Of a DNA stretch of 64,000 nucleotides, positions 1 through 64,000 are shown piece by piece (position 1 is the stretch's first letter; every line of letters begins with the position of its first letter). The stretch comes from Nicotiana tabacum (taxonomy: Eukaryota > Streptophyta > Magnoliopsida > Solanales > Solanaceae): contig NC_134096.1 in NCBI RefSeq assembly GCF_000715075.1, positions 66,283,026 through 66,347,025 on the forward strand, read 5' to 3'. Below the pieces are notes generated by a model. That model did not search any database, was not told the origin of the DNA, and saw only the letters and a list, made by a program, of their open reading frames with translations. The position numbers were made by a program, and so were the translations under genes.

Positions 1-1
1 C

Positions 2-729
2 AAAATGCCTCCAGTCACTCTCACACCTATTATGGTACAGATACAGTCACCAATTGAAGTTGAGGTAGCCGCACCAACTCCGTTCGAGGTTGAAGTAATG
101 ACGCCCTCAGCCACGCCAACTCCGTTCGAAGTAGAAGTGACCACACCATTCACCACAATGGTAGCACCCACACCATTCTTTAATTCCAATGTTGTGCCGT
201 GGGACTATACTGCAGAAGCGAGAAGGAAAGGAAAGGGGAAAATGGAAAAAACTAGTTCAGCACAAGGTATGACCAGAACCGGTAGGGTTACACGCCCAAG
301 CATTTGGGGGGAACAAGTAAATAAGCCGCTTCCAGGCAGCCTATCCTTGAAACAGGCCCGGATGATCTTTGGAGAAAGGTGCAAGCAAGGGAGTATTCTG
401 TGGTTGATCATTTGAACAAAACCCCTGCTCATATATCCATTCTATCACTACTGCAGAATTCTGAGGCACATAGGAATGCGTTGATGAAAGTGTTGAATGA
501 GGCTTATGTACCCAACAACATTACCAGTGGAGAGATGGCCAACATGGTAGGAAAAGTATTAGAAAGCCATAAAATCACTTTCCACGAAGATGAATTTCCA
601 CCAGAAGGGTTGAGCCATAACAGGGCATTGTATATCACAGTACAGTGTGAAGACAAATTCATTGCCAGGGTCTTGATAGATGGGGGTTCAAGTCTCAACA
701 TCTTCCCATTGACTACTTTTTCGAGGTGA
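2..729 (+). pseudogene. Element A (Tat/Ogre-type LTR retrotransposon): gag tail and aspartic protease start
   Basis: This is the left-hand visible part of a Ty3/gypsy polyprotein; its 5' LTR and most of gag lie outside the window. It begins with a Pro/Thr/Val-rich linker containing repeated FEVEV blocks, then a basic stretch and the motif GMTRTGRV. The reading frame shifts by one near 355-365 and continues through EYSVVDHLNKTP into the protease, whose active-site region reads LIDGGSSLN at about 676-702. The catalytic Asp is present, and plant Tat-lineage proteases often depart from a strict DSG. The frame ends at a TGA at 727-729. A protease of this type would cut the Gag-Pol polyprotein. The piece is non-functional because of the frameshift and stop. 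I am confident of the family and less so of exact domain edges. Confidence 0.8.
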
Positions 730-1548
730 GGTAAAGGTTTGCATGAGATACGAGCAGGAACTATGAACGTAAAAGCATTCGATGGGTCTCAAAGGGCCAC
801 AATCGGAGAAACCAACCTCTGCTTACAAATAGGTCAAACTTGGTTTGATGTTGAATTCCAAGTGCTCGACATATCCGCCTCATACAATTTGCTATTGGGA
901 TGACCTTGGATACACGCCGCTGGGGCTGTAGCGTCTACTCTACATCAGGTTGTGAAGCTCGAATGGAATCATCAGGAGGTGATCATTCATGGAGACGAGA
1001 GTAACCCTATTTACACCAACTAGACTGTCCCAGTTGTAGAGAATAGAAGGAAGTTAGGGGGAGAAACTTACCATCGCATTGAGCGTGTTAACGCGATCGA
1101 GAAGGACAAATGGTGGGGTAGCAAAATAGAAAGCATATTGGCATGGACAGGGTATGAACCCGGCAAGGGTCTCGGCAAGAATCTCCAAGGGATCACCAAA
1201 ATAATACAGTTAAAATGTCATGGAACGACCTTTGGACTAGGATATCAGTACACCTGGCACGAGTATTAGAATTGGTCGCCGCCATGTCATGGTCCTTATT
1301 ACCCTCTCGAGCAGCCGATACCACATTTGAGTCAATCCTTCCATCAGGTTGATATGATGTGGGGATCCGAAGAAGATGAAGCGCCAGCTGGTTTAAGAAA
1401 TCTATTCCTTGAAGATGAATACATGGACTGCAGTGTAATAGTTGAGGAGGAGGAGGAAGAAGGCCTCGTCATCCAGACAGTGGAGAAGGGAGTTGTTCTC
1501 AGTAACTGGACTACCACACCATCAAGGGCCCGCCGAGTTCTAGGGTAG
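730..1548 (+). pseudogene. Element A: protease tail, G-patch motif and acidic linker
   Basis: Translation in the same frame after the 727-729 stop continues the protease (AFDGSQR, then LLLG followed by TGA at 901-903, where related proteins would carry an Arg; CGA to TGA fits CpG decay). A further stop is at about 1021. Near 1150-1194 the frame reads GYEPGKGLGKNLQGI, a clear G-patch-like motif. G-patch domains are glycine-rich RNA-binding modules known from some plant Tat-lineage elements, here lying between protease and reverse transcriptase. A very acidic segment (run of seven Glu at about 1447-1467) follows, then a stop at 1546-1548. The region 1549-1744 is AT-rich linker with no recognised domain. 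Confidence 0.72.
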
Positions 1549-1744
1549 CCTGGCTGCTAGTGTCATTTATTTTGAAAACAATTCTTATGACCATTTTAAA
1601 AACATTTTCAGTATTTTGTTTTGAAACATTTGTTTGAATCATTAAAAATCGCTTTTGTTTGACATCTTGATAATTATCAATGGTTTGCTATTTTATTATT
1701 TATTACTATTCTCTACATTTTTCTCTCTACAACATTACTATTTC

Positions 1745-3380
1745 TTATCATGATGAACCAATAATTGTGACATGTAATGCGACAACGCAACATAAGGATA
1801 TTGACTCGAAAGAAATAGAAGAAGAGGATATAATACCTGAGAAAATTGTTTGAGAAGTTGAAGATTTTGAGAACAAGCCTAAGTCCAACCTGGACGAAAC
1901 TGAGATAGTCAACTTGGGAGATTTTGAAACAGTCAAAGAAAGTCGCATAAGCATCCACCTGTCACCATCAGAGAAAGAAGAATACACCCGTTTCCTGAAA
2001 CAATATGAAGAAATTTTCGCATGGTCTTATGATGATATGACTGGTTTGAGCACGTCCATAGTGGCTCATAAACTACCCACCAACCCAATGTGTCCACCAG
2101 TAAAGCAGAAGCTCAGAAAGTTCAAGCCAGATATGAGTCTAAAAATCAAAGAAGAAGTCACCAAGCAGATCAAAGCTAAGGTTCTCAGAGTGGTTGAATA
2201 TCCAACTTAGTTGGCTAACATCGTGCCAGTTCCGAAGAAGGATGGGAAAGTCAGAGTATGCATCGATTATCGGGACCTAAACAAAGAAAGTCCCAAAGAT
2301 GATTTCCCGTTACCCAACATACACATATTGATCGACAACTGCGCCAAGCATGAACTCCAATCCTTTGTGGATTGCTTCGCGGGATATCATCAGATCTGTA
2401 TGGATGAAGAGGATGCCGGAAAGACATCTTGTATTACACTGTGGGGGGTGTACTGCTATAAAATGATGTCGTTTGGTCTGAAGAATGTTGGAGCCACTTA
2501 TATGAGGGCCATGACAACTATTTTCCACGACATGATACACAAGGAGATAGAGGTATATGTGGATGATGTCATCATCAAATCCAAGAAGAGTACAGATCAC
2601 ATAGCAGACTTGAGAAAATTCTTTGATCGGCTTCGGAGGTACAATTTGAAATTGTATCCCACAAAATGTGCCTTTGGGATGCCCGCAGGAAAGTTGTTAG
2701 GATTCATCGTCAGTCGCCGAGGAATTGAGCTAGACCCATCAAAGGTCAAGGCTATCCAGGATTTGTCACCTCCAAAGAACAAGAAAGACATGATGAGTTT
2801 CTTAGGACGTCTTAATTACATCATCTGCTTCATAGCACAATCAACCGTGATCTGTGAGCCAATTTTCAAAATGTTAAAGAAGTATGCCGCAACAAGTTAG
2901 ACTGACGACTACCAGAAAGCTTTTGACAGAATCAAAGAATATTTGTCCACACCGTCAGTCCTGGTCCTACCAGAACCTGGTAGACCACTACTACTCTATT
3001 TCTCCGTATTAGATAGGGATTTCGGGTGTGTCTTGGGACAACACAATGAGACGAGAAAGAAAGAACATGATATATACTATCTGAGTAAGAAGTTCATACC
3101 TTACGAAGCACGGTATTCTTTGCTGGAACGCACCTGCTGTGCTTTGACCTGGATAGCCCAGAAATTGAAGCACTACTTTTGTGCCTATACCATATATCTC
3201 ATATCAAGGATGGATCCTCTGAAGTACATCTTCCAGAAATCCATGCTTACAGGGAAGCTGGCAAAATGGAAGATATTGTTGAGTGAATTCGACATCGTTT
3301 ATGAGACTCAGAAGGTGGTTAAGGGACAAGCATTAGTGGATCATCTTGCAAAAATCCTGATGAAGAAGTATCATTCGTAG
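1745..3380 (+). pseudogene. Element A: reverse transcriptase and first RNase H
   Basis: This is the Ty3/gypsy reverse transcriptase that would copy the element RNA into DNA. The N-terminal approach contains EIVNLGD and the palm begins around KQKLRKFKPD. A TAG at 2208-2210 sits where a Trp is expected just before LANIVPVPKKDGKVR. The catalytic YVDD box is intact at 2556-2567. The thumb and connection follow (GFIVSRRGIELDPSK), then a second TAG at about 2898-2900, again at a Trp position. The first RNase H runs to a stop at 3378-3380 (SKKFIPYEARYSLLE). A TGA also lies upstream at 1849-1851. Everything is in one frame, so only point stops break it, which implies moderate age. Confidence 0.85.
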
Positions 3381-3843
3381 GAGAAGATATCGCCGAAGCC
3401 TACAACGGATGGAGAATATTTTCGATGGAACCGCAAACTTCAAAAGAGTGGGTATTGGAGCCGTTTTGGTGTCAGAAACATGTCAACATTATCTGGTATC
3501 CGCTAAACTCAGATTTTCGTGCACCGATAATATGGCAGAATATGAGGCTTGCATATTGGGGCTCAATTTGGTCGTTGACATGAATATCCAAGAATTACTG
3601 GTAATTGGTGATTTAGATCTTCTAGTATATCAGGTGCAGGGAGAATGGGCTACAAAGAATACCAAGATATTACCATATACATATCATGTGCAAAAGATGA
3701 TGGAGAGGTTCACGAAGATAGAGTTTAGACATGTCCCAAGAATCCAGAATGAGTTCGCGGACGCATTAGCCACTTTGTCCTCCATGATACAACATCTGGA
3801 CAAGAATTTCATCGACCCCATTCCGGTAAGGATTCATAATTAA
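3381..3843 (+). pseudogene. Element A: second, archaeal-type RNase H (aRH)
   Basis: A second RNase H follows the first one, which is the hallmark of the Tat/Ogre lineage of plant Ty3/gypsy elements. The readable frame is 3409-3843; the junction with the first RNase H needs a frameshift near 3381-3420. Likely metal-binding acids are all visible: Asp in FDGTANF, Glu in MAEYEACI, Asp in VIGDLDLL and Asp in EFADALATLSSM. A Leu follows the third Asp region where a Ser is usual, which probably does not affect catalysis. It ends at a TAA after PVRIHN. The enzyme would degrade RNA in RNA-DNA hybrids during reverse transcription. Confidence 0.82.
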
Positions 3844-5133
3844 CCAGCTTACTGCGCTCATATTGAAGAAGAAGAAGACGGGAATCCATAGTTCCATGAG
3901 ATCAAGGAGTACTTGGCAAAAGGAGAGTACCCAGAGCATGCAAATCATACTCAAAATGCACGCTCCGAAGATTGTCCAACCATTTATTCCAAAGTGGAGG
4001 AATTCTGTATATAAGGACTCCAGACCTAGGGTTATTACGGTGTGTTGATGCCAAGGAAGATTCCAAACTGCTCGAAGAGATACACTCTGGAACTTGCGGA
4101 CCACGCATGAATGGTTTCGTTTTAGCCAAGAAGATATTGAGGGCAGGTTATTTTTGGATGACTATGGAAACAGACTGTATCAGGTATGTCCAGAAATGTC
4201 ATCAGTTCCAAATACATGCAGATATGATACGGGTGTCGCCAAATGAAGTCAATGCAACGAGTGCACCTTGGCCTTTTGCCTCTTGAGGAATGGACGTCAT
4301 TGGACCAATCGAGTTCGCTGCTTCAAACGGGCACAGGTTCATTTTAGTGGCCATAGAATATTTCACAAAATTGGTCGAAGTTATATCCTACAAAGCTGTA
4401 ACCAAGAAAGTCGTCGCAGATTTTGTCAGAGATCGTATTGTTTGCCGATTCGGAGTTCCAGAGTCCATCATCACCGTCAATGCCGCCAATCTAAACAGTG
4501 ACCTAATGAAATCTATGTGTGAGACCTTCAAAATCAAGCACAAGAATTCCACAACATACAGGCCTCAAATGAATGGAGCCGTGGAGGCCGCAAACAAAAA
4601 TATCAAGAAAATACTGAGGAAGATGGTAGACAACCACAAGCAATGGCACGAGAAGTTACCATTTGCCTTATTGGGGTACCGTACCACAGTACGCATATCA
4701 ACCGGGAAAACTCCCTATTTGCTAGTCTACGGTACCAAAGTTGTCATTCCTGCCGAGGTTCAAATTACTTCTTTAAGAATTATACAAGAAGCTGAACTCT
4801 GTGATGCAGAATGGATAAGAAGACACTATGAACAATTAGCTTTCATTGACAGGAAAAGAATGAGTGCAGTGTGTCATGGTCAACTCTATCAGAATAGAAT
4901 GTCCAAAGCTTTCAACAAAAGGGTCAAACCTAGACAGTTTGCACTAGGGTAACTAGTGCTGAAGCGGATCTTCACGCGTCAAGATGAAGCCAAAGGGAAA
5001 TTTTCGCCCAATTAGCAAGGGCCCTACATGGTTCATAGAGTACTAAAAGGGGGAGCACTCATACTCGCAGAAATGGATGGAGAGGTTTGGCCAAAGCCTA
5101 TCAATTCAGAAGAAGTCAAAAGATATTATGTTT
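3844..5133 (+). pseudogene. Element A: integrase with damaged zinc-binding and catalytic residues
   Basis: This integrase would insert the cDNA into the host genome. The first segment up to about 4030 is in another frame and degraded. From 3972 the frame holds the HHCC-like domain, but a His position reads Arg (CGPRMNG) and one Cys of the second pair is Phe (KCHQFQ). A TGA at 4284-4286 precedes MDVIGPIEF, which has the first catalytic Asp. The second catalytic Asp is lost: the motif at about 4465-4490 reads IITVNAANLN, with Val at the Asp position. The Glu-bearing helix near AVEAANKNIKK remains. A readable C-terminus runs to about 5133 (KRYYV), interrupted by stops at 4950 and about 5012. It is clearly inactive. 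Confidence 0.83.
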
Positions 5134-5773
5134 AGAATGTTCGCATTTCTTCATCTAATGTAATTGAACTACGCTCGACCTGATTCCCGTTTAAAAGGGG
5201 ATAAGTAGGTAGCCCTGTGGGTTCTATCACAATTCAATAAAATTTTATTTCCCCCACAACCAGAAACTAGGGCAGAATTTTGAGGAGGACCCTCAAAATT
5301 CCGGAGCAAGTCCAGCCAACGTCATCATATGCAGAACGGTCAGAGAATCGCCTAAGTAAACTGGGGCAGAATTTTGAGGACGACCTTCATAATTCTAAGG
5401 AAGTCGCAATGTCTCTAAAGTGTCACAGTCATTGGTTCATATAATTTATCCAATATTGCATACTAATGTATTTTAAATAACTACATTTATCATATGCACG
5501 CACATTTTCAAAAACTTTATTTTTATGAAACAACCAGATGCTACCCGTGGTAACTCAAGCAGGACTTCGATAAAGAGCAAAGCAAAGCAGGCAGGCGGAG
5601 GCACGAACCAACCTTCCCCCGTAAAACTCACGATTGTCCTTTGGATGCAGGAACAAGAAATATTCTCAAATTCGGGCACACCTCAGAATCACTATCTTCA
5701 TAACGACAAAACTGCCAAGCGCAAACACATTTCAGCTATGAAATACTCTGCTACTACTTATTATCTGTTCATT
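5134..5773 (+). other. Element A 3' non-coding segment, first part
   Basis: No coding region is convincing here. The segment contains a recurrent hairpin motif at 5166-5214 and two similar blocks built on 'gggcagaattttgagga' (about 5270-5300 and 5363-5390). An open frame at 5525-5779 has no recognisable domain and I do not call it a gene. Confidence 0.5.
5166..5214 (+). other. Dispersed hairpin motif E1 (GAACTACG...GTAGG)
   Basis: Outer arms CTAC (5169-5172) and GTAG (5205-5208) enclose an invariant CTGATT and an inner stem CCC/GGG. It is one of six copies in this window in elements A and K. Confidence 0.55.
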
Positions 5774-6520
5774 GCATGAGACTAAGCATTATCTCCATCT
5801 TGCATGAAGCTAAGCCCTGCCTCCTTAATTGCATAAGGCTAAGCACTGCCTTCCCCTGCATGAGACTAAGCATTGTCTCTATTTTTTATGAGGCTAAGCC
5901 CTGCCTCCTCAATTGCATAAGGTTAAGCACTTCCTTCCCGTGCATGAGACTAAGCATTGTATCTATTTTGCATGAGGCTAAGCTATGCCTCCTCAATTGC
6001 ATAAGGCTAAGCACTACCTTCCCCTGCATGAGACTAAGCATTGTCTCTATTTTGCATAAAGCTAAACCCTGCCTCCTCAATTACATAAGGCTAAGCACTG
6101 CCTTCCCCTGCATGAGACTAAGCATTGTCTCCACCTTTGCATGAGGTTAAGCCCTGTCTCCTCAATTGCATAAAGCTAAGCACTGCCTTCTCTGCATGAG
6201 ACTAAGGATTGTCTCCATTTTGCATGAGGCTAAGCCCTGCCTCCAATCTTGCACAAGGCTAAGCACTGCCTTTCCTTAGACGAGACTAAGCATTTTCTCC
6301 CATCCTGCATGAGGCTAAGCCATGCCTCCTCAATTGCATGAGACTAATCATCGTCTCCCACTTCGCATGAGGCTAAGCATTGCCTCCTTAGTCGTATAAG
6401 GCTAAGCTCTGCCTTTCCTTGCGTAACTCCAAATGCTATGCTACTTGAAATCTAGCACTATTCTCCACCTCGGGGATAAGCTCTATCCCCGATCTTACAC
6501 AAGACTAAGCTTTGTCTTGT
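5774..6520 (+). repeat. 84-bp tandem array built of ~28-bp hairpin units with TAAGC loops
   Basis: An 84-bp higher-order repeat starts at 5774, 5858, 5942, 6026, 6110 and 6194, then becomes less regular. Each 84-bp unit holds three ~28-bp sub-units, and each sub-unit is a small hairpin with an 8-nt loop TAAGCNNT. Stems are GAGAC/GTCTC, GAGGC/GCCTC and AAGGC/GCCTT in turn. At the right edge two variants keep the TAAGC core with quite different 7-bp stems: CGGGGAT/ATCCCCG (6471-6491) and ACAAGAC/GTCTTGT (6499-6520, loop TAAGCTTT). Because 84 is divisible by three the array stays open in one frame, but that frame is not a gene. Confidence 0.92.
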
Positions 6521-7218
6521 TTCGCTTTGAATAACCAAACGTCATGTCTTTGCATCTCATTGGCTGAAATACTGCCATTTTTGTCCGAGGGGTCATAGTC
6601 CGAAGGCATCATCCTCATAGCCGGAAGACACAATGCCATGGCCTGAGGATCTCTCAATATCGTACATCATTATTCAAAGGCGTCATAGTTCAGAGGCACC
6701 ATTTTCATGGCCTGAGAACACCATCCCCAACGTCCATAGATAGCTTTCATGGTCCAAAAGGAATTTGCATCATGTTTAAATTCTCGCAATAATCCATATA
6801 TACTTGCATGTATTGTGTTTTAAGTTTTGCAGGTAATCCAGGAAGTAACCGTTCTCCTAACGGGAGGAATCTTTGCTCCGGTTTCCGTTCAACGTTCACA
6901 TCCTGCAATTATTTCAAACGTAACCAACCACCGTCCGTTACCCATTTCCATCTGATTACTGTTCAAATATCCATAACCATTCCAAGGTACATCTATTCAC
7001 AATTCCGATATCGTCCTATCCAGAAGAGCTTGTCCTTTCCTATAACAACACCATCGGCTTATTCCACCGTTGGATCCAGAATTACACACGGTCTGATTCC
7101 CGTAAAACCAAGGAAATGTAGGCAACTCAGAAACCATAGTTCGACCTATATTTTTCCAAATCACCCCATTCGGTCGGTCATCATTTCTTAACCCGACAAC
7201 TCTTTCATCATTCCCGGG
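6521..7218 (+). other. Element A 3' non-coding segment, second part
   Basis: Roughly 6575-6770 contains degenerate ~22-bp repeats around 'cATaGtCcGAaGgC' and 'cCATGGCCTGAGgA'. A sixth hairpin motif copy lies at 7081-7126. I see no protein domain here; the open frame 6808-7191 lacks recognisable similarity. Confidence 0.5.
7081..7126 (+). other. Dispersed hairpin motif E2
   Basis: Outer arms TACA (7083-7086) and TGTA (7117-7120), an invariant CTGATT, and an inner stem TTCC/GGAA (7097-7100 with 7112-7115), followed by the conserved GGCAAC. Confidence 0.5.
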
Positions 7219-7233
7219 GTAAAGAGGGGCAGC
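7219..7233 (+). promoter_or_regulatory. Polypurine tract of element A
   Basis: The purine-rich run GTAAAGAGGGGCAGC directly precedes the LTR start TGTTGATACCC. In LTR retrotransposons this tract primes plus-strand DNA synthesis, and its position fixes the 3' LTR boundary. Confidence 0.75.
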
Positions 7234-8633
7234 TGTTGATACCCAATTTTTCTCTCATATTTTAAATATACATATTTACTTTCAAAATAGTACATATGCA
7301 TCATCATTAAGTTTATAAGCATATACACGTATTTTTCATAATTTTTTATAATTTTTAAAGGCTTTAAATCGATTTATTTCTGTATTTTTATACCTAGTAA
7401 TTATCCTTCATATTATTTTTACGATGATTTAATCATCTAAACTTATAATTACACCAACATGATGTTTTAAATATTTTCAGTGCATTTTCTAATTACATTT
7501 GCATTTCTAGGGCTAATTATATATTTTTGCAATAATAGCCAATATTCATGTATAATTACATTATTTATGTGAAAATAACTCTTTATGTTTTTATAATGTT
7601 AAGTAATTATTTTTAATCATTTTAGTGCAATAAATAATATTTTGTTATTTATTAATTACTTTTATAAATTATTATTTTTATTAAATACCCAATATTTAAA
7701 AACTAACCTAAAATACTACCTATTTTTTGACCAATTACTGGCCCAAAATCTAATACCCTAGCCCAAATAACCCCCAGCCCAAATCAATTAACCTAACCCC
7801 ACAACCCGGTCGCAACTCATTTTAACCACCCGACCTATTTCCCCTTTAATCATGGTCGTTGATCTCTAAGATCAACGGCCCACATTAAATCTTCCCTTTT
7901 AATTACTACCCTCATCCCTAACCCTAATAATTTCCCACCGCCCGCCGCCCTCATATCCCACCTCCCTTCTCCCTCCTAAGAACCCTAGCCGATGCCCCCC
8001 TAAAATCTCTCCTAATCCCACGCGATATGGGATTCTATGGCTACCCTTTGCCATATACAGCCTCTCTTTGGTACTGGTTCTTCTTCTATACTGCTTGCCT
8101 AAGCATGGAAAGCAGATCTCATAAGGATCGAACCAAAATCGGTTCAAATCCTTGACTTTTCCGATATTCTATCTATATTTATAATCTTGCTCTTTGTAAG
8201 TACGAATATTTGTATATCTCTTATGGATTCTTACTTACCCTAAAATTAGGGTTTTCAGATCTCTTTTAATCGAACCAAAATTGGTTCGATTCTCTGATTT
8301 TAAGTATTATTATGTCCATATTTGTCCTATATTCTACTGTGGCCTATTTTTATTATATTTTTGTCAATATTTGTCTTACCCTAAAATTAGGGTTTCCAAA
8401 TTTTCTTAAATCAGACCAAAATTAGTTTGACCCTCTGAGTTTTAGTGCTATTTGGGTCTATATTCATCCTATGTAATTATTTTTGTGTATATTCTGGTAA
8501 TATTTATTTTCCTAAAAACTAGGGTTGCTTGACTTCTCCTAAATTGATTCTGAATCAATTTCGCATGTTATTCTTTCCTTTTCTTTTGAGGTTGATTGAT
8601 TGTTTTCCTTGTCTGTGCGTTTAATTTTACCAC

Positions 8634-8640
8634 TATATAA
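8634..8640 (+). promoter_or_regulatory. TATA box in element A LTR
   Basis: TATATAA followed by ACCCATACCC, in an otherwise AT-rich region turning pyrimidine-rich, looks like a Pol II core promoter. Transcription would begin about 30 bp downstream, near 8665-8672, defining the U3/R border. This is inferred from motif and position. Confidence 0.5.
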
Positions 8641-8751
8641 ACCCATACCCTTTCCCGCTTTTGGAAGAGATGAAAGTCACTAAAAAAACTCTCACTAAAA
8701 ATTGAGGTTTCTACTTTGTATTTGTTTACTATTCTGTTCTGTTTGGCTCTT

Positions 8752-9740
8752 GGCCGGCTGAAAGCCAACGCCACCAGATTTCTACTTTTCTGACCATCTC
8801 TTGGGTGTGAGCACTGCCCTGGATTCTTAAAACCCTTGGGAACTTGGCACATTTGAGACTCTAGGCCCTTACTGTTGTTCTTTTCTTGTTTATTGAACAA
8901 TCACTGGATAGTTTCTAAACCCTCGCAATGTTTATTCTCTTATGTTAGCATGTCTTTTGAAACTGCACGACTTAATGTATTCCCTTGAGTCTCTTTATGT
9001 GTGACTCTGCCTATAATTGCTAGCCTAATAATGTGTTTGCACCTAACTTAGTTAATTTAGACAGAATGAAGCATGTTTAGTTTGGTGTTGTTGATAATTC
9101 GAATGTTCTGCCTTGATTATATGGTTTAATCCATGTTCTCTGCCTAAATTATGAACTTCTAGTTATTAATTGATGTTATTATCATGCCTTAACTTGTTTA
9201 AGACCTTTACTCTAAGTGTAGTATGCTCCTATGACTATGGTTGCCACTCTATGTGTTCTTGTCATGTCCAATTATGCACCTCTAATAACCTGTTATCCTT
9301 TAAACTATTCCTCCTTGACTGATACCCTTTATGATATCTAATCATGTTTGTATTATACTGTGTAATCCTGAGTTTGGTATAATCTGATCCTTTAAGTTCT
9401 ACACTGGTTGCATTACTTGGTTTTACTAGTCTAATGCCTTGCCTGTTGACGTTGCAATCACAGGCTCTTTGTTTCTTATCATATGACATCATGCCCAATG
9501 TGTTAGTTTGCTTCTTGAGTTCATTATATGATTATCTTATAGTGTTTGAAAATGCTTTTCCAAACCTATTACTATTTTTTATTGATTGTTTCCTGTTATG
9601 AGTCTAATTCTGGGCCGGCTGAAAGCCAAGGCCCCCTCCCCTAAATCTTCTCTATCAATCTCCCTAGTGTGAGCACTGCTCGAGGTGCATTTTGAGACCC
9701 TTGTGAACTCTGACACACTAGGGTATAAGGTTCTTTGGGC
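8752..9740 (+). repeat. Two diverged copies of a ~130-bp block within the element A LTR
   Basis: A block beginning GGCCGGCTGAAAGCCAA occurs at about 8752-8875 and again at about 9614-9730. Both contain GTGTGAGCACTGC, then a 'gaaCtTgGcACA'-like stretch and end in a CTAGG-type segment. The copies are about 860 bp apart, downstream of the predicted transcription start. The element's RNA would carry both. Confidence 0.65.
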
Positions 9741-10100
9741 CACTTTGTCCTAATTGTTCAACTCTGCCCCTCCTTTTTCACCTATTGAATAAACCAATTG
9801 GTTTGTGTAAATGGCTATTGATCAGCTCTGGCTACTGGGTTTTGGCTATTTTGTGTAAATGAATATTGTTTTTCTGGGTTTGATTGGCTATGACTTCTGG
9901 GCTGTGGTGAAACCTGTTGGATATTTAATTGAAGGCCTGGCTGGGCTAGGTATACTTTGGGTCTGTCTTAGGCCCACTATAGTTATTTTGTAACTTTGTA
10001 ATTTATTTCATTCATTGAGCCTGTAATAATGTTTTAATAACAATTGGGGTATTAGTAAAATTTGAAAAATGGGCCTATTATAATGTTTGCTTGAAACGAG

Positions 10101-10570
10101 TAGAAATCCTGCCTATAGGTGTTTAATTTGCTCAAACATGTTCTGCTACCATGTGTTGTTAGATATCCTGCCTATAGGTGTTAATTTGCTCAAACATTTT
10201 CTACTCCTATATATCTCTAGAAATCCTGCCCATAGGGTAATACCACTCTCCTTAATGTGTTAATATTGAACTTTCAAACACGATTTCATTGTTTAACTCT
10301 GCCGCTATTAGAAAGCATGCCTATAGGATCAAACTGGGTAATTCTGAGTATTTTCAATAGTTATCACTGCCAACTACTGCGCAAATTACCTAGAAATCAT
10401 GTTTATAGGTTTAACCACTTGTAATCTATAATTTCAACAATCAGCTCGCAATACCAGATTCCCTAAAATGTATAGTTATTACGAAATCACGTCTATAAAG
10501 GTAGCATCTTGCATCTGAAACTACCTGCATGTTCGAATCCAAGGTCACATAGAAACCATGTCTATAGGGC
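10101..10570 (+). repeat. Degenerate 60-90-bp repeats in the element A LTR
   Basis: The core 'tAGAAATCcTGCcTATAGG' recurs at about 10101, 10160, 10219, 10310, 10390, 10481 and 10550. The first two copies also share the following 'TGTTTAATTTGCTCAAACAT'. Later copies drift to 'AAACCATGTCTATAGG'. There is no coding potential. Confidence 0.75.
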
Positions 10571-11640
10571 CTAATGGCTTTAATTTGCCTCAATTCTGAA
10601 ATTGTCTAACATTTAATGTGAAAATTTGTTCGCGTGTATTTGTTGTCTAAGTGTGGAGGCTAACTTGAGCCCTTAATTGCTTTTACATGAAGTCCAACAT
10701 GTTTTGTATGTTGCCTAGTTTTATCATTTCTAAGCAGCCAAAGCTAAGTCTAGAAACCATCAAAAATAGAGGTCCAAACACCTCTTGGGCCATAGGCATG
10801 GGACGGGTAGTGCACGTATAGGGCACGATTTAGAATCAACTAGTGCGCTTTAGGTAAAAACTTAAAGATAGTAATCGGGTAGTAGGAGATGATAGTCTGT
10901 GCCCGTTGAATAATACGAGTAACACCCAACCTCGAGGGAGTTACGAAGTATTATTTATGTTGCACGGGGTGATCTTTTAGGCTAAAAAACTTAGGACCCC
11001 CCCCCCCTACCCCCTCATCTTGTCTTTAAACCAATTATCTGTGTTTACTCAAGGACTTTCTAATAATGATTTTTTTTTCAAACTTCTTGTTTTTCTCTCA
11101 AACCCGTTAGATGGCGAATCTCTCTTTTAACCCCTTCCTTTAAAAGAGTTGTCACGTGTCAAAACCCAATTTCGAGAGAAAGAGGGGCGCGACACAAGGC
11201 CACGACTATACCTCAAAACACAATGTACAACTCGGATGACATAGGGCTCACCAAAACCTGCTGAATAGAGAGTGACTGCTAACGAGGACCAAAGTTGCCC
11301 GCTGATGAACCACCTGCATCCATTAAAGATGCAGTGCCCCCGGCAAAAGGAACGTTAGTACATATGGAATAGTACTAGTATGTAAAGCTAACTGCCCTCT
11401 TTCAAATAGAATGTCAATGTGAGAAAGGGAGAACCATGGAAACAACAATCAACAATAAATGATATTCAAATACCAAGTTAAAACATAATGATTTCCAAAA
11501 TATGAAGATAACTTTGTGAAGTGATAATCAAAATATGATGATAATATTATTTTTGGTTGGGAGATCTTTAATACTGATATACCACTGTTCAAAATACCAC
11601 CATTCACAATACCAATACCACCGTACTTTTAGCACGGAGT

Positions 11641-11766
11641 CCGATCACGACCCGATCGGCTAGGCCGTCTCATTCGAGACATCAACCATAATCACAATTT
11701 CAATTATAATTTCCAGCACAATCACCACTATGTATGCGGCATGGTGTCCGATCACGACTCGATCGG
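11641..11766. repeat. Paired perfect hairpins in the element B LTR
   Basis: CCGATC/GATCGG with 7-nt loops ACGACCC (11641-11659) and ACGACTC (11748-11766) occur twice 107 bp apart. Between them lies a third perfect hairpin, GTCTC-ATTC-GAGAC (about 11666-11679). Confidence 0.7.
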
Positions 11767-13764
11767 CGAGGCCATCTCACCACAATATTGTGTTGATCGA
11801 CATCATCCTTTTGTATCAATCATCTCATTCTGTTTAAGGGAAATAATTTTATCACATCAATCTCATCCCAAATAAGGGGAACAATTTTATCACATCAATC
11901 CCATCCCAAATAAGGGGAATAATCACAATCCACTCCTACACCGACACGTGTAATTTCGGGGTTAGGTTATTTCAACCTACCCTTCCTTGGTGGATATCGA
12001 TACTCTAAAAAATATTTTTGGTTTTCACACAAAGTAACATAGATACAAATGTATTTACCTCATCATCTTTCACATTGTATAAATCTTCACTAGAATTTTC
12101 AACCAATCACAACAACAATATTTCCTTGGCTCTTTTGGCCATTCACAAGATTCTTTATTCATGGCACGGTGGCCGTATTTCATATTTCACACTTTCATAT
12201 CTTCCCTTCCATGGATCATAATCATAAATATCAATATATATAATATTTTGAAAATCACAACTTTAAGTTCATTAGCAATGAAGGCTTTAAACACAATAGA
12301 TTTCTTTCTAAGAAATGGAGTAAAATGATTGGGAATCAAAGCGCAAGTTAAAATCATAAACAAGTAGCAAACCATTTATTCTTGAAATACTTTTCCCCTA
12401 AAAGGGCAATAAATAATTTTCACTCACGAATATGTAAGAATGCAAAACACATTGAAAATACTCACAAAGTATAGCATTAGTTAAAACAGCCATATTGGGG
12501 CATGACTTAAGTACATAAGCTTTTAGGAAAATATACTTTTGAAGTAATTTTGGAATAGTAGAATCAAGACTCATTTCATAATCTTTCTCACATCATCTCA
12601 TTTCATTGGCACCTCTAGCCACAAGTATAACTTTTATTTTTGGCACGGTGGCCACGCTTTATATCTTTAACTCACTTTTTTCAGTTTCGAGCATCTTTAT
12701 AGATTATCAACAACAAGGCATTTCCAATCAAGACTTTCGGTACACATATGAGAAATTAAGAGTCTTAAGCATATCGAGTTTTTCTCCCACAATTTAGCAT
12801 CATAACTTTCATTTGAAACACGACTCAAAGCCATAATATTTTAATGCACATATCATTCTTGAACACATTCCCGAAGGATAACATAATGTGATATGAGTAA
12901 TTGGAACACATTTTGAATACATACATCTTTCGACACTTTGCTTACTCGGGATAATCAAATTTATTGGGAACAACTCGGAACATGGGAATAGGAATAGTTG
13001 ATTTATAAAGAATAACTTGGGACTTACAAGAACATCATGGAATTCAATTATAGGAAAGAAGTTTAGCCAACATACCTGGAATTCGCCCCTTAATAATACT
13101 ATGACGTTTCACCACACTAAACAACTTCAATCTACAACAATGCAACATAATTGCACCAATATTAGCAAGATTTCTATACTTTAAGTCATTTAGACTTTTT
13201 ATCAAACATCTAGTGTACATATCTTTCTACAACCCCCTCCAATGGAATTTCTTCACCTAATAACCACCTTCCACACCAATTATTCACCTCACAATCGCCT
13301 CTAGTCCATCCACAACTTCCATTAGCACATGCATGCCCAACAATTTAATCCCAAACCATCAATCTCATCAATTAAACCATTTTACAATCTCTTCAACACC
13401 AACACAACCTAAGTTAGGCATTTATGGCTTCCAATCACCATCACACAAGTCATAACACATATTTTATACATAAATAATCACCATAGATTAGTTAGATATG
13501 GTGGATATACCTCTTGTAGACCAAATCTTGAAAGATAACTTTTGGAGTGTTCTTGAGATTTTAAAGAAATCCTATGTAATCCAATCAAAACTTTGTTGTA
13601 ACTAGTGATTGAGAAGTGAAATAATCATAAAAAACACACTTAAAAACTCACCTTAGGTGTGTATTGGAAGCCTTGGCCGGATGGGTGATGGAGAGAAAGC
13701 CCTAGTCTTGAATAAATGACTTAGCCCCTCTCTCTACCCGTCCTTGGGGTTATTTAATAAGCTC

Positions 13765-13862
13765 CTACGTGCGCGATCGTGCACCTGGGCAAGCGACCGT
13801 GCATTTGGTCGCGCACTCGAGGCAGAATACCTTCTAACATGCGTGGTCGCGCATCTGGGCAC
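13765..13862. repeat. GC-rich short repeats in the element B LTR
   Basis: Units such as GCGCGATCGTGC, GCGACCGTGC, GGTCGCGCAC and GGTCGCGCATC repeat at roughly 20-45 bp intervals in otherwise AT-rich DNA. The patch lies 400-500 bp inside the LTR start, the same relative place as comparable patches in other LTRs of this window. Confidence 0.65.
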
Positions 13863-14266
13863 GCATATGGCATAGGTCCGGTAAAATGGCCATAACGTTC
13901 TGTAAAAATATCCAAATGACGAACGGTTTGATGAGTTGGAAACTAGACTCAAAAGGATTTAATTTGATAGGTATATCACCACCTAAGTCTTTATATTGAG
14001 GGAGTTATATTCATTTGAAGTCAAGTCTTGTGCCAATTGAAACATCATTTCTATTTAATGTATCCAACTTGTTCCACATAAGTTCTTGCCATTCAAAAAA
14101 ATCCTTAGTATATTCCAACACACCCTAAACATACATTATCATTTCAAAATGAAGTGGCTCTATCCCATAGGTCTCCTTTAATACTCAAACATGTTATTCC
14201 CAAATACCATTGGCGCACTATACAATTTTAATTCATTAGGAAATATTTAACGGGGCCTTACAGTAA

Positions 14267-15150
14267 GAATGCATTATTGACATACATCCGATAGAGGATC
14301 CATCCCTTTGAGGCTGCTATTCTAAGGACAGTTCTCATAGTTACCATTTTGGCAACTGGTGAGAATGTCTCATGAGAGTCCAACCCTTCTTGTTGGGTGT
14401 ATCCCTTTGCTACTAGTCGTGCCTAAAATCTGTCAACCTCTCCAGTTGATTTATATTTAATCTTAAACACCCATTTAGAACCAATTAGTTTCTTCCCTTC
14501 TGGAAAGTCAACCACTTCCCAGGTATGGTTCTCTTCAAGTGCTTTAATCTCTTGGTCTATAGCTTCTATCCATCTTGGATTATGTGCAGCTTCCTTAAAG
14601 GACTGTGGTTCAGTTAAAACTGAAAAATCATTGAGATATGACTGTTATGTAGGAGATGGATGATCATAAGAGATGGCATTAGAGATGGAATAGACAGTGT
14701 TAGTGTGTGTCTTAGAAATAGTGATGTAATCTTTAAGCCAAACAGAGAGCCTTCCTTGTCGACTAGATTTCCTAGTCTCTACTTCTATAGATGTTGGTTT
14801 TGAATGCACTTCTTCTATTCCTGCTTCTTCAATTGTTGTCTCAGCTGCTGGTTCAAGGATAGCAGGAATGGGATTCTCATTTATTGGGGCAACAGTTGTA
14901 GTCTCATGTTCTTCACCGGATCCTGCATGATCTATGACTATGTCCACACTAGCATTCTCTACTTCTGCAATCTCATGTTCTTCACCAGATCCTGCATGAT
15001 CTATGACTGTGTCCATACTACCATTCTCCACTTTTGTAGTAGTGTTTTCAGCAACTACAACTGCATGTTCTGGGTTGTGGTTGGAATCACAGGGGCATGT
15101 GGTTGATGCCTATTTACTTCTATAACTGAAGGTTGAGAAGTGAATAGATC
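14267..15150 (-). pseudogene. Element C (Ty1/Copia): linker and start of reverse transcriptase, cut off by element B
   Basis: On the minus strand the Copia polyprotein passes through an acidic linker containing an in-frame duplication (IDHAGSGEEHE twice, about 65 bp apart) and the motif RKSSRQGRLSVWLKDYI, which commonly precedes Copia RT. RT then begins, readable near 14270-14400 as [21 protein letters not shown] and ending YVNNAFL, where the element B LTR abruptly replaces it. The rest of RT and RNase H is missing on this side. Several frame changes and stops are present. Confidence 0.75.
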
Positions 15151-16926
15151 CTATGTACAGTCTGAGTCTCTAGTTCTTTCAAAAGGAAAGACTTGATCTT
15201 TAACTACCACATCTCTACTAACAAATACACTTCTACTCTCTAGATCATACAATCTATAACCCTTTTGTGTTTCTGAGTATCCAATAAGAACAACCATTTT
15301 TACTCTAACTGTGAACGTATCACCTGTAGGCAGGTTACTTGCATAACATAAGCAACCAAACACCCTTAAGTGATCTATTTTGGCTGGCTTTCCAAACAAT
15401 AGCTCATAAGGGGATTTTCCTTGCAAAATACTAGTGGGCAGTTTGTTTATCAAGTATACTGCAGTTCTTACATAATCACCCCAGAATCTCCTAGGAATCA
15501 AGCTTTGAAATTTTAAGGCTCTTGCAACCTCCAGTATATGCCTATATGTTCATTCAACCACCCCATTTTGTTGTGGGGTGTATGGACAACTACTTTAGTC
15601 TATGATTTCTAGAGAACCAAACAAAGCATTGCATTGAGAATTGAAGAACTCAGTACCGTTATCTGATCTAACAAATTTCACAGTAGCTTCAAACTGAGTG
15701 TTTATCATTGCAAGAAATTTCTTTATTACAACAACTACTTCACATTTAGACTTTATTAAGCACACCCAAGTAAACCTATTGTATTCATCTACTATTGTAA
15801 TAAAATAAAGCTTCCTGTCATATGTAGGTACCTTATGAGGTCCCCAAACATCCATGTGTATGAGCTGAAAACAACTACTTAACCTGGCGCTACTAAGTGG
15901 AAACTTTAGTCGACACTGCCTTACCAAAGGGCACACTTCACAATTGTCCTGCTCTCTAACTTGTATCTTATTCTTTAGTTCTGAAATATGCTGCATAGAT
16001 TTTGTTGATACATGACCTAGCCTCAAATGCCATAGTGTTGTTTCTCCATGTTCCTTCAAAAAACTAATTGTTGTTGTTGGTAAGTTTTCTTTTATCAAAT
16101 ATAATCTATTATTTTCTCTACCAATCCCCATCACCTTGCTATTGTAGATCTCCTGAAATATACAAAAATTAGGGTAAAAACCAACTGAGCAACATAATTG
16201 TCTAGTGAGTTTTGATACGGACAATAAGCTGAATTTAAAATCTGGCACATACAGAACTCCTTTAATAGTTGTATTCCCTAAAACTATTGCATCTCTTGTA
16301 TGTGTAATTTTTGCTTTACCGTTTGTAGGTAGTTGTACTCCATCTGTTCTATGATCTGCTTTTCTAAGATTATCTAGAACATTCTTACAATGTGTCACAT
16401 GATGAGTAGCACCTAAGTCCACTATCCAAACATGATCATAAGCAGCTGCATTTGTCATGAAAGTGATAATAGCTGCAATACTAGCAGAACAGTCATTTGT
16501 GGTAGTCTTCTGCAATAGATTCACCAGCTGTTTGTATTGATCCTCAGTGAAGAAATTCCCTTGTATTGCCAGCATAGGTGCCTGTTTCTCCCCACTTGTT
16601 GCATTGTTCACATAGGTCCTGCCTCCTGTGTTTTGCCCTTTCTTCTTGCTTTTGAAATCTGATGGATACCCCACTATCTTGTAACAACTTTCCTTTAGGT
16701 GTCCTTTGTAACCACAATAATCACACATTAATCCCGGTCTCTTAAGTCTAAACTCATGACCTTTTCCTGCCAGCATTGTGAGAGGACCCTTCAATGTGTC
16801 TGTGACTCCTAGAGTTCTTTGACTTTCTTCTTGTGTAACTATTGCATAGGCTTCATTCACTGTGATCACATGTCTTTTGGCCAAGACATTACTTCGAATA
16901 TTACCATAACTCTCATTCAATCCCAT
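15151..16926 (-). pseudogene. Element C (Ty1/Copia): gag zinc knuckle, protease, GAG-pre-integrase and integrase
   Basis: The frame 16926 to 15595 starts in gag and carries the zinc knuckle CDYCGYKGHLKESC (CX2CX4HX4C). The protease follows with WIVDLGATHHVT; Leu replaces the usual Ser of the D-S-G triad, so activity is doubtful. The GAG-pre-integrase region has LWHLRLGHVS and paired Cys. The integrase shows catalytic Asp in HMDVWGP and in RSDNGTEF. A TAG at about 15595 interrupts it just before SSCPYTPQQNG; after one more stop the frame continues 15501-15151 (RRFWGDYVRTAVYLINKLP, VFGCLCYASN). The order gag-PR-IN-RT is diagnostic of Copia. Confidence 0.87.
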
Positions 16927-17113
16927 GAGGAACTGTAATAGGCGATGTTTTTCAAGAGCTCTACTGACGGCCTGGACTCTTCACAGTCACATGAAGCCAT
17001 AGGTGCTATGACATCTAGTTCATCCCATAGATCCTTCATTTTTGAATAATAGCTAGTGACCGAGTCTGTTCCTTGTCTCAAAGTCAAAGTAGCAGTCCAA
17101 AGATGATAGATCC
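16927..17113 (-). pseudogene. Element C: gag N-terminal part in another frame, cut by a CACTA element
   Basis: Upstream on the minus strand, gag continues in a different frame: the sequence reads as DLWTATLTL-like residues, then TDSVTSYYSKMKDLWDEL and CDCEESRP before joining the 16926 frame through a frameshift. It stops abruptly at 17113, where a CACTA terminal sequence begins. Gag would form the virus-like particle. Confidence 0.68.
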
Positions 17114-17640
17114 TTCACTACTGGAAAATGGGCTTATAGCAACGCTTGTATAACCGTTGCCATAGACATATAAACTGTTGCCGTTGATGTATGGCAACGA
17201 TACTGCCTCTGTCACATTTGGTCGCGTGGCAATAGCTCTATAGAAACGGTTGTTGCAATGGTTGCCAAAACCGTTACTACACATTTAGATATGGCAACGG
17301 TTATTCCTCTTTCTGAAGCAACAAGTATTTCAATCAACTGCAACGGTTCAAAACTGTTACCATATGATATTATGCAACGGTTATATAAGCTATTTCAACA
17401 ATTTTTTAAGATATTACAACAGATTTTTAATGCTACTGTAACAGTTTTATTACTATTGCTACGGTTTCTTATGGAGTAGAGATGATTTTAAAAACTATTG
17501 CAACAGTTTACAATACCTATTGTGATAGTTTACATAATATATTGTGTCGGTTCTGCAATGGTTTCTATGGCCTATTGCAACAGTAGGCTACTAAAATAAT
17601 TGTATAGCCCTAATTGTAAATTAACATTTAGGTATATAAT
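17114..17640 (+). mobile_element. Element D: one end of a CACTA (En/Spm) DNA transposon
   Basis: The sequence CACTACTGGAAAATGGGC is a CACTA-type terminal repeat, preceded by CTT (a possible 3-bp target duplication). The following ~450 bp is full of subterminal repeats in both orientations, GCAACGGTT and AACCGTTGCC (for example near 17141, 17219, 17255, 17290, 17338 and 17375). Such subterminal arrays bind transposase in this superfamily. I cannot find the other terminus (reverse complement ending TAGTG) in the window, so the element is truncated or rearranged. No transposase gene is seen. Confidence 0.72.
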
Positions 17641-18129
17641 AAATAGCAACACTACAATTTATATTAATCACAAAATAAAACTATTCATAACATTAATAAT
17701 CCAAATCACCCAAAAAGCTAGTAATTAATATCCATAAAAGCAAAAAGTATTCTTACTCAAGTGCATAGATATAACAATTCAATAGTTGGCGTAAGTTTCA
17801 AAATGTCTGATACCAAAAGATTCCTACTAAATCAGAAGTTTCAGTATATATCTGAAAATCTTTTCAAGTGAGGTCTAATTCTTCAATGTTTTCGTCTTAC
17901 TTTTCTTCATTTTCTCCACCTACAAAAAAAGATTAAGAAAGCAATTACTTTTTAAGCGCTTGTTAACTTAGCATGACATCATTATAAGGAGCAGATGAAG
18001 AAGCCAAAGTAAATGGCAAATCAAAAAAGAATAAACCAAAACTTCTAAATGTTCGCATTCATCCAGAACCACTAAAAGCAATTGAAAGAAAAAAATCTTA
18101 TTCAATAAATTTTACTATCTAGTACTCAG
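17641..18129. other. AT-rich segment, no gene seen
   Basis: I see no coding domain or repeat structure. It may be more of the CACTA element, since it links directly to the subterminal zone, but nothing in it proves this. Confidence 0.4.
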
Positions 18130-18603
18130 ATTAATACAATCACTGCATTCTGTGATGCAGATTGGGCTGCATGCCCTTTGACCAAAATATCTGTCACAGG
18201 CTTCTTAATCAAATTAGGTGACTCGTTGGTATCTTGGAAGTCAAAGAAACAAACTATTGTTTCTCGAAGTTCTGCAGAAGCTGAATATAGAAGCTTAGCA
18301 ACAACAGTAGCTGAGCTGATTTGGCTCTATGGACTGTTAAAAGAAGTTAATACTCAAATTAAGTTGCCTATTGATATTTATAGTGACAACAAAGAAGCTA
18401 TACAAATAGCTACAAATCCAGTATATCATGAAAGGACCAAACACATTGAAATCGATTGTTATTTTATGAGAGAAAGAATTCAACAACGACTTATTACTGC
18501 AAAGTACATCTCAACATCTGATCAAACTGCGGATATTCTTACAAAGGGACTAACCAGAGTTCAACATGAGTATCTAAAATCCAATATAGGTGTGTTCAAT
18601 ATT
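18130..18603 (+). pseudogene. Element E (Ty1/Copia): RNase H and C-terminus, interrupted by a solo LTR
   Basis: The plus strand encodes the Copia RNase H: AFCDADWAACPLTK, then SWKSKKQTIVSRSSAEAEYRSLA, DNKEAIQIATNP, HERTKHIEIDCYF and TADILTKGL. Catalytic Asp (CDADW), Glu (AEAEY) and Asp (SDNKEA) are visible. The frame runs into GVFNI at 18603, where a gypsy LTR begins. Skipping the LTR and one target duplication, the frame resumes at 22266 and ends with a TAA a few codons later (VPPPSLMGSIK), so the true protein end is restored. The 5' limit at about 18130 is a break; gag to RT of this element are missing here. Confidence 0.85.
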
Positions 18604-19230
18604 TGTCACGTCCCAAAATCCCACCACAGGCGTCGTGATGGCACCTAATCTCTAAGACTAGGTAAGCCGATTTATATCACATTTTGAAGCCATTTTTTTA
18701 ATTAAATAAGTAACCAAAATTAATAGCGGAATAAATATGAATATACAACCTCCCAAGACCGGTAGTACTGAGTTACGAACTCTAACTGAATACATGGAAT
18801 GATCACGAGGACCGAATATACAATACTGTTTGATTAAAAATTAACAGTATAATGAAATGAAAGGACTCCAAGGGACTGCGATGACCAAGCAGCTCTACCT
18901 TGAATCCTTACGATCCCGCTTTAACTCTGTTCAAGTGCGATATCTCCAATACCTGGTTCTGCATAAAAATATGCAGAAGTATAGTATGAGTACACCACAG
19001 TCGGTACACAGTAAGTATCAAGACTAACCTCAATGGAGTAGAGATGAGGTACAGTCAAGACACTCACTAGTCTAATAACCCGATCAATATAGCATGCAAA
19101 AATAATAGAAAACAAATAGCAGTAATAGCAACATCAATCAACTAGTGATTTAAACAGCAAGGTAACAGGAACACCATAATTATTGCTCAAACAAGTAATA
19201 AATACAGGTACAACCAATTAATCAGGTCCT

Positions 19231-19725
19231 TCAGAATATATATCTTTTGTCTAAGTTATTCAATAAAAATCTATGGAATATAATCCTTTTCAATAAATAT
19301 ATTTCCGAATATAATTCTCTAGAGTAAATATCTTTCGAATATAATTCTTTCAAGTAAATATCTTTCGAATGTAATTCTTTCAAGTAAATATCTTTAAAAT
19401 ATAATTCTATCAAATAAATACCTTTCGAATATAATTCTTTCAGGTAAATATCTTTCAAATATACTTCTTTCAAGTAAATATCTTTATAATATAATTATTT
19501 CAAATAAATATCTTTCTAACATAATTATTTCGAATAAATATCTTTCAAATATACTTCTCTCAAGTAAATATCTTTATAATATAATTATTTCAAATAAATA
19601 TCTTTCTAATATAATTCTTTCGAATAAATATCTTTCAAATATACTTCTCTCAAGTAAATATCTTATAATATAATTCTTTCAAATAAATATCTTTCTAATA
19701 TAATTCTTTCGAATAAAAGTCACCA
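19231..19725. repeat. 30-bp tandem array in the solo LTR
   Basis: About 16 copies of a 30-bp AT-rich unit built on 'tttCAAGTAAATATCTTTc'. Unit starts such as 19331, 19361, 19391, 19421, 19451 and 19481 show an exact 30-bp period. The minus-strand open frame across it (repeating YLKELYSKDI) is only a by-product of the period being divisible by three. Confidence 0.9.
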
Positions 19726-19820
19726 TGTGACGCCTCATTTAACTTTCCTGGCGTGAGGAATACATTCAACATATCACATCAAATGGCACGATAATACCTT
19801 CGTGGACTTAGCTCATTCTC

Positions 19821-19824
<4 letters not shown>

Positions 19825-19883
<59 letters not shown>
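19825..19883. repeat. (TA)n microsatellite
   Basis: About 29 uninterrupted TA dinucleotides. The length may vary between copies and may be unreliable in an assembly. Confidence 0.97.
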
Positions 19884-19886
<3 letters not shown>

Positions 19887-19889
19887 ATT

Positions 19890-20430
19890 CAAATCAATTG
19901 GCATGGCAACACCCTTCGTGAATTTATATCTTCCTCACTGTGAATACATATAATAGTACCAACTAGGTGGAAGAAATTCCAATAACAATAAAAAAAATAA
20001 AGTGAAGGCACACATGAAGCAACAACAACTACAAGTCACACAGAAAACATAGGTACACAATAACATCTCAAGATAAAGGCATGAATGTATACACAACAAA
20101 ATGATATCACAATATAATGTATGTCTCTCGCCTGCACGGAAACACCCTTCGTGCCATGAATAAATGATAACATAAAAATAATTGCACGGCATCACCCTTC
20201 GTGCTTTTACTCTCATCCTCACCTGATAATATAAATGAAATAGTACGGCATCACCATTCCTGCTTTACACTCTCAATAGCACGGCATCACCCTTCGTGCT
20301 TTACACTCTCAAATGGCACGACATCACCTTTCATGCTTTACACTCACAAATGGCACAACATCACCCTTCCAGCTTTAGACTCTCAAATGGCACGACATCA
20401 CCCTTCGTGCTTTACACTCTTCCTTACCAA
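19890..20430. repeat. Hairpin array GCACG...CGTGC in the solo LTR
   Basis: About eight units of the form GCACGGCATCACCCTTCGTG with C after it, spaced about 30-65 bp and followed by 'TTTACACTCTCAAATG'. Arms GCACG and CGTGC can pair around an 11-nt loop. Several units are degraded on one arm (GGCACGACATCACCTTTCATG, GGCACAACATC). Confidence 0.75.
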
Positions 20431-21589
20431 GCACATGTATATAATTAACAAGCAAGGTAGGAAGCATAAATAACATCAAGGAGAGTGTTCAAATCATAAC
20501 ACAATACAACAATTCATATCGCAATTTCCACTGACCACAACCAAATTCCAAATATGTAGCAGAATCAATAAATTTGTCAACAAATATCCCAAGGCTTCAC
20601 ACAATGTATAATAAACCTCAAAACAATCAACAGAGGTAAAAACAATACTCATTATATGGCAACGCCTTCATTATTCCAAATTCTTGATAATTATATTAAC
20701 TCCTCAATTTAAACTTATTAATAAATATTTGCAGATAAGTGTTCCATCATGGATTTAATTCCAAGAAAATATCAAATCAATAAACACACGGAATTCACGT
20801 AAAATCCAAGTGACAATAACACTAAATTTATTATATAAAATATAAATTTGACAAATAAGGAACGAGGCGTGATAATTCAAGGATTTACTAATGCCAACAA
20901 TTATCTCATTTAATACATAAGAATGCCTAAAACTTTAAACCAAGAAAATTTGCACATATAAGCCCGAGTACGTACTCGTCACTTCGCGTACACGGCTTCC
21001 AACCACATAATTTCCACATAAGACTCAATGCCTAAGGGGTAATTCCCCCACTCGAGGTTAGGCAAGATACTTACCTCTTTGAAGTTATGTCGATATTCCA
21101 AAATCGTCTTCTTGCTTGAATTGGCCTCTGGGCCGCTTAAATCTAACCAAATTAATTATATAACTTCATTAAAATTCATCGGAAATAATTTCGGATAATA
21201 ATATGCAAATATTTATTCTAAAAAGTCAACAAAAGTCAACGCGGGGCCTGCCCCTCGGAACCCGATAAAATTTTTATGAAATCTGAACACCCATTCCGAT
21301 ACGAGTTCAACCATACCAATTTTATCGAATTCTAATAACAACTCGACCTCCAAATCTTAATTTTTCGTTTTCAAATTCCTAAGTTCAAACCCCCCGATTT
21401 ACACTTCAAAAATATGTAATCTAATCAGATTATTCGATGATAATTCAATATTATGGAGTAGAAATGATCACAAGGGACTTACTTCAAGTTTTTCCATGAA
21501 AACCTTGCTAAAAAGTCGCCCAATCCGAGCTTGAAATGCCCAAAAATGGCAAAAGCTCGGAACCCCTCTGTTTTTGTATTGCCCAAGGG

Positions 21590-21805
21590 TTTTCGCATCC
21601 GCGGTGATTTCTTCGTACCTGCGGCTTCGCATCCGTGGCAAATTCTTCGCACCCGCGGCAAAGTTTTCGCACCCGCGGCTTTCGCATCCATGGAAAATTT
21701 TTCGCACCAGCGGTGCCTGGCCAGCCCATGAATTTTTCGCTTTCGCTACTCATTTCTCGCATCCGCGAGCTCGCACCTGCGGCCCTTTTTCGCGCAGGTG
21801 CGATC
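21590..21805. repeat. GC-rich short repeats in the solo LTR
   Basis: Interspersed 10-13-bp units TTCGCATCCGCGG, TTCGCACCCGCGGC, GCACCTGCGG and TTCGCACCAGCGG, highly enriched in CpG. They lie about 460-670 bp inside the LTR start (minus orientation). Confidence 0.75.
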
Positions 21806-22291
21806 ATACCAGATGCCCAGCTGCTTCAACTCCTCCTCCAAATCCAAATTCGATCCGTTAGGCATCCAAACTTACCTGAAGCCCCCCGGGACCCCAACCA
21901 AGCATACCATCAAGTCCTAAAACATTATATGAAATTAGTCAAATTCTTAAATCACATCAGACAACATCAACAGACCTCCAAATAATTTTTCCGACACGCT
22001 CCCAAGTCGAAAATCACCATACGGAGCTATTGACATCATCAAAATTCTATTCCGGAGTCATTTTCTCAAAAATCAACTCTCTGATCAACTCTTTCCATTT
22101 AAGCTTCAAATTAAGGATTGTTCGTTTAATTTAATTCCGAATCTTTAGTAAATCAAACTCGATCACACCCGCAGGTCATAATATATGTTACGAAAGTGCT
22201 CGAGACCTTAAGTTATTAAACGGGGCGTAAATTCTTAAAACGACTAGTCGGGTTGTTATAATATTGTTCCACCACCTAGCTTGATGGGGAG

Positions 22292-22590
22292 TATTAAATA
22301 ATGTAAAGGGTATAATTGTCATTGTACATTGAATCTGTTAGAGAGCCGTTAATTACTGTTAGAGAGTTAGTTAAGCTTATTGTTAGGAGTTAGTTAAGAA
22401 GCCTAAATACACTATTAATGGAACATGTATAAAGGCAACAATGAACTGTATTTTCAATACACTTTTTAGTAATGAAATAATCTCTTTCATTGGTTTATCT
22501 CTGTTCTCTCAAGCGGCTGCCTCATCTTCTTCTTCTTCCCTTCTCTTCTTACTTCATCTGTCTGAATCTTTAATCACTACTATGTGAATT
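22292..22590 (+). mobile_element. Element E (Copia): 3' LTR, right end uncertain
   Basis: After the Copia stop codon a short purine tract (GATGGGGAG, 22283-22291) precedes TATTAAATAATG, a probable LTR start with TG mutated to TA. A TATA-like ATGTATAAAGG lies near 22425-22436, followed by a sequence with polyadenylation-type signals and a CT-rich stretch (about 22540-22560). I could not fix the right end; no matching 5' LTR is in the window. Confidence 0.5.
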
Positions 22591-22635
22591 ACATCAATAT
22601 GTATTTACCTATTATAACAATAAAATTATAATTCC

Positions 22636-22896
22636 ACATTAAAGTAATTGAACGATGTGAATTGCTCAAAATATTCTAATGGTTGGAAGGTCAAATTTTC
22701 TTGATAAGTAAATACAAGACATAAAATTTTAAAAAAAATCATGCGTGTAAAAGTTTTGACTATCCATATTTGATTAAAATGACAATTAAAAACCTTTTTA
22801 AATGAAAATAATGAAAGAAGAATAACTGATAATCAAATGTCGAAAGTCATTTGTAATTACTGAGCAATTCACACATAGTTCAATTACTTTAATGTA
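22636..22896. mobile_element. Foldback/MITE-like element with ~37-bp terminal inverted repeats
   Basis: The left arm 'CATTAAAGTAATTGAAC' with 'ATGTGAATTGCTCA' (about 22638-22670) returns as its reverse complement at about 22859-22894 (TGAGCAATTCACAC and GTTCAATTACTTTAATG). The arms match at nearly all positions, differing by a 2-bp indel and one substitution. The ~190-bp interior is AT-rich with no coding. Flanks show no clear target duplication. Confidence 0.72.
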
Positions 22897-23079
22897 CAAA
22901 AAAGAATTGTGACTATATAGTTGTAGTGAATAAATTATCAGTCACAATAATGATTTTGCGACTTTACTATTATGATGAATAAAGTTTACTGATTGTGAAA
23001 TTAACCCCCAAAACCAAGGTGAATTATTATCTTGGCAATTATATGGATTCTCGTATTCTAATATGTGAACAAAATACAG

Positions 23080-23369
23080 GAGCTCAAGAAATGTTCAGAA
23101 ATGGACTTCTGGCGACGGTTGAAGTCAATAGATTAGCCAAGGCACATGTAATGGTATTTGAAGAAATGAATAAAACAGCTTTTGGAAGATGTATTTACTT
23201 TGATCAAGTAAGGAGTGAGGATGAGTTTGAAAAATTAGCAAGAGAAACGGGTATAGAAATGGGGGCAAATGGTTCCTTCAATGGCACTAGAAATCATGAC
23301 ATCAAATTGTCAAATTTAAAGCTTTGCCGTTTAATGTCCATAACATATAGATGTAATAACGAGTACTAG
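23080..23369 (+). pseudogene. Terminal exon fragment of a cinnamoyl-CoA reductase-like (SDR/epimerase family) gene
   Basis: The translation GAQEMFRNGLLATVEVNRLAKAHVMVFEEMNKTAFGRCIYFDQ, continuing through RSEDEFEKLARETGI and LSNLKLCRLMS, resembles the C-terminal part of cinnamoyl-CoA reductase-like NAD(P)-dependent reductases. I recognise the family by its pattern (AHVxVFExMNKTAxGR) and could not search. A splice acceptor TACAG at 23075-23079 matches the point where similarity begins, so this looks like the last exon of a split gene. The N-terminal Rossmann fold and catalytic residues are absent; upstream is AT-rich DNA and a foldback element. It is the only host-gene-like piece in the window, and probably a dead fragment. 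It ends at TAG 23367-23369. Confidence 0.55.
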
Positions 23370-24232
23370 CTCCTATCAATACATTTCGTTAATCTTGCCT
23401 GTATTAAAACTTATAGTCTAAGGTACATAATCAGTTGCAAGAAGTAAGCTTTCGTGATCTAATGAATAGATCCTTCACTGCAAAAACGTCATACTTGTGA
23501 CTTTTCCATTGTTTGGCGAAATCGCATACAGACAGAGGCGTGTTAGAATTTAAGCGTGATGATTTCAATTTTCGCCATCTTATCATTGAACTAGTTGTAT
23601 TTTGAGTTTAAGGACTCAATTTATTAAAATTTAAGTAATTTTTTACATATATAATATTATTCAGTGTCGAAATATTAAGTCCAATTCAATCCATGCTCTA
23701 TCTAATCGAGCTAGGTACAGGTCCACTACCCACTAATGCAAGTCCTAACAACATCTACTAATTAGACGTAAGAATGGTGTGGGCTGGCCATTTTTTATAG
23801 AGGGAACTCCTTTCCATTTTCCATTCTATCAATTTCTCCAAGTTCCTACTTGGATGAAAGCCACATGACATAGTTAAGAATTAAAGGTTGAGATTTAATT
23901 AACCAAGCAAGGTGTTATTCATAGTTAGGATAATTAATATTTTCTTATCAATTTCTTAAGTTTCAAATCATTCTTCTTTTTCCATTTTTCTGAACTTCCA
24001 TAATTTCTTAAGTTTTCGATAATTATTCTTTCTTTTTTTTTCAATTTTCTGAACTTCCATTATTTTTTTTTAAAAAGAGCTAATCTTTATTTGACTTTGT
24101 GTTTATCTTTACTTGCTTCAGAGTTAAATCCTTGTTGGAAGCTAATTTTAAAGAAAATTGCCATCTCTACAGGATTAAATTTTTGCAGTTGAAGAGATAG
24201 CTTGATGGAATTTTAGTGTCAAACAGATTCAT
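23370..24232. other. Intergenic AT-rich segment, no gene seen
   Basis: This holds 3' flank of the reductase-like exon and unassigned DNA. A ~70-bp stretch with 'TTTCTGAACTTCCAT' and 'TTTCTTAAGTTT' is present twice in tandem (about 23950-24065). No domain or terminal repeat was found. Confidence 0.45.
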
Positions 24233-24569
24233 TGTTGTGGTTATTGAAATTGGGTATTTTGTTAAGATGCAATCCTAGTAAATTGAGTTCTAGTCCCTTT
24301 AGTTCTTAGTTCGTCTTTTTAGTCTAGGTGTTGTTGTCTCATTTGTGAGTCGACACGTGTCTTGTCCTTTTTCTGAATAGCCATTAGTCATAGTACCTAG
24401 ATTGTCTATTGTTCATTGGTTGAGGAATCTTCACAGCTGTTAAAGAATGGTATTATATATCTTACCCGAGTCACTGTAAAAGGGGGCATGAATGAAAAAT
24501 CTTATTGTTTCTTAATTTTAAATTCTCTTTTTTGTTCTTTTATCTTATTCGAATAGCTATTACGCAACA
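24233..24569 (+). mobile_element. Element G: 5' LTR (337 bp)
   Basis: It begins TGTTGTGGTTATTGAAATTG; the same ~41 bp recurs at 29510-29550 after a polypurine tract, which proves the LTR start. It ends ACGCAACA at 24569, two bases before the primer-binding site. Short LTRs with a 5.3 kb element suit a small chromovirus, possibly of the Reina clade (inference). Confidence 0.85.
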
Positions 24570-24571
24570 AG

Positions 24572-24583
24572 TGGTATCAGAAC
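24572..24583 (+). promoter_or_regulatory. Primer-binding site of element G (initiator tRNA-Met type)
   Basis: TGGTATCAGAAC follows the LTR by two bases and matches the plant initiator tRNA-Met 3' end apart from one transition near its end. A second, mutated copy (TTAATCAGAGCC, about 24760-24772) lies on the far side of an inverted insert. Confidence 0.8.
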
Positions 24584-24765
24584 CTGACTCATGAATGCGA
24601 TAGGCTTATTATTTTGAGAAAGCACATCCCCAACTCCCAGTCCACTTGCATCAACCTCCACTACGAAAGGCACTTTAAAATTTGGTAAAGCCAAAATTGG
24701 CGCCTGAGTCATAGCAATTTTTAATGCTTCAAAAGCTTCTATTACAAGTGTTAATCAGAGCCAGG
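24583..24765 (-). repeat. Inverted copy of element G's own RNase H region inserted in its leader
   Basis: Read on the minus strand, about 160 bp here nearly equals 27810-27970 of the same element: the reverse complement contains GCTATGACTCAGGCGCCA, TTTCGTAGTGGAGGTTGATG and AAGCCTATCGC, as does the RNase H coding strand. The insert starts inside the primer-binding site, and on its far side the LTR-end/primer-site sequence is repeated (CTATTAC, AAGTG, TCAGAGCC). An element transcript would therefore contain complementary segments about 3.2 kb apart. Template switching during reverse transcription is the simplest origin (inference). Confidence 0.88.
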
Positions 24766-24788
24766 CTTTACGGCGGTCTGTGGTAACG

Positions 24789-26280
24789 ATGGTAGAAATA
24801 CAGAAAGACAAAGCTCTTGATGATGGTTGGAAAAAGATTAAAAATCAGCTTCAAGCTTACATAAGTGAATCGCGCAAACGGATAGAGATAATTGAAAAGA
24901 ACCAAGCTCGCTTAAATGCTGAAGCTACGCAAAGGTAGGAAGAAAACATTCGTCGGATGGATACTCTTCTGGGTCATTATGAATCTGAACGATGATTGGA
25001 ATCTGTGGCTTCTGGAAGATCGATTGCCGTTTTGGCTTTCGGAAACTCATCGATGGAAAAAGGTGATTCTTCAGTGAGTGGTGCTCTTAGATCTGTAGCT
25101 TCTCCGGTAACACTTATTTTTACTCAGTCGAGTAGGGGTATGTCATTATCTGCAGCTCCCTTCAATCCTACTATTGCTTCCGCTGTTGTTCGATGCATCG
25201 TTATTTTCAGTCGACAGTATATCCTCCAGCTCCGCTATCCTTAACCCACCCAGCTATAACTACCTTACCTTTTTCAGCCGTAAACACTAGCTTACCTGCT
25301 TCTAATTTTGCAACCCAGATTAACCAAGTCAATACTCAGTCACCAGTCACTATAACGTTTCTTCCTCCTTTGGCTTACCAAGCTATTGTCAACAACTCAT
25401 TTTCACAACCCAACACTCTACCCAATTTACAAATACCTGTCCAACCCACATCATTAACACTAACCAACCCAACAACCATTTTAGAGGCCTAAAAGTCAAG
25501 CTGAGTTTTCCAGAGTTTGCTATTAACAACCCTCGTGGATGGATCCGGCATTGTGATAAATATTTTGAGCTCTACCAGATTACACCAGAGGAGAAAATGG
25601 GTTTTGTGTCGGTCCATATTAAGAAAAAAATGGACACATGGTTCAATGTATATATGATGGAACATGGTGGTCAAGTTATTTGGAAAACCTTCTGTTTGGA
25701 TGTGCGCCGCAGATACGGCAACATTAGGCCCATGGACATTGTGGTACAATTTAATAGGCTTCAGCAGTGGTCAGATGTGAAAATTTATTTCACTAAGTTT
25801 GAAGAACTGCACTTTTATTTGCTGCTTATTAATCCTATATTCAATGAAGCCTATTTTGTGTATTGTTTCATGGGAGGGTTAAAACCTGACTTGGAATCCA
25901 TGGTTAGGGCATCCAATCCCAAACTATGATTGATACATTGGAAATAGCCAAGATCCATGAGAAAACACTGGCCACCATATACAAAAATGTCTAACCCTCA
26001 AGAATTTCCACAACTCAGCCCATAATCACTTTTCCTCCCAGCCCTAAAGTGAGCCTAAACCTGAATGCAAAAAATCTTCTTCCTATTGTGACACGAAAGC
26101 CAATAATGTTACCAAATAACCCTTCTTTAGAGACGTTAAAGGAGAATAAATTATGTTATAAATGTCATGACAAGTACTTTCCGGATTATGTGTGCAAAGC
26201 TAAAATACTTAACTCGATGGAAAGTAATGAGGGAGAGACCACCTTTGAGGTGGGTGAAAGTGCAGGGGTGACGGAGGGAT
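24789..26280 (+). pseudogene. Element G: gag
   Basis: The first ATG after the leader opens MVEIQKDKALDDGWKKIKNQLQAYISESRKR, a helical, charged N-terminus. Stops lie at about 24937 and 24993, and frameshifts occur near 25240 and 25490. The capsid-like core reads KLSFPEFAINNPRGWIRHCDKYFELYQ, through WFNVYMMEHG, to FMGGLKPDLESMVR at 25929. A degenerate knuckle CYKCHDKYFPDYVC lies near 26155-26200, with two Cys and one Cys but no clear His in the usual place. The frame ends at TAA 26280-26282. Confidence 0.8.
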
Positions 26281-27016
26281 AAGAAGCTGTTGAAAATCAG
26301 GAAGAAGCTGAAGTGAATGTCATGGAATGTATGGCAGAGGATGAGGCAGTAATCAGTGGGCTGGAAGGTTCAGACAAAGGCCCAACTACTATTAAAATTC
26401 CCGGGATCTTAAAAAATGAGCCTGTGATAATTTTAGTTGATTCCGGAGCAACCCATAGTTTTCTGGACACGGAATTGGCTAAGAAATTGCAATTAATTAT
26501 GCAGCCCATGATTAGACCAATGAAGGTGAGAGTATCCAATGGGGGTATTATGTTTAGTAATATTTTTTGTCCTAAAGTTATTTGGCAAATGCAAGGAGAG
26601 GTTTTCAGATTTGACTTAAGGTTGATGAAGGTTGGGGGTTGCGACTTAGTATTGGGAATTGATTGGATAGATGTGATAGCCCATATGGTTATTAACACTA
26701 GACCTCATAATATTTCGTTCGTACGGAGAAATCGAATGGTAACGTTGGTGGGATTTCCAGATTCCCAGGCCATGGCCCAAATAGACACTCATTTGATTTC
26801 TGGACTTTTAAATAGGGGAGGATGCAATTGGGTAGCCCAAACCTATCAAATGGAAGCTAGTGGGCCACATGAAGAAATAGTTCCCAGTTCAGTAGAAGAC
26901 ATCCTGTTGGAAAATGGAGAAGTATTCCTTGAACCTACTAAATTACCCCCAATCCGCTCATGTGATCATATGATAGAGTTGATTCCAGGTTCAATACCAG
27001 TAAACCAGAGGCCTTA
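26281..27016 (+). pseudogene. Element G: aspartic protease
   Basis: This frame (open 26313-27017) contains the intact active site IILVDSGATHSFLD near 26428-26470, the flap region and LVLGIDWID, a typical second protease motif. Downstream comes the linker to RT (PPIRSCDHMIELIPGSIPVNQRP), ending at TAG 27015-27017. The protease itself has no internal stop and keeps its catalytic triad, so it is one of the better-preserved domains in the window, but it could not be made as part of an intact polyprotein. Confidence 0.85.
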
Positions 27017-28220
27017 GAGATATTCATATGAACAAAAAGATGTTATTGAAAAAATGGTTCAAGAAATGTTAAAGGCAAAAACAGTAAAGCACAGTGCATC
27101 GCCCTTTACCTCTCCAATCATTCTTGTCAAGAAAAAAGATTCAACATGAAGGTTGTGTGTGGATTACCGGAGACTCAATGATATTACCATAAAAAATAAT
27201 TATCCTATTTCGGTGGTAGAGAATTTTCTTGATGAACTTCATGGTGCATATTATTTTTCAAAATTAGACTTGAGATCGGGGTATCACCAAATCCGTATAA
27301 AGGAGGGTCATGAACATAAAACGGCTTTTAAAACACACCATGGGTTGTGAGAATTCACCGTAAAGCCGTTTGGTTCGACAAATGCACCGGCAATATTCCA
27401 AGCTCTTATGCACCAGATTTTTGGCCCTTACATAAAAAAATTCGTGTTGGTGTTCTTTGATGATATTTTAGTCTATAGCATTACTCTTACAGAACATTTA
27501 GAACATTTGAGAGTAGTATTTATATTATTGTCCATGCACCAATTGTATGCTAAACGTACTAAGTGCAGCTTTGCGTAGCCCAAAGTTGAATACTTGGGCT
27601 ATGTCATCAAGGGGGAAGGAGTTTGTACAGATGAAGCCAAAATTGAGGCTATGATCAGTTGACCTAGGCCGAAATACATCAATGGGTTACGGGGTTTTCT
27701 TGGATTAACTGGTTATTACCGACTCTTTATCAAGAATTATGCGGTGATCAGCAAACCCTTAACCTTACTGTTAAAAAAGGGTGGATTTTTGTGAAGTGAT
27801 AAAGCAACAGAAGCTTTTGAAGCATTTAAAATTGCTATGACTCAGGCGCCAGTTTTGGCTTTACCAAATTTTAAAGTGCCTTTCGTAGTGGAGGTTGATG
27901 CAAGTGGACTGGGAGTTGGGACTGTGCTTTCTCAAAATCATAAGCCTATCGCGTTCATGAGTCAGGCTCTTAGCCAGAAATACTTGGGCTTATCGACATA
28001 TGAGAAGGAGTTGATTGCTCTTCTCTTGGCAGTCGAGAAATGGAGGCACTACCTCCAACCAAATTACTTTATCATCCGCACAGACCATTTCAGCTTAAAG
28101 TTTTTGAGGGATCAACGCATCACTAATGCATTACAACATAAATGAGTTACAAAGTTAATGGGCCTTAGCTATGAAATACATTATAGGCAAGGAAAAGAAA
28201 ATGTTGTCGCGGATGCATTA
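27017..28220 (+). pseudogene. Element G: reverse transcriptase and RNase H
   Basis: Starting with SYEQKDVIEKMVQEML, the RT includes [24 protein letters not shown] and the catalytic box [10 protein letters not shown] near 27450-27475. Stops at about 27147, 27347, 27577, 27660, 27792 and 28142 are mostly at Trp, Arg or Gln positions. RNase H has [35 protein letters not shown] and TDHFSLKFL, and ends [17 protein letters not shown]. Bases 27810-27970 are the part copied, inverted, into the leader. Confidence 0.87.
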
Positions 28221-29460
28221 TCCCGACGGATGGAGGAGTCCTCTGATACAGGCGAAGAAGCTGAATGTTTAGGCTTAAATGTAGCCCAACCCAAATGGTG
28301 CAAGAAGTGCTTGATAGTTACAAAGATGATCCAAAAGTTCAAGAATTGATTGCTAAACTCAGCATAGACCCACACGCAGAATCAGGTGTGGCATTACAAG
28401 CAGGATTATTAAGGTGTCATGGAAAACTATGGGTAGGCAAGCAGTTGAGTCTGAAAAATAAGTTGATTAATGACATGCATTCTACCTCATGGGGGGGGGA
28501 GGGGGATATTCAGGGATTCATGCAACTTACCAAAGGCTTAAAGAAATCTTTTATTGGCCTGGGATGATTAAGGATGTAAAGGTTGTGGTACAGGAATGTG
28601 AGGTATGTCAAAGAAACAAGGAGGAAAGTGTGGCTTACCCTAGGCTATTACAACCCTTACCAATTCTGGAAAAAGCTTGGGAACATATATCCATGGATTT
28701 CATCGAAGGATTGCCTAAATCACAAAGAAATGAGGTCATATTAGTGGTCATTGACAAGTTTACCAAATATGCATATTTCATTGCAGTTTCACACCCTTAC
28801 AATGCTGCTCAAATTGCTCAGATTTTCTTAGATCATGTTTGCAAGTTACATGGGGCTCCATGTTCTATTGTCTCTGACCGTGGCCCTATTTTTGTGAGCT
28901 TGTTCTGGCAGGAACTCTTTAAAATCATACAAGTTGAGTTAAAATTAAGCTCAGTTTATCACCCACAAACCGACGGACAAACCGAAAGATTGAATCGCTG
29001 TTTGGTGTCTTATCTCAGATACATGACAGGTCAAAAACCTAAAGAATGGAGTAAATGGCCTCCAATGGAAGAGTTTTGGTACAATACCAATTTCCAATCA
29101 GCAATTAACATGACTCCTTTTAAGGCTCTTTATGGCTATGAACTACCTCTGCCGACATTTGAATTGGTTGCACAATCCAAGGTTGAAGCAGTTGATCAAA
29201 TGTTGAAAGATAGACAAATTGTGAACAAACAATTGAAAGAAAACTTGGTTAAAGCTCAAATTCGCATGAAATAGTATGAGGACAACAAAGAACCACCTTT
29301 CCGCATGCCGGAGGGGCAACTTGTGGCAGAACCAATTGCAATTTTGGACCGGCGCATGATAAAAAGGGGAAACCATGCGGTGACACAAGTTCTGGTCCAG
29401 TGGGCTAATCTAGCTCTAGAAGATGTGACATGGGAAGACTTTTCGTTCCTCACCTCGTAA
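28221..29460 (+). pseudogene. Element G: integrase with C-terminal chromodomain-like end
   Basis: After a frameshift near a G9 run at 28492-28500 the frame 28489-29274 reads the zinc-binding domain (C-E-V-C-Q), then the core with Asp in ISMDFIEGLP, Asp in IVSDRGPIF and Glu in DGQTERLNR; all three catalytic acids are present. A TAG at 29272-29274 follows QIRMK. The continuation PEGQLVAEPIAILDRR, LVQWANLALEDVTWED resembles a chromodomain, which in chromoviruses steers insertion to particular chromatin. It ends at TAA 29458-29460. Confidence 0.85.
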
Positions 29461-29494
29461 TTTCCAGATTTTCAACCTTGAAGATCAAGGTTCT

Positions 29495-29509
29495 GGAAGG
29501 GGAATGGGA
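29495..29509 (+). promoter_or_regulatory. Polypurine tract of element G
   Basis: GAAGGGGAATGGGA-type purine run directly before the LTR start TGTTGTGG at 29510. Confidence 0.8.
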
Positions 29510-29550
29510 TGTTGTGGTTATTGAAATTGGGTATTTTGTTAAGATGCAAT
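29510..29550 (+). mobile_element. Element G: 3' LTR, first 41 bp only
   Basis: Identical to the first 41 bp of the 5' LTR, then broken at GATGCAAT by the start of another LTR (TGTCACGACCC). The last five bases GCAAT are the expected target duplication of that insertion; the far copy is not visible because the inserted element is itself truncated. Confidence 0.88.
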
Positions 29551-30228
29551 TGTCACGACCCAAAATTTCTCATCGACGGGACCGTGATGGCGCCTAACAT
29601 TTCACTTGCCAGGCAAGCCAACATTAGAAAATTGTTAAACCAATTTCTTATTTTCATTCAGTAAATAATAATAATTAACTAAGATAAAATATAATAAGTG
29701 AAGAATATCATAAAACTGTATTAATTACTACCACCCGGATCTAGAGTCACAATTCACGAGCATTCTAGAATTTACTACAAGTAATAGTCTGAAAGAAATA
29801 TAACTGTCTGAATGAAAGAAAATAGTAGGACATAAAAGATAGATGGGGACTTCAAGGTCTGTGAACGCCGACAGATCTACCTTGAGTCTCCGGACAGCGG
29901 ACTATGAGCCGGTATCGATCAACCTGAGCTGGTATCAAAATCTGCACAAAAGGTGCAGAGTGCAGCATCAGTACAACTGACCCCATGTACTGGTAAGTGT
30001 CGAGCCTAACCTCGGCGAAGTAGCGATGAGGCTAGGACAAGGCTCCCACATATAACCTGAACAGTATAATCATGCTAGTGGCAACAACAGTAAGTAAAGC
30101 AATAACGCAGAAATAATGGGAAGGGGACATACAGTGGGAAAATACAACATAAAGAGTGAGAATTATGAAAAGACAGAATTAAACAGAAAATCCGTAAACG
30201 AACTGAGCAATTAAAACAGCAAAGGAAA

Positions 30229-30545
30229 ACTGCACGGCATCACCCTTCATGCATTTACTATCAATCTCACCAAATAAATAAATAGAACGGTACAGCATCA
30301 CCCTTCGTGCTTTTACTCTCTTCCTCACAATGTAAATAATTCATGCACGGCATCACCCTTCGTGCTTTATACTCTTACTCACAATATAATTAAATTATGC
30401 ATGGCATCACCCTTCGTGCTTTACGCTCTTCCACACAATATAATTAAATTATGCACGGCATCACCCTTTGTGCTTTACACTCTTCCTCACAATATAATTA
30501 AATTATGCACGGCATCATCCTTCGTGCTTTACACTCTTCCTCACA
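30229..30545. repeat. Hairpin array GCACG...CGTGC in element H
   Basis: Six units 'GCACGGCATCACCCTTCGTG' plus C at about 57-64 bp spacing, separated by 'TTTACACTCTTCCTCACAAT'. Stem arms GCACG/CGTGC surround an 11-nt loop. One unit has GCATG on the left arm, keeping a G-U type pair, and one has CATGC on the right. Confidence 0.8.
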
Positions 30546-31409
30546 ATTCACAAAATAAATAACAACGGATAGAGAGAAGTTTCACAAGAAATCAATATTT
30601 CATCAATGATTACCTTCATAATTTAACATCTCGACCTCGAATCAATATTCACAATCTTATCGACCTTGATGGAACCAGATACAAGTCTCCTAACATTTCA
30701 TCAACAACAATAAGCATGGATAACAAAATTTAAGACTACAATTTGCAAGAAATGGAATTTCACTCGCATGCTATGACTCGACCACAACGTATAGATGCTC
30801 TCACCTCGACTATACGTCTATTCAACAACGAAACACGTAGCAAATACTCACACAATACCTATTCCCTCAAGCCAAAGTTAGACACAACACTTACCTCGCT
30901 CCGAAGGCCACTTAATTCTTAATCATAGCTTTTCCTTTAGAATTCAACTCCAAACCACTCGTATCTATTCAAAAATGACTCAATAATATCAAATATTGCT
31001 AAAGGAATTAATTATATTTCATAAATTAAATTTCACAAATTTTCCACCAAAAAGTCGAAAAATCGACACCGGGCCCGCTTGGTCAAAACGCGAGGTTCGG
31101 ACCAAAATCCTTTTATCCATTCATCCCCGAGCTCGAATATATAATTTGTTTCGGAATCCCACCCCAAATTGAGGTCTAAATCCCCAAATTCCCGAAATCC
31201 CTAATTTCTACCCTAACTCCTAATTCTACCATGAAACTCTAGAATTTTGGTTGAAAATTCAAGAAATGTAATGGGTAATTGAAAGAAAATGGTTTAGAAT
31301 CACTTACCAACAATTTGGGAAAGAAATGACTCTTGAAAAATCGCCTCTCACCGTTTGGTTTTTGAGAAAAATGAGTTTTTGGCTAAAATCCCATTTTTGG
31401 ATTCTGTTA

Positions 31410-31618
31410 AGTGCTGGGCGATAGTGTTCATCGCGTTCGCGAAGGGTACTGGCTGCCAAGACTTCACGTTCGCGAGACCCAGCTCGCGTTCGCGATGATC
31501 ACTCCCCCCTGGCCTTCGCGTTCGCCATACATGGCTCGCGTTCGCGATGAAGCAATGACCAACCACCCCCAGGTCCCCACATGCTTCGCGTTCGCATTGA
31601 GACAGTCGCGTTCACGAA
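31410..31618. repeat. GC-rich CGCGTTCGCGA repeats in element H
   Basis: The palindromic-type unit CGCGTTCGCGA and variants recur about seven times (for example near 31430, 31470, 31487, 31518, 31537, 31585 and 31607). The patch lies at the broken edge of the LTR. Confidence 0.8.
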
Positions 31619-31644
31619 TGGTAAGTCCCCCATCACTTCTCGTT

Positions 31645-32790
31645 TATCAGGCTCCAGCAGCTTAGCCAGTTAGATTAGTTCATCCGATTATTGCGGCACA
31701 GGTCGGAGATGGGCCAGCTATGTCTTCTAAGGCTTTATGGAGATTGGACAGGTTTATCAAGCTCATTCCTATTCACTTCAGTAGTGCTCTTTCAGAGGAA
31801 CCCTAGGAGTATCTTGACAGCTGTCACGAGGTTTTACGGAACATGGGTATAGTGGAGACCAATGGGGTCGATTTTGCTGCATTTCAAATGACTGGTTCTG
31901 CCAAGAAATGGTGGAGAGATTACTTGTTGACAAGACAAGCTGGATCGCCTGCTCTTACTTGGGACCAGTTCTCTCAGCTCTTCATAGAGAAATTTTTGCC
32001 TATCACATTGAGAGAGGAGCATCGCCGTCAGTTTGAGCGTCTCCAGCAGGGCAGTATGACTGTTACTCGGTATGAGACCCGTTTTGTGGATTTGGCCCGT
32101 CATGCTATTCTTTTGCTTCCCACCAAGAGAGAGAGGGTGAGGAGGGTTATTGATGGACTTGCTCAGCCTATCAGATTGTAGATGGCTAAGGAGAGTGGGA
32201 GTGAGATTTCTTTTCAGGCGACTGCTAATGTCGCCGGACAAGTCGAACTGGTTCTTACTCAGGGATGTCAGGGGTCTGACAAGAGACCTCGTTATTCCGG
32301 TGAGTTCAGCAGTGCCTCATCTAGAGGCAAGAGTTTTTTTGGTAGAGGCCATTCTCCCAGGCCGTTTCATTCAGCGCTTCAGGCATCCCACGGTGCCTTA
32401 AGTAGTCGTGGCCCTCAGCTACATTATTCCGACCAGATAGCCTACGGTGCACCACCAGCTCCTATTAGTGCACCTCCACTCCAGAGTCATCAGGGTGGTT
32501 ATTCAGGTCAACAGGGTCAGTTTCAGGGTCAGCAGTCACAACAGCCAAAGTTATGTTATACTTGTTGTGATCCGAGGCACATTGCTAGATTTTTCCCTCG
32601 GGCAACGGGAAGCTCACAACATCAGAGTTCTTGTGCCATGGTTCCGGCACCAATTGCTGCACCACCTGCTCAGCCAGTCAGAGGCAGGGGTCAGGCAGCC
32701 AGAGGTAGAGGCTAGACTGTTAGAGGTGGAGATCAGGCCGTTAGAGGTGGAGACCACCCTGTTAGAGGCCATCCCAGGGACGTAGTTCAG
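31645..32790 (+). pseudogene. Element I (chromovirus, Tekay/Del-like): gag
   Basis: Gag begins abruptly at about 31645 with no 5' LTR or primer site; the first readable part is ALWRLDRFIKL. The main capsid frame 31834-32181 includes EVLRNMGIVETNGVDFAAFQMTG, WWRDYLL and DLARHAILLLP. Stops lie at about 31807 and 32179. A Gln/Gly-rich region follows, then a knuckle CYTCCDPRHIARFF near 32556-32600, in which the last Cys is Phe, so zinc binding is probably lost. The RG-rich tail contains VRGRGQAARGRG and tandem VRGGD repeats, with stops at 32713 and about 32803. Confidence 0.82.
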
Positions 32791-33300
32791 GCTGGTGTGG
32801 CCTAGCCCCGGTGTTATGCTTTCCCAGCAAGGCTTGAGGCTGAGTCATCTGACGTTGTTATCACAGGTACTATTTCAGTTTGCAGTAGAGATACTTCAGT
32901 TCTATTTGATCCGGGATCTATTTACTCCCATGTGTCATCCTATTTTGCTTCCTATTTGGTTGTGCCCCGTGATTCTTTGAGTACTCCTGTGTATGTGTCC
33001 ACACCAGTGGGAGATGTTATTGTTGTAGATTGTGGTCACCATTGGGGTCTTGAGACTCGTGTAGATCTCCTACTTCTTGACATGGTTGATTTTGATGTCA
33101 TACTGGGTATGGATTGGCTGTCACCTTATTATGCTATATTAGATTGTCACACTAAGACAGTGACCTTAGCCTTGCAGGGGTTGCCTTGATTAGAGTGGAG
33201 AGGAAATCTTGGCCATTCTGCCAGCAGGGTTATATCTTATGTGAAGGCTCGGAATATGGTCGAGAAGGGGTGTCTAGCTTATTTGGCTTAGGTTCGCGAT
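32791..33300 (+). pseudogene. Element I: aspartic protease
   Basis: The frame reads CYAFPARLEAESSDVVITGTIS, then VLFDPGSIYSHVSSYFA (catalytic Asp kept, DPG in place of DSG or DTG) and VDFDVILGMDWLSPYYA. It is readable to 33189 (TGA), continues through WRGNLGHSASRVISYVK and has another stop at about 33289. The arrangement matches element M's protease, so the two families are close. Confidence 0.82.
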
Positions 33301-34680
33301 TCTAGTCCGGAGGTTCCTTCCATAGATTCGGTGCCGGTTGTTCATGAGTTTCCAGAGGTGTTCCCTGCAAACCTGCCGGGGATGCCACCCGACAGGGATA
33401 TTGATTTTTGCATTGATTTGGCTTCGGATACTCAGCCTATTTCCATTCCGCCATATCGCATGGCCTCGCCAGAGTTGAAAGAATTGAAGGAGCAGTTCTA
33501 AGATTTTCTTGATAAGGGCTTCATTAGACCTAGTGTCTCGCCCTGGGGTGCACCTGTGTTGTTTGTGAAGAAGAAAGACGGATTGATGAGGATGTGTATT
33601 GATTATCGGCAGTTGAACAAAGCCACCATCAAGAACAAATATTCATTACCGAGGATTGATGATTTATTTGATCAGCTTTAGGGTGCCAAGGTGTTTTCAA
33701 AGATTAATTTGAGATCTGGCTACCATCAGTTGAGGATTACGACATCCGATGTTCCTAAGACAGCTTTTCGGACTCGGTATGGGCATTATAAGTTTCTAGT
33801 GATGTCATTTGCCCCAGCAACATTCATGGATTTGATAAACCGGGTGTTCAAACCCTACCTGGATTCCTTTGTGGTTGTGTTTATTGATGATATCTTGATC
33901 TACTCCCACAGTCGAGAGGAGTATGAACAACACCTTCGGATCGTTCTTCAAACTCGGAAAGACAGCCAGTTATATGCTAAGTTCTCAAAATGCGAGTTTT
34001 GGTTGAGTTCAGTTGTTTTCTTAGGTCACGTTGTATCAGCAGAGGGTATTCAGGTGGATCCTAAGAAGATTGAGGCAGTTCAGGACTGGCCTAGACCCAC
34101 ATCAGCTACAGAGATCCGTAGTTTCCTGGGTTTAGTGGGCTATTACCGTCGATTTGTTGAGGGGTTTTTATCCATAGTAGCCCCGATGACCGGATTGACC
34201 CAGAAGGGTGCCCCGTTCAGGTGGTCAGACGAGTGTGAAGCGAGCTTTCAGAAGCTCAAGACAGCTTTGACTACGACACCGGTATTGGTGTTACGCACAG
34301 GTTCAGGTTTTTATACAGTATATTGTGACGCATCTCATATTAGTCTGGGTGTGGTATTGATGCAGGGTGGCAAGGTTATTGCATATGCTTCGCGGAAGCT
34401 GATGGTTCACGAGAAGAATTACCATGTTCATGATCTAGAGCTGGCAGCCATTGTTCACGCGCTGAAGATTTGGAGGCACTATCTTTACTTCGTGCCATGT
34501 GAGGTATTCACTGATCATCGAAGCTTGTAGTATTTTTTTCAAGCAGAAGGAACTCAATTTGAGGCAGAGGAGGTGGCTGGAGCTATTGAAAGACTATGAT
34601 ATCACCATATTGTATCATCCCTGGAAGGCCAATGTGGTGGCCGACGCTTTGAGTAGGAAGTCAGTCAGTATGGGTAGCCT
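33301..34680 (+). pseudogene. Element I: reverse transcriptase and RNase H
   Basis: RT includes [41 protein letters not shown] and the catalytic box [10 protein letters not shown] near 33880-33905. Stops are at about 33499 and 33679 (CAG-to-TAG type). Near 33800 the sequence reads VMSFAPATF, four residues shorter than element M's [13 protein letters not shown], an in-frame 12-bp loss. RNase H has [14 protein letters not shown] and [16 protein letters not shown]; a TAG at 34528-34530 and a one-base shift follow, and the frame resumes in [16 protein letters not shown] and VVADALSRK. Confidence 0.87.
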
Positions 34681-36240
34681 TGCATATATTCCAGTTGGGG
34701 AGAGACCCCTTGCATTGGATTTTCAGGCCTTGGCCAACCAGTTCGTGAGGTTAGATATTTTTGAGCCCAGTCGTGTTCTAGCTTGTACAGTTACTCGGTC
34801 TTCTTTATTTGAACGCATCAGAGATCGGCAGGATGACGATCCTCATTTAATTTTCCTTAGAGACACAGTGCGCCACGGTGGTGCCAAGTAGGTTACTGTT
34901 GGAGATGATGGAGTTTTGAGGATGAAGGGTCGTATCTGTTTGCCTAATGTGGATGGACTTCGTGAGTTGATCCTTGAGGAGTCCCACAGTTCCCGGTATT
35001 CTATTCATTCGGGCTCCGCCAAGATGTATCAGGACTTGAGGCAGCATTATTGGTGGAGGCGAATGAAGAAGGACATAGTTACCTATGTAACTCAGTGCCT
35101 AAATTACCAGAAGGTAAAGTGTGAGCATCAGAGACCTGGTGGTTTACTTCAGAGGTTAGATATTCCTGAGTGGAAGTGGGAGTGTATCACTACGGACTTT
35201 GTTGTTGGACTCCCACGGACTCAGAGGAAGTTCGATGCAGTTTCGGTCATTGTGGACAGGCTGACTAAGTCAGCACATTTCATTCTTGTGGCAGTTACCT
35301 ATTCCTCGGAGCAGTTGGCAGAGATTTATATTCGTGAGATCGTCCGTCTTCACGGTGTGCCCGTGTCTATCATTTCTAATCAAGGTACGCAGTTTACCTC
35401 GCACTTTTGGAGGGCAGCTCAGCGTGAGTTAGGTACGCGGGTTGCGTTGAGCACAACATTTCATCCTCAGACAAACGGGTAGTCCGAGCGTACTTTTCAG
35501 ATCTTGGAGGATATACTCCGCGCTTGTGTTATTGACTTTGGAGGTTCTTGGGATCAGTTTTTGCCGTTAGCGGAGTTTGCCTACAATAACATCTACTAGT
35601 CGAGCATTCAGATGGCTCCCTATAAGGCATTATATGGTAGATGGTGTAGGTCGCCAATTGGGTGGTTCGAGCCGATAGAGGCTCGGTTGTTGGGCACAGA
35701 CTTAGTACAGGATGCCTTGGATAAGGTCGAGATTATTCAGGATCGACTTTGCACAGCTCAGTCCAGGCAGAAGAGTTATGCCGACCATAGAGTTCGTGAT
35801 GTTGCACTCATGGTCGGAGAGAGAGTGTTACTTCGGGTATCACCCATGAAGGATGTAATGAGATTCGGAAAGAAGGGCAAGTTGAGCCCTAGGTATATCG
35901 GACCTTTTGAGATTCTGGAGAGAGTGGGAGAGCTGGCTTACAGGCTTGCATTGCCACCCAGTTTAGCAGCTGTTCATCCGGTATTCCATGTGTCCATGCT
36001 TCTAAAGTATCACGGTGATCCGTCCCATGTATTAGATTTCAGCTCTGTCCAATTGGACAAGGATTTGACTTACGAGGAGGAGCCGGTGGAAATTTAGCCC
36101 GGCAAGTTCGCTAGTTGAGATCAAAGAGTTACCCTTCAGTTCGAGTGCAGTGGAGCGGTCAGCCTATTGAGGCAGCTACTTGGGAGTCCGAGTCCGATAT
36201 GCGGAGTAGATATCCCCACATTTTCACCAGCCTAGGTACT
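34681..36240 (+). pseudogene. Element I: integrase and broken chromodomain; second catalytic Asp lost
   Basis: The HHCC domain spans YSIHSGSAKMYQDLRQHYWW to VTQCLNYQKVK; one Cys (NC) reads Tyr. The core has Asp in ITTDFVVGLP, but the second catalytic site reads IISNQGTQFTS with Asn for Asp. Stops lie at 34888, 35480 and about 35598. The C-terminal part ([36 protein letters not shown]) is well preserved. The chromodomain starts [11 protein letters not shown], meets a TAG at 36095-36097, and continues only in other frames (TWESESDMRSRYPHIF near 36175-36225). Confidence 0.87.
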
Positions 36241-36270
36241 TTTCTATGTCCGTTCGAGGACGAACAATTA

Positions 36271-36286
36271 TTTTAGAGGTGGAGAA
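36271..36286 (+). promoter_or_regulatory. Polypurine tract of element I
   Basis: TTTTAGAGGTGGAGAA immediately precedes the LTR start at 36287. Confidence 0.7.
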
Positions 36287-37105
36287 TGCGATGACCCAAA
36301 AGGTCATCTTATGTTTTAGAACTCAAATCTGCGTTTTTAAGTCTTAAAATCTCATTTTACCCTCCTCGATTTTCGTGCGCAGTACGGGCAGGTATCCGGA
36401 AAGCTTTATGTTGAAAACTAATAAAAATAATAATTTTTACCTTAAAAATTGATTTTAGTTGACTTCGGTCAATAATTTTGGTAAACGGGCCCGGATCCGT
36501 ACTTTGACGGTCCTAGTAGGTCCGTATCAAATTATGGGACCTGGGCATATGCCCGGAATCGAATTCGGAGGTCCCTAGCTTGAGTTATGAATTTTTGATG
36601 AAAATGAAAAGTTTGGAAATTATTTGTTTTTAAGAATTGATTGATATTTGGCATTGTTAGTATCGGGTCCATATTTTGGTTTCGGAGCCCGGTACAGGTT
36701 CATTATGATATTTAAGACATGTATGTGAAATTTGGTGAGAAACGGAGTTGATTTGACGTGATTCGGACGTCCAGTTGAGAAAATAAAAATTTTAAAGTGT
36801 TCTTGAGAATTTTATTTGATTTGGTGCTAAAGTTAGAGTTCTAGGTGTTATTTTGGCGATTTGATGGCGCCAGCAGGTTCGTATGATATTTTTAGACTTG
36901 TGTGCATGTTTGGTTTGGAGCCCCGAGGGCTCAGGTGAGTTTCGGATAGGCCACGGGATGTTTTGGACTTTGGAAATCTGGTTTTTCTGCAGAGTCTGTG
37001 TTCTGGCATGCCCTTCTTCGCGTTCGCGAAGGTACTCTCGCGAACGCGAAGAGTTAACCGGGATGCTGAAGTTTTCTTCTTCACGAATGCGAAAGCCTGG
37101 TCCGG
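36287..37105 (+). mobile_element. Element I: 3' LTR, first ~0.8 kb
   Basis: It begins TGCGATGACCCAAAAGGTCATC; the third base differs from the usual T. AAAGGTCAT and ATGACC nearby form a short inverted repeat at the very start. It ends in a GC-rich patch (CGCGTTCGCGAAGG and CTCGCGAACGCGAAG, 37019-37050) and then switches near 37098-37106 to an unrelated gypsy gag fragment. Confidence 0.75.
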
Positions 37106-37350
37106 AGCAGGAGTGATAGGAGTCTGGGCTCCTCCTCCAGCTTGAGATACTGCTGGTGCCATGGGAAATACGCCAGTCTGGGCCACACTCTCTATAAGGC
37201 CCACCAAACGGACCAAAGCGTCCTGAAGTACTGGGTAGTAATGAACCCCTCCGGAACCTGAGTTGGTCTGGCAGGAATAGTCTGGGCTGGAACCTCCTCG
37301 TCAAGCAGTAGAGGGGAACCAACCGCACCTCCAGTTTTGTTTTTTGCCAT
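37106..37350 (-). pseudogene. Element J: gypsy gag N-terminal fragment
   Basis: On the minus strand an ATG at 37350 opens MAKNKTGGAVGSPLLLDEEVPAQ and continues to GFITTQYF; another frame carries VRLVGLIESVAQTG, APAVSQAGGGAQTPITPAPDQ, a proline/glutamine-rich pattern like the gag N-terminus of element M (VVSTQAAPATSQAGGG). The piece ends at the junction with the LTR of element I. The first ~45 bases of it also occur in the 3' LTR of element K at 47619-47665, so it overlaps the block shared by the two K LTRs. Confidence 0.6.
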
Positions 37351-38864
37351 TAACTCGCCGGAAACACACACAACATCGGCACTGTTAAGGAAAGGCATAC
37401 AAAAATCTAATTGTTCGGGCTAATTAGTTTTAGAAAGAAGAAAATCAAAGAGAGAGAGAAACACCTTTGCTTCTTGCTTCTGATTTCGGATTTGGTTCCA
37501 AAAACATCAAGTTCGACTGAGTTCGAGGTGTCGTTCGTGGTCCGGTTCGCGTTTCTGTTCGAAATTTGATCGTCGTGTCGAGATCCAGTCTATTGTAACT
37601 TGTGCTTTGTTCGAATTTGAAGTGCAATCACATTCGAGGCAAAATTCTTAAGTACAAAAGGTCAATTTCTTTCTTATATTTTGGATATTGAATTGTTGTT
37701 TTTAGTATTTGTCTTTACTCTGTTTCGATACATGTCAAACTAGTTCTTTGTTGCTCTACTTTGTAGAATGTTTTAATATCTTATCAACTCTGTTTTGTTT
37801 GTGAATATTTGTGTTAGTATTGTGTTCATAAGAAGATATATTGGGTAATAACTCGGTTGTTGTTAGTGAAAGCTTTGGTCAATTCTTTTCACTGTTAGTT
37901 TTGACCAAGTTTATGGTGAGAGGGCATGATATTTTCTCTATTGTTCGGTTGTGTTTTCCTTGGGTTTAATTTAAGAGATGTTGAATTAGTATTTCGTAGG
38001 CCAATTTCCTAAAGCTTGCTAAGTTCTATTGTTTCTTTAATTACTCTAATCATGTTAATCTTGTCTCGGCGGATCCTTTACCGCTATAATTTGTTTGCCT
38101 GGTTAAGTTGATTTAGTAGATGATATTAATCAGGTTTCGTTGATTTCTTGTCAATGTTAAAAATAGTGAAGAAGGAGGAAGACAACAATATGTTTAAGCA
38201 AAAATGGACCATGCTCATATGTAAAGTGAGTTTGGGGTTTGAGATTTGGGCCAAGTAATAGATCATGCTTATTAACATCGTAGCTTGCTTTAGGCGCAAT
38301 TAATAATAATCATCGTGACTATGGGTACGATTCCCGTGGCGTGCTCATGACACATAAATCCCAACTCAAGTGCGCGTTTCACGCGACTTGACCATAACTT
38401 CAAATAATAATTAAAATAAACATGTTGTGAGTTGAGGGTGCATTTCACGTGAACAATATGTGCAAAAAGAACGAGTGTGCGACATCGCGACTTGTTAAAA
38501 TGAGTTCTATAATTAATTAAAAGCAGTTAGAAAGTAAAAAATACACAATAGGTTTTGAACATGTAATAAATCAGATAATTAGGCCAATTATTAATTGTAA
38601 AGCGACCGTGCTAAAATCACGGAATCCGGGAGTGCCTCACACCTTCTCCAGGATTAACAGAATTCCTTACTCGATCTTCTGATTTTCGCAAACTTTAAAA
38701 CAGAGTCAAATTTTCTCGATTTGGGATTTAAAATAAACCAGTGACTTGGGACACCATAAATTATTCCAAGTGGCGACTCTGATTAATTAAATAATTCTAT
38801 TTTGATTAATGTCACTTTAATTGGAAAGATTTACCTATCTCCTCGGGAAAAAGTAGGTGTAATA
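37306..38864 (+). mobile_element. Element K (Ogre-like): 5' LTR, partial
   Basis: About 1.56 kb from AGTAGAGGGGAACC to GTGTAATA is nearly the same as 47619-49167 and sits directly before a primer-binding site, so it is the R/U5-side of a 5' LTR. The U3 side (corresponding to 46952-47618) is absent; a gypsy gag fragment takes its place. The last bases ATA should be ACA. The pair differs by many substitutions and by a ~20-bp indel near 38400-38450. Confidence 0.8.
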
Positions 38865-38868
38865 GCTC

Positions 38869-38886
38869 TGGCGACTCTGCTGGGGA
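38869..38886 (+). promoter_or_regulatory. Primer-binding site of element K
   Basis: TGGCGACTCTGCTGGGGA lies four bases after the 5' LTR. It starts with TGG, the complement of tRNA CCA. Ogre/Tat elements commonly use a tRNA-Arg site of this kind; the tRNA identity here is inference. Confidence 0.75.
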
Positions 38887-39636
38887 CAGAACCCAGAATC
38901 CCTGGTTCAGGATTCAGAATTCGAGCTTAGAATAACTATTATACTTGGCTTTTATTTATTATCTGATTTTTACATGATTGAGCCTAATGTGCTAAATGCC
39001 GCTTTTTACCGCTTTGATATTGTGTGAACTGTATATTAAACTGTTACGAAACCCTTATTCTCTCTGAGTTTTCTAAATCTTCTGGGAAGTGCTTCTTTTT
39101 TGTTAGTGTTATATCCCTAATTTTAGAACGAGGTTCAGATCAGTTACAAAGCCGGATGGCCTTTTCGTTCCCGGTACGTTGCCCCCCCTTCCCCCGGCTC
39201 GAGTTATCCGCTCGGGTAAGCCAGGTCTAGAACAATACACCCCAGGATTTAAACTTAGAATAATATAGCCTCATGCCAGATCCCTAGTAGGAACGTTTGT
39301 TTGCATCATGTGCATTTGACTTTGGGGACTCGACACAGGGGTTGGGTCCGTCTAGGACAGGTGTATCCAAATTAAAAGACCATCCTAATGCATTTTTACC
39401 TGCTACTTGTGCATTTATTTGCTTCATCTTGCATGTTGACTGGCTTCTAGAATAGGGAAAGAAAATCAAAAAATAAAAATAAAAAGAAAGAAAAAAAATC
39501 AATAGTGAGGTAAGTATTTGAAAAGTTTTGAAACTCTGCCGAAATTCCAAAAAAAAAAAGAAGAAGAAAAGAAAAGGTCATTTCACAATGAGCCAAAAAT
39601 TTCAAGTCATGTTTCCTCTGTTCCGTCAAAACTATC

Positions 39637-39684
39637 GAACTATGCGGGTCTGATTTTCACCGGATGTGAGATACGTAGGCAAAC
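39637..39684 (+). other. Dispersed hairpin motif E3
   Basis: Outer arms CTATG (39640) and CGTAG (39674-39678) pair with one G-U; the inner stem TTTCAC/GTGAGA surrounds CGGAT. CTGATT and GATACGTAGGCAA are conserved. Confidence 0.6.
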
Positions 39685-40114
39685 CTTATCGGCTCCGGCA
39701 CACAATCTTTAAAAAAAAACTAAATCCAAAAATATTTTCCTTTACTTCCTTTTTTTAGAAAGTCTTTCTTTCAGACCCCAATTTTTAAAAAATCCAAAAA
39801 CATTTTCTTTTAATCTCTTCTAAAAATCCAAAAATATTTTCATTCTTCTTCAAAAGTTTTTCTTTCAAAAATTGAAAAGGAAATTCAAGATTCAAATTTT
39901 TTTTCTTTTTTAGAAGTCTTTCTTTCATAAATTCAAAATAAAAGTCCAAAATCAAAAAATATTTTCCTTCTTTTCCGAAGTCGTTCTACGGAAAAAAAAA
40001 TCGAAATCTAAAAATATTTTCTTTCTTCTTTATAAGTCTTTCTTTCGAAAATTTAAAAAAAATTCAAAATCCAAAAAAAAGAGTTAGTTTATTTCCTTTA
40101 TTCCTAATCTTCCC

Positions 40115-40160
40115 GAACTACGCGAGATCTGATTCATGTTCTCACATGATACGCAAGCAA
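40115..40160 (+). other. Dispersed hairpin motif E4
   Basis: Perfect inner stem TCATGT/ACATGA (40134-40139 with 40144-40149) around loop TCTC, unlike any other copy. The 3' outer arm is degraded (ACGCAAG). Confidence 0.6.
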
Positions 40161-40332
40161 ACCCATATCAGGTTCGATCGACAAAAAAAATGTTAAATAA
40201 ATAAATAAATAATGATAATGATTATAATAAGGACCGACTAAGTCCATTCTAACGTGTCTCTTGTTTTGAATTGTAAAGAAAGGTTGAGGTGGTCAGTTTG
40301 TGGTAAGCTGACAACACAAGATCCAAGGAAAA

Positions 40333-42212
40333 ATGACAATTGACATCGAAGTTGTTATGAGTGCTCAAGAGGCTCAGGGTCATAGGGTTCAACAAGAGTC
40401 TACTGTGGTTGAGGAAAATAGCGTACTGAAGCAACAAATGACTGAAATGTGTCAAGCATCGGCCAATATCCAAGGACCGCCTTTTTCTATTCATAGTTTC
40501 CCAGAGTTCGCATCCATTTCAACTACTACCATTCCGGTCTCATTGCCCGATCAATCCTATCCACCTGGGTTCAGTCTTTATCCCAACTGTATGACTACAG
40601 CTGGAACTTCTGTTGCGCGCTCCCAAAGTGTGCCATTGACAACCAATCAGACAACCACTATTGTTATGCCCGTCTTCACCATCCCACAGCTGACGGTGGT
40701 GCAGAAGAAAACTCATGAGTCACAATTTGCTACCCAGCAAGAAAAATACCATTCTCCTAAGTACCACTCATACCTATTTGATCTTCCTGCAAAGATTAAG
40801 AAGCCTGCCCGAAAGATGGCACAGGAAGAAATGACCCAAAGAATGAAAAGCTTAGAACAATAGTTGAAAAACATGCAAGGATTGGCAGGTCAGAAGAGTA
40901 TTGCCTTCAAGGATCTATGTATGTTCCCCGATATTCGTTTGCTACTTGGTTTCAAGATCCCCAAATTTGAAAAGTATGATGGACACGGTGACCCCATAGC
41001 TCACTTGAAAAGGTATTGCAATCAGCTAAGAGGTGCGGGAAGAAATGAAGAATTGCTAATGGCTTATTTTGGGGAAAGCCTGACAGGGGTAGCCTCTGAA
41101 TGGTTTATTGATCAAGACACCTCTCACTGGCATGCCTGGGATGACATGGCCCGGGCCTTTGTCAGACAATTCCAGTACAACATCGACATCGCCCCAGACC
41201 GCAATTCCCTTTCTAACCTGAAGAAGAAATCGACTGAAGGCTTCAGGGAATATGCCATTAAATAGAGAGAGCAAGAAGCCAGAGTTAAGCCACCCATGGA
41301 TGACCACGAGCTAATCACTATCTTCCTTCAGGCTCAAGAGCTAGATTATTTTCAAAATATGATGTCCGCAGTTGGCAAATCCTTCTCGGAAGTAATCAAA
41401 ATTAGGGAAATGGTTGAGAATGGACTTAAGATAGGCAGAATTATAAGTCTATCAACTCTCATAGCTGCAACTCGGGCTGTTCAAATTGAATCAGGTAATT
41501 TTAGTGACATGAACGAGAAGCATGAAGAAACCATGATGACAACAGGGTCGAGAAGAGGTCCTAGGAGAACATCTTGAAGGTATGAGCAGCTTCATCAAAT
41601 TTTCTATGCTTCCCCTGAGCACTACTATCCACCTCAAAACCCACAATACTGTTTTGCTCCACCTCAGTATGTTGTCCCGCCACCAAGACACCCAGAAGGC
41701 GAGCACCAGCATCCCAAAGTCTCCCTCAGTCTCCACCAAATTTTAAAGTGCCCTATAACCCACATCCAAGCCAGGGGTATTGAGGGAAACAAAGGTTGAA
41801 AGATAATTTTACACCAATAGGAAAGTCTTATGCAATCTTGTTTGCGAAATTAAAGTATTATGACATGATTTCACCTATACCTCCAAATCATGTGGACCCA
41901 CGTGCAAGAAGCTTTTACCCTTCTAAAAGGTGTGAATACCATTCCAATGCCCAAGGGCACAATGTTGAAAGCTGTCGGGATTTGAAAAGAGAAATAGAAG
42001 GGATGATCCAGGAAAAACTTATTGTGATCCAAGATAGTGACACCCAGAATATCACGCAGATTCCTTTACCTGCACATCATGATGCACACTTTGTGGGGAT
42101 GATACGTGGTGGCATAGAGTATAAGAATCCTCTCGTGAACTTGCTGAATAATGTTAATGATATTGAAATTGGAGAAGGCCTTGGTGATTCTGATGAGCAA
42201 ATTTGTAGCTAA
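40333..42212 (+). pseudogene. Element K: gag (Ogre/Tat type)
   Basis: The ATG at 40333 opens a protein starting MTIDIEVVMSAQEAQ with a helical Gln/Glu region, then a Pro/Thr-rich spacer. The capsid-like core is GFKIPKFEKYDGHGDPIAHLKRYC, followed by YFGESLTGVASEWFIDQD, WDDMARAFVRQFQYN and a downstream DHELITIFLQAQELDYF. Stops lie at 40861-40863, 41263-41265 and 41575-41577. After a frameshift near 41710 the frame continues in FKVPYNPHPSQGY to 42212. A zinc-knuckle-like CEYHSNAQGHNVESC lies near 41932-41976. No protease or RT follows. Confidence 0.83.
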
Positions 42213-44659
42213 ATGTCAAGCTTAGCAACTGAAAAGTCATTCCCTCCTCACTAGGAAGGAATCTTGGTAGCTTGTTTTGATATTATTTCTATTATCTGGG
42301 TTATTTTAGGGTTGTGATCTAGATTTTATTTGTTTTTATTGAGTCAAACCCTTCTATCCTTCTATTCTGTTTGTGTGAGTCTTATTTGTCTATTTTGTTG
42401 CTATTTTCATTATTCGGGTTATTTTAGGGGTTGTAACTCGGATTTTAGGTTGTTTGTCTTGTTGTTAAACCCTCCATACTTTACTCAATGAAATACAGTT
42501 TGTCCTTTTATGTCATTTCATGCTTTGTTCTTTCGCTGCTAGTTCTAGTGACATGACATGCATGCGAAATTTTCGTCCAGATCTTAGAAAATTAATTTAA
42601 TCTTGAATTGGATAACTGAGAAAAAGACATTTCTAAGGATGAATAAAGAGTTGAAACACTTTGGAATTAAGCTCGACTAAAATTTACCTTCAAATCATTG
42701 TGAAGATCAGGTTTGAGGAAGAACCAATTGAAGTTTGGTGAAAAGTTTAAGACTAATAGATAGAAAGTGTTCTTCGATCACGATACACTAAGAAGATAGA
42801 CATGCTCATCAATGCTGTGATCACAAAAGGATACTATAATTGGCATTCTCGAGGCTAGGAGGCCCTTTTTCTGCTATTCAAATACTTTATACCCTTTATT
42901 ACCCCTTTTGAGCATGTGTTATTTTCTTTGACCACCCTCTTTTGGAATTAAGCTTAGAGTCAAAAGTTCAAAAAAAAATGAAATGAAAAAAAAATGAAAA
43001 GAAAAGTCCATGCCCCAAGAGACCAAATTGGGGCAACTCTTAGAAAGTATAAGTGAAAAGAAAAAAAAAAAGAAAAAGAATAGTCAAAGATCCATGCCCC
43101 AGAAAATAGATGTTGGGCAACTTGTTTTGAAAAAAAAAAGAGAAAAAAAAGGAAAAAAGAAAAGAAAAGAGAGCAGAAAGAAAGATGAAAAATAATAGTT
43201 AGGTCAGATGTTTGAACTACGTTAGACCTGATTCCTTTAATAAAAAGGATACGTAGGCAACCTTACACGGTTCGGTCCAACCAAATAAGAATTCAAGAAA
43301 AAAAGAAAAACAAAATCCAAAAAATCCCCAGTATCAGAAACTGGGACAAAGATTTTATTTCACTTTTGAAAGAGTCGATTCCAAGAGTTGTAAGTCTACA
43401 ACCCCTCATTTTGAGTGTGCTTTGAGCCTTATGCCGTCCTTTCTTTCCAACCATATCCAAAAACCTTCCGAATAAAGACCTCCCGATATGCCTTCAATAA
43501 TGTCAAGAGAATCATGCAATGAGCAACGGTTGTCACGTAACATAGAACACTATCAGTTGCTCACACTATAAAGCAAAAGAAAAAGAAAAATAAAGAAGAA
43601 AAAATGAGAGAGTCGTACTAGTGAAAACCCTCACGGGCATTGTAAGACGACGGTAAGCAGAGATGAATAAATGAGAGAGACTTGTTGGTGAAAACCCCTC
43701 GGGGCACCATTAGTCGATAGTGAGTCGTGAAGCTGATGCAAAAGATTGGCACGAACAAGCCCGACTTCAAAGTCATAAGAATGGTAAAAGGGAAGATTTG
43801 GTCAGTTTGATAGATAAGACCATTCCAATATGCATGTCATGATCATTAAGGTTAGTTACCGCAAAATAAAAAGAAAAAAAACTCTTCCTTATGTCCTTCC
43901 GACAGGGGCATTTCTTGTTAATACTTGTTTCTTTGCATCATTGTGTCCTTCACTCTGAGTCAGTCTTTGTCAAAACAAGCAAGAAAAGATTTCAAAATCT
44001 GCTACCAGCTTTTCAGTTGCACAAAGTAAATTTGGCCAGCATACTCAGTTTTTACAGTCAACATGCATTGAGGATTCATGCAAAGGCTTTCCCCCAAAAA
44101 GACTCTTGTCAGCCTATTCGGGTAAATCAAGCAAAGATAATCTCAAGGTTAATCAGGGAATCTATGTAGTACCGAACAATGACTATGAAGTGTGCGCATC
44201 GTGCAAAAGGCTCTTACCAGTTGTGATTCTCTCTGACAGACAAATTGCTCCAAAATCAAAGCCATTCAAGATATCATAAAAGGTTATCCAAGAAAAGAAA
44301 TCTCTTTTTTGAGATAAGGCTGACTGAACCACAAATACAAATGGTACTAGGTGTGAAACAATCAGGGTTGATGCAGAGCAAAAAGTCTCTTGAAACTAAC
44401 TCAAGCTGATTGAGCAAAAGCCAAGCTACCCAAGACTCAAGGCCACAAACCGACCACCACTATTAAAACTGACAAAATTTTCTTTGTTTGAAACAGGAAC
44501 AAAGTAGTGCAAGGAAGTTGGTTCAAAAACAAAAAAAAAAAAAAAGAAAAAAGAAAAAAGAAGAGAAGAGCCCACAAAGGGAAGTTTCTCAAATCTTTGC
44601 CTTTATCTGTCTTGCTAGTGTGCATAAAATGTTGCCATTGCTCTTCACATTTTTCCTCC
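42213..44659 (+). other. Element K: non-coding region where pol should be, first part
   Basis: No RT, RNase H or integrase is recognisable in any frame. The region contains A-rich tracts (42965-43195), a hairpin motif copy at 43214, a perfect hairpin GTTGTA-AGTC-TACAAC (about 43388-43403), and a ~77-bp block present twice (about 43600-43730), 'GAGAGA' with 'GGTGAAAACCC' and then CCCTCACGGG or CCCCTCGGGG. The open frame 43891-44169 has no recognisable domain. Confidence 0.6.
43214..43262 (+). other. Dispersed hairpin motif E5
   Basis: Best copy: outer arms CTACGT (43217-43222) and ACGTAG (43251-43256), inner stem TCCTTT/AAAGGA (43233-43238 with 43244-43249) around AATAA, then GCAAC and a CGGTTCGGTCC tail. 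Confidence 0.7.
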
Positions 44660-45420
44660 TAGTATAAAAAATCTTAGCCTGATAGATTTTCTCCAAATAA
44701 AAATCTTAGTCTGATAAAAAATCTTAGCCTGATAGATTTTCTCCCAATAAAAATCTTAGTCTGATGAATTTTTCTCCTAAGATAGAAAACCTAGTCTCAT
44801 GAATTTTCTCCTAGGATAGAAATCTTAGTCTGATGAATCTTTGTCCTAAGATAACAAAAAAAAGGACCTAGTCTGATGAACTTTCTCCTAGGATCAAAAT
44901 CTTAGTCTGATAAATCTTTCTCCTAAAGATAGAAAACCTAGTCTGGTGAATTTTCTCCTAGGATAAACGTCTTAGTCTGATGAATCTTTATCCTAAGATA
45001 ATAAAAAAAGACCTAGTCTGATGAACTTTTTCCTAGGATAGAAATCTTAGTCTGATAAATCTTTCTCCTAAGATAACAAAAAACAAAAAGGACCTAGTCT
45101 GATGAATTTTCTCCTGGGATAAACGTCTTAGTCTGATGAATCTTTCTCCTAAGATAACAAAAAAGAGGACCTAGTCTGATGAACTTTCTCCTAGGATCGA
45201 AATCTTAGTGTGATGAATATTTCTCCTAAGATAGAAGACCTAGTCTGATGAACTTTCTCCTAGGATCAAAATCTTAGTCTAATGAATCTTTCTCTTAAGA
45301 TACCATAAAAAAAAGACCTAGTCTGATGAATTTTCTCCTAGGATACAAAGTCTTAGTCTGATGAATTTTTCTCCTAAGATTAAAACCTAGTCTGATGAAT
45401 TTTCTCCTAGGATAATTATT
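44660..45420 (+). repeat. Array of alternating CTTAG/CTAAG and CCTAG/CTAGG hairpins
   Basis: After three degenerate leading units, about 18 units run from 44749 to 45415. Each is an inverted repeat with a ~17-nt loop TCTGATGAATYTTTCTC. Odd units use stem ATCTTAG/CTAAGAT, even units ACCTAG/CTAGGAT. The two types alternate strictly, and the right arm matches its own left arm in nearly every unit (single-base exceptions: CTGGG near 45113 and TTAAG near 45295). Spacers are A-rich (GATAACAAAAAAAAGG). There is no coding potential. Confidence 0.92.
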
Positions 45421-45589
45421 TTAAAAAAAAAGGGAAGTCTGGATTTTTAACAAAAAAAAAGGGTCAATTTTTAGGTTTCTTAAGTTATCAAACTTTAGTT
45501 TTCTTGAAATTAGGGATCCCGCCTGGAGAATAGGGTCAGTTTTTAGTTTAGTCAAAGCTCAGTTTATAGTTTTCCTCAAGCTCAATCTC

Positions 45590-45870
45590 AAATCTAGGAG
45601 ACACACTTCCTAGTTTGGATTTTTTAGATTTTATTTCTTTAGGAGACGCACTTCCTAATTTTAGGTTAAAGGTTTCACTCGTAGGAGACACACTTCCTTG
45701 TCTGGGTCTTTCAGGATATACTTTAGGAGATGCACTTCCTAGTTTGGTTCATTCAAGTTTCACTCGTAGGAGACACACTTCCTAATTTGATTCATTCAAG
45801 TTTCACTCCTAGGAGACGCACTTCCTAGTTTGGGTTATTCAAGCTTCATCCCTAGGAGACGCATATCCTA
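45590..45870 (+). repeat. Array of TAGGA...TCCTA hairpins
   Basis: Seven units of the form TAGGA-GACRCACT-TCCTA at about 45597, 45641, 45685, 45724, 45767, 45810 and 45852 (~43-bp spacing). The outermost base pair varies: C/G, T/A and T/G-type combinations occur. Linkers resemble 'GTTTGGTTCATTCAAGTTTCACTC' in part. Confidence 0.85.
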
Positions 45871-46009
45871 GTCGAGTCTTTAATTTTACTCTCATCATTG
45901 CATCATTCATCAATAGCATAAGTGATTTATAGTTCTGCTAACAACTCACAAATCTTCCTAGTGCAAACTGGGGTAGAAAAGTTTCTTTTGTTTTGTTTGT
46001 TTTGCTGTA

Positions 46010-46590
46010 GTACCAGGAGCCCGCCTGACGAATAGGGTCAACTTTCAATTTCAAGTTCAAGTTAGAGAGGCATCAGGAGCCCGCCTGAAGAATAGGGTCA
46101 ACTTTCAATTTCAAAAGTTAGAGAGGCATCAGGAGCCCGCCTGAAGAACATGGTCAACTTTCAATTTTTAAGTTTAAGTTAGACAGCCATCAGGAGCCCG
46201 CCTGAAGAACAGGGTCAACTTTTAATTTTCAAGTTCAAGTTAGAGAAGCATCAGGAGCCTGCCTGAACAACAGGGTCAATTTTCAGTTTACAAGTTCAAG
46301 TTAGAGAGGCATCAGGAGCCCGCCTGAAGAACAGGGTCAACTTTCAGTTTTCAAGTTCAAGTCAGAGACAGCAGGATCCCGCCTGAAGAATAGGGGCAAT
46401 CTCTAGTTTTTCAATTCAAATCAGAAGTAGCGCGAGCCGCCTGAAGAACAAGGTTTGCAATCTCAAGTCTACCGCAAGTTCAAGTTTATTTCAAGTGCAA
46501 GCAGCAGGGTGCCCGCTTGAAGAATAGGGTCAACTTCCATTTTTCTTCAAATTCAAGTCAGTAGGATGCCCACCTGAAGAATGGGGTAAA
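46010..46590 (+). repeat. ~60-bp tandem array with TCAGG-AGCCCG-CCTGA hairpins
   Basis: About ten units of ~60 bp, each beginning CATCAGGAGCCCGCCTGAAG and followed by AACAGGGTCAACTTTCAATT and a 'TTCAAGTTAGAGAGG' spacer. The TCAGG/CCTGA arms pair around AGCCCG. Right-hand units degenerate (AGCAGGATCCCGCCTG, GTAGGATGCCCACCTG). A single related unit sits at about 45510. Confidence 0.88.
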
Positions 46591-46797
46591 TTTTCAATTT
46601 CATATTGAAGGATCAAGTGGAGATTCAAGGAAGATTCAAGACAAGAAGTAGATAGGATCTTGTATTTTTCTTTTATTTTTGTTGTAATTTTTGCTTTCAA
46701 TTCATGATGTAATGGCAGGGACCACAGACCGGAACCTCGACGGAACCTCACTCGACTCTCTCATCCTCTCCACATACTCCATCACTTTATTCACTTC

Positions 46798-46850
46798 TGA
46801 ACTACACGTGGCATGATTCCTTTATAGCCAAGGATATGTAGGCAACTCAG
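46798..46850 (+). other. Dispersed hairpin motif E6
   Basis: Outer arms CTACA (46802-46806) and TGTAG (46837-46841): relative to copy E5 both arms changed, keeping the pair. The inner stem TCCTT/AAGGA (46818-46822 with 46830-46834) encloses TATAGCC. Confidence 0.65.
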
Positions 46851-46937
46851 TCACAATCATTTTGAATAAGTGTCGGGTCAGAAATCAATTACGTCGCTTA
46901 CTTGATTCTTTGCTCAAAAACACTTCGTGTTTCCAAG

Positions 46938-46951
46938 CAAAGAGGGACAGC
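46938..46951 (+). promoter_or_regulatory. Polypurine tract of element K
   Basis: GCAAAGAGGGACAGC-type purine run directly before the LTR start, very like that of element A (GTAAAGAGGGGCAGC). Confidence 0.72.
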
Positions 46952-49167
46952 CGTAAGCACGTAATTTTTGACCCGCTCAACTTTTAAAAGTAGTATTTCA
47001 AAAATATTTGTTTATTTTTATTTTTAATAGGATTTCAGTCTACTTTTAGTTTTAATTTTAAAACATAAGTTTGAAAAAATAAAAATAGTTTTATAACGTT
47101 TTTTTTAGCTTATTAGTAATTTATAATATTTATAACATTTAAAAAAACACCCAAAGTATTTTCATTTTAATATATAGTTCACTTTAATAATGTATTCTTA
47201 TTAACTAAGATTAATTAGTATATTTTGTTTTTTTTTTCAACGAGAAAGAATTGAATTTGGGCCAATTGGGAGCTCATTTTCGGATTTTAGTGGCTAGCAA
47301 GACAAAGGCCCATTCTTCCCAATCTCTTTTAGCCCAAACCCTTTTCTCACCCATCAAACCCCTACCTTAATCATAGTCATTGATCTACTTTTATCTAATG
47401 GTCCATGTAAACCTTTACATCCATATAAAAAATCAAATTAATAAACCTAAGATTCGAATTCTAAGGAACCGAGCGGCAGCCTACTCCCAAAAGATCCCAT
47501 TCCCTTCTATATCCCTATCTTCCTCAAAAAAGACGGAAAAATTCCAAAAGCTTCTGCCACCACCCTCTCATTCTCTCAACCCAACAACACTCAGCCACAC
47601 ATACACACGCAGATACAGTAGAGGGGAACCAGCCGCACCTCCAGTTTTTTTTTCGCCGTTAACTCGCTGGAAACACACACAACATTGGCACTGTTAAGGA
47701 AAGGCATACAAAAATCTGATTGTTCGGGCTAATTAGTTTTATAAAGAAGAAAATCAAAGAGAAAAAAAACACCTTTGCTTCTTGCTTCTGATTTCGGATT
47801 CTGTTCCAAAAATATGAAGTTCGACTGAGTTCGAGGTGTCGTTCGTGGTCCGGTTCGCATTTCTGTTCGAAACTTGATCATCGTGTCGAGATCCGGTCCA
47901 TAGTAACCTGTGCTTTGTTCGAATTTGAAGTGCAATCACATTCGAGGCAAAATTCTTAAATACAAAAGGTCAATTTCTTTCTTATCTTTTGGATATTGAA
48001 TTGTTGTTTTTAGTATTTGTCTTCACTCTGTTTCGATACATGTCGAACTAGTTCTTTGTTGCTCTACTTTGTAGAATGTTTTAACATCTTATCAACTCTG
48101 TTTTGTTTTGTGAATACTTGCGTTAGTATTGTGTTCATAAGAAGATGTATTGGATAATAACTCGGTTGTTGTTAGTGAAAGCTTTGGTCCATTCTTTTCA
48201 CTATTATTTTTGCCCATATTTATGGTGAGAGGGCATGATATTTTCTCTATTGTTCGGTTGTGTTTTCCTTGGGTTTAATTTAAGAGATGTTAAATTAGTA
48301 TTTGGTAGGCCAATTTCCTAAATTCTGTTAAGTTATATTGTTTCTTTAATTACTCTAATCATGTTAATCTTGTCTCGGTGGATCCTTTACCGCTATAATT
48401 TGTTTGCCTGGTTAAGTTGATTTAGTAGATGTTATTAATCAGGTTTCGTTGATTTCTTGTCAAAGTTAAAAATAGTGACGAAGAATGAAGACAACAATTT
48501 GTTTAAGCAAAAATGGACCATGCTCATATTTAAAGTAAGTTTGGGGTTTGAGATTTGGGCCAAGTAATAGATCATACTTATTAACATCGTAGCTTGCTTT
48601 AGGCGCAATTAATAACAATCATCATGACTATGGGTACGGTTCCCGTGGCATGGTCATGATACGTAAATTCTAACTCAAGTGCGCGTTTCACTCGACTTGA
48701 CCATAACTTCAAATAATAATTTATGAGTCGCGGGTGCATTTCACGTGACGCGATTCACAATATGTGCAAAAACAACGAGTGCGCGACATCGCGACTTGTT
48801 AAAATGAGTTCCATAATTAATTAAAAGCGGTTAGAAAGTAAAAAATACACAATAGGTTTTGAACATATAATAAATCAGATAATTAGGCCAATTATTAATT
48901 GTAAAGCGACCGTGCTAAAACCACGGAATCCGGAAGTGCCTCACACCTTCTCCCAGGTTAACAAAATTCCTTACTCGGTCTTCTGATTTTCGCAGACTTT
49001 AAAACAGAGTCAAATTTCCTCGATTTGGAATTTAAAATAAACCGGTAACTTGGAACACTATAAATTATTCCAAGTGGAGACAATGATTAATTAAATAATC
49101 CAATTTTGATTAATATCACTTTAATTGGAAAAACTCCCCTATCCCCTCGGGAAAAAAAGGTGTGACA
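46952..49167 (+). mobile_element. Element K: 3' LTR (2.2 kb)
   Basis: The LTR starts CGTAAGCACGTAATTTT (TG mutated to CG) after the polypurine tract and ends AGGTGTGACA at 49167. From 47619 on it matches the 5' LTR block 37306-38864. The first ~670 bp has no 5' counterpart in the window. The shared block begins exactly where a gypsy gag-like stretch starts, suggesting the LTR family itself once captured gypsy sequence. Confidence 0.8.
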
Positions 49168-49224
49168 TAAGTGACTTGCCTTAGCCTCATCACAATTTCG
49201 TCGAGGTTAGGCTCGACACATACA
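49168..49224. mobile_element. Short gypsy LTR fragment
   Basis: The reverse complement of CTCGACGAAATTGTGATGAGG-type sequence here resembles part of element H (about 29990-30040). It is probably leftover target DNA; the last five bases ATACA (49220-49224) are the expected target duplication of element L. Confidence 0.45.
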
Positions 49225-49663
49225 TGTCACGACCCAGAACCCTAACCTGTCGTGATGGTGCCTATCGATGGTACTAGGCAAGCTGATCTTTTCCAAAATA
49301 CTTCATATGTTTCACAAAAATAAACCAAATGTTGATATGACAGAGTTTTCATAAAGACAAGAGTTAAACTTAAAATACAACAGGGAAAAATAGCCCTAAG
49401 CATCGGGGTGTCACCAAGTCATGAGCATCTAAACAACCAGTCTAAGAAAAAGTGTCCACAAGAGTCTGTGTCTAAATGCCAATACAGAAAAGAAAGATAA
49501 CGAGAAAGGAGAGACAAGGACTGCGAACGTCGGCAGCTACCTCGTGAATCTCCGATACTCAGCCACGCACAAGATCAACATCCTCCGTGACCGGATACAC
49601 CTGGATCTAAACATGAAGTGCATGGTGTAGCGTGAGTACAATCAACTCAGTAAGTAACAAAAA
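49225..49663 (-). mobile_element. Element L: terminal part of its 3' LTR, split by element M
   Basis: It begins TGTCACGACCCAGAACC and runs to GTAAGTAACAAAA, where element M starts. The continuation is found after element M at 60108 (TAAATAAGGAACTGAG), as shown by the undisturbed order in M's own LTR (GTAACAATAATAAATAAGG near 50065). The final CAAAA (49659-49663) is one copy of the target-site duplication. Confidence 0.85.
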
Positions 49664-50434
49664 GTCACGACCCGAAATCTGACCTATCGTGATGGCGCCT
49701 ATCTCAATACTAGGCAAGTCGATAACATCAATAACCCCTGATTTCCTTAAGGTTGAAAACATAATATTTAAATACAATACAAAATCCCACGAATACTGAT
49801 ACGAACACTCCCCCAAAACCTGGTGTCACTGAGTACATGATCATTTATTATGAATACAAGTCTGGAAATACGGTCTATAACAGTCTGAGACCAAAATACT
49901 GTAAATAAAGAGATAGGGAAGGAGAGGCAAGGTCTGCGAAACATGACAGCTACCTCTGAATCTCCGAAAAATTAACTGTGCGAAAGAATCAACACCCGCT
50001 ATGTCCGGAAACACCTGGATCTGCACACGAAGTGCAGGGTATAGTATGAGTACAACCAACTCAGCAAGTAACAATAATAAATAAGGAACTGAAGATAGTG
50101 ACGAGCTACATAGTTATAGTTCATTTTCAATAATTCCAACAAAGAATAGACATGCTTTCAAATCCAGCAGTTTAATTCAAATTAGTTTTATATAGTACAA
50201 GTTCATGTAATCCGGATATAAAATCTTTCAGAGAATTTCACAACAATGACAGATAGAAACTAAGTGCAACAACAAATGAAAAGCAAGTACAGCCTCTCAG
50301 GGTAACAGTCACTCAACTCGTCATAACAGCTCAACCACTCGGCTCTCAGCCCTCAGCACTCACACTCAATGGGTACCCGCGCTCACTGGGGGTGCACAGA
50401 CTCCGGAGGGGCTCCTACAGCCCAAGCGCTATAA

Positions 50435-50585
50435 TCCGCACGGGCAACTCACGTGTTATAGTATCAATATCTGGATCCGCACAGACAACTCACGTGTTGC
50501 ACGGATAATTCACGTGCTATAGTATAATATATGGATCTGCACGGACAACTCACATGCTGCACAGAACTCACATGCTATAGTATAA
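50435..50585. repeat. Hairpin array GCACG...CGTGC in the element M 3' LTR
   Basis: Four to five units of GCACGGACAACTCACGTGC, spaced ~40-55 bp by 'TATAGTATAATATCTGGATCC'. Arms GCACG/CGTGC enclose GACAACTCA. Variants GCACA/CGTGT and GCACG/CATGC occur. The whole block is absent from the partner LTR. Confidence 0.75.
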
Positions 50586-51567
50586 TATCTCACAATCAGT
50601 CCCTCGGCCTCGCTCAGTCATAAATCTCTCCAGTCTCTCGGGCTCTCAACAATCATGAAATCAGCCCAAACAACAATGATATGATGCATCAATAATGAAC
50701 AATAGAGACTAGATAAATAATCAAGTAAACTATGACTGAGTACAAAACAACAATTAAGCAGATAGTTCAACATGTACACGACCTCTGTGGGTCCCAACAG
50801 TACCAACATATAGCCTAAACATGGTTTCTAACATGACTTACAGTCAAATTTCCACAACACTTAGAGAGCATATAGCTAACAACAAGTTATTCAACTTCAC
50901 AGTTTCCACGGGATGGACCAAGTCACAATCCCCTTGGTGCACGCCCACACGCCCGTCACCAAGCATGTGCGTCACCTCCAAAATAATCACATGATATAAA
51001 GTCCGGGGTTTCATACCCTCAGGACTAGATTTAAAACTATTATTTACCTCAAAACGTGAAATTCTGTACTTTGCTATGCCTTTGCCTTGTAAATCGACCT
51101 CCGAATGCCTCAAATCTAGTCACAAATAATTTGTTTCAGTGATTAAAATTTATTGGAATTAATTCCATATGAAAATATAATTTTTCCATAAAACTCCGAA
51201 ATTTAGCTCAAAAATCTCCCGTGAGGCCCACATCTTGGAACCCGACAAAAATTAAAAAATCCGAAAGCCCATTCAACCACGAGTCTAACCATACTAATTT
51301 TACAAAAATACAACATCAACTCGACCTCCAAATCATCAAATCTTATTTCCAAATCCCTAAGTTCAAACCCCCAATTTACACCTCAAAAACATGTAATCTA
51401 GTTGGATTATTCGATAATAATTCAATATTATGGAGTAGAAATGATCACAAGGGACTTACCTCAAGTTTTCCCGTGATTTCTCACTCAAAAATCTCCTCAC
51501 CCGCTTTTGAAAATGTCAAAAATGACAAAATCTCAAACTCATCTATTTTTAACATTCTGACCAGGAG

Positions 51568-51800
51568 TTTCGCACCTGCGGCTCCATTTCCGCATCTGCG
51601 ATCAAAGCTCCGCTTCTGCGAAAAAATCACTTAAGCCTACCTCCGCTTCTGCGATCAAGGGACCGCATCTGCGCTCATCGCAGGTGCGGAATTTCCCTCG
51701 CACATGTGACCACTGCCTCACAGCCCTCTGCCCGCATTTGCGCTTGCCAGGCTCGCTTCTACGAGCTCGCACCTGCGAGCCAAGTTCCACAGGTGCGAGT
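51568..51800. repeat. GC-rich short repeats in the element M 3' LTR
   Basis: Units such as TCGCACCTGCGGC, TCCGCATCTGCGATC, CCGCTTCTGCG and ATCGCAGGTGCGG alternate in both orientations at ~18-bp intervals. The equivalent patch in the 5' LTR is at 59177-59415. Confidence 0.8.
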
Positions 51801-52497
51801 GCACCAAAAGGGAGAAACTTCAGATTTTCCTTCTAAGTCCGAATTTGATCCGTCAACCATATGAAACTCACCCGAGGCCCCTGGGACCTCAACCAAATAT
51901 ACCAACAAGTCCTAAAACATCATACGAACTTAGTCGAGTCTTCAAATCACATTCAACAAGACTAAAAACACGAATCACACATAGATTCAAGCCTAATGAG
52001 CTTTGAAACGTTCAATTTCTACAAATGATGCCAGAACCTATCAAATCACGTCCGATTGACCTCATATTTTGCACACAAGTCTTAAATGACATAACGGAGG
52101 TATTCAAATTTTCAGAATCGAATTTCGACCCCGATATCAAAAAGTCAACCCCCTATTCAAACTTTCTAAAAATTTGACTTTCGCCATTTCAAGCCTATTT
52201 CCTCTACCGACCTCCAAATAATTTTCCGGACACGCTCCTAAGTCCAAAATTACCAGACAAAGCTATTGGAATTATCAGAATTCGAATCCTAGGTCGTTTA
52301 CACATAAGTCCATTTCCGGTCAACTTTTCTAACTTAAATTTTCAATTATGAGACTAAGTGTCTCGTTTCGCTCTGAATTCCTTCCGAACCCGAACCAACT
52401 AACCCGATAAGTCATAAAAAAATTGTAAAGCAGAAATTGAGCAGTAAAAGGGGGGAACAGGGTTATAATATTCAAGATGACCAGCCGGGTCATTACA

Positions 52498-52512
52498 TTC
52501 TCCCCCTCTTAA
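52498..52512 (-). promoter_or_regulatory. Polypurine tract of element M
   Basis: On the minus strand TTAAGAGGGGGAGAA directly precedes the 3' LTR start TGTAATGACCC. Confidence 0.85.
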
Positions 52513-54058
52513 ACAAACATTCGTCCTCGAACGGGTTTAGAATCATACCTGGAGTCTTAAATAGGCGTGGATAGTTGCTCCGCATCTCCTGCTCAATTTT
52601 CCAAGTAGATTCTCCGACTGGCTGGCCTCTCCACTGTACCGTCACTAATGCTATGTTCTTTAATCTCAGTTTTTGAACCTGCGTGTCTAAAATAACCACC
52701 GACTCCACATCATAAGTCAAATTACCGTCCAACTGTACTGTACTGAAATCCAGAATATGAGACGGATCCCAGACATACTTTCGGAGCATGGATACATGGA
52801 ACACTGGATGAACACCTGATATACTAGGTGGCAAAGCAAGTTCGTAATCCATATCTCTAATTTTCTAAATATCTCAAAAGGCCCAATATACCGAGGGATC
52901 AACTTGCCCTTCTTCCCGAACCTTAACACATCCTTCATGGGTGAAATCTTGAGCAGAACCTTCTCCCCAACCATGTAAACAACATCATGAACCTTCCTGT
53001 CGGCATAACTCTTCTGTCTAGACTGTGCCGTGTGAAGCCGTTCCTGAATCACTTTGACCTTCTCTAAAGCATCCTGAACCAAGTCAGTACCCATTAGTCT
53101 AGCCTCACCCGGATCGAACCAACCCACCAGAGACCGACACCGTCTCCCATATAAAGCCTCATACAGAGCCATCTGAATGCTTGAATGGTAGCTTTTATTA
53201 TAAGCAAACTCCGCGAGTGGTAGAAATTGATCCCACGAACCCCCCAAAATTAATGACACAAGCGCGTAGCATATCCTCCAAAATCTGAATAGTACGCTCG
53301 GAATGTCCATCCATCTGAGGGTGAAATGATGTACACAACTGAACCTGTGTGACCAATTCTCACTGCACTGCTCTCCAAAACTGTGATGTAAACTACGTGC
53401 CCCGATCTGAAATGATGGACACTGGCACACCGTGTAGGCGAACAATCTCGCGGATATAAATCTCAGCCAACCGCTACGAAGAATAATTGGTACCAACATG
53501 AATAAAATGCGCGAACTTAGTCGGCCGATCTACAATCACCCAAACCGCATCAAACTTCCTCAAAGTCCGTGGAAGCCCAACTACGAAGTCCATGGTAATA
53601 CGCTCCCATTTCCACTCCGGAATTTCAAGTCTTTGAAGCAATCCTCCAGGTCTCTGATGTTCATACATTACCTATTAACAATTTAAACATCGAGGTACAA
53701 ACCCAACTATATCTTTCTTCATTCGCCTCCACCAATAGTGCTGCCTCAAATCCTGATACATCTTCGCGGCATCTATATGAATGGAGTATCGCGAAGTGTG
53801 AGCTTCCTGGAGAATCAACTCACGCAAATCATCTACATTAGGCACACATAGCCTGCCCTACATCCGTAATACACCGTCATCTCCAATAGTGACCTCTTTG
53901 GCATCACCGTGTTGAACTGTGTCCTTAAGGACAAGCAGATGTGGATCATCATACTGGCCCTCTCTGATGCGATCATATAAAGAAGACCGAGAAACCACAC
54001 AAGCCAAAACTCGATTCGGCTCGGAAACATCCAATCTAACAAAGTGGTTGGCCAAGGC
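52513..54058 (-). pseudogene. Element M: integrase and chromodomain
   Basis: From right to left: [21 protein letters not shown] linker, TGA/TAG stops near 53862, HHCC domain YSIHIDAAKMYQDLRQHYWW to CLNC with adjacent stops (about 53670-53690), core Asp in ITMDFVVGLP and Asp in IISDRGT (both kept), stops near 53410 and 53470, and Glu in HSERTIQ. The C-terminal frame to about 52870 includes VGEKVLLKISPMKDVLRF. After a frameshift near 52860 it reads [22 protein letters not shown] and a full chromodomain LTYDVESVVILDTQVQKLR, VTVQWRGQPVGESTW, ending in LFKRGRM at 52493. The chromodomain likely directs integration to heterochromatin. Confidence 0.88.
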
Positions 54059-55597
54059 CTAAACATCCAAGGCTAAAGGCATCTCTGCTACCGGTAAGTA
54101 TGCTAAGCTGCCCAAACTCTCCGCCTTATGACTCAAGGCATCGGCCACCACATTGGCTTTTCTGGGATGATAGAGAATGGTAATGTCATAATCTTTATGC
54201 AACTCTAACCACCTCCGCTGCCTCAAATTAAGATCCTTCTGTTTAAACAAATGTTGTAGACTCCGATGATCGGTATATACCTTACACCGGACACCATACA
54301 AGTAATGTCGCCAAATTTTCAACGCATGAACAATAGCTTCTAACTCGAGATTGTGGACTGGGTAATGCTTCTCATGTACCTTTAATTGTCTGAACGCATA
54401 GGAAATCACCCTACCGTCTTGCATAAGCATTGCACCGAGATCAATACGCGATGCGTCACAATACACAGTATAAGACTCTAAACCTGTAGGCAACACTAAT
54501 ATTGGAGTTGTAGTCAAAGTTTTCTTGAGCTTCTGAAAGCTCTCTTCACACTCATCCGACCACCTGAACAGAACACCTTTCTGGGTCAATTTAGTCATAG
54601 GCGATGCAATAGACAAGAAACCCTCCACGAAACAATGCTAATAACCGGCCAAACTGAGAAAACTCCGAATTTCAGTAATTGAAGATAGTCTGGGCCAACT
54701 CTGAACTGCCTCTATTTTCTTCGGATCCAATCTAATTCCTTCACTGGACACTATATGTCCCAAGAATGCCACCAAACTAAGCCAGAACTCACACTTAGTG
54801 AATTTGGCATAAAGCTTCTCCTCTCTCAATCTCTGTAATACAATACCCAAGTGTTATGAATGCTCTTCCTGGCTACATGAGTACACCCGAATATCATCAA
54901 CAAATACTCCGACAAATAAATCAAGATATGGCTAGAATACGCTATTCATCAAATGCATAAATGTTGTTGGGGCATTGGTTAGCCCAAAAGACATCACAAG
55001 AAATTCATAGTGGCCATAACGAGTTCTGAATGCCGTCTTTAGAATATCCGAATTCCAAATTTTTAACTGGTGATACCCAAATCTCAAATCAATTTTGGAG
55101 AGCACCCTCGCTCCCTGAAGCTGGTCAAATAATTCATCAATATGCGGCAAGGGATATTTATTCTTGATTGTAACTTTGTTCAACTGCCTATAATTGATGC
55201 ACATCCGCATAGTACCATCTTTCATTTTCCCAAACAGAACTGGTGCACCCCAAGGTGGCACACTAGGCCTAATAAACCCCTTCTCAAGGAGTCCCTGAAG
55301 TTGCTCTTTCAATTCTTTTAACTCGGGTGGTGCTTTACAATATGGAGGAATAGAAATGGGCTGAGTGCCCTGCACCAAGTCAATACCGAAATCAATATCC
55401 CTGTCGGGTGGCATACCCGGCAGGTCTGCAGAAAATACATCTGGAAAGTCTTGCACGACTGGTACTAAATTAATAATAGGAGTATTTGCATCAACATCTC
55501 TCACAAAGGCCAAATATGATAAACACCCCTTTCCAACCATATGTTGGTCCTTCAAATAAGAAATTACCCTGCTAGGAACAAACTCTAGAGAACCCCT
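54059..55597 (-). pseudogene. Element M: reverse transcriptase and RNase H
   Basis: The frame from 55555 reads [49 protein letters not shown] and [16 protein letters not shown], with a stop near 54931 just before PYLDLFVG. The catalytic box is VFVDDIRVYS near 54890-54915. A further stop lies at 54853 and another at about 54638. RNase H (54628-54059) includes [64 protein letters not shown]. All catalytic acids that I can place are present, so only stops kill it. Confidence 0.88.
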
Positions 55598-57478
55598 CTA
55601 TTCAACCTTTGGCAACCCCGGCATCGTCAACGTCACGGTTTTTGTGTGACAGTCCAGAATAGCATGACATAGAGACAACCAATCCATACCCAGTATTACA
55701 TCGAAATCAACCATACTGAGTAATAAGAGATCAACTCTAGTCTCCAGTTCCCCAATAGTTACCATACACGACCGATAAATACGATCCACAGTAATAATAT
55801 CGCCCACTGGTGTAGATATACAAATAGGTGAAACTAAGGATTCATAAGGCATATCCATATAATGAGCAAAATACGATGATACATATGAATAAGTGGAACT
55901 AGAGTCAAATAATATAGAAGCCTCTTTGTGGCACACTGAAACAATACCTGTGATCACTGCATCTGAAGCAACAGCATCTGGCCTGGCAGGAAAAGCATAG
56001 AATCGGGCCTGACCGCCACCTGATCGGCCTCCCCCTCTTGGGCGACCCCTAGCTGCCTGACCCCCACCTCGAGCTGGGTGGGTGGGTGATGGAACTGCCG
56101 GTGCTGGTGCCGTCAGTCGAGGACTCTGTTGTGGAGCCCCACTCAACAGCCTAGGACACTCTCTCTTGAAATGACCAAATTCTCCGCACTTGAAACAACC
56201 CCTCCTCTGACGGAACTGCTGCTCCTGATAACCCGAGGAATTACCTGTAGAAGCCTGAGCGGACAAGGCATGATGAGAACTCTGCGCTGGTAGTGAACTA
56301 AATGAAGACTGGCCTTAGTGAGCACTGTAAGAACTATGGCTAGCTGATGCATCACGATGAGTTGTACGACCCATCTGAGCGTGTCTGTAAGAACGACCCC
56401 TACCGCGGTAAAACTGACCCCCTGAAGGAACACCGTTGTAATCACCCGGACCACGAGGCATCTTAGCCTCCCTCTCTCCACGTTCCTGGCTATGAACCAT
56501 CTCTATCTGCCGAGCAATGTTAACTACCTCATCAAAAGTAGCATCAGATACCCTCTCCCTAGTCATAAGTAAGCGCAGCTGATATGTGAGGCCATCAATG
56601 AACCTCCTAATCCTCTCCCTATCAGTGGGAACCAACCAGACTGCATGACGAGCCAACTCATAAAATCTTATCTCGTATTGCATCACAGACATACCATCTT
56701 GACGTAACTGCTCAAACTATCTGCACAGCTCCTCTCTGTGAGACTGCTGCACAAACTTCTCCAAAAAGAGAACGGAGAACTCATGCAATGTAAGTGGTAC
56801 TGCACCAACTGGCTTGCGCCTCTCATAAGCCTCCCAACATCTAAAGGCAGCCCGAGAAAACTGAAAAGTAGTGAACGAGACCCCACTAGTCTCCAGAATA
56901 CCCGCTGTCTGAAGCATCCGTTGACACCTATCCAGAAAACCCTGAGCATCCTCTGACTTAGTACCGCTAAATGGTGGAGGTCGAAGCCTCTCAAATCTCT
57001 CAAGTCTCCTCTGCTCATCATCTGCCATAACAGGAACTACCGGTGCCTGAGCAGTTGCAGCCGGCTGGGCTGGTAGTGCCCCCGGTATCTAAAGTCCTTG
57101 TACTACCTGGCCTGGAGTACGGGCAACATGGGTATAAGTACCTCCCCCAGCCTGAGAAGTGGCAGGTGCAGCCTGAGTCGAAACCACCTGAGCAAGACTA
57201 GTACAAACTGTCAATATATGGGCCAGAGCCTCCTGAAGGCCTGGAATCACAATAGGTGTAGTTGGTGCTTGAGCTGGTCCCGCCGGCTCAACTGTATGCG
57301 AAATCTGCTGTTAAGCTATAGCAACTGGTGGTACTACAGGTGATACTCCAACAGTTGCACGAGCTATACCTCGACTTCTACCTCGGCACCGGTCTCTACC
57401 ACGGCCCCAACCTTTCGCGGCCCTAACTGGTGGCACTGGTGGTAGGCCGTCCGATCCGGTAGTACGTGTTTTCATCAT
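55598..57478 (-). pseudogene. Element M: gag and aspartic protease
   Basis: ATG-ATG at 57478 starts MMKTRTTGSDGLPPVPPVRAA, with an Arg-rich stretch and a Pro/Ala/Gln-rich N-terminus; stops lie near 57312 and 57090. The capsid region from 57028 reads MADDEQRRLERFERLRPPPFSG, FLDRCQRMLQTAGI and, after a stop near 56718, DGMSVMQYEIRFYELARHAVW. A stop is near 56315. The zinc knuckle CFKCGEFGHFKREC (CX2CX4HX4C) is intact near 56140-56195. An RG-rich linker leads into the protease, whose active site reads LFDSSSTYSYVS near 55905 (Asp kept, Gly position Ser), then VILGMDWLSLCHA. The frame ends at 55598. Confidence 0.87.
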
Positions 57479-57662
57479 CTATGAGAGAATAGAATAACAT
57501 AAATTTTGTTTCCGGAATCAACAAATTCGCACGACAGAATACAAGAAAATGAAATTTTCCTAAGTGTTCTGCAGCCTCTCGAAGATAAGTGCAGGCGTCT
57601 CTGTACTGATCCGCAAGACTCTACTAAACCTGCTCATGACTCGTGAGACCTATGCAACCTAG

Positions 57663-57674
57663 GCTCTGATACCA
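57663..57674 (-). promoter_or_regulatory. Primer-binding site of element M (initiator tRNA-Met)
   Basis: The minus strand reads TGGTATCAGAGC three bases after the 5' LTR end, a perfect match to the usual plant initiator tRNA-Met primer site. Confidence 0.9.
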
Positions 57675-57677
57675 ACT

Positions 57678-60102
57678 TGTCAGGACCCAAAATCTGACCT
57701 GTCGTGATGGCGCCGATAACATCAATAAACCCTGATTTCCTTTATGTTTGAAAACATAATATTTAAATATAATACAAAATCCCACGAATACTGATACGAA
57801 CACTCCCCCAAAACCTAGTGTCACTGAGTACATGAGCATCTATTATGAATACAAGTCCGGAAATACGGTCTATAACAGTCTGAGACCAAATACTGTAAAT
57901 AAAGAGATAGGGAAGGAGAGGCAAGGTCTGCAAAACACGACAGCTACATCTGAATCTCCGAAAAATCAACTGTGCGAAAGAATCAACACCCGCTATGTCC
58001 GGGAACACCTGGATCTGCACATGAAGTGCAGGGTGTAGTTTGAGTACAACCATCTCAGCAAGTAACTACTTAGTGCAACAACAAATAAAAAGCAAGTACA
58101 ACCTCTCAGAGCAACAATCACTCAACTCGTCACAACAGCTCAACCACTCGGCTCTCAGCCCTCAGCACTCACACTCAATGGTTACCCGTGCTCACTGGGG
58201 TGCATAGACTCCGGAGGGGCTCCTATAGCCCAAGCGCTATAATCCTCTCGGGCTCTCAACAATCATGAAATCAGCCCAAACAACAATGATATGATGCATC
58301 AATAATGAACAATAGAGACTGGGATAAAATAATCATGTAAACTGTGACTGAGTACAAAACAACAATTAAGTAAATAGTTCAACATGTACACGACCTCTGT
58401 GGGTCCCAACAATACCAACATATGGCCTAAATATGGTTTCTAACATGACTTTCAGTCAAAGTTCCACAACACATAGAGAGCACATAGCTAACAACAAGTT
58501 ATTCAACTTCACAGTTTCCACGGGACGAACCAAGTAACAATCCCCTTGGTGCACGCCCACACGCCCGTCACCAAGCATGTGTGTCACCCCCAAAATAATC
58601 ACATGATACAAAGTCCGGGGTTTCATACCCCGGGACCAAATTTAAAACTGTTACTTACCTCAAAATGTGAAATTCTTTACTTTGCTATGCCTTTGCCTCG
58701 CAAATCGACCTCTGAATGCCTCGAATCTAGTCACAAATAATTCGTTTTAGTCAATAAATTTATTGAAATTAATTCCATATGAAAATACAATTTTTCCATA
58801 AAACTCCGAAATTTAGCTCAAAAATTGCTCGTGGGGCCCACGTCTCGGAACCAGACAAAAGTTACAAAATCCAAAAGCCCATTCAATCACGAGTCTAACC
58901 ATACTAATTTTACCAAAATCCAACATCTACTTGACCTCCAAATCATCACATCTTATTTCCAAATCCCTAAGTTCAAACCCCTGATTTACACCTCAAAAAC
59001 ATGTAATCTAGTCGGATTATTCGATGATAATTCAATATTATGGAGTAGAAATGATCATAAGGGATTACCTCAAGTTTTCCCGTGATTTCCCGCTCAAATA
59101 TTGCCTCACCCCCTTTTGGAAATGTCAAAAATGACAAAATCTCGGACTCCTCTATTTTTAACATTCTAACCAGGAGTTTCGCACCTGCGGCTCCATTTTC
59201 GCATCTGTAATCAAAGCTCTGCATCTGCGGAAAACTCACTTAAGCCTGCCTCCGCTTCTGCGATCAAGGGACCGCATCTGCGCTCATCGCAGGTGCGGAG
59301 TTTCCCTCGCACATGCGACCACTGCCTTACAACCCTCTGCCCACATTTGCACTTGCCAGGCTCGCTTCTGCGATCTCGTACCTGCGAGCTAAGTTCTGCA
59401 GGTGCGATTGCACTAGAAGGCAGAAACTTCAGATTTTTCTTCTAAGTCCGAATTTGATCCGTTAACCATCTGAAACTCACCCGAGGCCCCCGGGACCTCA
59501 ACAAAATATGCCAACAAGTCCTAAAATATCATACAAACTTAGTCGAGTCTTCAAATCACATCCAACAACACTAAAAACACGAATCACATAGATTCAAGCC
59601 TAATGAACTTTGAAACTTCCAATTTCTACAAACGACAAAGGAACCTATTAAATCGCGTCCGATTGACCTCAAATTTTGCACACAAGTCATAAATGACATA
59701 ACAGAGGTATTCAAATTTTCAGAATCGGATTCCGACCCCGATATCAAAAAGTCAACACCCGATCAAACTTTCCAAAAATTCGACTTTCGCCATTTCAAGC
59801 CTAATTCCTCTACCGACTTCCAAATAATTATCCGAACACGCTCCTAAGTCCAAAATCACCATACGGAGCTATTGAAATTATTAGAATTCGAATCTGAGGT
59901 CGTTTACACATAAGTCCACATCCGGACAACTTTTCTAACTTAAGTATTCAATTATGAGACTAAGTGTCTCGTTTCACTCCGAATTCCTTCCGAACCCGAA
60001 CCAACTAACCCGATAAGTCATAAAACAACTGTAAAGCAGAAATTGAGCAGTGGATGGGGGAACAGGGTTATAATATTCAAAACAACGGGCCGAGTCGTTA
60101 CA
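57678..60102 (-). mobile_element. Element M: 5' LTR (2.43 kb)
   Basis: The plus strand starts TGTCAGGACCC at 57678 and ends GAGTCGTTACA at 60102, followed by the target duplication CAAAA (60103-60107) that matches 49659-49663. This LTR would carry the promoter for minus-strand transcription. It lacks two blocks present in the 3' LTR (one of them the GCACG hairpin array). Confidence 0.92.
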
Positions 60103-62197
60103 CAAAATAAATAAGGAACTGAGAAATAGTGATGAGTTATACAATTACTGTGCACTTCAATAGTTTCAGCAATGAAAGTAGACATGATTCAATTCCGGAA
60201 ATATTAATAAAATAAGTTGTACATTTACTCAGTTCAGATAAATTGGATAATTCAACTAAGTGCAGCAACAAAGGAACCAAATGCAACCTTTCAGGGTAAC
60301 AATCACTCAAGATCTCAATAGCTCAGACACTCGGCTCTCAGCCCTCAATAATCACACTCAATAGGTACCTGCACTCACTGGGGATGTACAGACTCTGGAG
60401 GGGCTCCTTCAGCCCAAGCGCTATATCGCTGCGGCGTGTAGCCCGGTCCAATCATATGAGTAGCCATAAGGCTTGTTGCGGCGTGCAACCCGATCCATAG
60501 TCCATAAATAGCCACAAGCCTCGGTGCATCATGCAACCCGATCCATATATATTCAGTCCTCAGGCTTGTTGCGGCATGCAACCCGATCCATATACACTCA
60601 CATAGCTCACAGCTCGCACTCAGGCCCTATCACAGTCACTAACCTCTCCAGCCTCTCGGGCTCTCAAAAATCATACAAATCAGTCCAAAAGAGGTAATAA
60701 CAAGTATCAACAAGAAAACAAGAGGAAACGGAAATATGACACGCAAGTAAAACTATGACTGAGTACAAGACAGCAAATAGCAGCTAATTCAACAAGTACC
60801 CGAATGCTGCGGGTCCCAACAGTGATATCATATGGCCTAAGAATGGTTTCTAACATGAATGGCAATCAAATTTCTAGAATACAGAGGGAACATGTAATTA
60901 ACAATAAGCTATTCGACTTTACAGTCTCACGGGATGGACCAAGTCACAATCCCCCATGGTGCACTCCCACACGCCCGTCACCTAGCATGTGCATCACCTC
61001 CAAAATAAGTACATCATACCAAAATTCGGGGTTTCATACCCTTAGGACCAGATTTAAGACTGTTACTTACCTCAAACCGCGCAAAATCCTACTCTGAAAT
61101 GACTTTACCCCTCAAGTCAGTCTCCAAATGCCCCAAATCTAGCCACAAGCAGTACGATATAATTAATATAGGCTAAAGGAATCAAATCAACAAGAAAAAC
61201 GCAAAATTATAAGTCAAAATCCGAAATAGGCTCGAACCGACCCCCACCTCGGGCCCACATCTCAAAATTTGATGAAAGTCACAAAACCCGAAAACCCATT
61301 CACTCACGAGTTCACTCGTACCAAAATTATCCAAATCCGATATCAAAATCTCAATCAAAACCCAAAATCTTAGTTGAAAAACTTCTTCCCATTTTTCCCA
61401 AATTTTCCACCCAAATGCGAAATTAAAAGATGAAATTAGCGATAGATTAGTGGGATATAACCAAAATCAAGTGAAGAATCATCACCCCTCACGAACGCGA
61501 AGAAGGAAACCAGCAACTGGGAAAGCCAGAAAATCTGCCATCTTTCACAAGTCCAAAATGATCCGTTAAGCATCTGAAACTCACCCGAGGCCCCCATGAC
61601 CTCAACCAAACATACCAACCAGTCCTAAAACACCATACTAACTTAGTCGAGCCCTCAAATCACATCAAACAATAACAAAACACGAATCAACCTCCAATCC
61701 AAACTTAATGAATTTGAAGCTTCAAATTTCTGCAACCGATGTCGAAACCTATCAAACCATGTTCGATTGACCTCAAATTTTGCACACAAGTCATATTCAA
61801 TATTATGGACCTACTCCAACTTCCGGAATAGGAATCCGATCTCGATATCAAAATTTTCACTTCCTGTCAAAATCTCCAAAAATTTGACTTTTGTCATTTC
61901 AAGCCTAATTCTACTACGGACCTCCAAATCACATTCCGGACGCGCTCCTAAGTCCAAAATCACCCAACTGAGCTAACGGAACCGATAGAAATCCATTCCA
62001 GAGTCATCTTCACACAGTTCCGGTTACGGTCAAAATCCCAAGACTTAAGCTTCTGTTTTAGGGACTAAGTGTCCCAAATCACTCTGAAACCACAACAAAA
62101 CCTCCCGGCAAGTTTCATAAGCAGAAACAGATACGGGGGAAGAAGTAAATAGGGGATCAGGGCTAATATACTCAAAATGACCGGCCGGGTTGTTACA
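60103..62197 (-). mobile_element. Element L: rest of its 3' LTR
   Basis: This continues the LTR broken at 49663 and ends GGGTTGTTACA at 62197, next to a polypurine tract. The reassembled LTR would be about 2.5 kb. It contains a GTTGC/GCAAC hairpin series at 60425-60590; a GC-rich patch is nearly absent here (only a few CGAACGCGAAG remnants near 61492), unlike in F, H, I and M. Confidence 0.85.
60425..60590. repeat. Hairpin series GTTGC-GGCRT-GCAAC in element L
   Basis: Four ~60-bp units: GCTGCGGCGTGTAGC, GTTGCGGCGTGCAAC, GGTGCATCATGCAAC and GTTGCGGCATGCAAC, each followed by CCGATCCAT and a 'AAGGCTTG' spacer. The first differs from the second on both arms yet still pairs with one G-U; the third is damaged. 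Confidence 0.7.
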
Positions 62198-62211
62198 TCC
62201 TCCCCCTCTTA
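62198..62211 (-). promoter_or_regulatory. Polypurine tract of element L
   Basis: On the minus strand TAAGAGGGGGAGGA directly precedes the LTR start TGTAACAACCC. Confidence 0.85.
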
Positions 62212-63260
62212 AAATAATCATTCGTCCTCGAACGAGCATAGAGACATACCTGAAGTGGTAAAATGATGAGGATAACTTCAGTGCATATCATACTCGGTCT
62301 CCCAAGTCGCCTCCTCGACCGTCTGACCCCTCCACTGAACCTTCACAGAAGCAATATTCTTCGACCTCAGCTTTCGAACCTGCCTATCCAAGATATCCAC
62401 TGGATCCTCAAGATAAGATAAATCCTTGTCCAACTAGACTGAGCTGAAATCCAACATGTGAGACGGATCGTCGTGATACTTCCGGAGCATAGAAACATGG
62501 AATACTGGATGAACTTCTGTTAGACTGGGAGGCAAGGTAAGCTCAAAAACAACCTCCCCAACACGTCGCAACACCTCAAATGGGCCGATAAACCTCGGGC
62601 TCAGCTTGCCCTTCTTTCCGAACCTCATAACACCCTTCATGGGTGACACCCGGAGCAAGACCCGCTCTCCAACCATGAATGAAATATCGCGAACCTTCCG
62701 ATCCACATAACTCTTCTGTCTAGAGTGGGCTGTGCGTAGTCTATCCTGAATCACCTTAACCTTCTTCAGAGCATCCTGAACCAAAGTCTGTACCCAATAA
62801 TCTAGCCTCGCCCGGCTTGAACCAACCCACTGGAGACCTACACCGCCTACCATACAGAGCCTCATAGGGTGCCATCTGGATGCTCGACTGGTAACTGTTG
62901 TTGTAAGCAAAATCTGCTAGAGGCAAGAACTGATCCCACGAACCCCCAAACTCCATCACACACGCACGGGCATATCCTCTAATATTTGTATAGTGTGTTC
63001 GGACTGTCCGTCCGTCTGAGGGTGAAATGTTGTGCTCAACTCTATTCTAGTACCCAACTAATACTATACGACCCTCCAGAATTGTGATGTAAACTGCGTA
63101 CCCCAGTCAGAGATGATAGATACCGGTATGCCATGAAGCCTGAGATCTCGCGGATATACACTCGAGCCAGCTGCTCGGAAGAATAGGTAGTCATCACAGG
63201 AATGAAATGAGCTAACTTGGTCAGCTTATCCACAATCACCCAAACTGCATCAACCCTCAA
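62212..63260 (-). pseudogene. Element L: integrase core, C-terminus and chromodomain
   Basis: From 63260 the frame reads AVWVIVDKLTKLAHFIPV, then YSSEQLARVYIREI; a frameshift near 63150 moves the second catalytic region (SLTGVRSLHH) out of frame. Further right-to-left pieces are [42 protein letters not shown] and a long frame to 62434 with [23 protein letters not shown] and [20 protein letters not shown]. After a TAG near 62434 the chromodomain reads LSYLEDPVDILDRQVRKL, SVKVQWRGQTVEEATWE, ending in a stop at about 62285. The closest relative in the window is element I. Confidence 0.87.
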
Positions 63261-64000
63261 CTGAGTCCGTGAGAGTCAAACAATGAAATCCATAGTGATC
63301 CACTCCCACTTCCACTCCGAAATCTCTAACTTCTGAAGCAACCCACCTGGTCGCCGATGCTCATACTTCACCTGCTGGCAATTTAGGCACCAAGTTACAT
63401 ACTCCACTATGTCCTTCTTCATTCTCCTCCACCAGTAATGCTGTATCAAGTCCTGATACATCTTCGCGGCAACCGGATGAATAGAATACTGAAAACTATG
63501 AGCCTCCTGGAGAATCAGCTAACGCAAACCATCTATATTGGGTACACATAGCCTGCCATGCATCCTCAATGCACCATTATCCCCAATAGTGACCTTCTTA
63601 GCATCACCATGTTGGATTGTGTCCTTAAGGACAAGTAGATAGGGGTCATCATTCTGACACTCCCTGATACGATCATAAAGAGAAGACCGAGAGACCACAC
63701 AAGCCAATACTTGACTCGGCTCAGAAACATCCAATCTAACAAACTGACTGGCTAAGGCCTCAACATCCAATGTCAATAGCCTCTCTACTGCTGGAAAATA
63801 TGCTAAACTCCCCAATCTCTCCGCCTGGCGACTCAAGGCATCAGCCACCATATTGGCCTTCCCGGGATGGTACAAAATGGTGATATCATAGTCCTTAAGA
63901 AGATCCAACCACCTCCACTGATGCAAGTTAAGATCCTTCTGTTTGAACAAATGCTGCAAACTCTGGTGATCAGTGTAAATCTCACAATGGACACCGTACA
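63261..64000 (-). pseudogene. Element L: RNase H end and integrase HHCC domain, continuing past the window
   Basis: The frame 63959-63519 begins in the RNase H tail ([43 protein letters not shown]) and continues through the spacer [16 protein letters not shown] and [28 protein letters not shown] near 63519 and a frame change precede MYQDLIQHYWWRRMKKDIVEYV and WCLNCQQVK, in which both Cys of the HHCC domain remain. The last bases of the window read the start of TDH near 63975. RT, protease and gag of this element lie beyond 64000. Confidence 0.87.

What the first reader, a model, noticed from the sequence alone, without database searches (positions are those of the whole stretch)
5774..6520. 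Tandem hairpins with one conserved loop and at least five different, co-changing stems
Seen directly: about two dozen ~28-bp units keep the loop TAAGCNNT, while the flanking arms change together: GAGAC/GTCTC, GAGGC/GCCTC, AAGGC/GCCTT, CGGGGAT/ATCCCCG (6471-6491) and ACAAGAC/GTCTTGT (6499-6520). Point decay would damage one arm at a time, so matched changes on both arms imply either selection on a fold in the element RNA or a process that rewrites one arm from the other, such as intrastrand template switching during reverse transcription. The units are organised in an 84-bp three-hairpin period.
Basis: partly seen in the sequence, partly recalled or inferred. Interest (0 to 1): 0.88.

Follow-up and report, generated by a model that had tools for sequence, protein, structure and literature searches.

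The report
Matched-stem hairpin array in plant retrotransposon
A jumping gene in what is likely a tobacco-relative genome carries, just before its end, a string of tiny hairpins whose loop stays nearly the same while the stems come in at least seven matched versions across its copies, so the folds are likely needed by the element's RNA while it multiplies.

Summary
The array lies in the 3' UTR of a ~20-kb Tat-type LTR retrotransposon, probably in Nicotiana. In the window it is 23 tandem units of three stem types plus two end hairpins; 14 of the 23 have perfect 5-bp stems, and none of the 9 others is compensated.
In 804 units from 60 of 66 copies examined, arms co-vary strongly: at pair 2, 714 Watson-Crick pairs against 428 +/- 12 after within-copy shuffles. 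Seven matched stem types recur in two or more copies, one needing transversions (GAGTC/GACTC; 80 of 94 T-bearing units matched). The loop TAA(G/T)CNNT is more conserved than the spacers even when units are picked by stem alone.
Arms are not routinely rewritten: isolated arm changes stay unmatched (3 of 100 matched at pair 1), and a sister hairpin keeps one stem type. Best reading: selection kept pairing in the transposing lineage, with decay after insertion. A second LTR element in the window has an analogous array (18 of 18 matched at the differing pair). Against: no wobble (G.U) signature, few type origins, and one-base mismatched stems recur in up to 25 copies, read as decay. Function is inferred; there are no RNA data.

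The parts
5774..6414 (+). tandem array of 23 hairpin units (about 27-30 bp apart), stem types GAGAC/GAGGC/AAGGC in an 84-bp three-hairpin period, loop mostly TAAGCNNT
6470..6492 (+). penultimate single-copy hairpin TCGGGGAT-AAGCTCT-ATCCCCGA (8 bp); counterparts in other copies include GGGGC/GCCCC, AGGGC/GCCCT, GGGC/GCCC and mismatched forms
6499..6520 (+). last hairpin ACAAGAC-TAAGCTTT-GTCTTGT (7 bp), once at or near the array end in the 9 copies with a perfect AAGAC/GTCTT stem; pattern has 3,884+3,971 genome hits with up to 3 mismatches (control 40+41), some of which may be ordinary units
5273..5301 (+). long hairpin CAGAATTTTGAGG-AGGAC-CCTCAAAATTC upstream in the same 3' UTR, recurring in other copies
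2211..2900 (+). reverse transcriptase fragment (PF00078)
2901..3380 (+). first RNase H (PF17917/PF17919)
3364..3843 (+). second RNase H (PF13456, taken as Tat-type aRH), between RH and integrase
4287..4952 (+). integrase core (PF00665, E 1.1e-5, below the gathering score)
7221..7233 (+). purine-rich tract AAAGAGGGGCAGC before the 3' LTR
7234..11194 (+). 3' LTR; the 5' LTR starts at C17:66274098; 7.4% different (K2P 0.078). End read by eye
11195..11199 (+). target-site duplication CAAGG, also directly before the 5' LTR (read by eye from the printed flanks)

Best explanation
The array lies in the 3' UTR of a ~20-kb Tat-type LTR retrotransposon, and its 5-bp stems come in at least seven matched types around one loop because, most likely, selection in the transposing lineage keeps each hairpin folded so that a still unidentified protein would bind the loop in the element RNA. 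Shown: position between pol and the 3' LTR; co-variation at pairs 1, 2, 4 and 5; recurring matched types; a sharp stem end after pair 5; loop conservation at positions 1-3, 5 and 8 but not 6-7; mostly uncompensated single-arm changes. Unequal exchange or strand transfer (inferred) then copies units of each type along the array.
For: Within-copy shuffles of 3' arms over 804 units in 60 copies: pair 1 668 vs 551 +/- 8, pair 2 714 vs 428 +/- 12, pair 4 758 vs 706 +/- 5, pair 5 696 vs 545 +/- 10; pair 3 barely varies (725 vs 725). Within-copy unit comparisons: double changes that keep Watson-Crick pairing 5,531 in register, 167-918 slid (not independent events). The same trend holds in the sample anchored on the PPT/LTR junction, not on the hairpin: 14 of 20 loci gave 179 units, pair 2 157 vs 97 +/- 5. 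Seven matched types in 2 or more copies; 76 copy-by-type combinations with 3 or more perfect units against 1 mismatched. Transversion type GAGTC/GACTC: 80 of 94 T-bearing units matched in the first 100 of 6,471 hits. Units picked by perfect stem and 8-nt loop length only: loop entropy 0.09-0.49 bit at positions 1-3, 5, 8 and 0.79 at position 4, against 1.2-1.6 at 6-7 and 0.9-2.0 in the flanks (539 units). Local folding: mean pair probability 0.74 on the sense strand vs 0.49 antisense, 206 units; window 0.67 vs 0.27, 14 units. Second array in another LTR element: 18 of 18 matched at the pair that differs.
Against: No G.U-bearing arm pair is common enough to count as a type (at most 7 units), and single-arm changes making G.U (40) do not outnumber those making A.C (79; 58 of these at one G>A site), so the usual RNA wobble signature is missing. 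Mismatched stems do recur across copies: GAGAC/ATCTC 30 units in 25 copies, AAGAC/GTCTC 20 in 19, more copies than the types GGGAC or GAGTC; I read them as repeated decay because they almost never reach 3 units in one copy, but that is inference. Types are copied, so unit counts are not independent; about seven type origins stand behind the statistics. With one unit per copy pair 4 is weak (57.1 vs 54.2 +/- 2.5 of 60). No expression, probing or binding data. The antisense strand folds to a lower total energy (-256 vs -202 kcal/mol). Loop conservation could partly reflect shared ancestry.
Confidence: 0.5

Rival explanations
1. Hairpin-driven amplification: well-paired units make reverse transcriptase pause and jump more often, so perfect hairpins multiply along the array regardless of any benefit to the element. 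Pairing is selected at the level of the repeat unit.
For: Mismatched units almost never reach 3 copies in one array (1 combination against 76 perfect ones). Tat 3' UTR arrays have been attributed to illegitimate recombination or abnormal strand transfer between co-packaged element copies (PMC7004042 Discussion, citing Macas 2009). Unit spacing varies while loop length stays mostly at 8, or 8-10 for the AAGGC hairpin.
Against: It does not explain position-specific loop conservation or the conserved single-copy end hairpin.
Confidence: 0.22
2. Founder types without function: a few matched hairpins arose early and were merely copied; matching is history, not constraint.
For: In the window only three tandem types occur; single-arm changes are mostly uncompensated in the copies, and some mismatched stems recur in up to 25 copies.
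Against: Seven matched types recur, each one base pair from another, with shared loop, while mismatched forms rarely multiplied within arrays; a second, different element shows the same design.
Confidence: 0.18
3. Arm rewriting by intrastrand template switching (in reverse transcription or DNA replication) copies one arm onto the other and makes the matched changes.
For: Template switching in DNA replication is proposed to create and maintain RNA hairpins (PMC8794818 abstract). The transversion type and the 8-bp window end hairpin, which differs from its counterparts by several bases on both arms, fit a multi-base event.
Against: Isolated arm changes remain unmatched: 3 of 100 matched; 2 co-changed of 290 in the TACC hairpin; 5 matched and 5 unmatched double changes against 223 single ones. 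Stems do not spread beyond pair 5.
Confidence: 0.08
4. DNA-level dyad sites: the arms are half-sites of a dimeric DNA-binding protein.
For: Perfect dyads with a mostly fixed 8-bp spacing.
Against: Half-sites should be conserved and the spacer free; here the arms vary and the spacer (loop) is conserved.
Confidence: 0.02

Closest known systems
Hypervariable tandem-repeat 3' UTRs of Tat/Ogre LTR retrotransposons (Macas 2009, known here only through PMC7004042 and PMC6317226)
   Same: Tandem repeats of varying monomer between pol and the 3' LTR of a Tat element with very long LTRs.
   Different: I saw no hairpin, conserved loop or co-varying stem described in what I read (Discussion of PMC7004042, passages of the others); the word hairpin has 0 occurrences in the main texts of PMC7004042, PMC6317226, PMC9659126 and PMC10508981. 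Macas 2009 itself was not seen.
Template-switch-maintained RNA hairpins (PMC8794818; abstract, start of the introduction and outline seen)
   Same: Matched changes on both arms of a stem.
   Different: Here most single-arm changes persist unmatched and the matched states are few, discrete and shared; no sign of frequent rewriting.
Retroviral constitutive transport elements and dispersed packaging-signal hairpins (recalled, not tested)
   Same: Repeated stem-loops with conserved loop bases and free but paired stems in a genomic RNA, near its 3' end for the transport elements.
   Different: Far more copies (about two dozen), 5-bp stems, 8-nt loop, plant retrotransposon; no binding partner known.

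Membership tests
Tat lineage (Ty3/gypsy), Ogre/Retand group | second RNase H (aRH) between RH and integrase | tested here: met
   PF13456 at 3364-3843 between RT_RNaseH (2901-3380) and rve (4287-4952); criterion from PMC6317226 passages
Tat lineage (Ty3/gypsy), Ogre/Retand group | very long element with long LTRs and target-site duplication | tested here: met
   LTR 7234-11194 (3,961 bp), partner LTR from C17:66274098, about 20.1 kb in all, 5-bp duplication CAAGG read by eye
Tat lineage (Ty3/gypsy), Ogre/Retand group | tandem repeats in the 3' UTR | tested here: met
Tat lineage (Ty3/gypsy), Ogre/Retand group | placement in an RT/INT phylogeny; PBS type; extra ORF | not tested
   no tree built; PBS and extra ORF not examined
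Ongoing template-switch arm rewriting | single-arm changes are frequently matched on the other arm | tested here: not met
   3 of 100; 2 of 290; 5 matched doubles against 223 single
Functional RNA hairpin (co-variation criterion) | excess of pair-preserving double changes over register-slid and within-copy shuffled controls | tested here: met
Functional RNA hairpin (co-variation criterion) | G.U intermediates favoured over A.C | tested here: inconclusive
   G.U-making 40, A.C-making 79 of which 58 at one site; 135 ambiguous units dropped
Known Rfam families | match with E up to 1 in 4950-7300 | tested here: not met
   0 matches against 4,227 families
Transport/packaging element | protein binding, export or packaging activity | not testable with these tools
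   needs experiments

The most novel reading that the evidence does not exclude
Tat-type plant retrotransposons carry a multi-copy RNA recognition array in the 3' UTR: about two dozen hairpins present one loop (UAAGCNNU) to an element or host protein for packaging or export. The stems are diversified into several mutually mismatched types so that neighbouring hairpins do not pair with each other, and a different LTR element has evolved the same design with another loop.
Probability: 0.28. Interest if true: 0.82.

Novelty: new variant of a known kind. Interest (0 to 1): 0.62.

Why it matters
The 3' UTR tandem repeats of Tat elements are known as hypervariable seeds of satellite DNA. Here they carry the co-variation signature of a maintained fold, in a family with thousands of genomic copies, which makes a function testable. 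Because changes in inserted copies are mostly uncompensated while the types stay matched, the genome separates mutation from constraint, a natural experiment on how stems evolve. The reading also explains why the repeats keep one loop while the rest changes.

Tried and rejected
Rejected: frequent arm rewriting; dyad DNA-binding sites; known RNA family. Wobble test inconclusive. Other arrays in the window were read for the same feature: in 30231-30547 and 20238-20420 (CATCACCC loop) I saw no matched co-change among 11 units, and 19259-19717 folds poorly. Viral-contig search for the exact hairpin: 0 hits. Paper searches listed no paper that I recognised, from titles and abstract starts, as describing co-varying hairpins in Tat 3' UTRs; only the library's licences are covered.

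Weak points: 45 of the 65 sampled loci were chosen by an exact GAGAC hairpin, so that type is over-represented; the 65 lie on contig C1 (the 66th copy is the window). Only 20 of the 100 listed PPT sites were fetched, of 7,714 hits. 116 of 920 loop matches were dropped before the shuffles (neither arm near a type), and 262 of 920 before (135 ambiguous, 127 far). Two of the 14 perfect arm pairs (TAAAA/TTTTA, AAATG/CATTT) are probably chance matches. The pattern lost its end N and gave no partner letter. One search's 3 of 100 and one search's tallies were counted by eye. The TACC tally (65 loci without the window) required one arm near AAGGC/GCCTT, which would miss a type changed at two pairs, without that requirement, found 9-nt loops only with AAGGC among the seven types. 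The double changes (10 against 4.2 expected) show a small excess that I did not follow.

Full report
What was checked. The region 5774-6520 was read and parsed. It holds 23 tandem hairpin units in an 84-bp three-hairpin period, then two single-copy hairpins with 7-8 bp stems. Of the 23, 14 have five Watson-Crick pairs; the 9 others carry changes not restored by a Watson-Crick partner (one has two G.U pairs). Inside the window, then, the tandem stems are three fixed types.

Where it lies. Upstream, in separate reading frames, are RT (2211-2900), RNase H (2901-3380), a second RNase H of type PF13456 (3364-3843) and integrase (4287-4952). A 3' LTR starts at 7234 after a purine-rich tract; its partner lies upstream of the window. 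The LTRs differ by 7.4% (K2P 0.078; 3,926 aligned positions), and a 5-bp duplication CAAGG flanks the element (read by eye). A second RNase H between RH and integrase marks the Ogre and Retand groups of Tat elements (PMC6317226 passages). The best-scoring proteins are from Nicotiana tomentosiformis and N. sylvestris, and the assembly has 4.0 Gb in 700 contigs, so the genome is likely a Nicotiana, perhaps tobacco.

Family sample. The hairpin pattern has 38,449 hits with up to 2 mismatches (control 28). I fetched 5-kb regions around all 45 clusters among the 100 listed places, and 1.3-kb pieces upstream of 20 of the 100 listed PPT/LTR junction sites (7,714 hits, control 0), the latter chosen without regard to hairpins. 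With the window this makes 66 copies; 61 gave 920 loop matches, of which 804 in 60 copies have at least one arm within one base of a known arm.

Co-variation. Shuffling 3' arms within each copy lowers Watson-Crick pairs from 668 to 551, 714 to 428, 758 to 706 and 696 to 545 at pairs 1, 2, 4 and 5; pair 3 is unchanged at 725. Comparing units within copies, 5,531 double changes keep pairing in register, against 167-918 in five slid registers. One unit per copy gives the same picture at pairs 1, 2 and 5 (50.9 vs 34.9, 54.4 vs 29.6, 51.9 vs 41.1 of 60) and a weak one at pair 4. The PPT-anchored sample agrees (14 of 20 loci, 179 units: 152 vs 132, 157 vs 97, 162 vs 138, 139 vs 121 at pairs 1, 2, 4, 5). 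Fourteen perfect arm pairs occur, two of them probably chance matches; seven occur in two or more copies: GAGAC 56, GAGGT 33, GAGGC 20, AAGGC 20, AAGAC 9, GGGAC 5, GAGTC 2. Each is one base pair from another, A-T for G-C except GAGTC. GAGTC/GACTC needs transversions on both arms; genome-wide the pattern GAGYC..GNCTC has 6,471 hits (control 2), and in the first 100 the T-bearing units are T-A 80, T-C 10, T-T 3, T-G 1.

Mismatched stems also recur: GAGAC/ATCTC 30 units in 25 copies, AAGAC/GTCTC 20 in 19, AAGGC/ACCTT and AAGGC/GCCTC 11 in 8 each. They are one base from a matched type and, with one exception (L058, AAGGC/GCCTC, 3 units), no mismatched pair reaches 3 units in a copy, against 76 copy-by-type combinations for perfect ones. 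I read them as repeated decay at mutable sites; that is inference.

Not rewriting. If arms were routinely copied onto each other, any arm change should be matched. At pair 1, 1,131 units (control 18) carry A or G on the 5' arm; in the first 100 only 3 have the matching partner (by eye). The TACC-loop hairpin of the sister arrays has one stem type: 217 of 290 perfect, 2 co-changed, 71 imperfect. Relative to the seven types, 658 assignable units show 223 single-arm changes, 5 matched and 5 unmatched double changes, with 4.2 doubles expected. Stems stop at pair 5: pair 6 has 89 Watson-Crick of 920, expected 76. Changes in the copies are thus mostly uncompensated, with a hot spot (G>A at pair 1 of the 3' arm, 58 of the 223); that it reflects methylated cytosine contexts is my inference.

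Loop. Units picked by a perfect stem around any 8 bases still show TAA(G/T)CNNT: entropy 0.09, 0.13, 0.27, 0.79, 0.49, 1.61, 1.22, 0.21 bit along the loop, against 0.93-1.99 in the flanks (539 units, 61 copies). The conservation is position-specific, as for a recognised loop. The local fold is more probable on the sense strand: 0.74 vs 0.49 (206 perfect units from 25 sampled copies less those with under 3), window 0.67 vs 0.27 (14 units). The sense spacers are pyrimidine-rich, so composition may contribute; in total energy the antisense strand is lower, with z -2.78 sense and -2.27 antisense, 20 shuffles each.

End hairpins. The last hairpin ACAAGAC-TAAGCYTT-GTCTTGT has 7,855 hits with up to 3 mismatches (control 81; the 100 listed are exact); hits with mismatches may include ordinary units. 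The one before it varies between copies as AGGGC/GCCCT (L036, L041), GGGGC/GCCCC (L019), GGGC/GCCC (L073, L075) and TCGGGGAT/ATCCCCGA (window), with mismatched versions in others, for example L064, L029, L034. These occur once per array, so this variation is not array copying.

A possible intermediate. L044 and L045 hold units AAGGC/GACTT (G.A mismatch), and L044 also AAGTC/GACTT, re-matched. This is one case only. Seven copies carry AAGTC/GCCTT, not matched.

A second system. A different LTR element in the window (LTR matches 37306-38860 and 47616-49163, 92.4%) has, upstream of its 3' LTR, 18 units with loop TCTGATGAA... that alternate CTTAG/CTAAG and CCTAG/CTAGG: at the differing pair 18 of 18 are matched, though three units have a mismatch at another of the five pairs (a copied dimer, so the Fisher value 4e-5 is not a count of events). 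The 17-nt-loop form has 11,724 genome hits (control 0); in the first 100, by eye: T-A 89, C-A 5, T-G 3, C-G 2, G-A 1, so of 7 units with a 5' C only 2 are matched, again unmatched isolated changes. The 16-nt-loop search did not complete.

Interpretation. Types stay matched, isolated changes mostly do not become matched, and the loop is conserved. I read this as selection on the fold during the element's active life, followed by neutral decay. The missing wobble signature, the recurring mismatched stems and the small number of type origins keep confidence moderate. Unit-level drive through hairpin-promoted jumping is the main rival. Function as an export or packaging element is by analogy (recalled), untested.

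Noticed in passing
44753-45413: Second hairpin array in another LTR element: loop TCTGATGAA.. with two alternating stems, CTTAG/CTAAG and CCTAG/CTAGG, 18 of 18 matched at the differing pair.
   Followed up: partly
45594-45872: Third array, CTAGGA-GACGCACT-TCCTAG hairpins with one TTAGGA/TCCTAA co-changed unit and several mismatched ones.
   Followed up: no
46014-46399: Fourth array, 61-bp period with a short CAGG-AGCCCG-CCTG hairpin, downstream in the same element.
   Followed up: no
5273-5301: Conserved 11-bp hairpin GAATTTTGAGG-AGGAC-CCTCAAAATTC in the same 3' UTR; 46 matches in 65 fetched loci, 28 identical; two with the matched change GAGA/TCTC and four with GAGA unmatched.
   Followed up: partly
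20238-20420 and 30231-30547: Tandem units with a CATCACCC hairpin core (GCACG..CGTGC) in two places; no matched co-change seen in 11 units.
   Followed up: no
L044:2634-2740: Units AAGGC/GACTT and AAGTC/GACTT in one array, a candidate mismatch intermediate and its re-matched form.
   Followed up: no
L009-L075, 3' of the arrays: Further repeated hairpin GGC-TGAAATATC-GCC; 218 loop matches in 52 of 65 loci, 63 with a 4-bp TGGC/GCCA stem.
   Followed up: partly
19825-19883: Perfect (TA)29.5 microsatellite.
   Followed up: no
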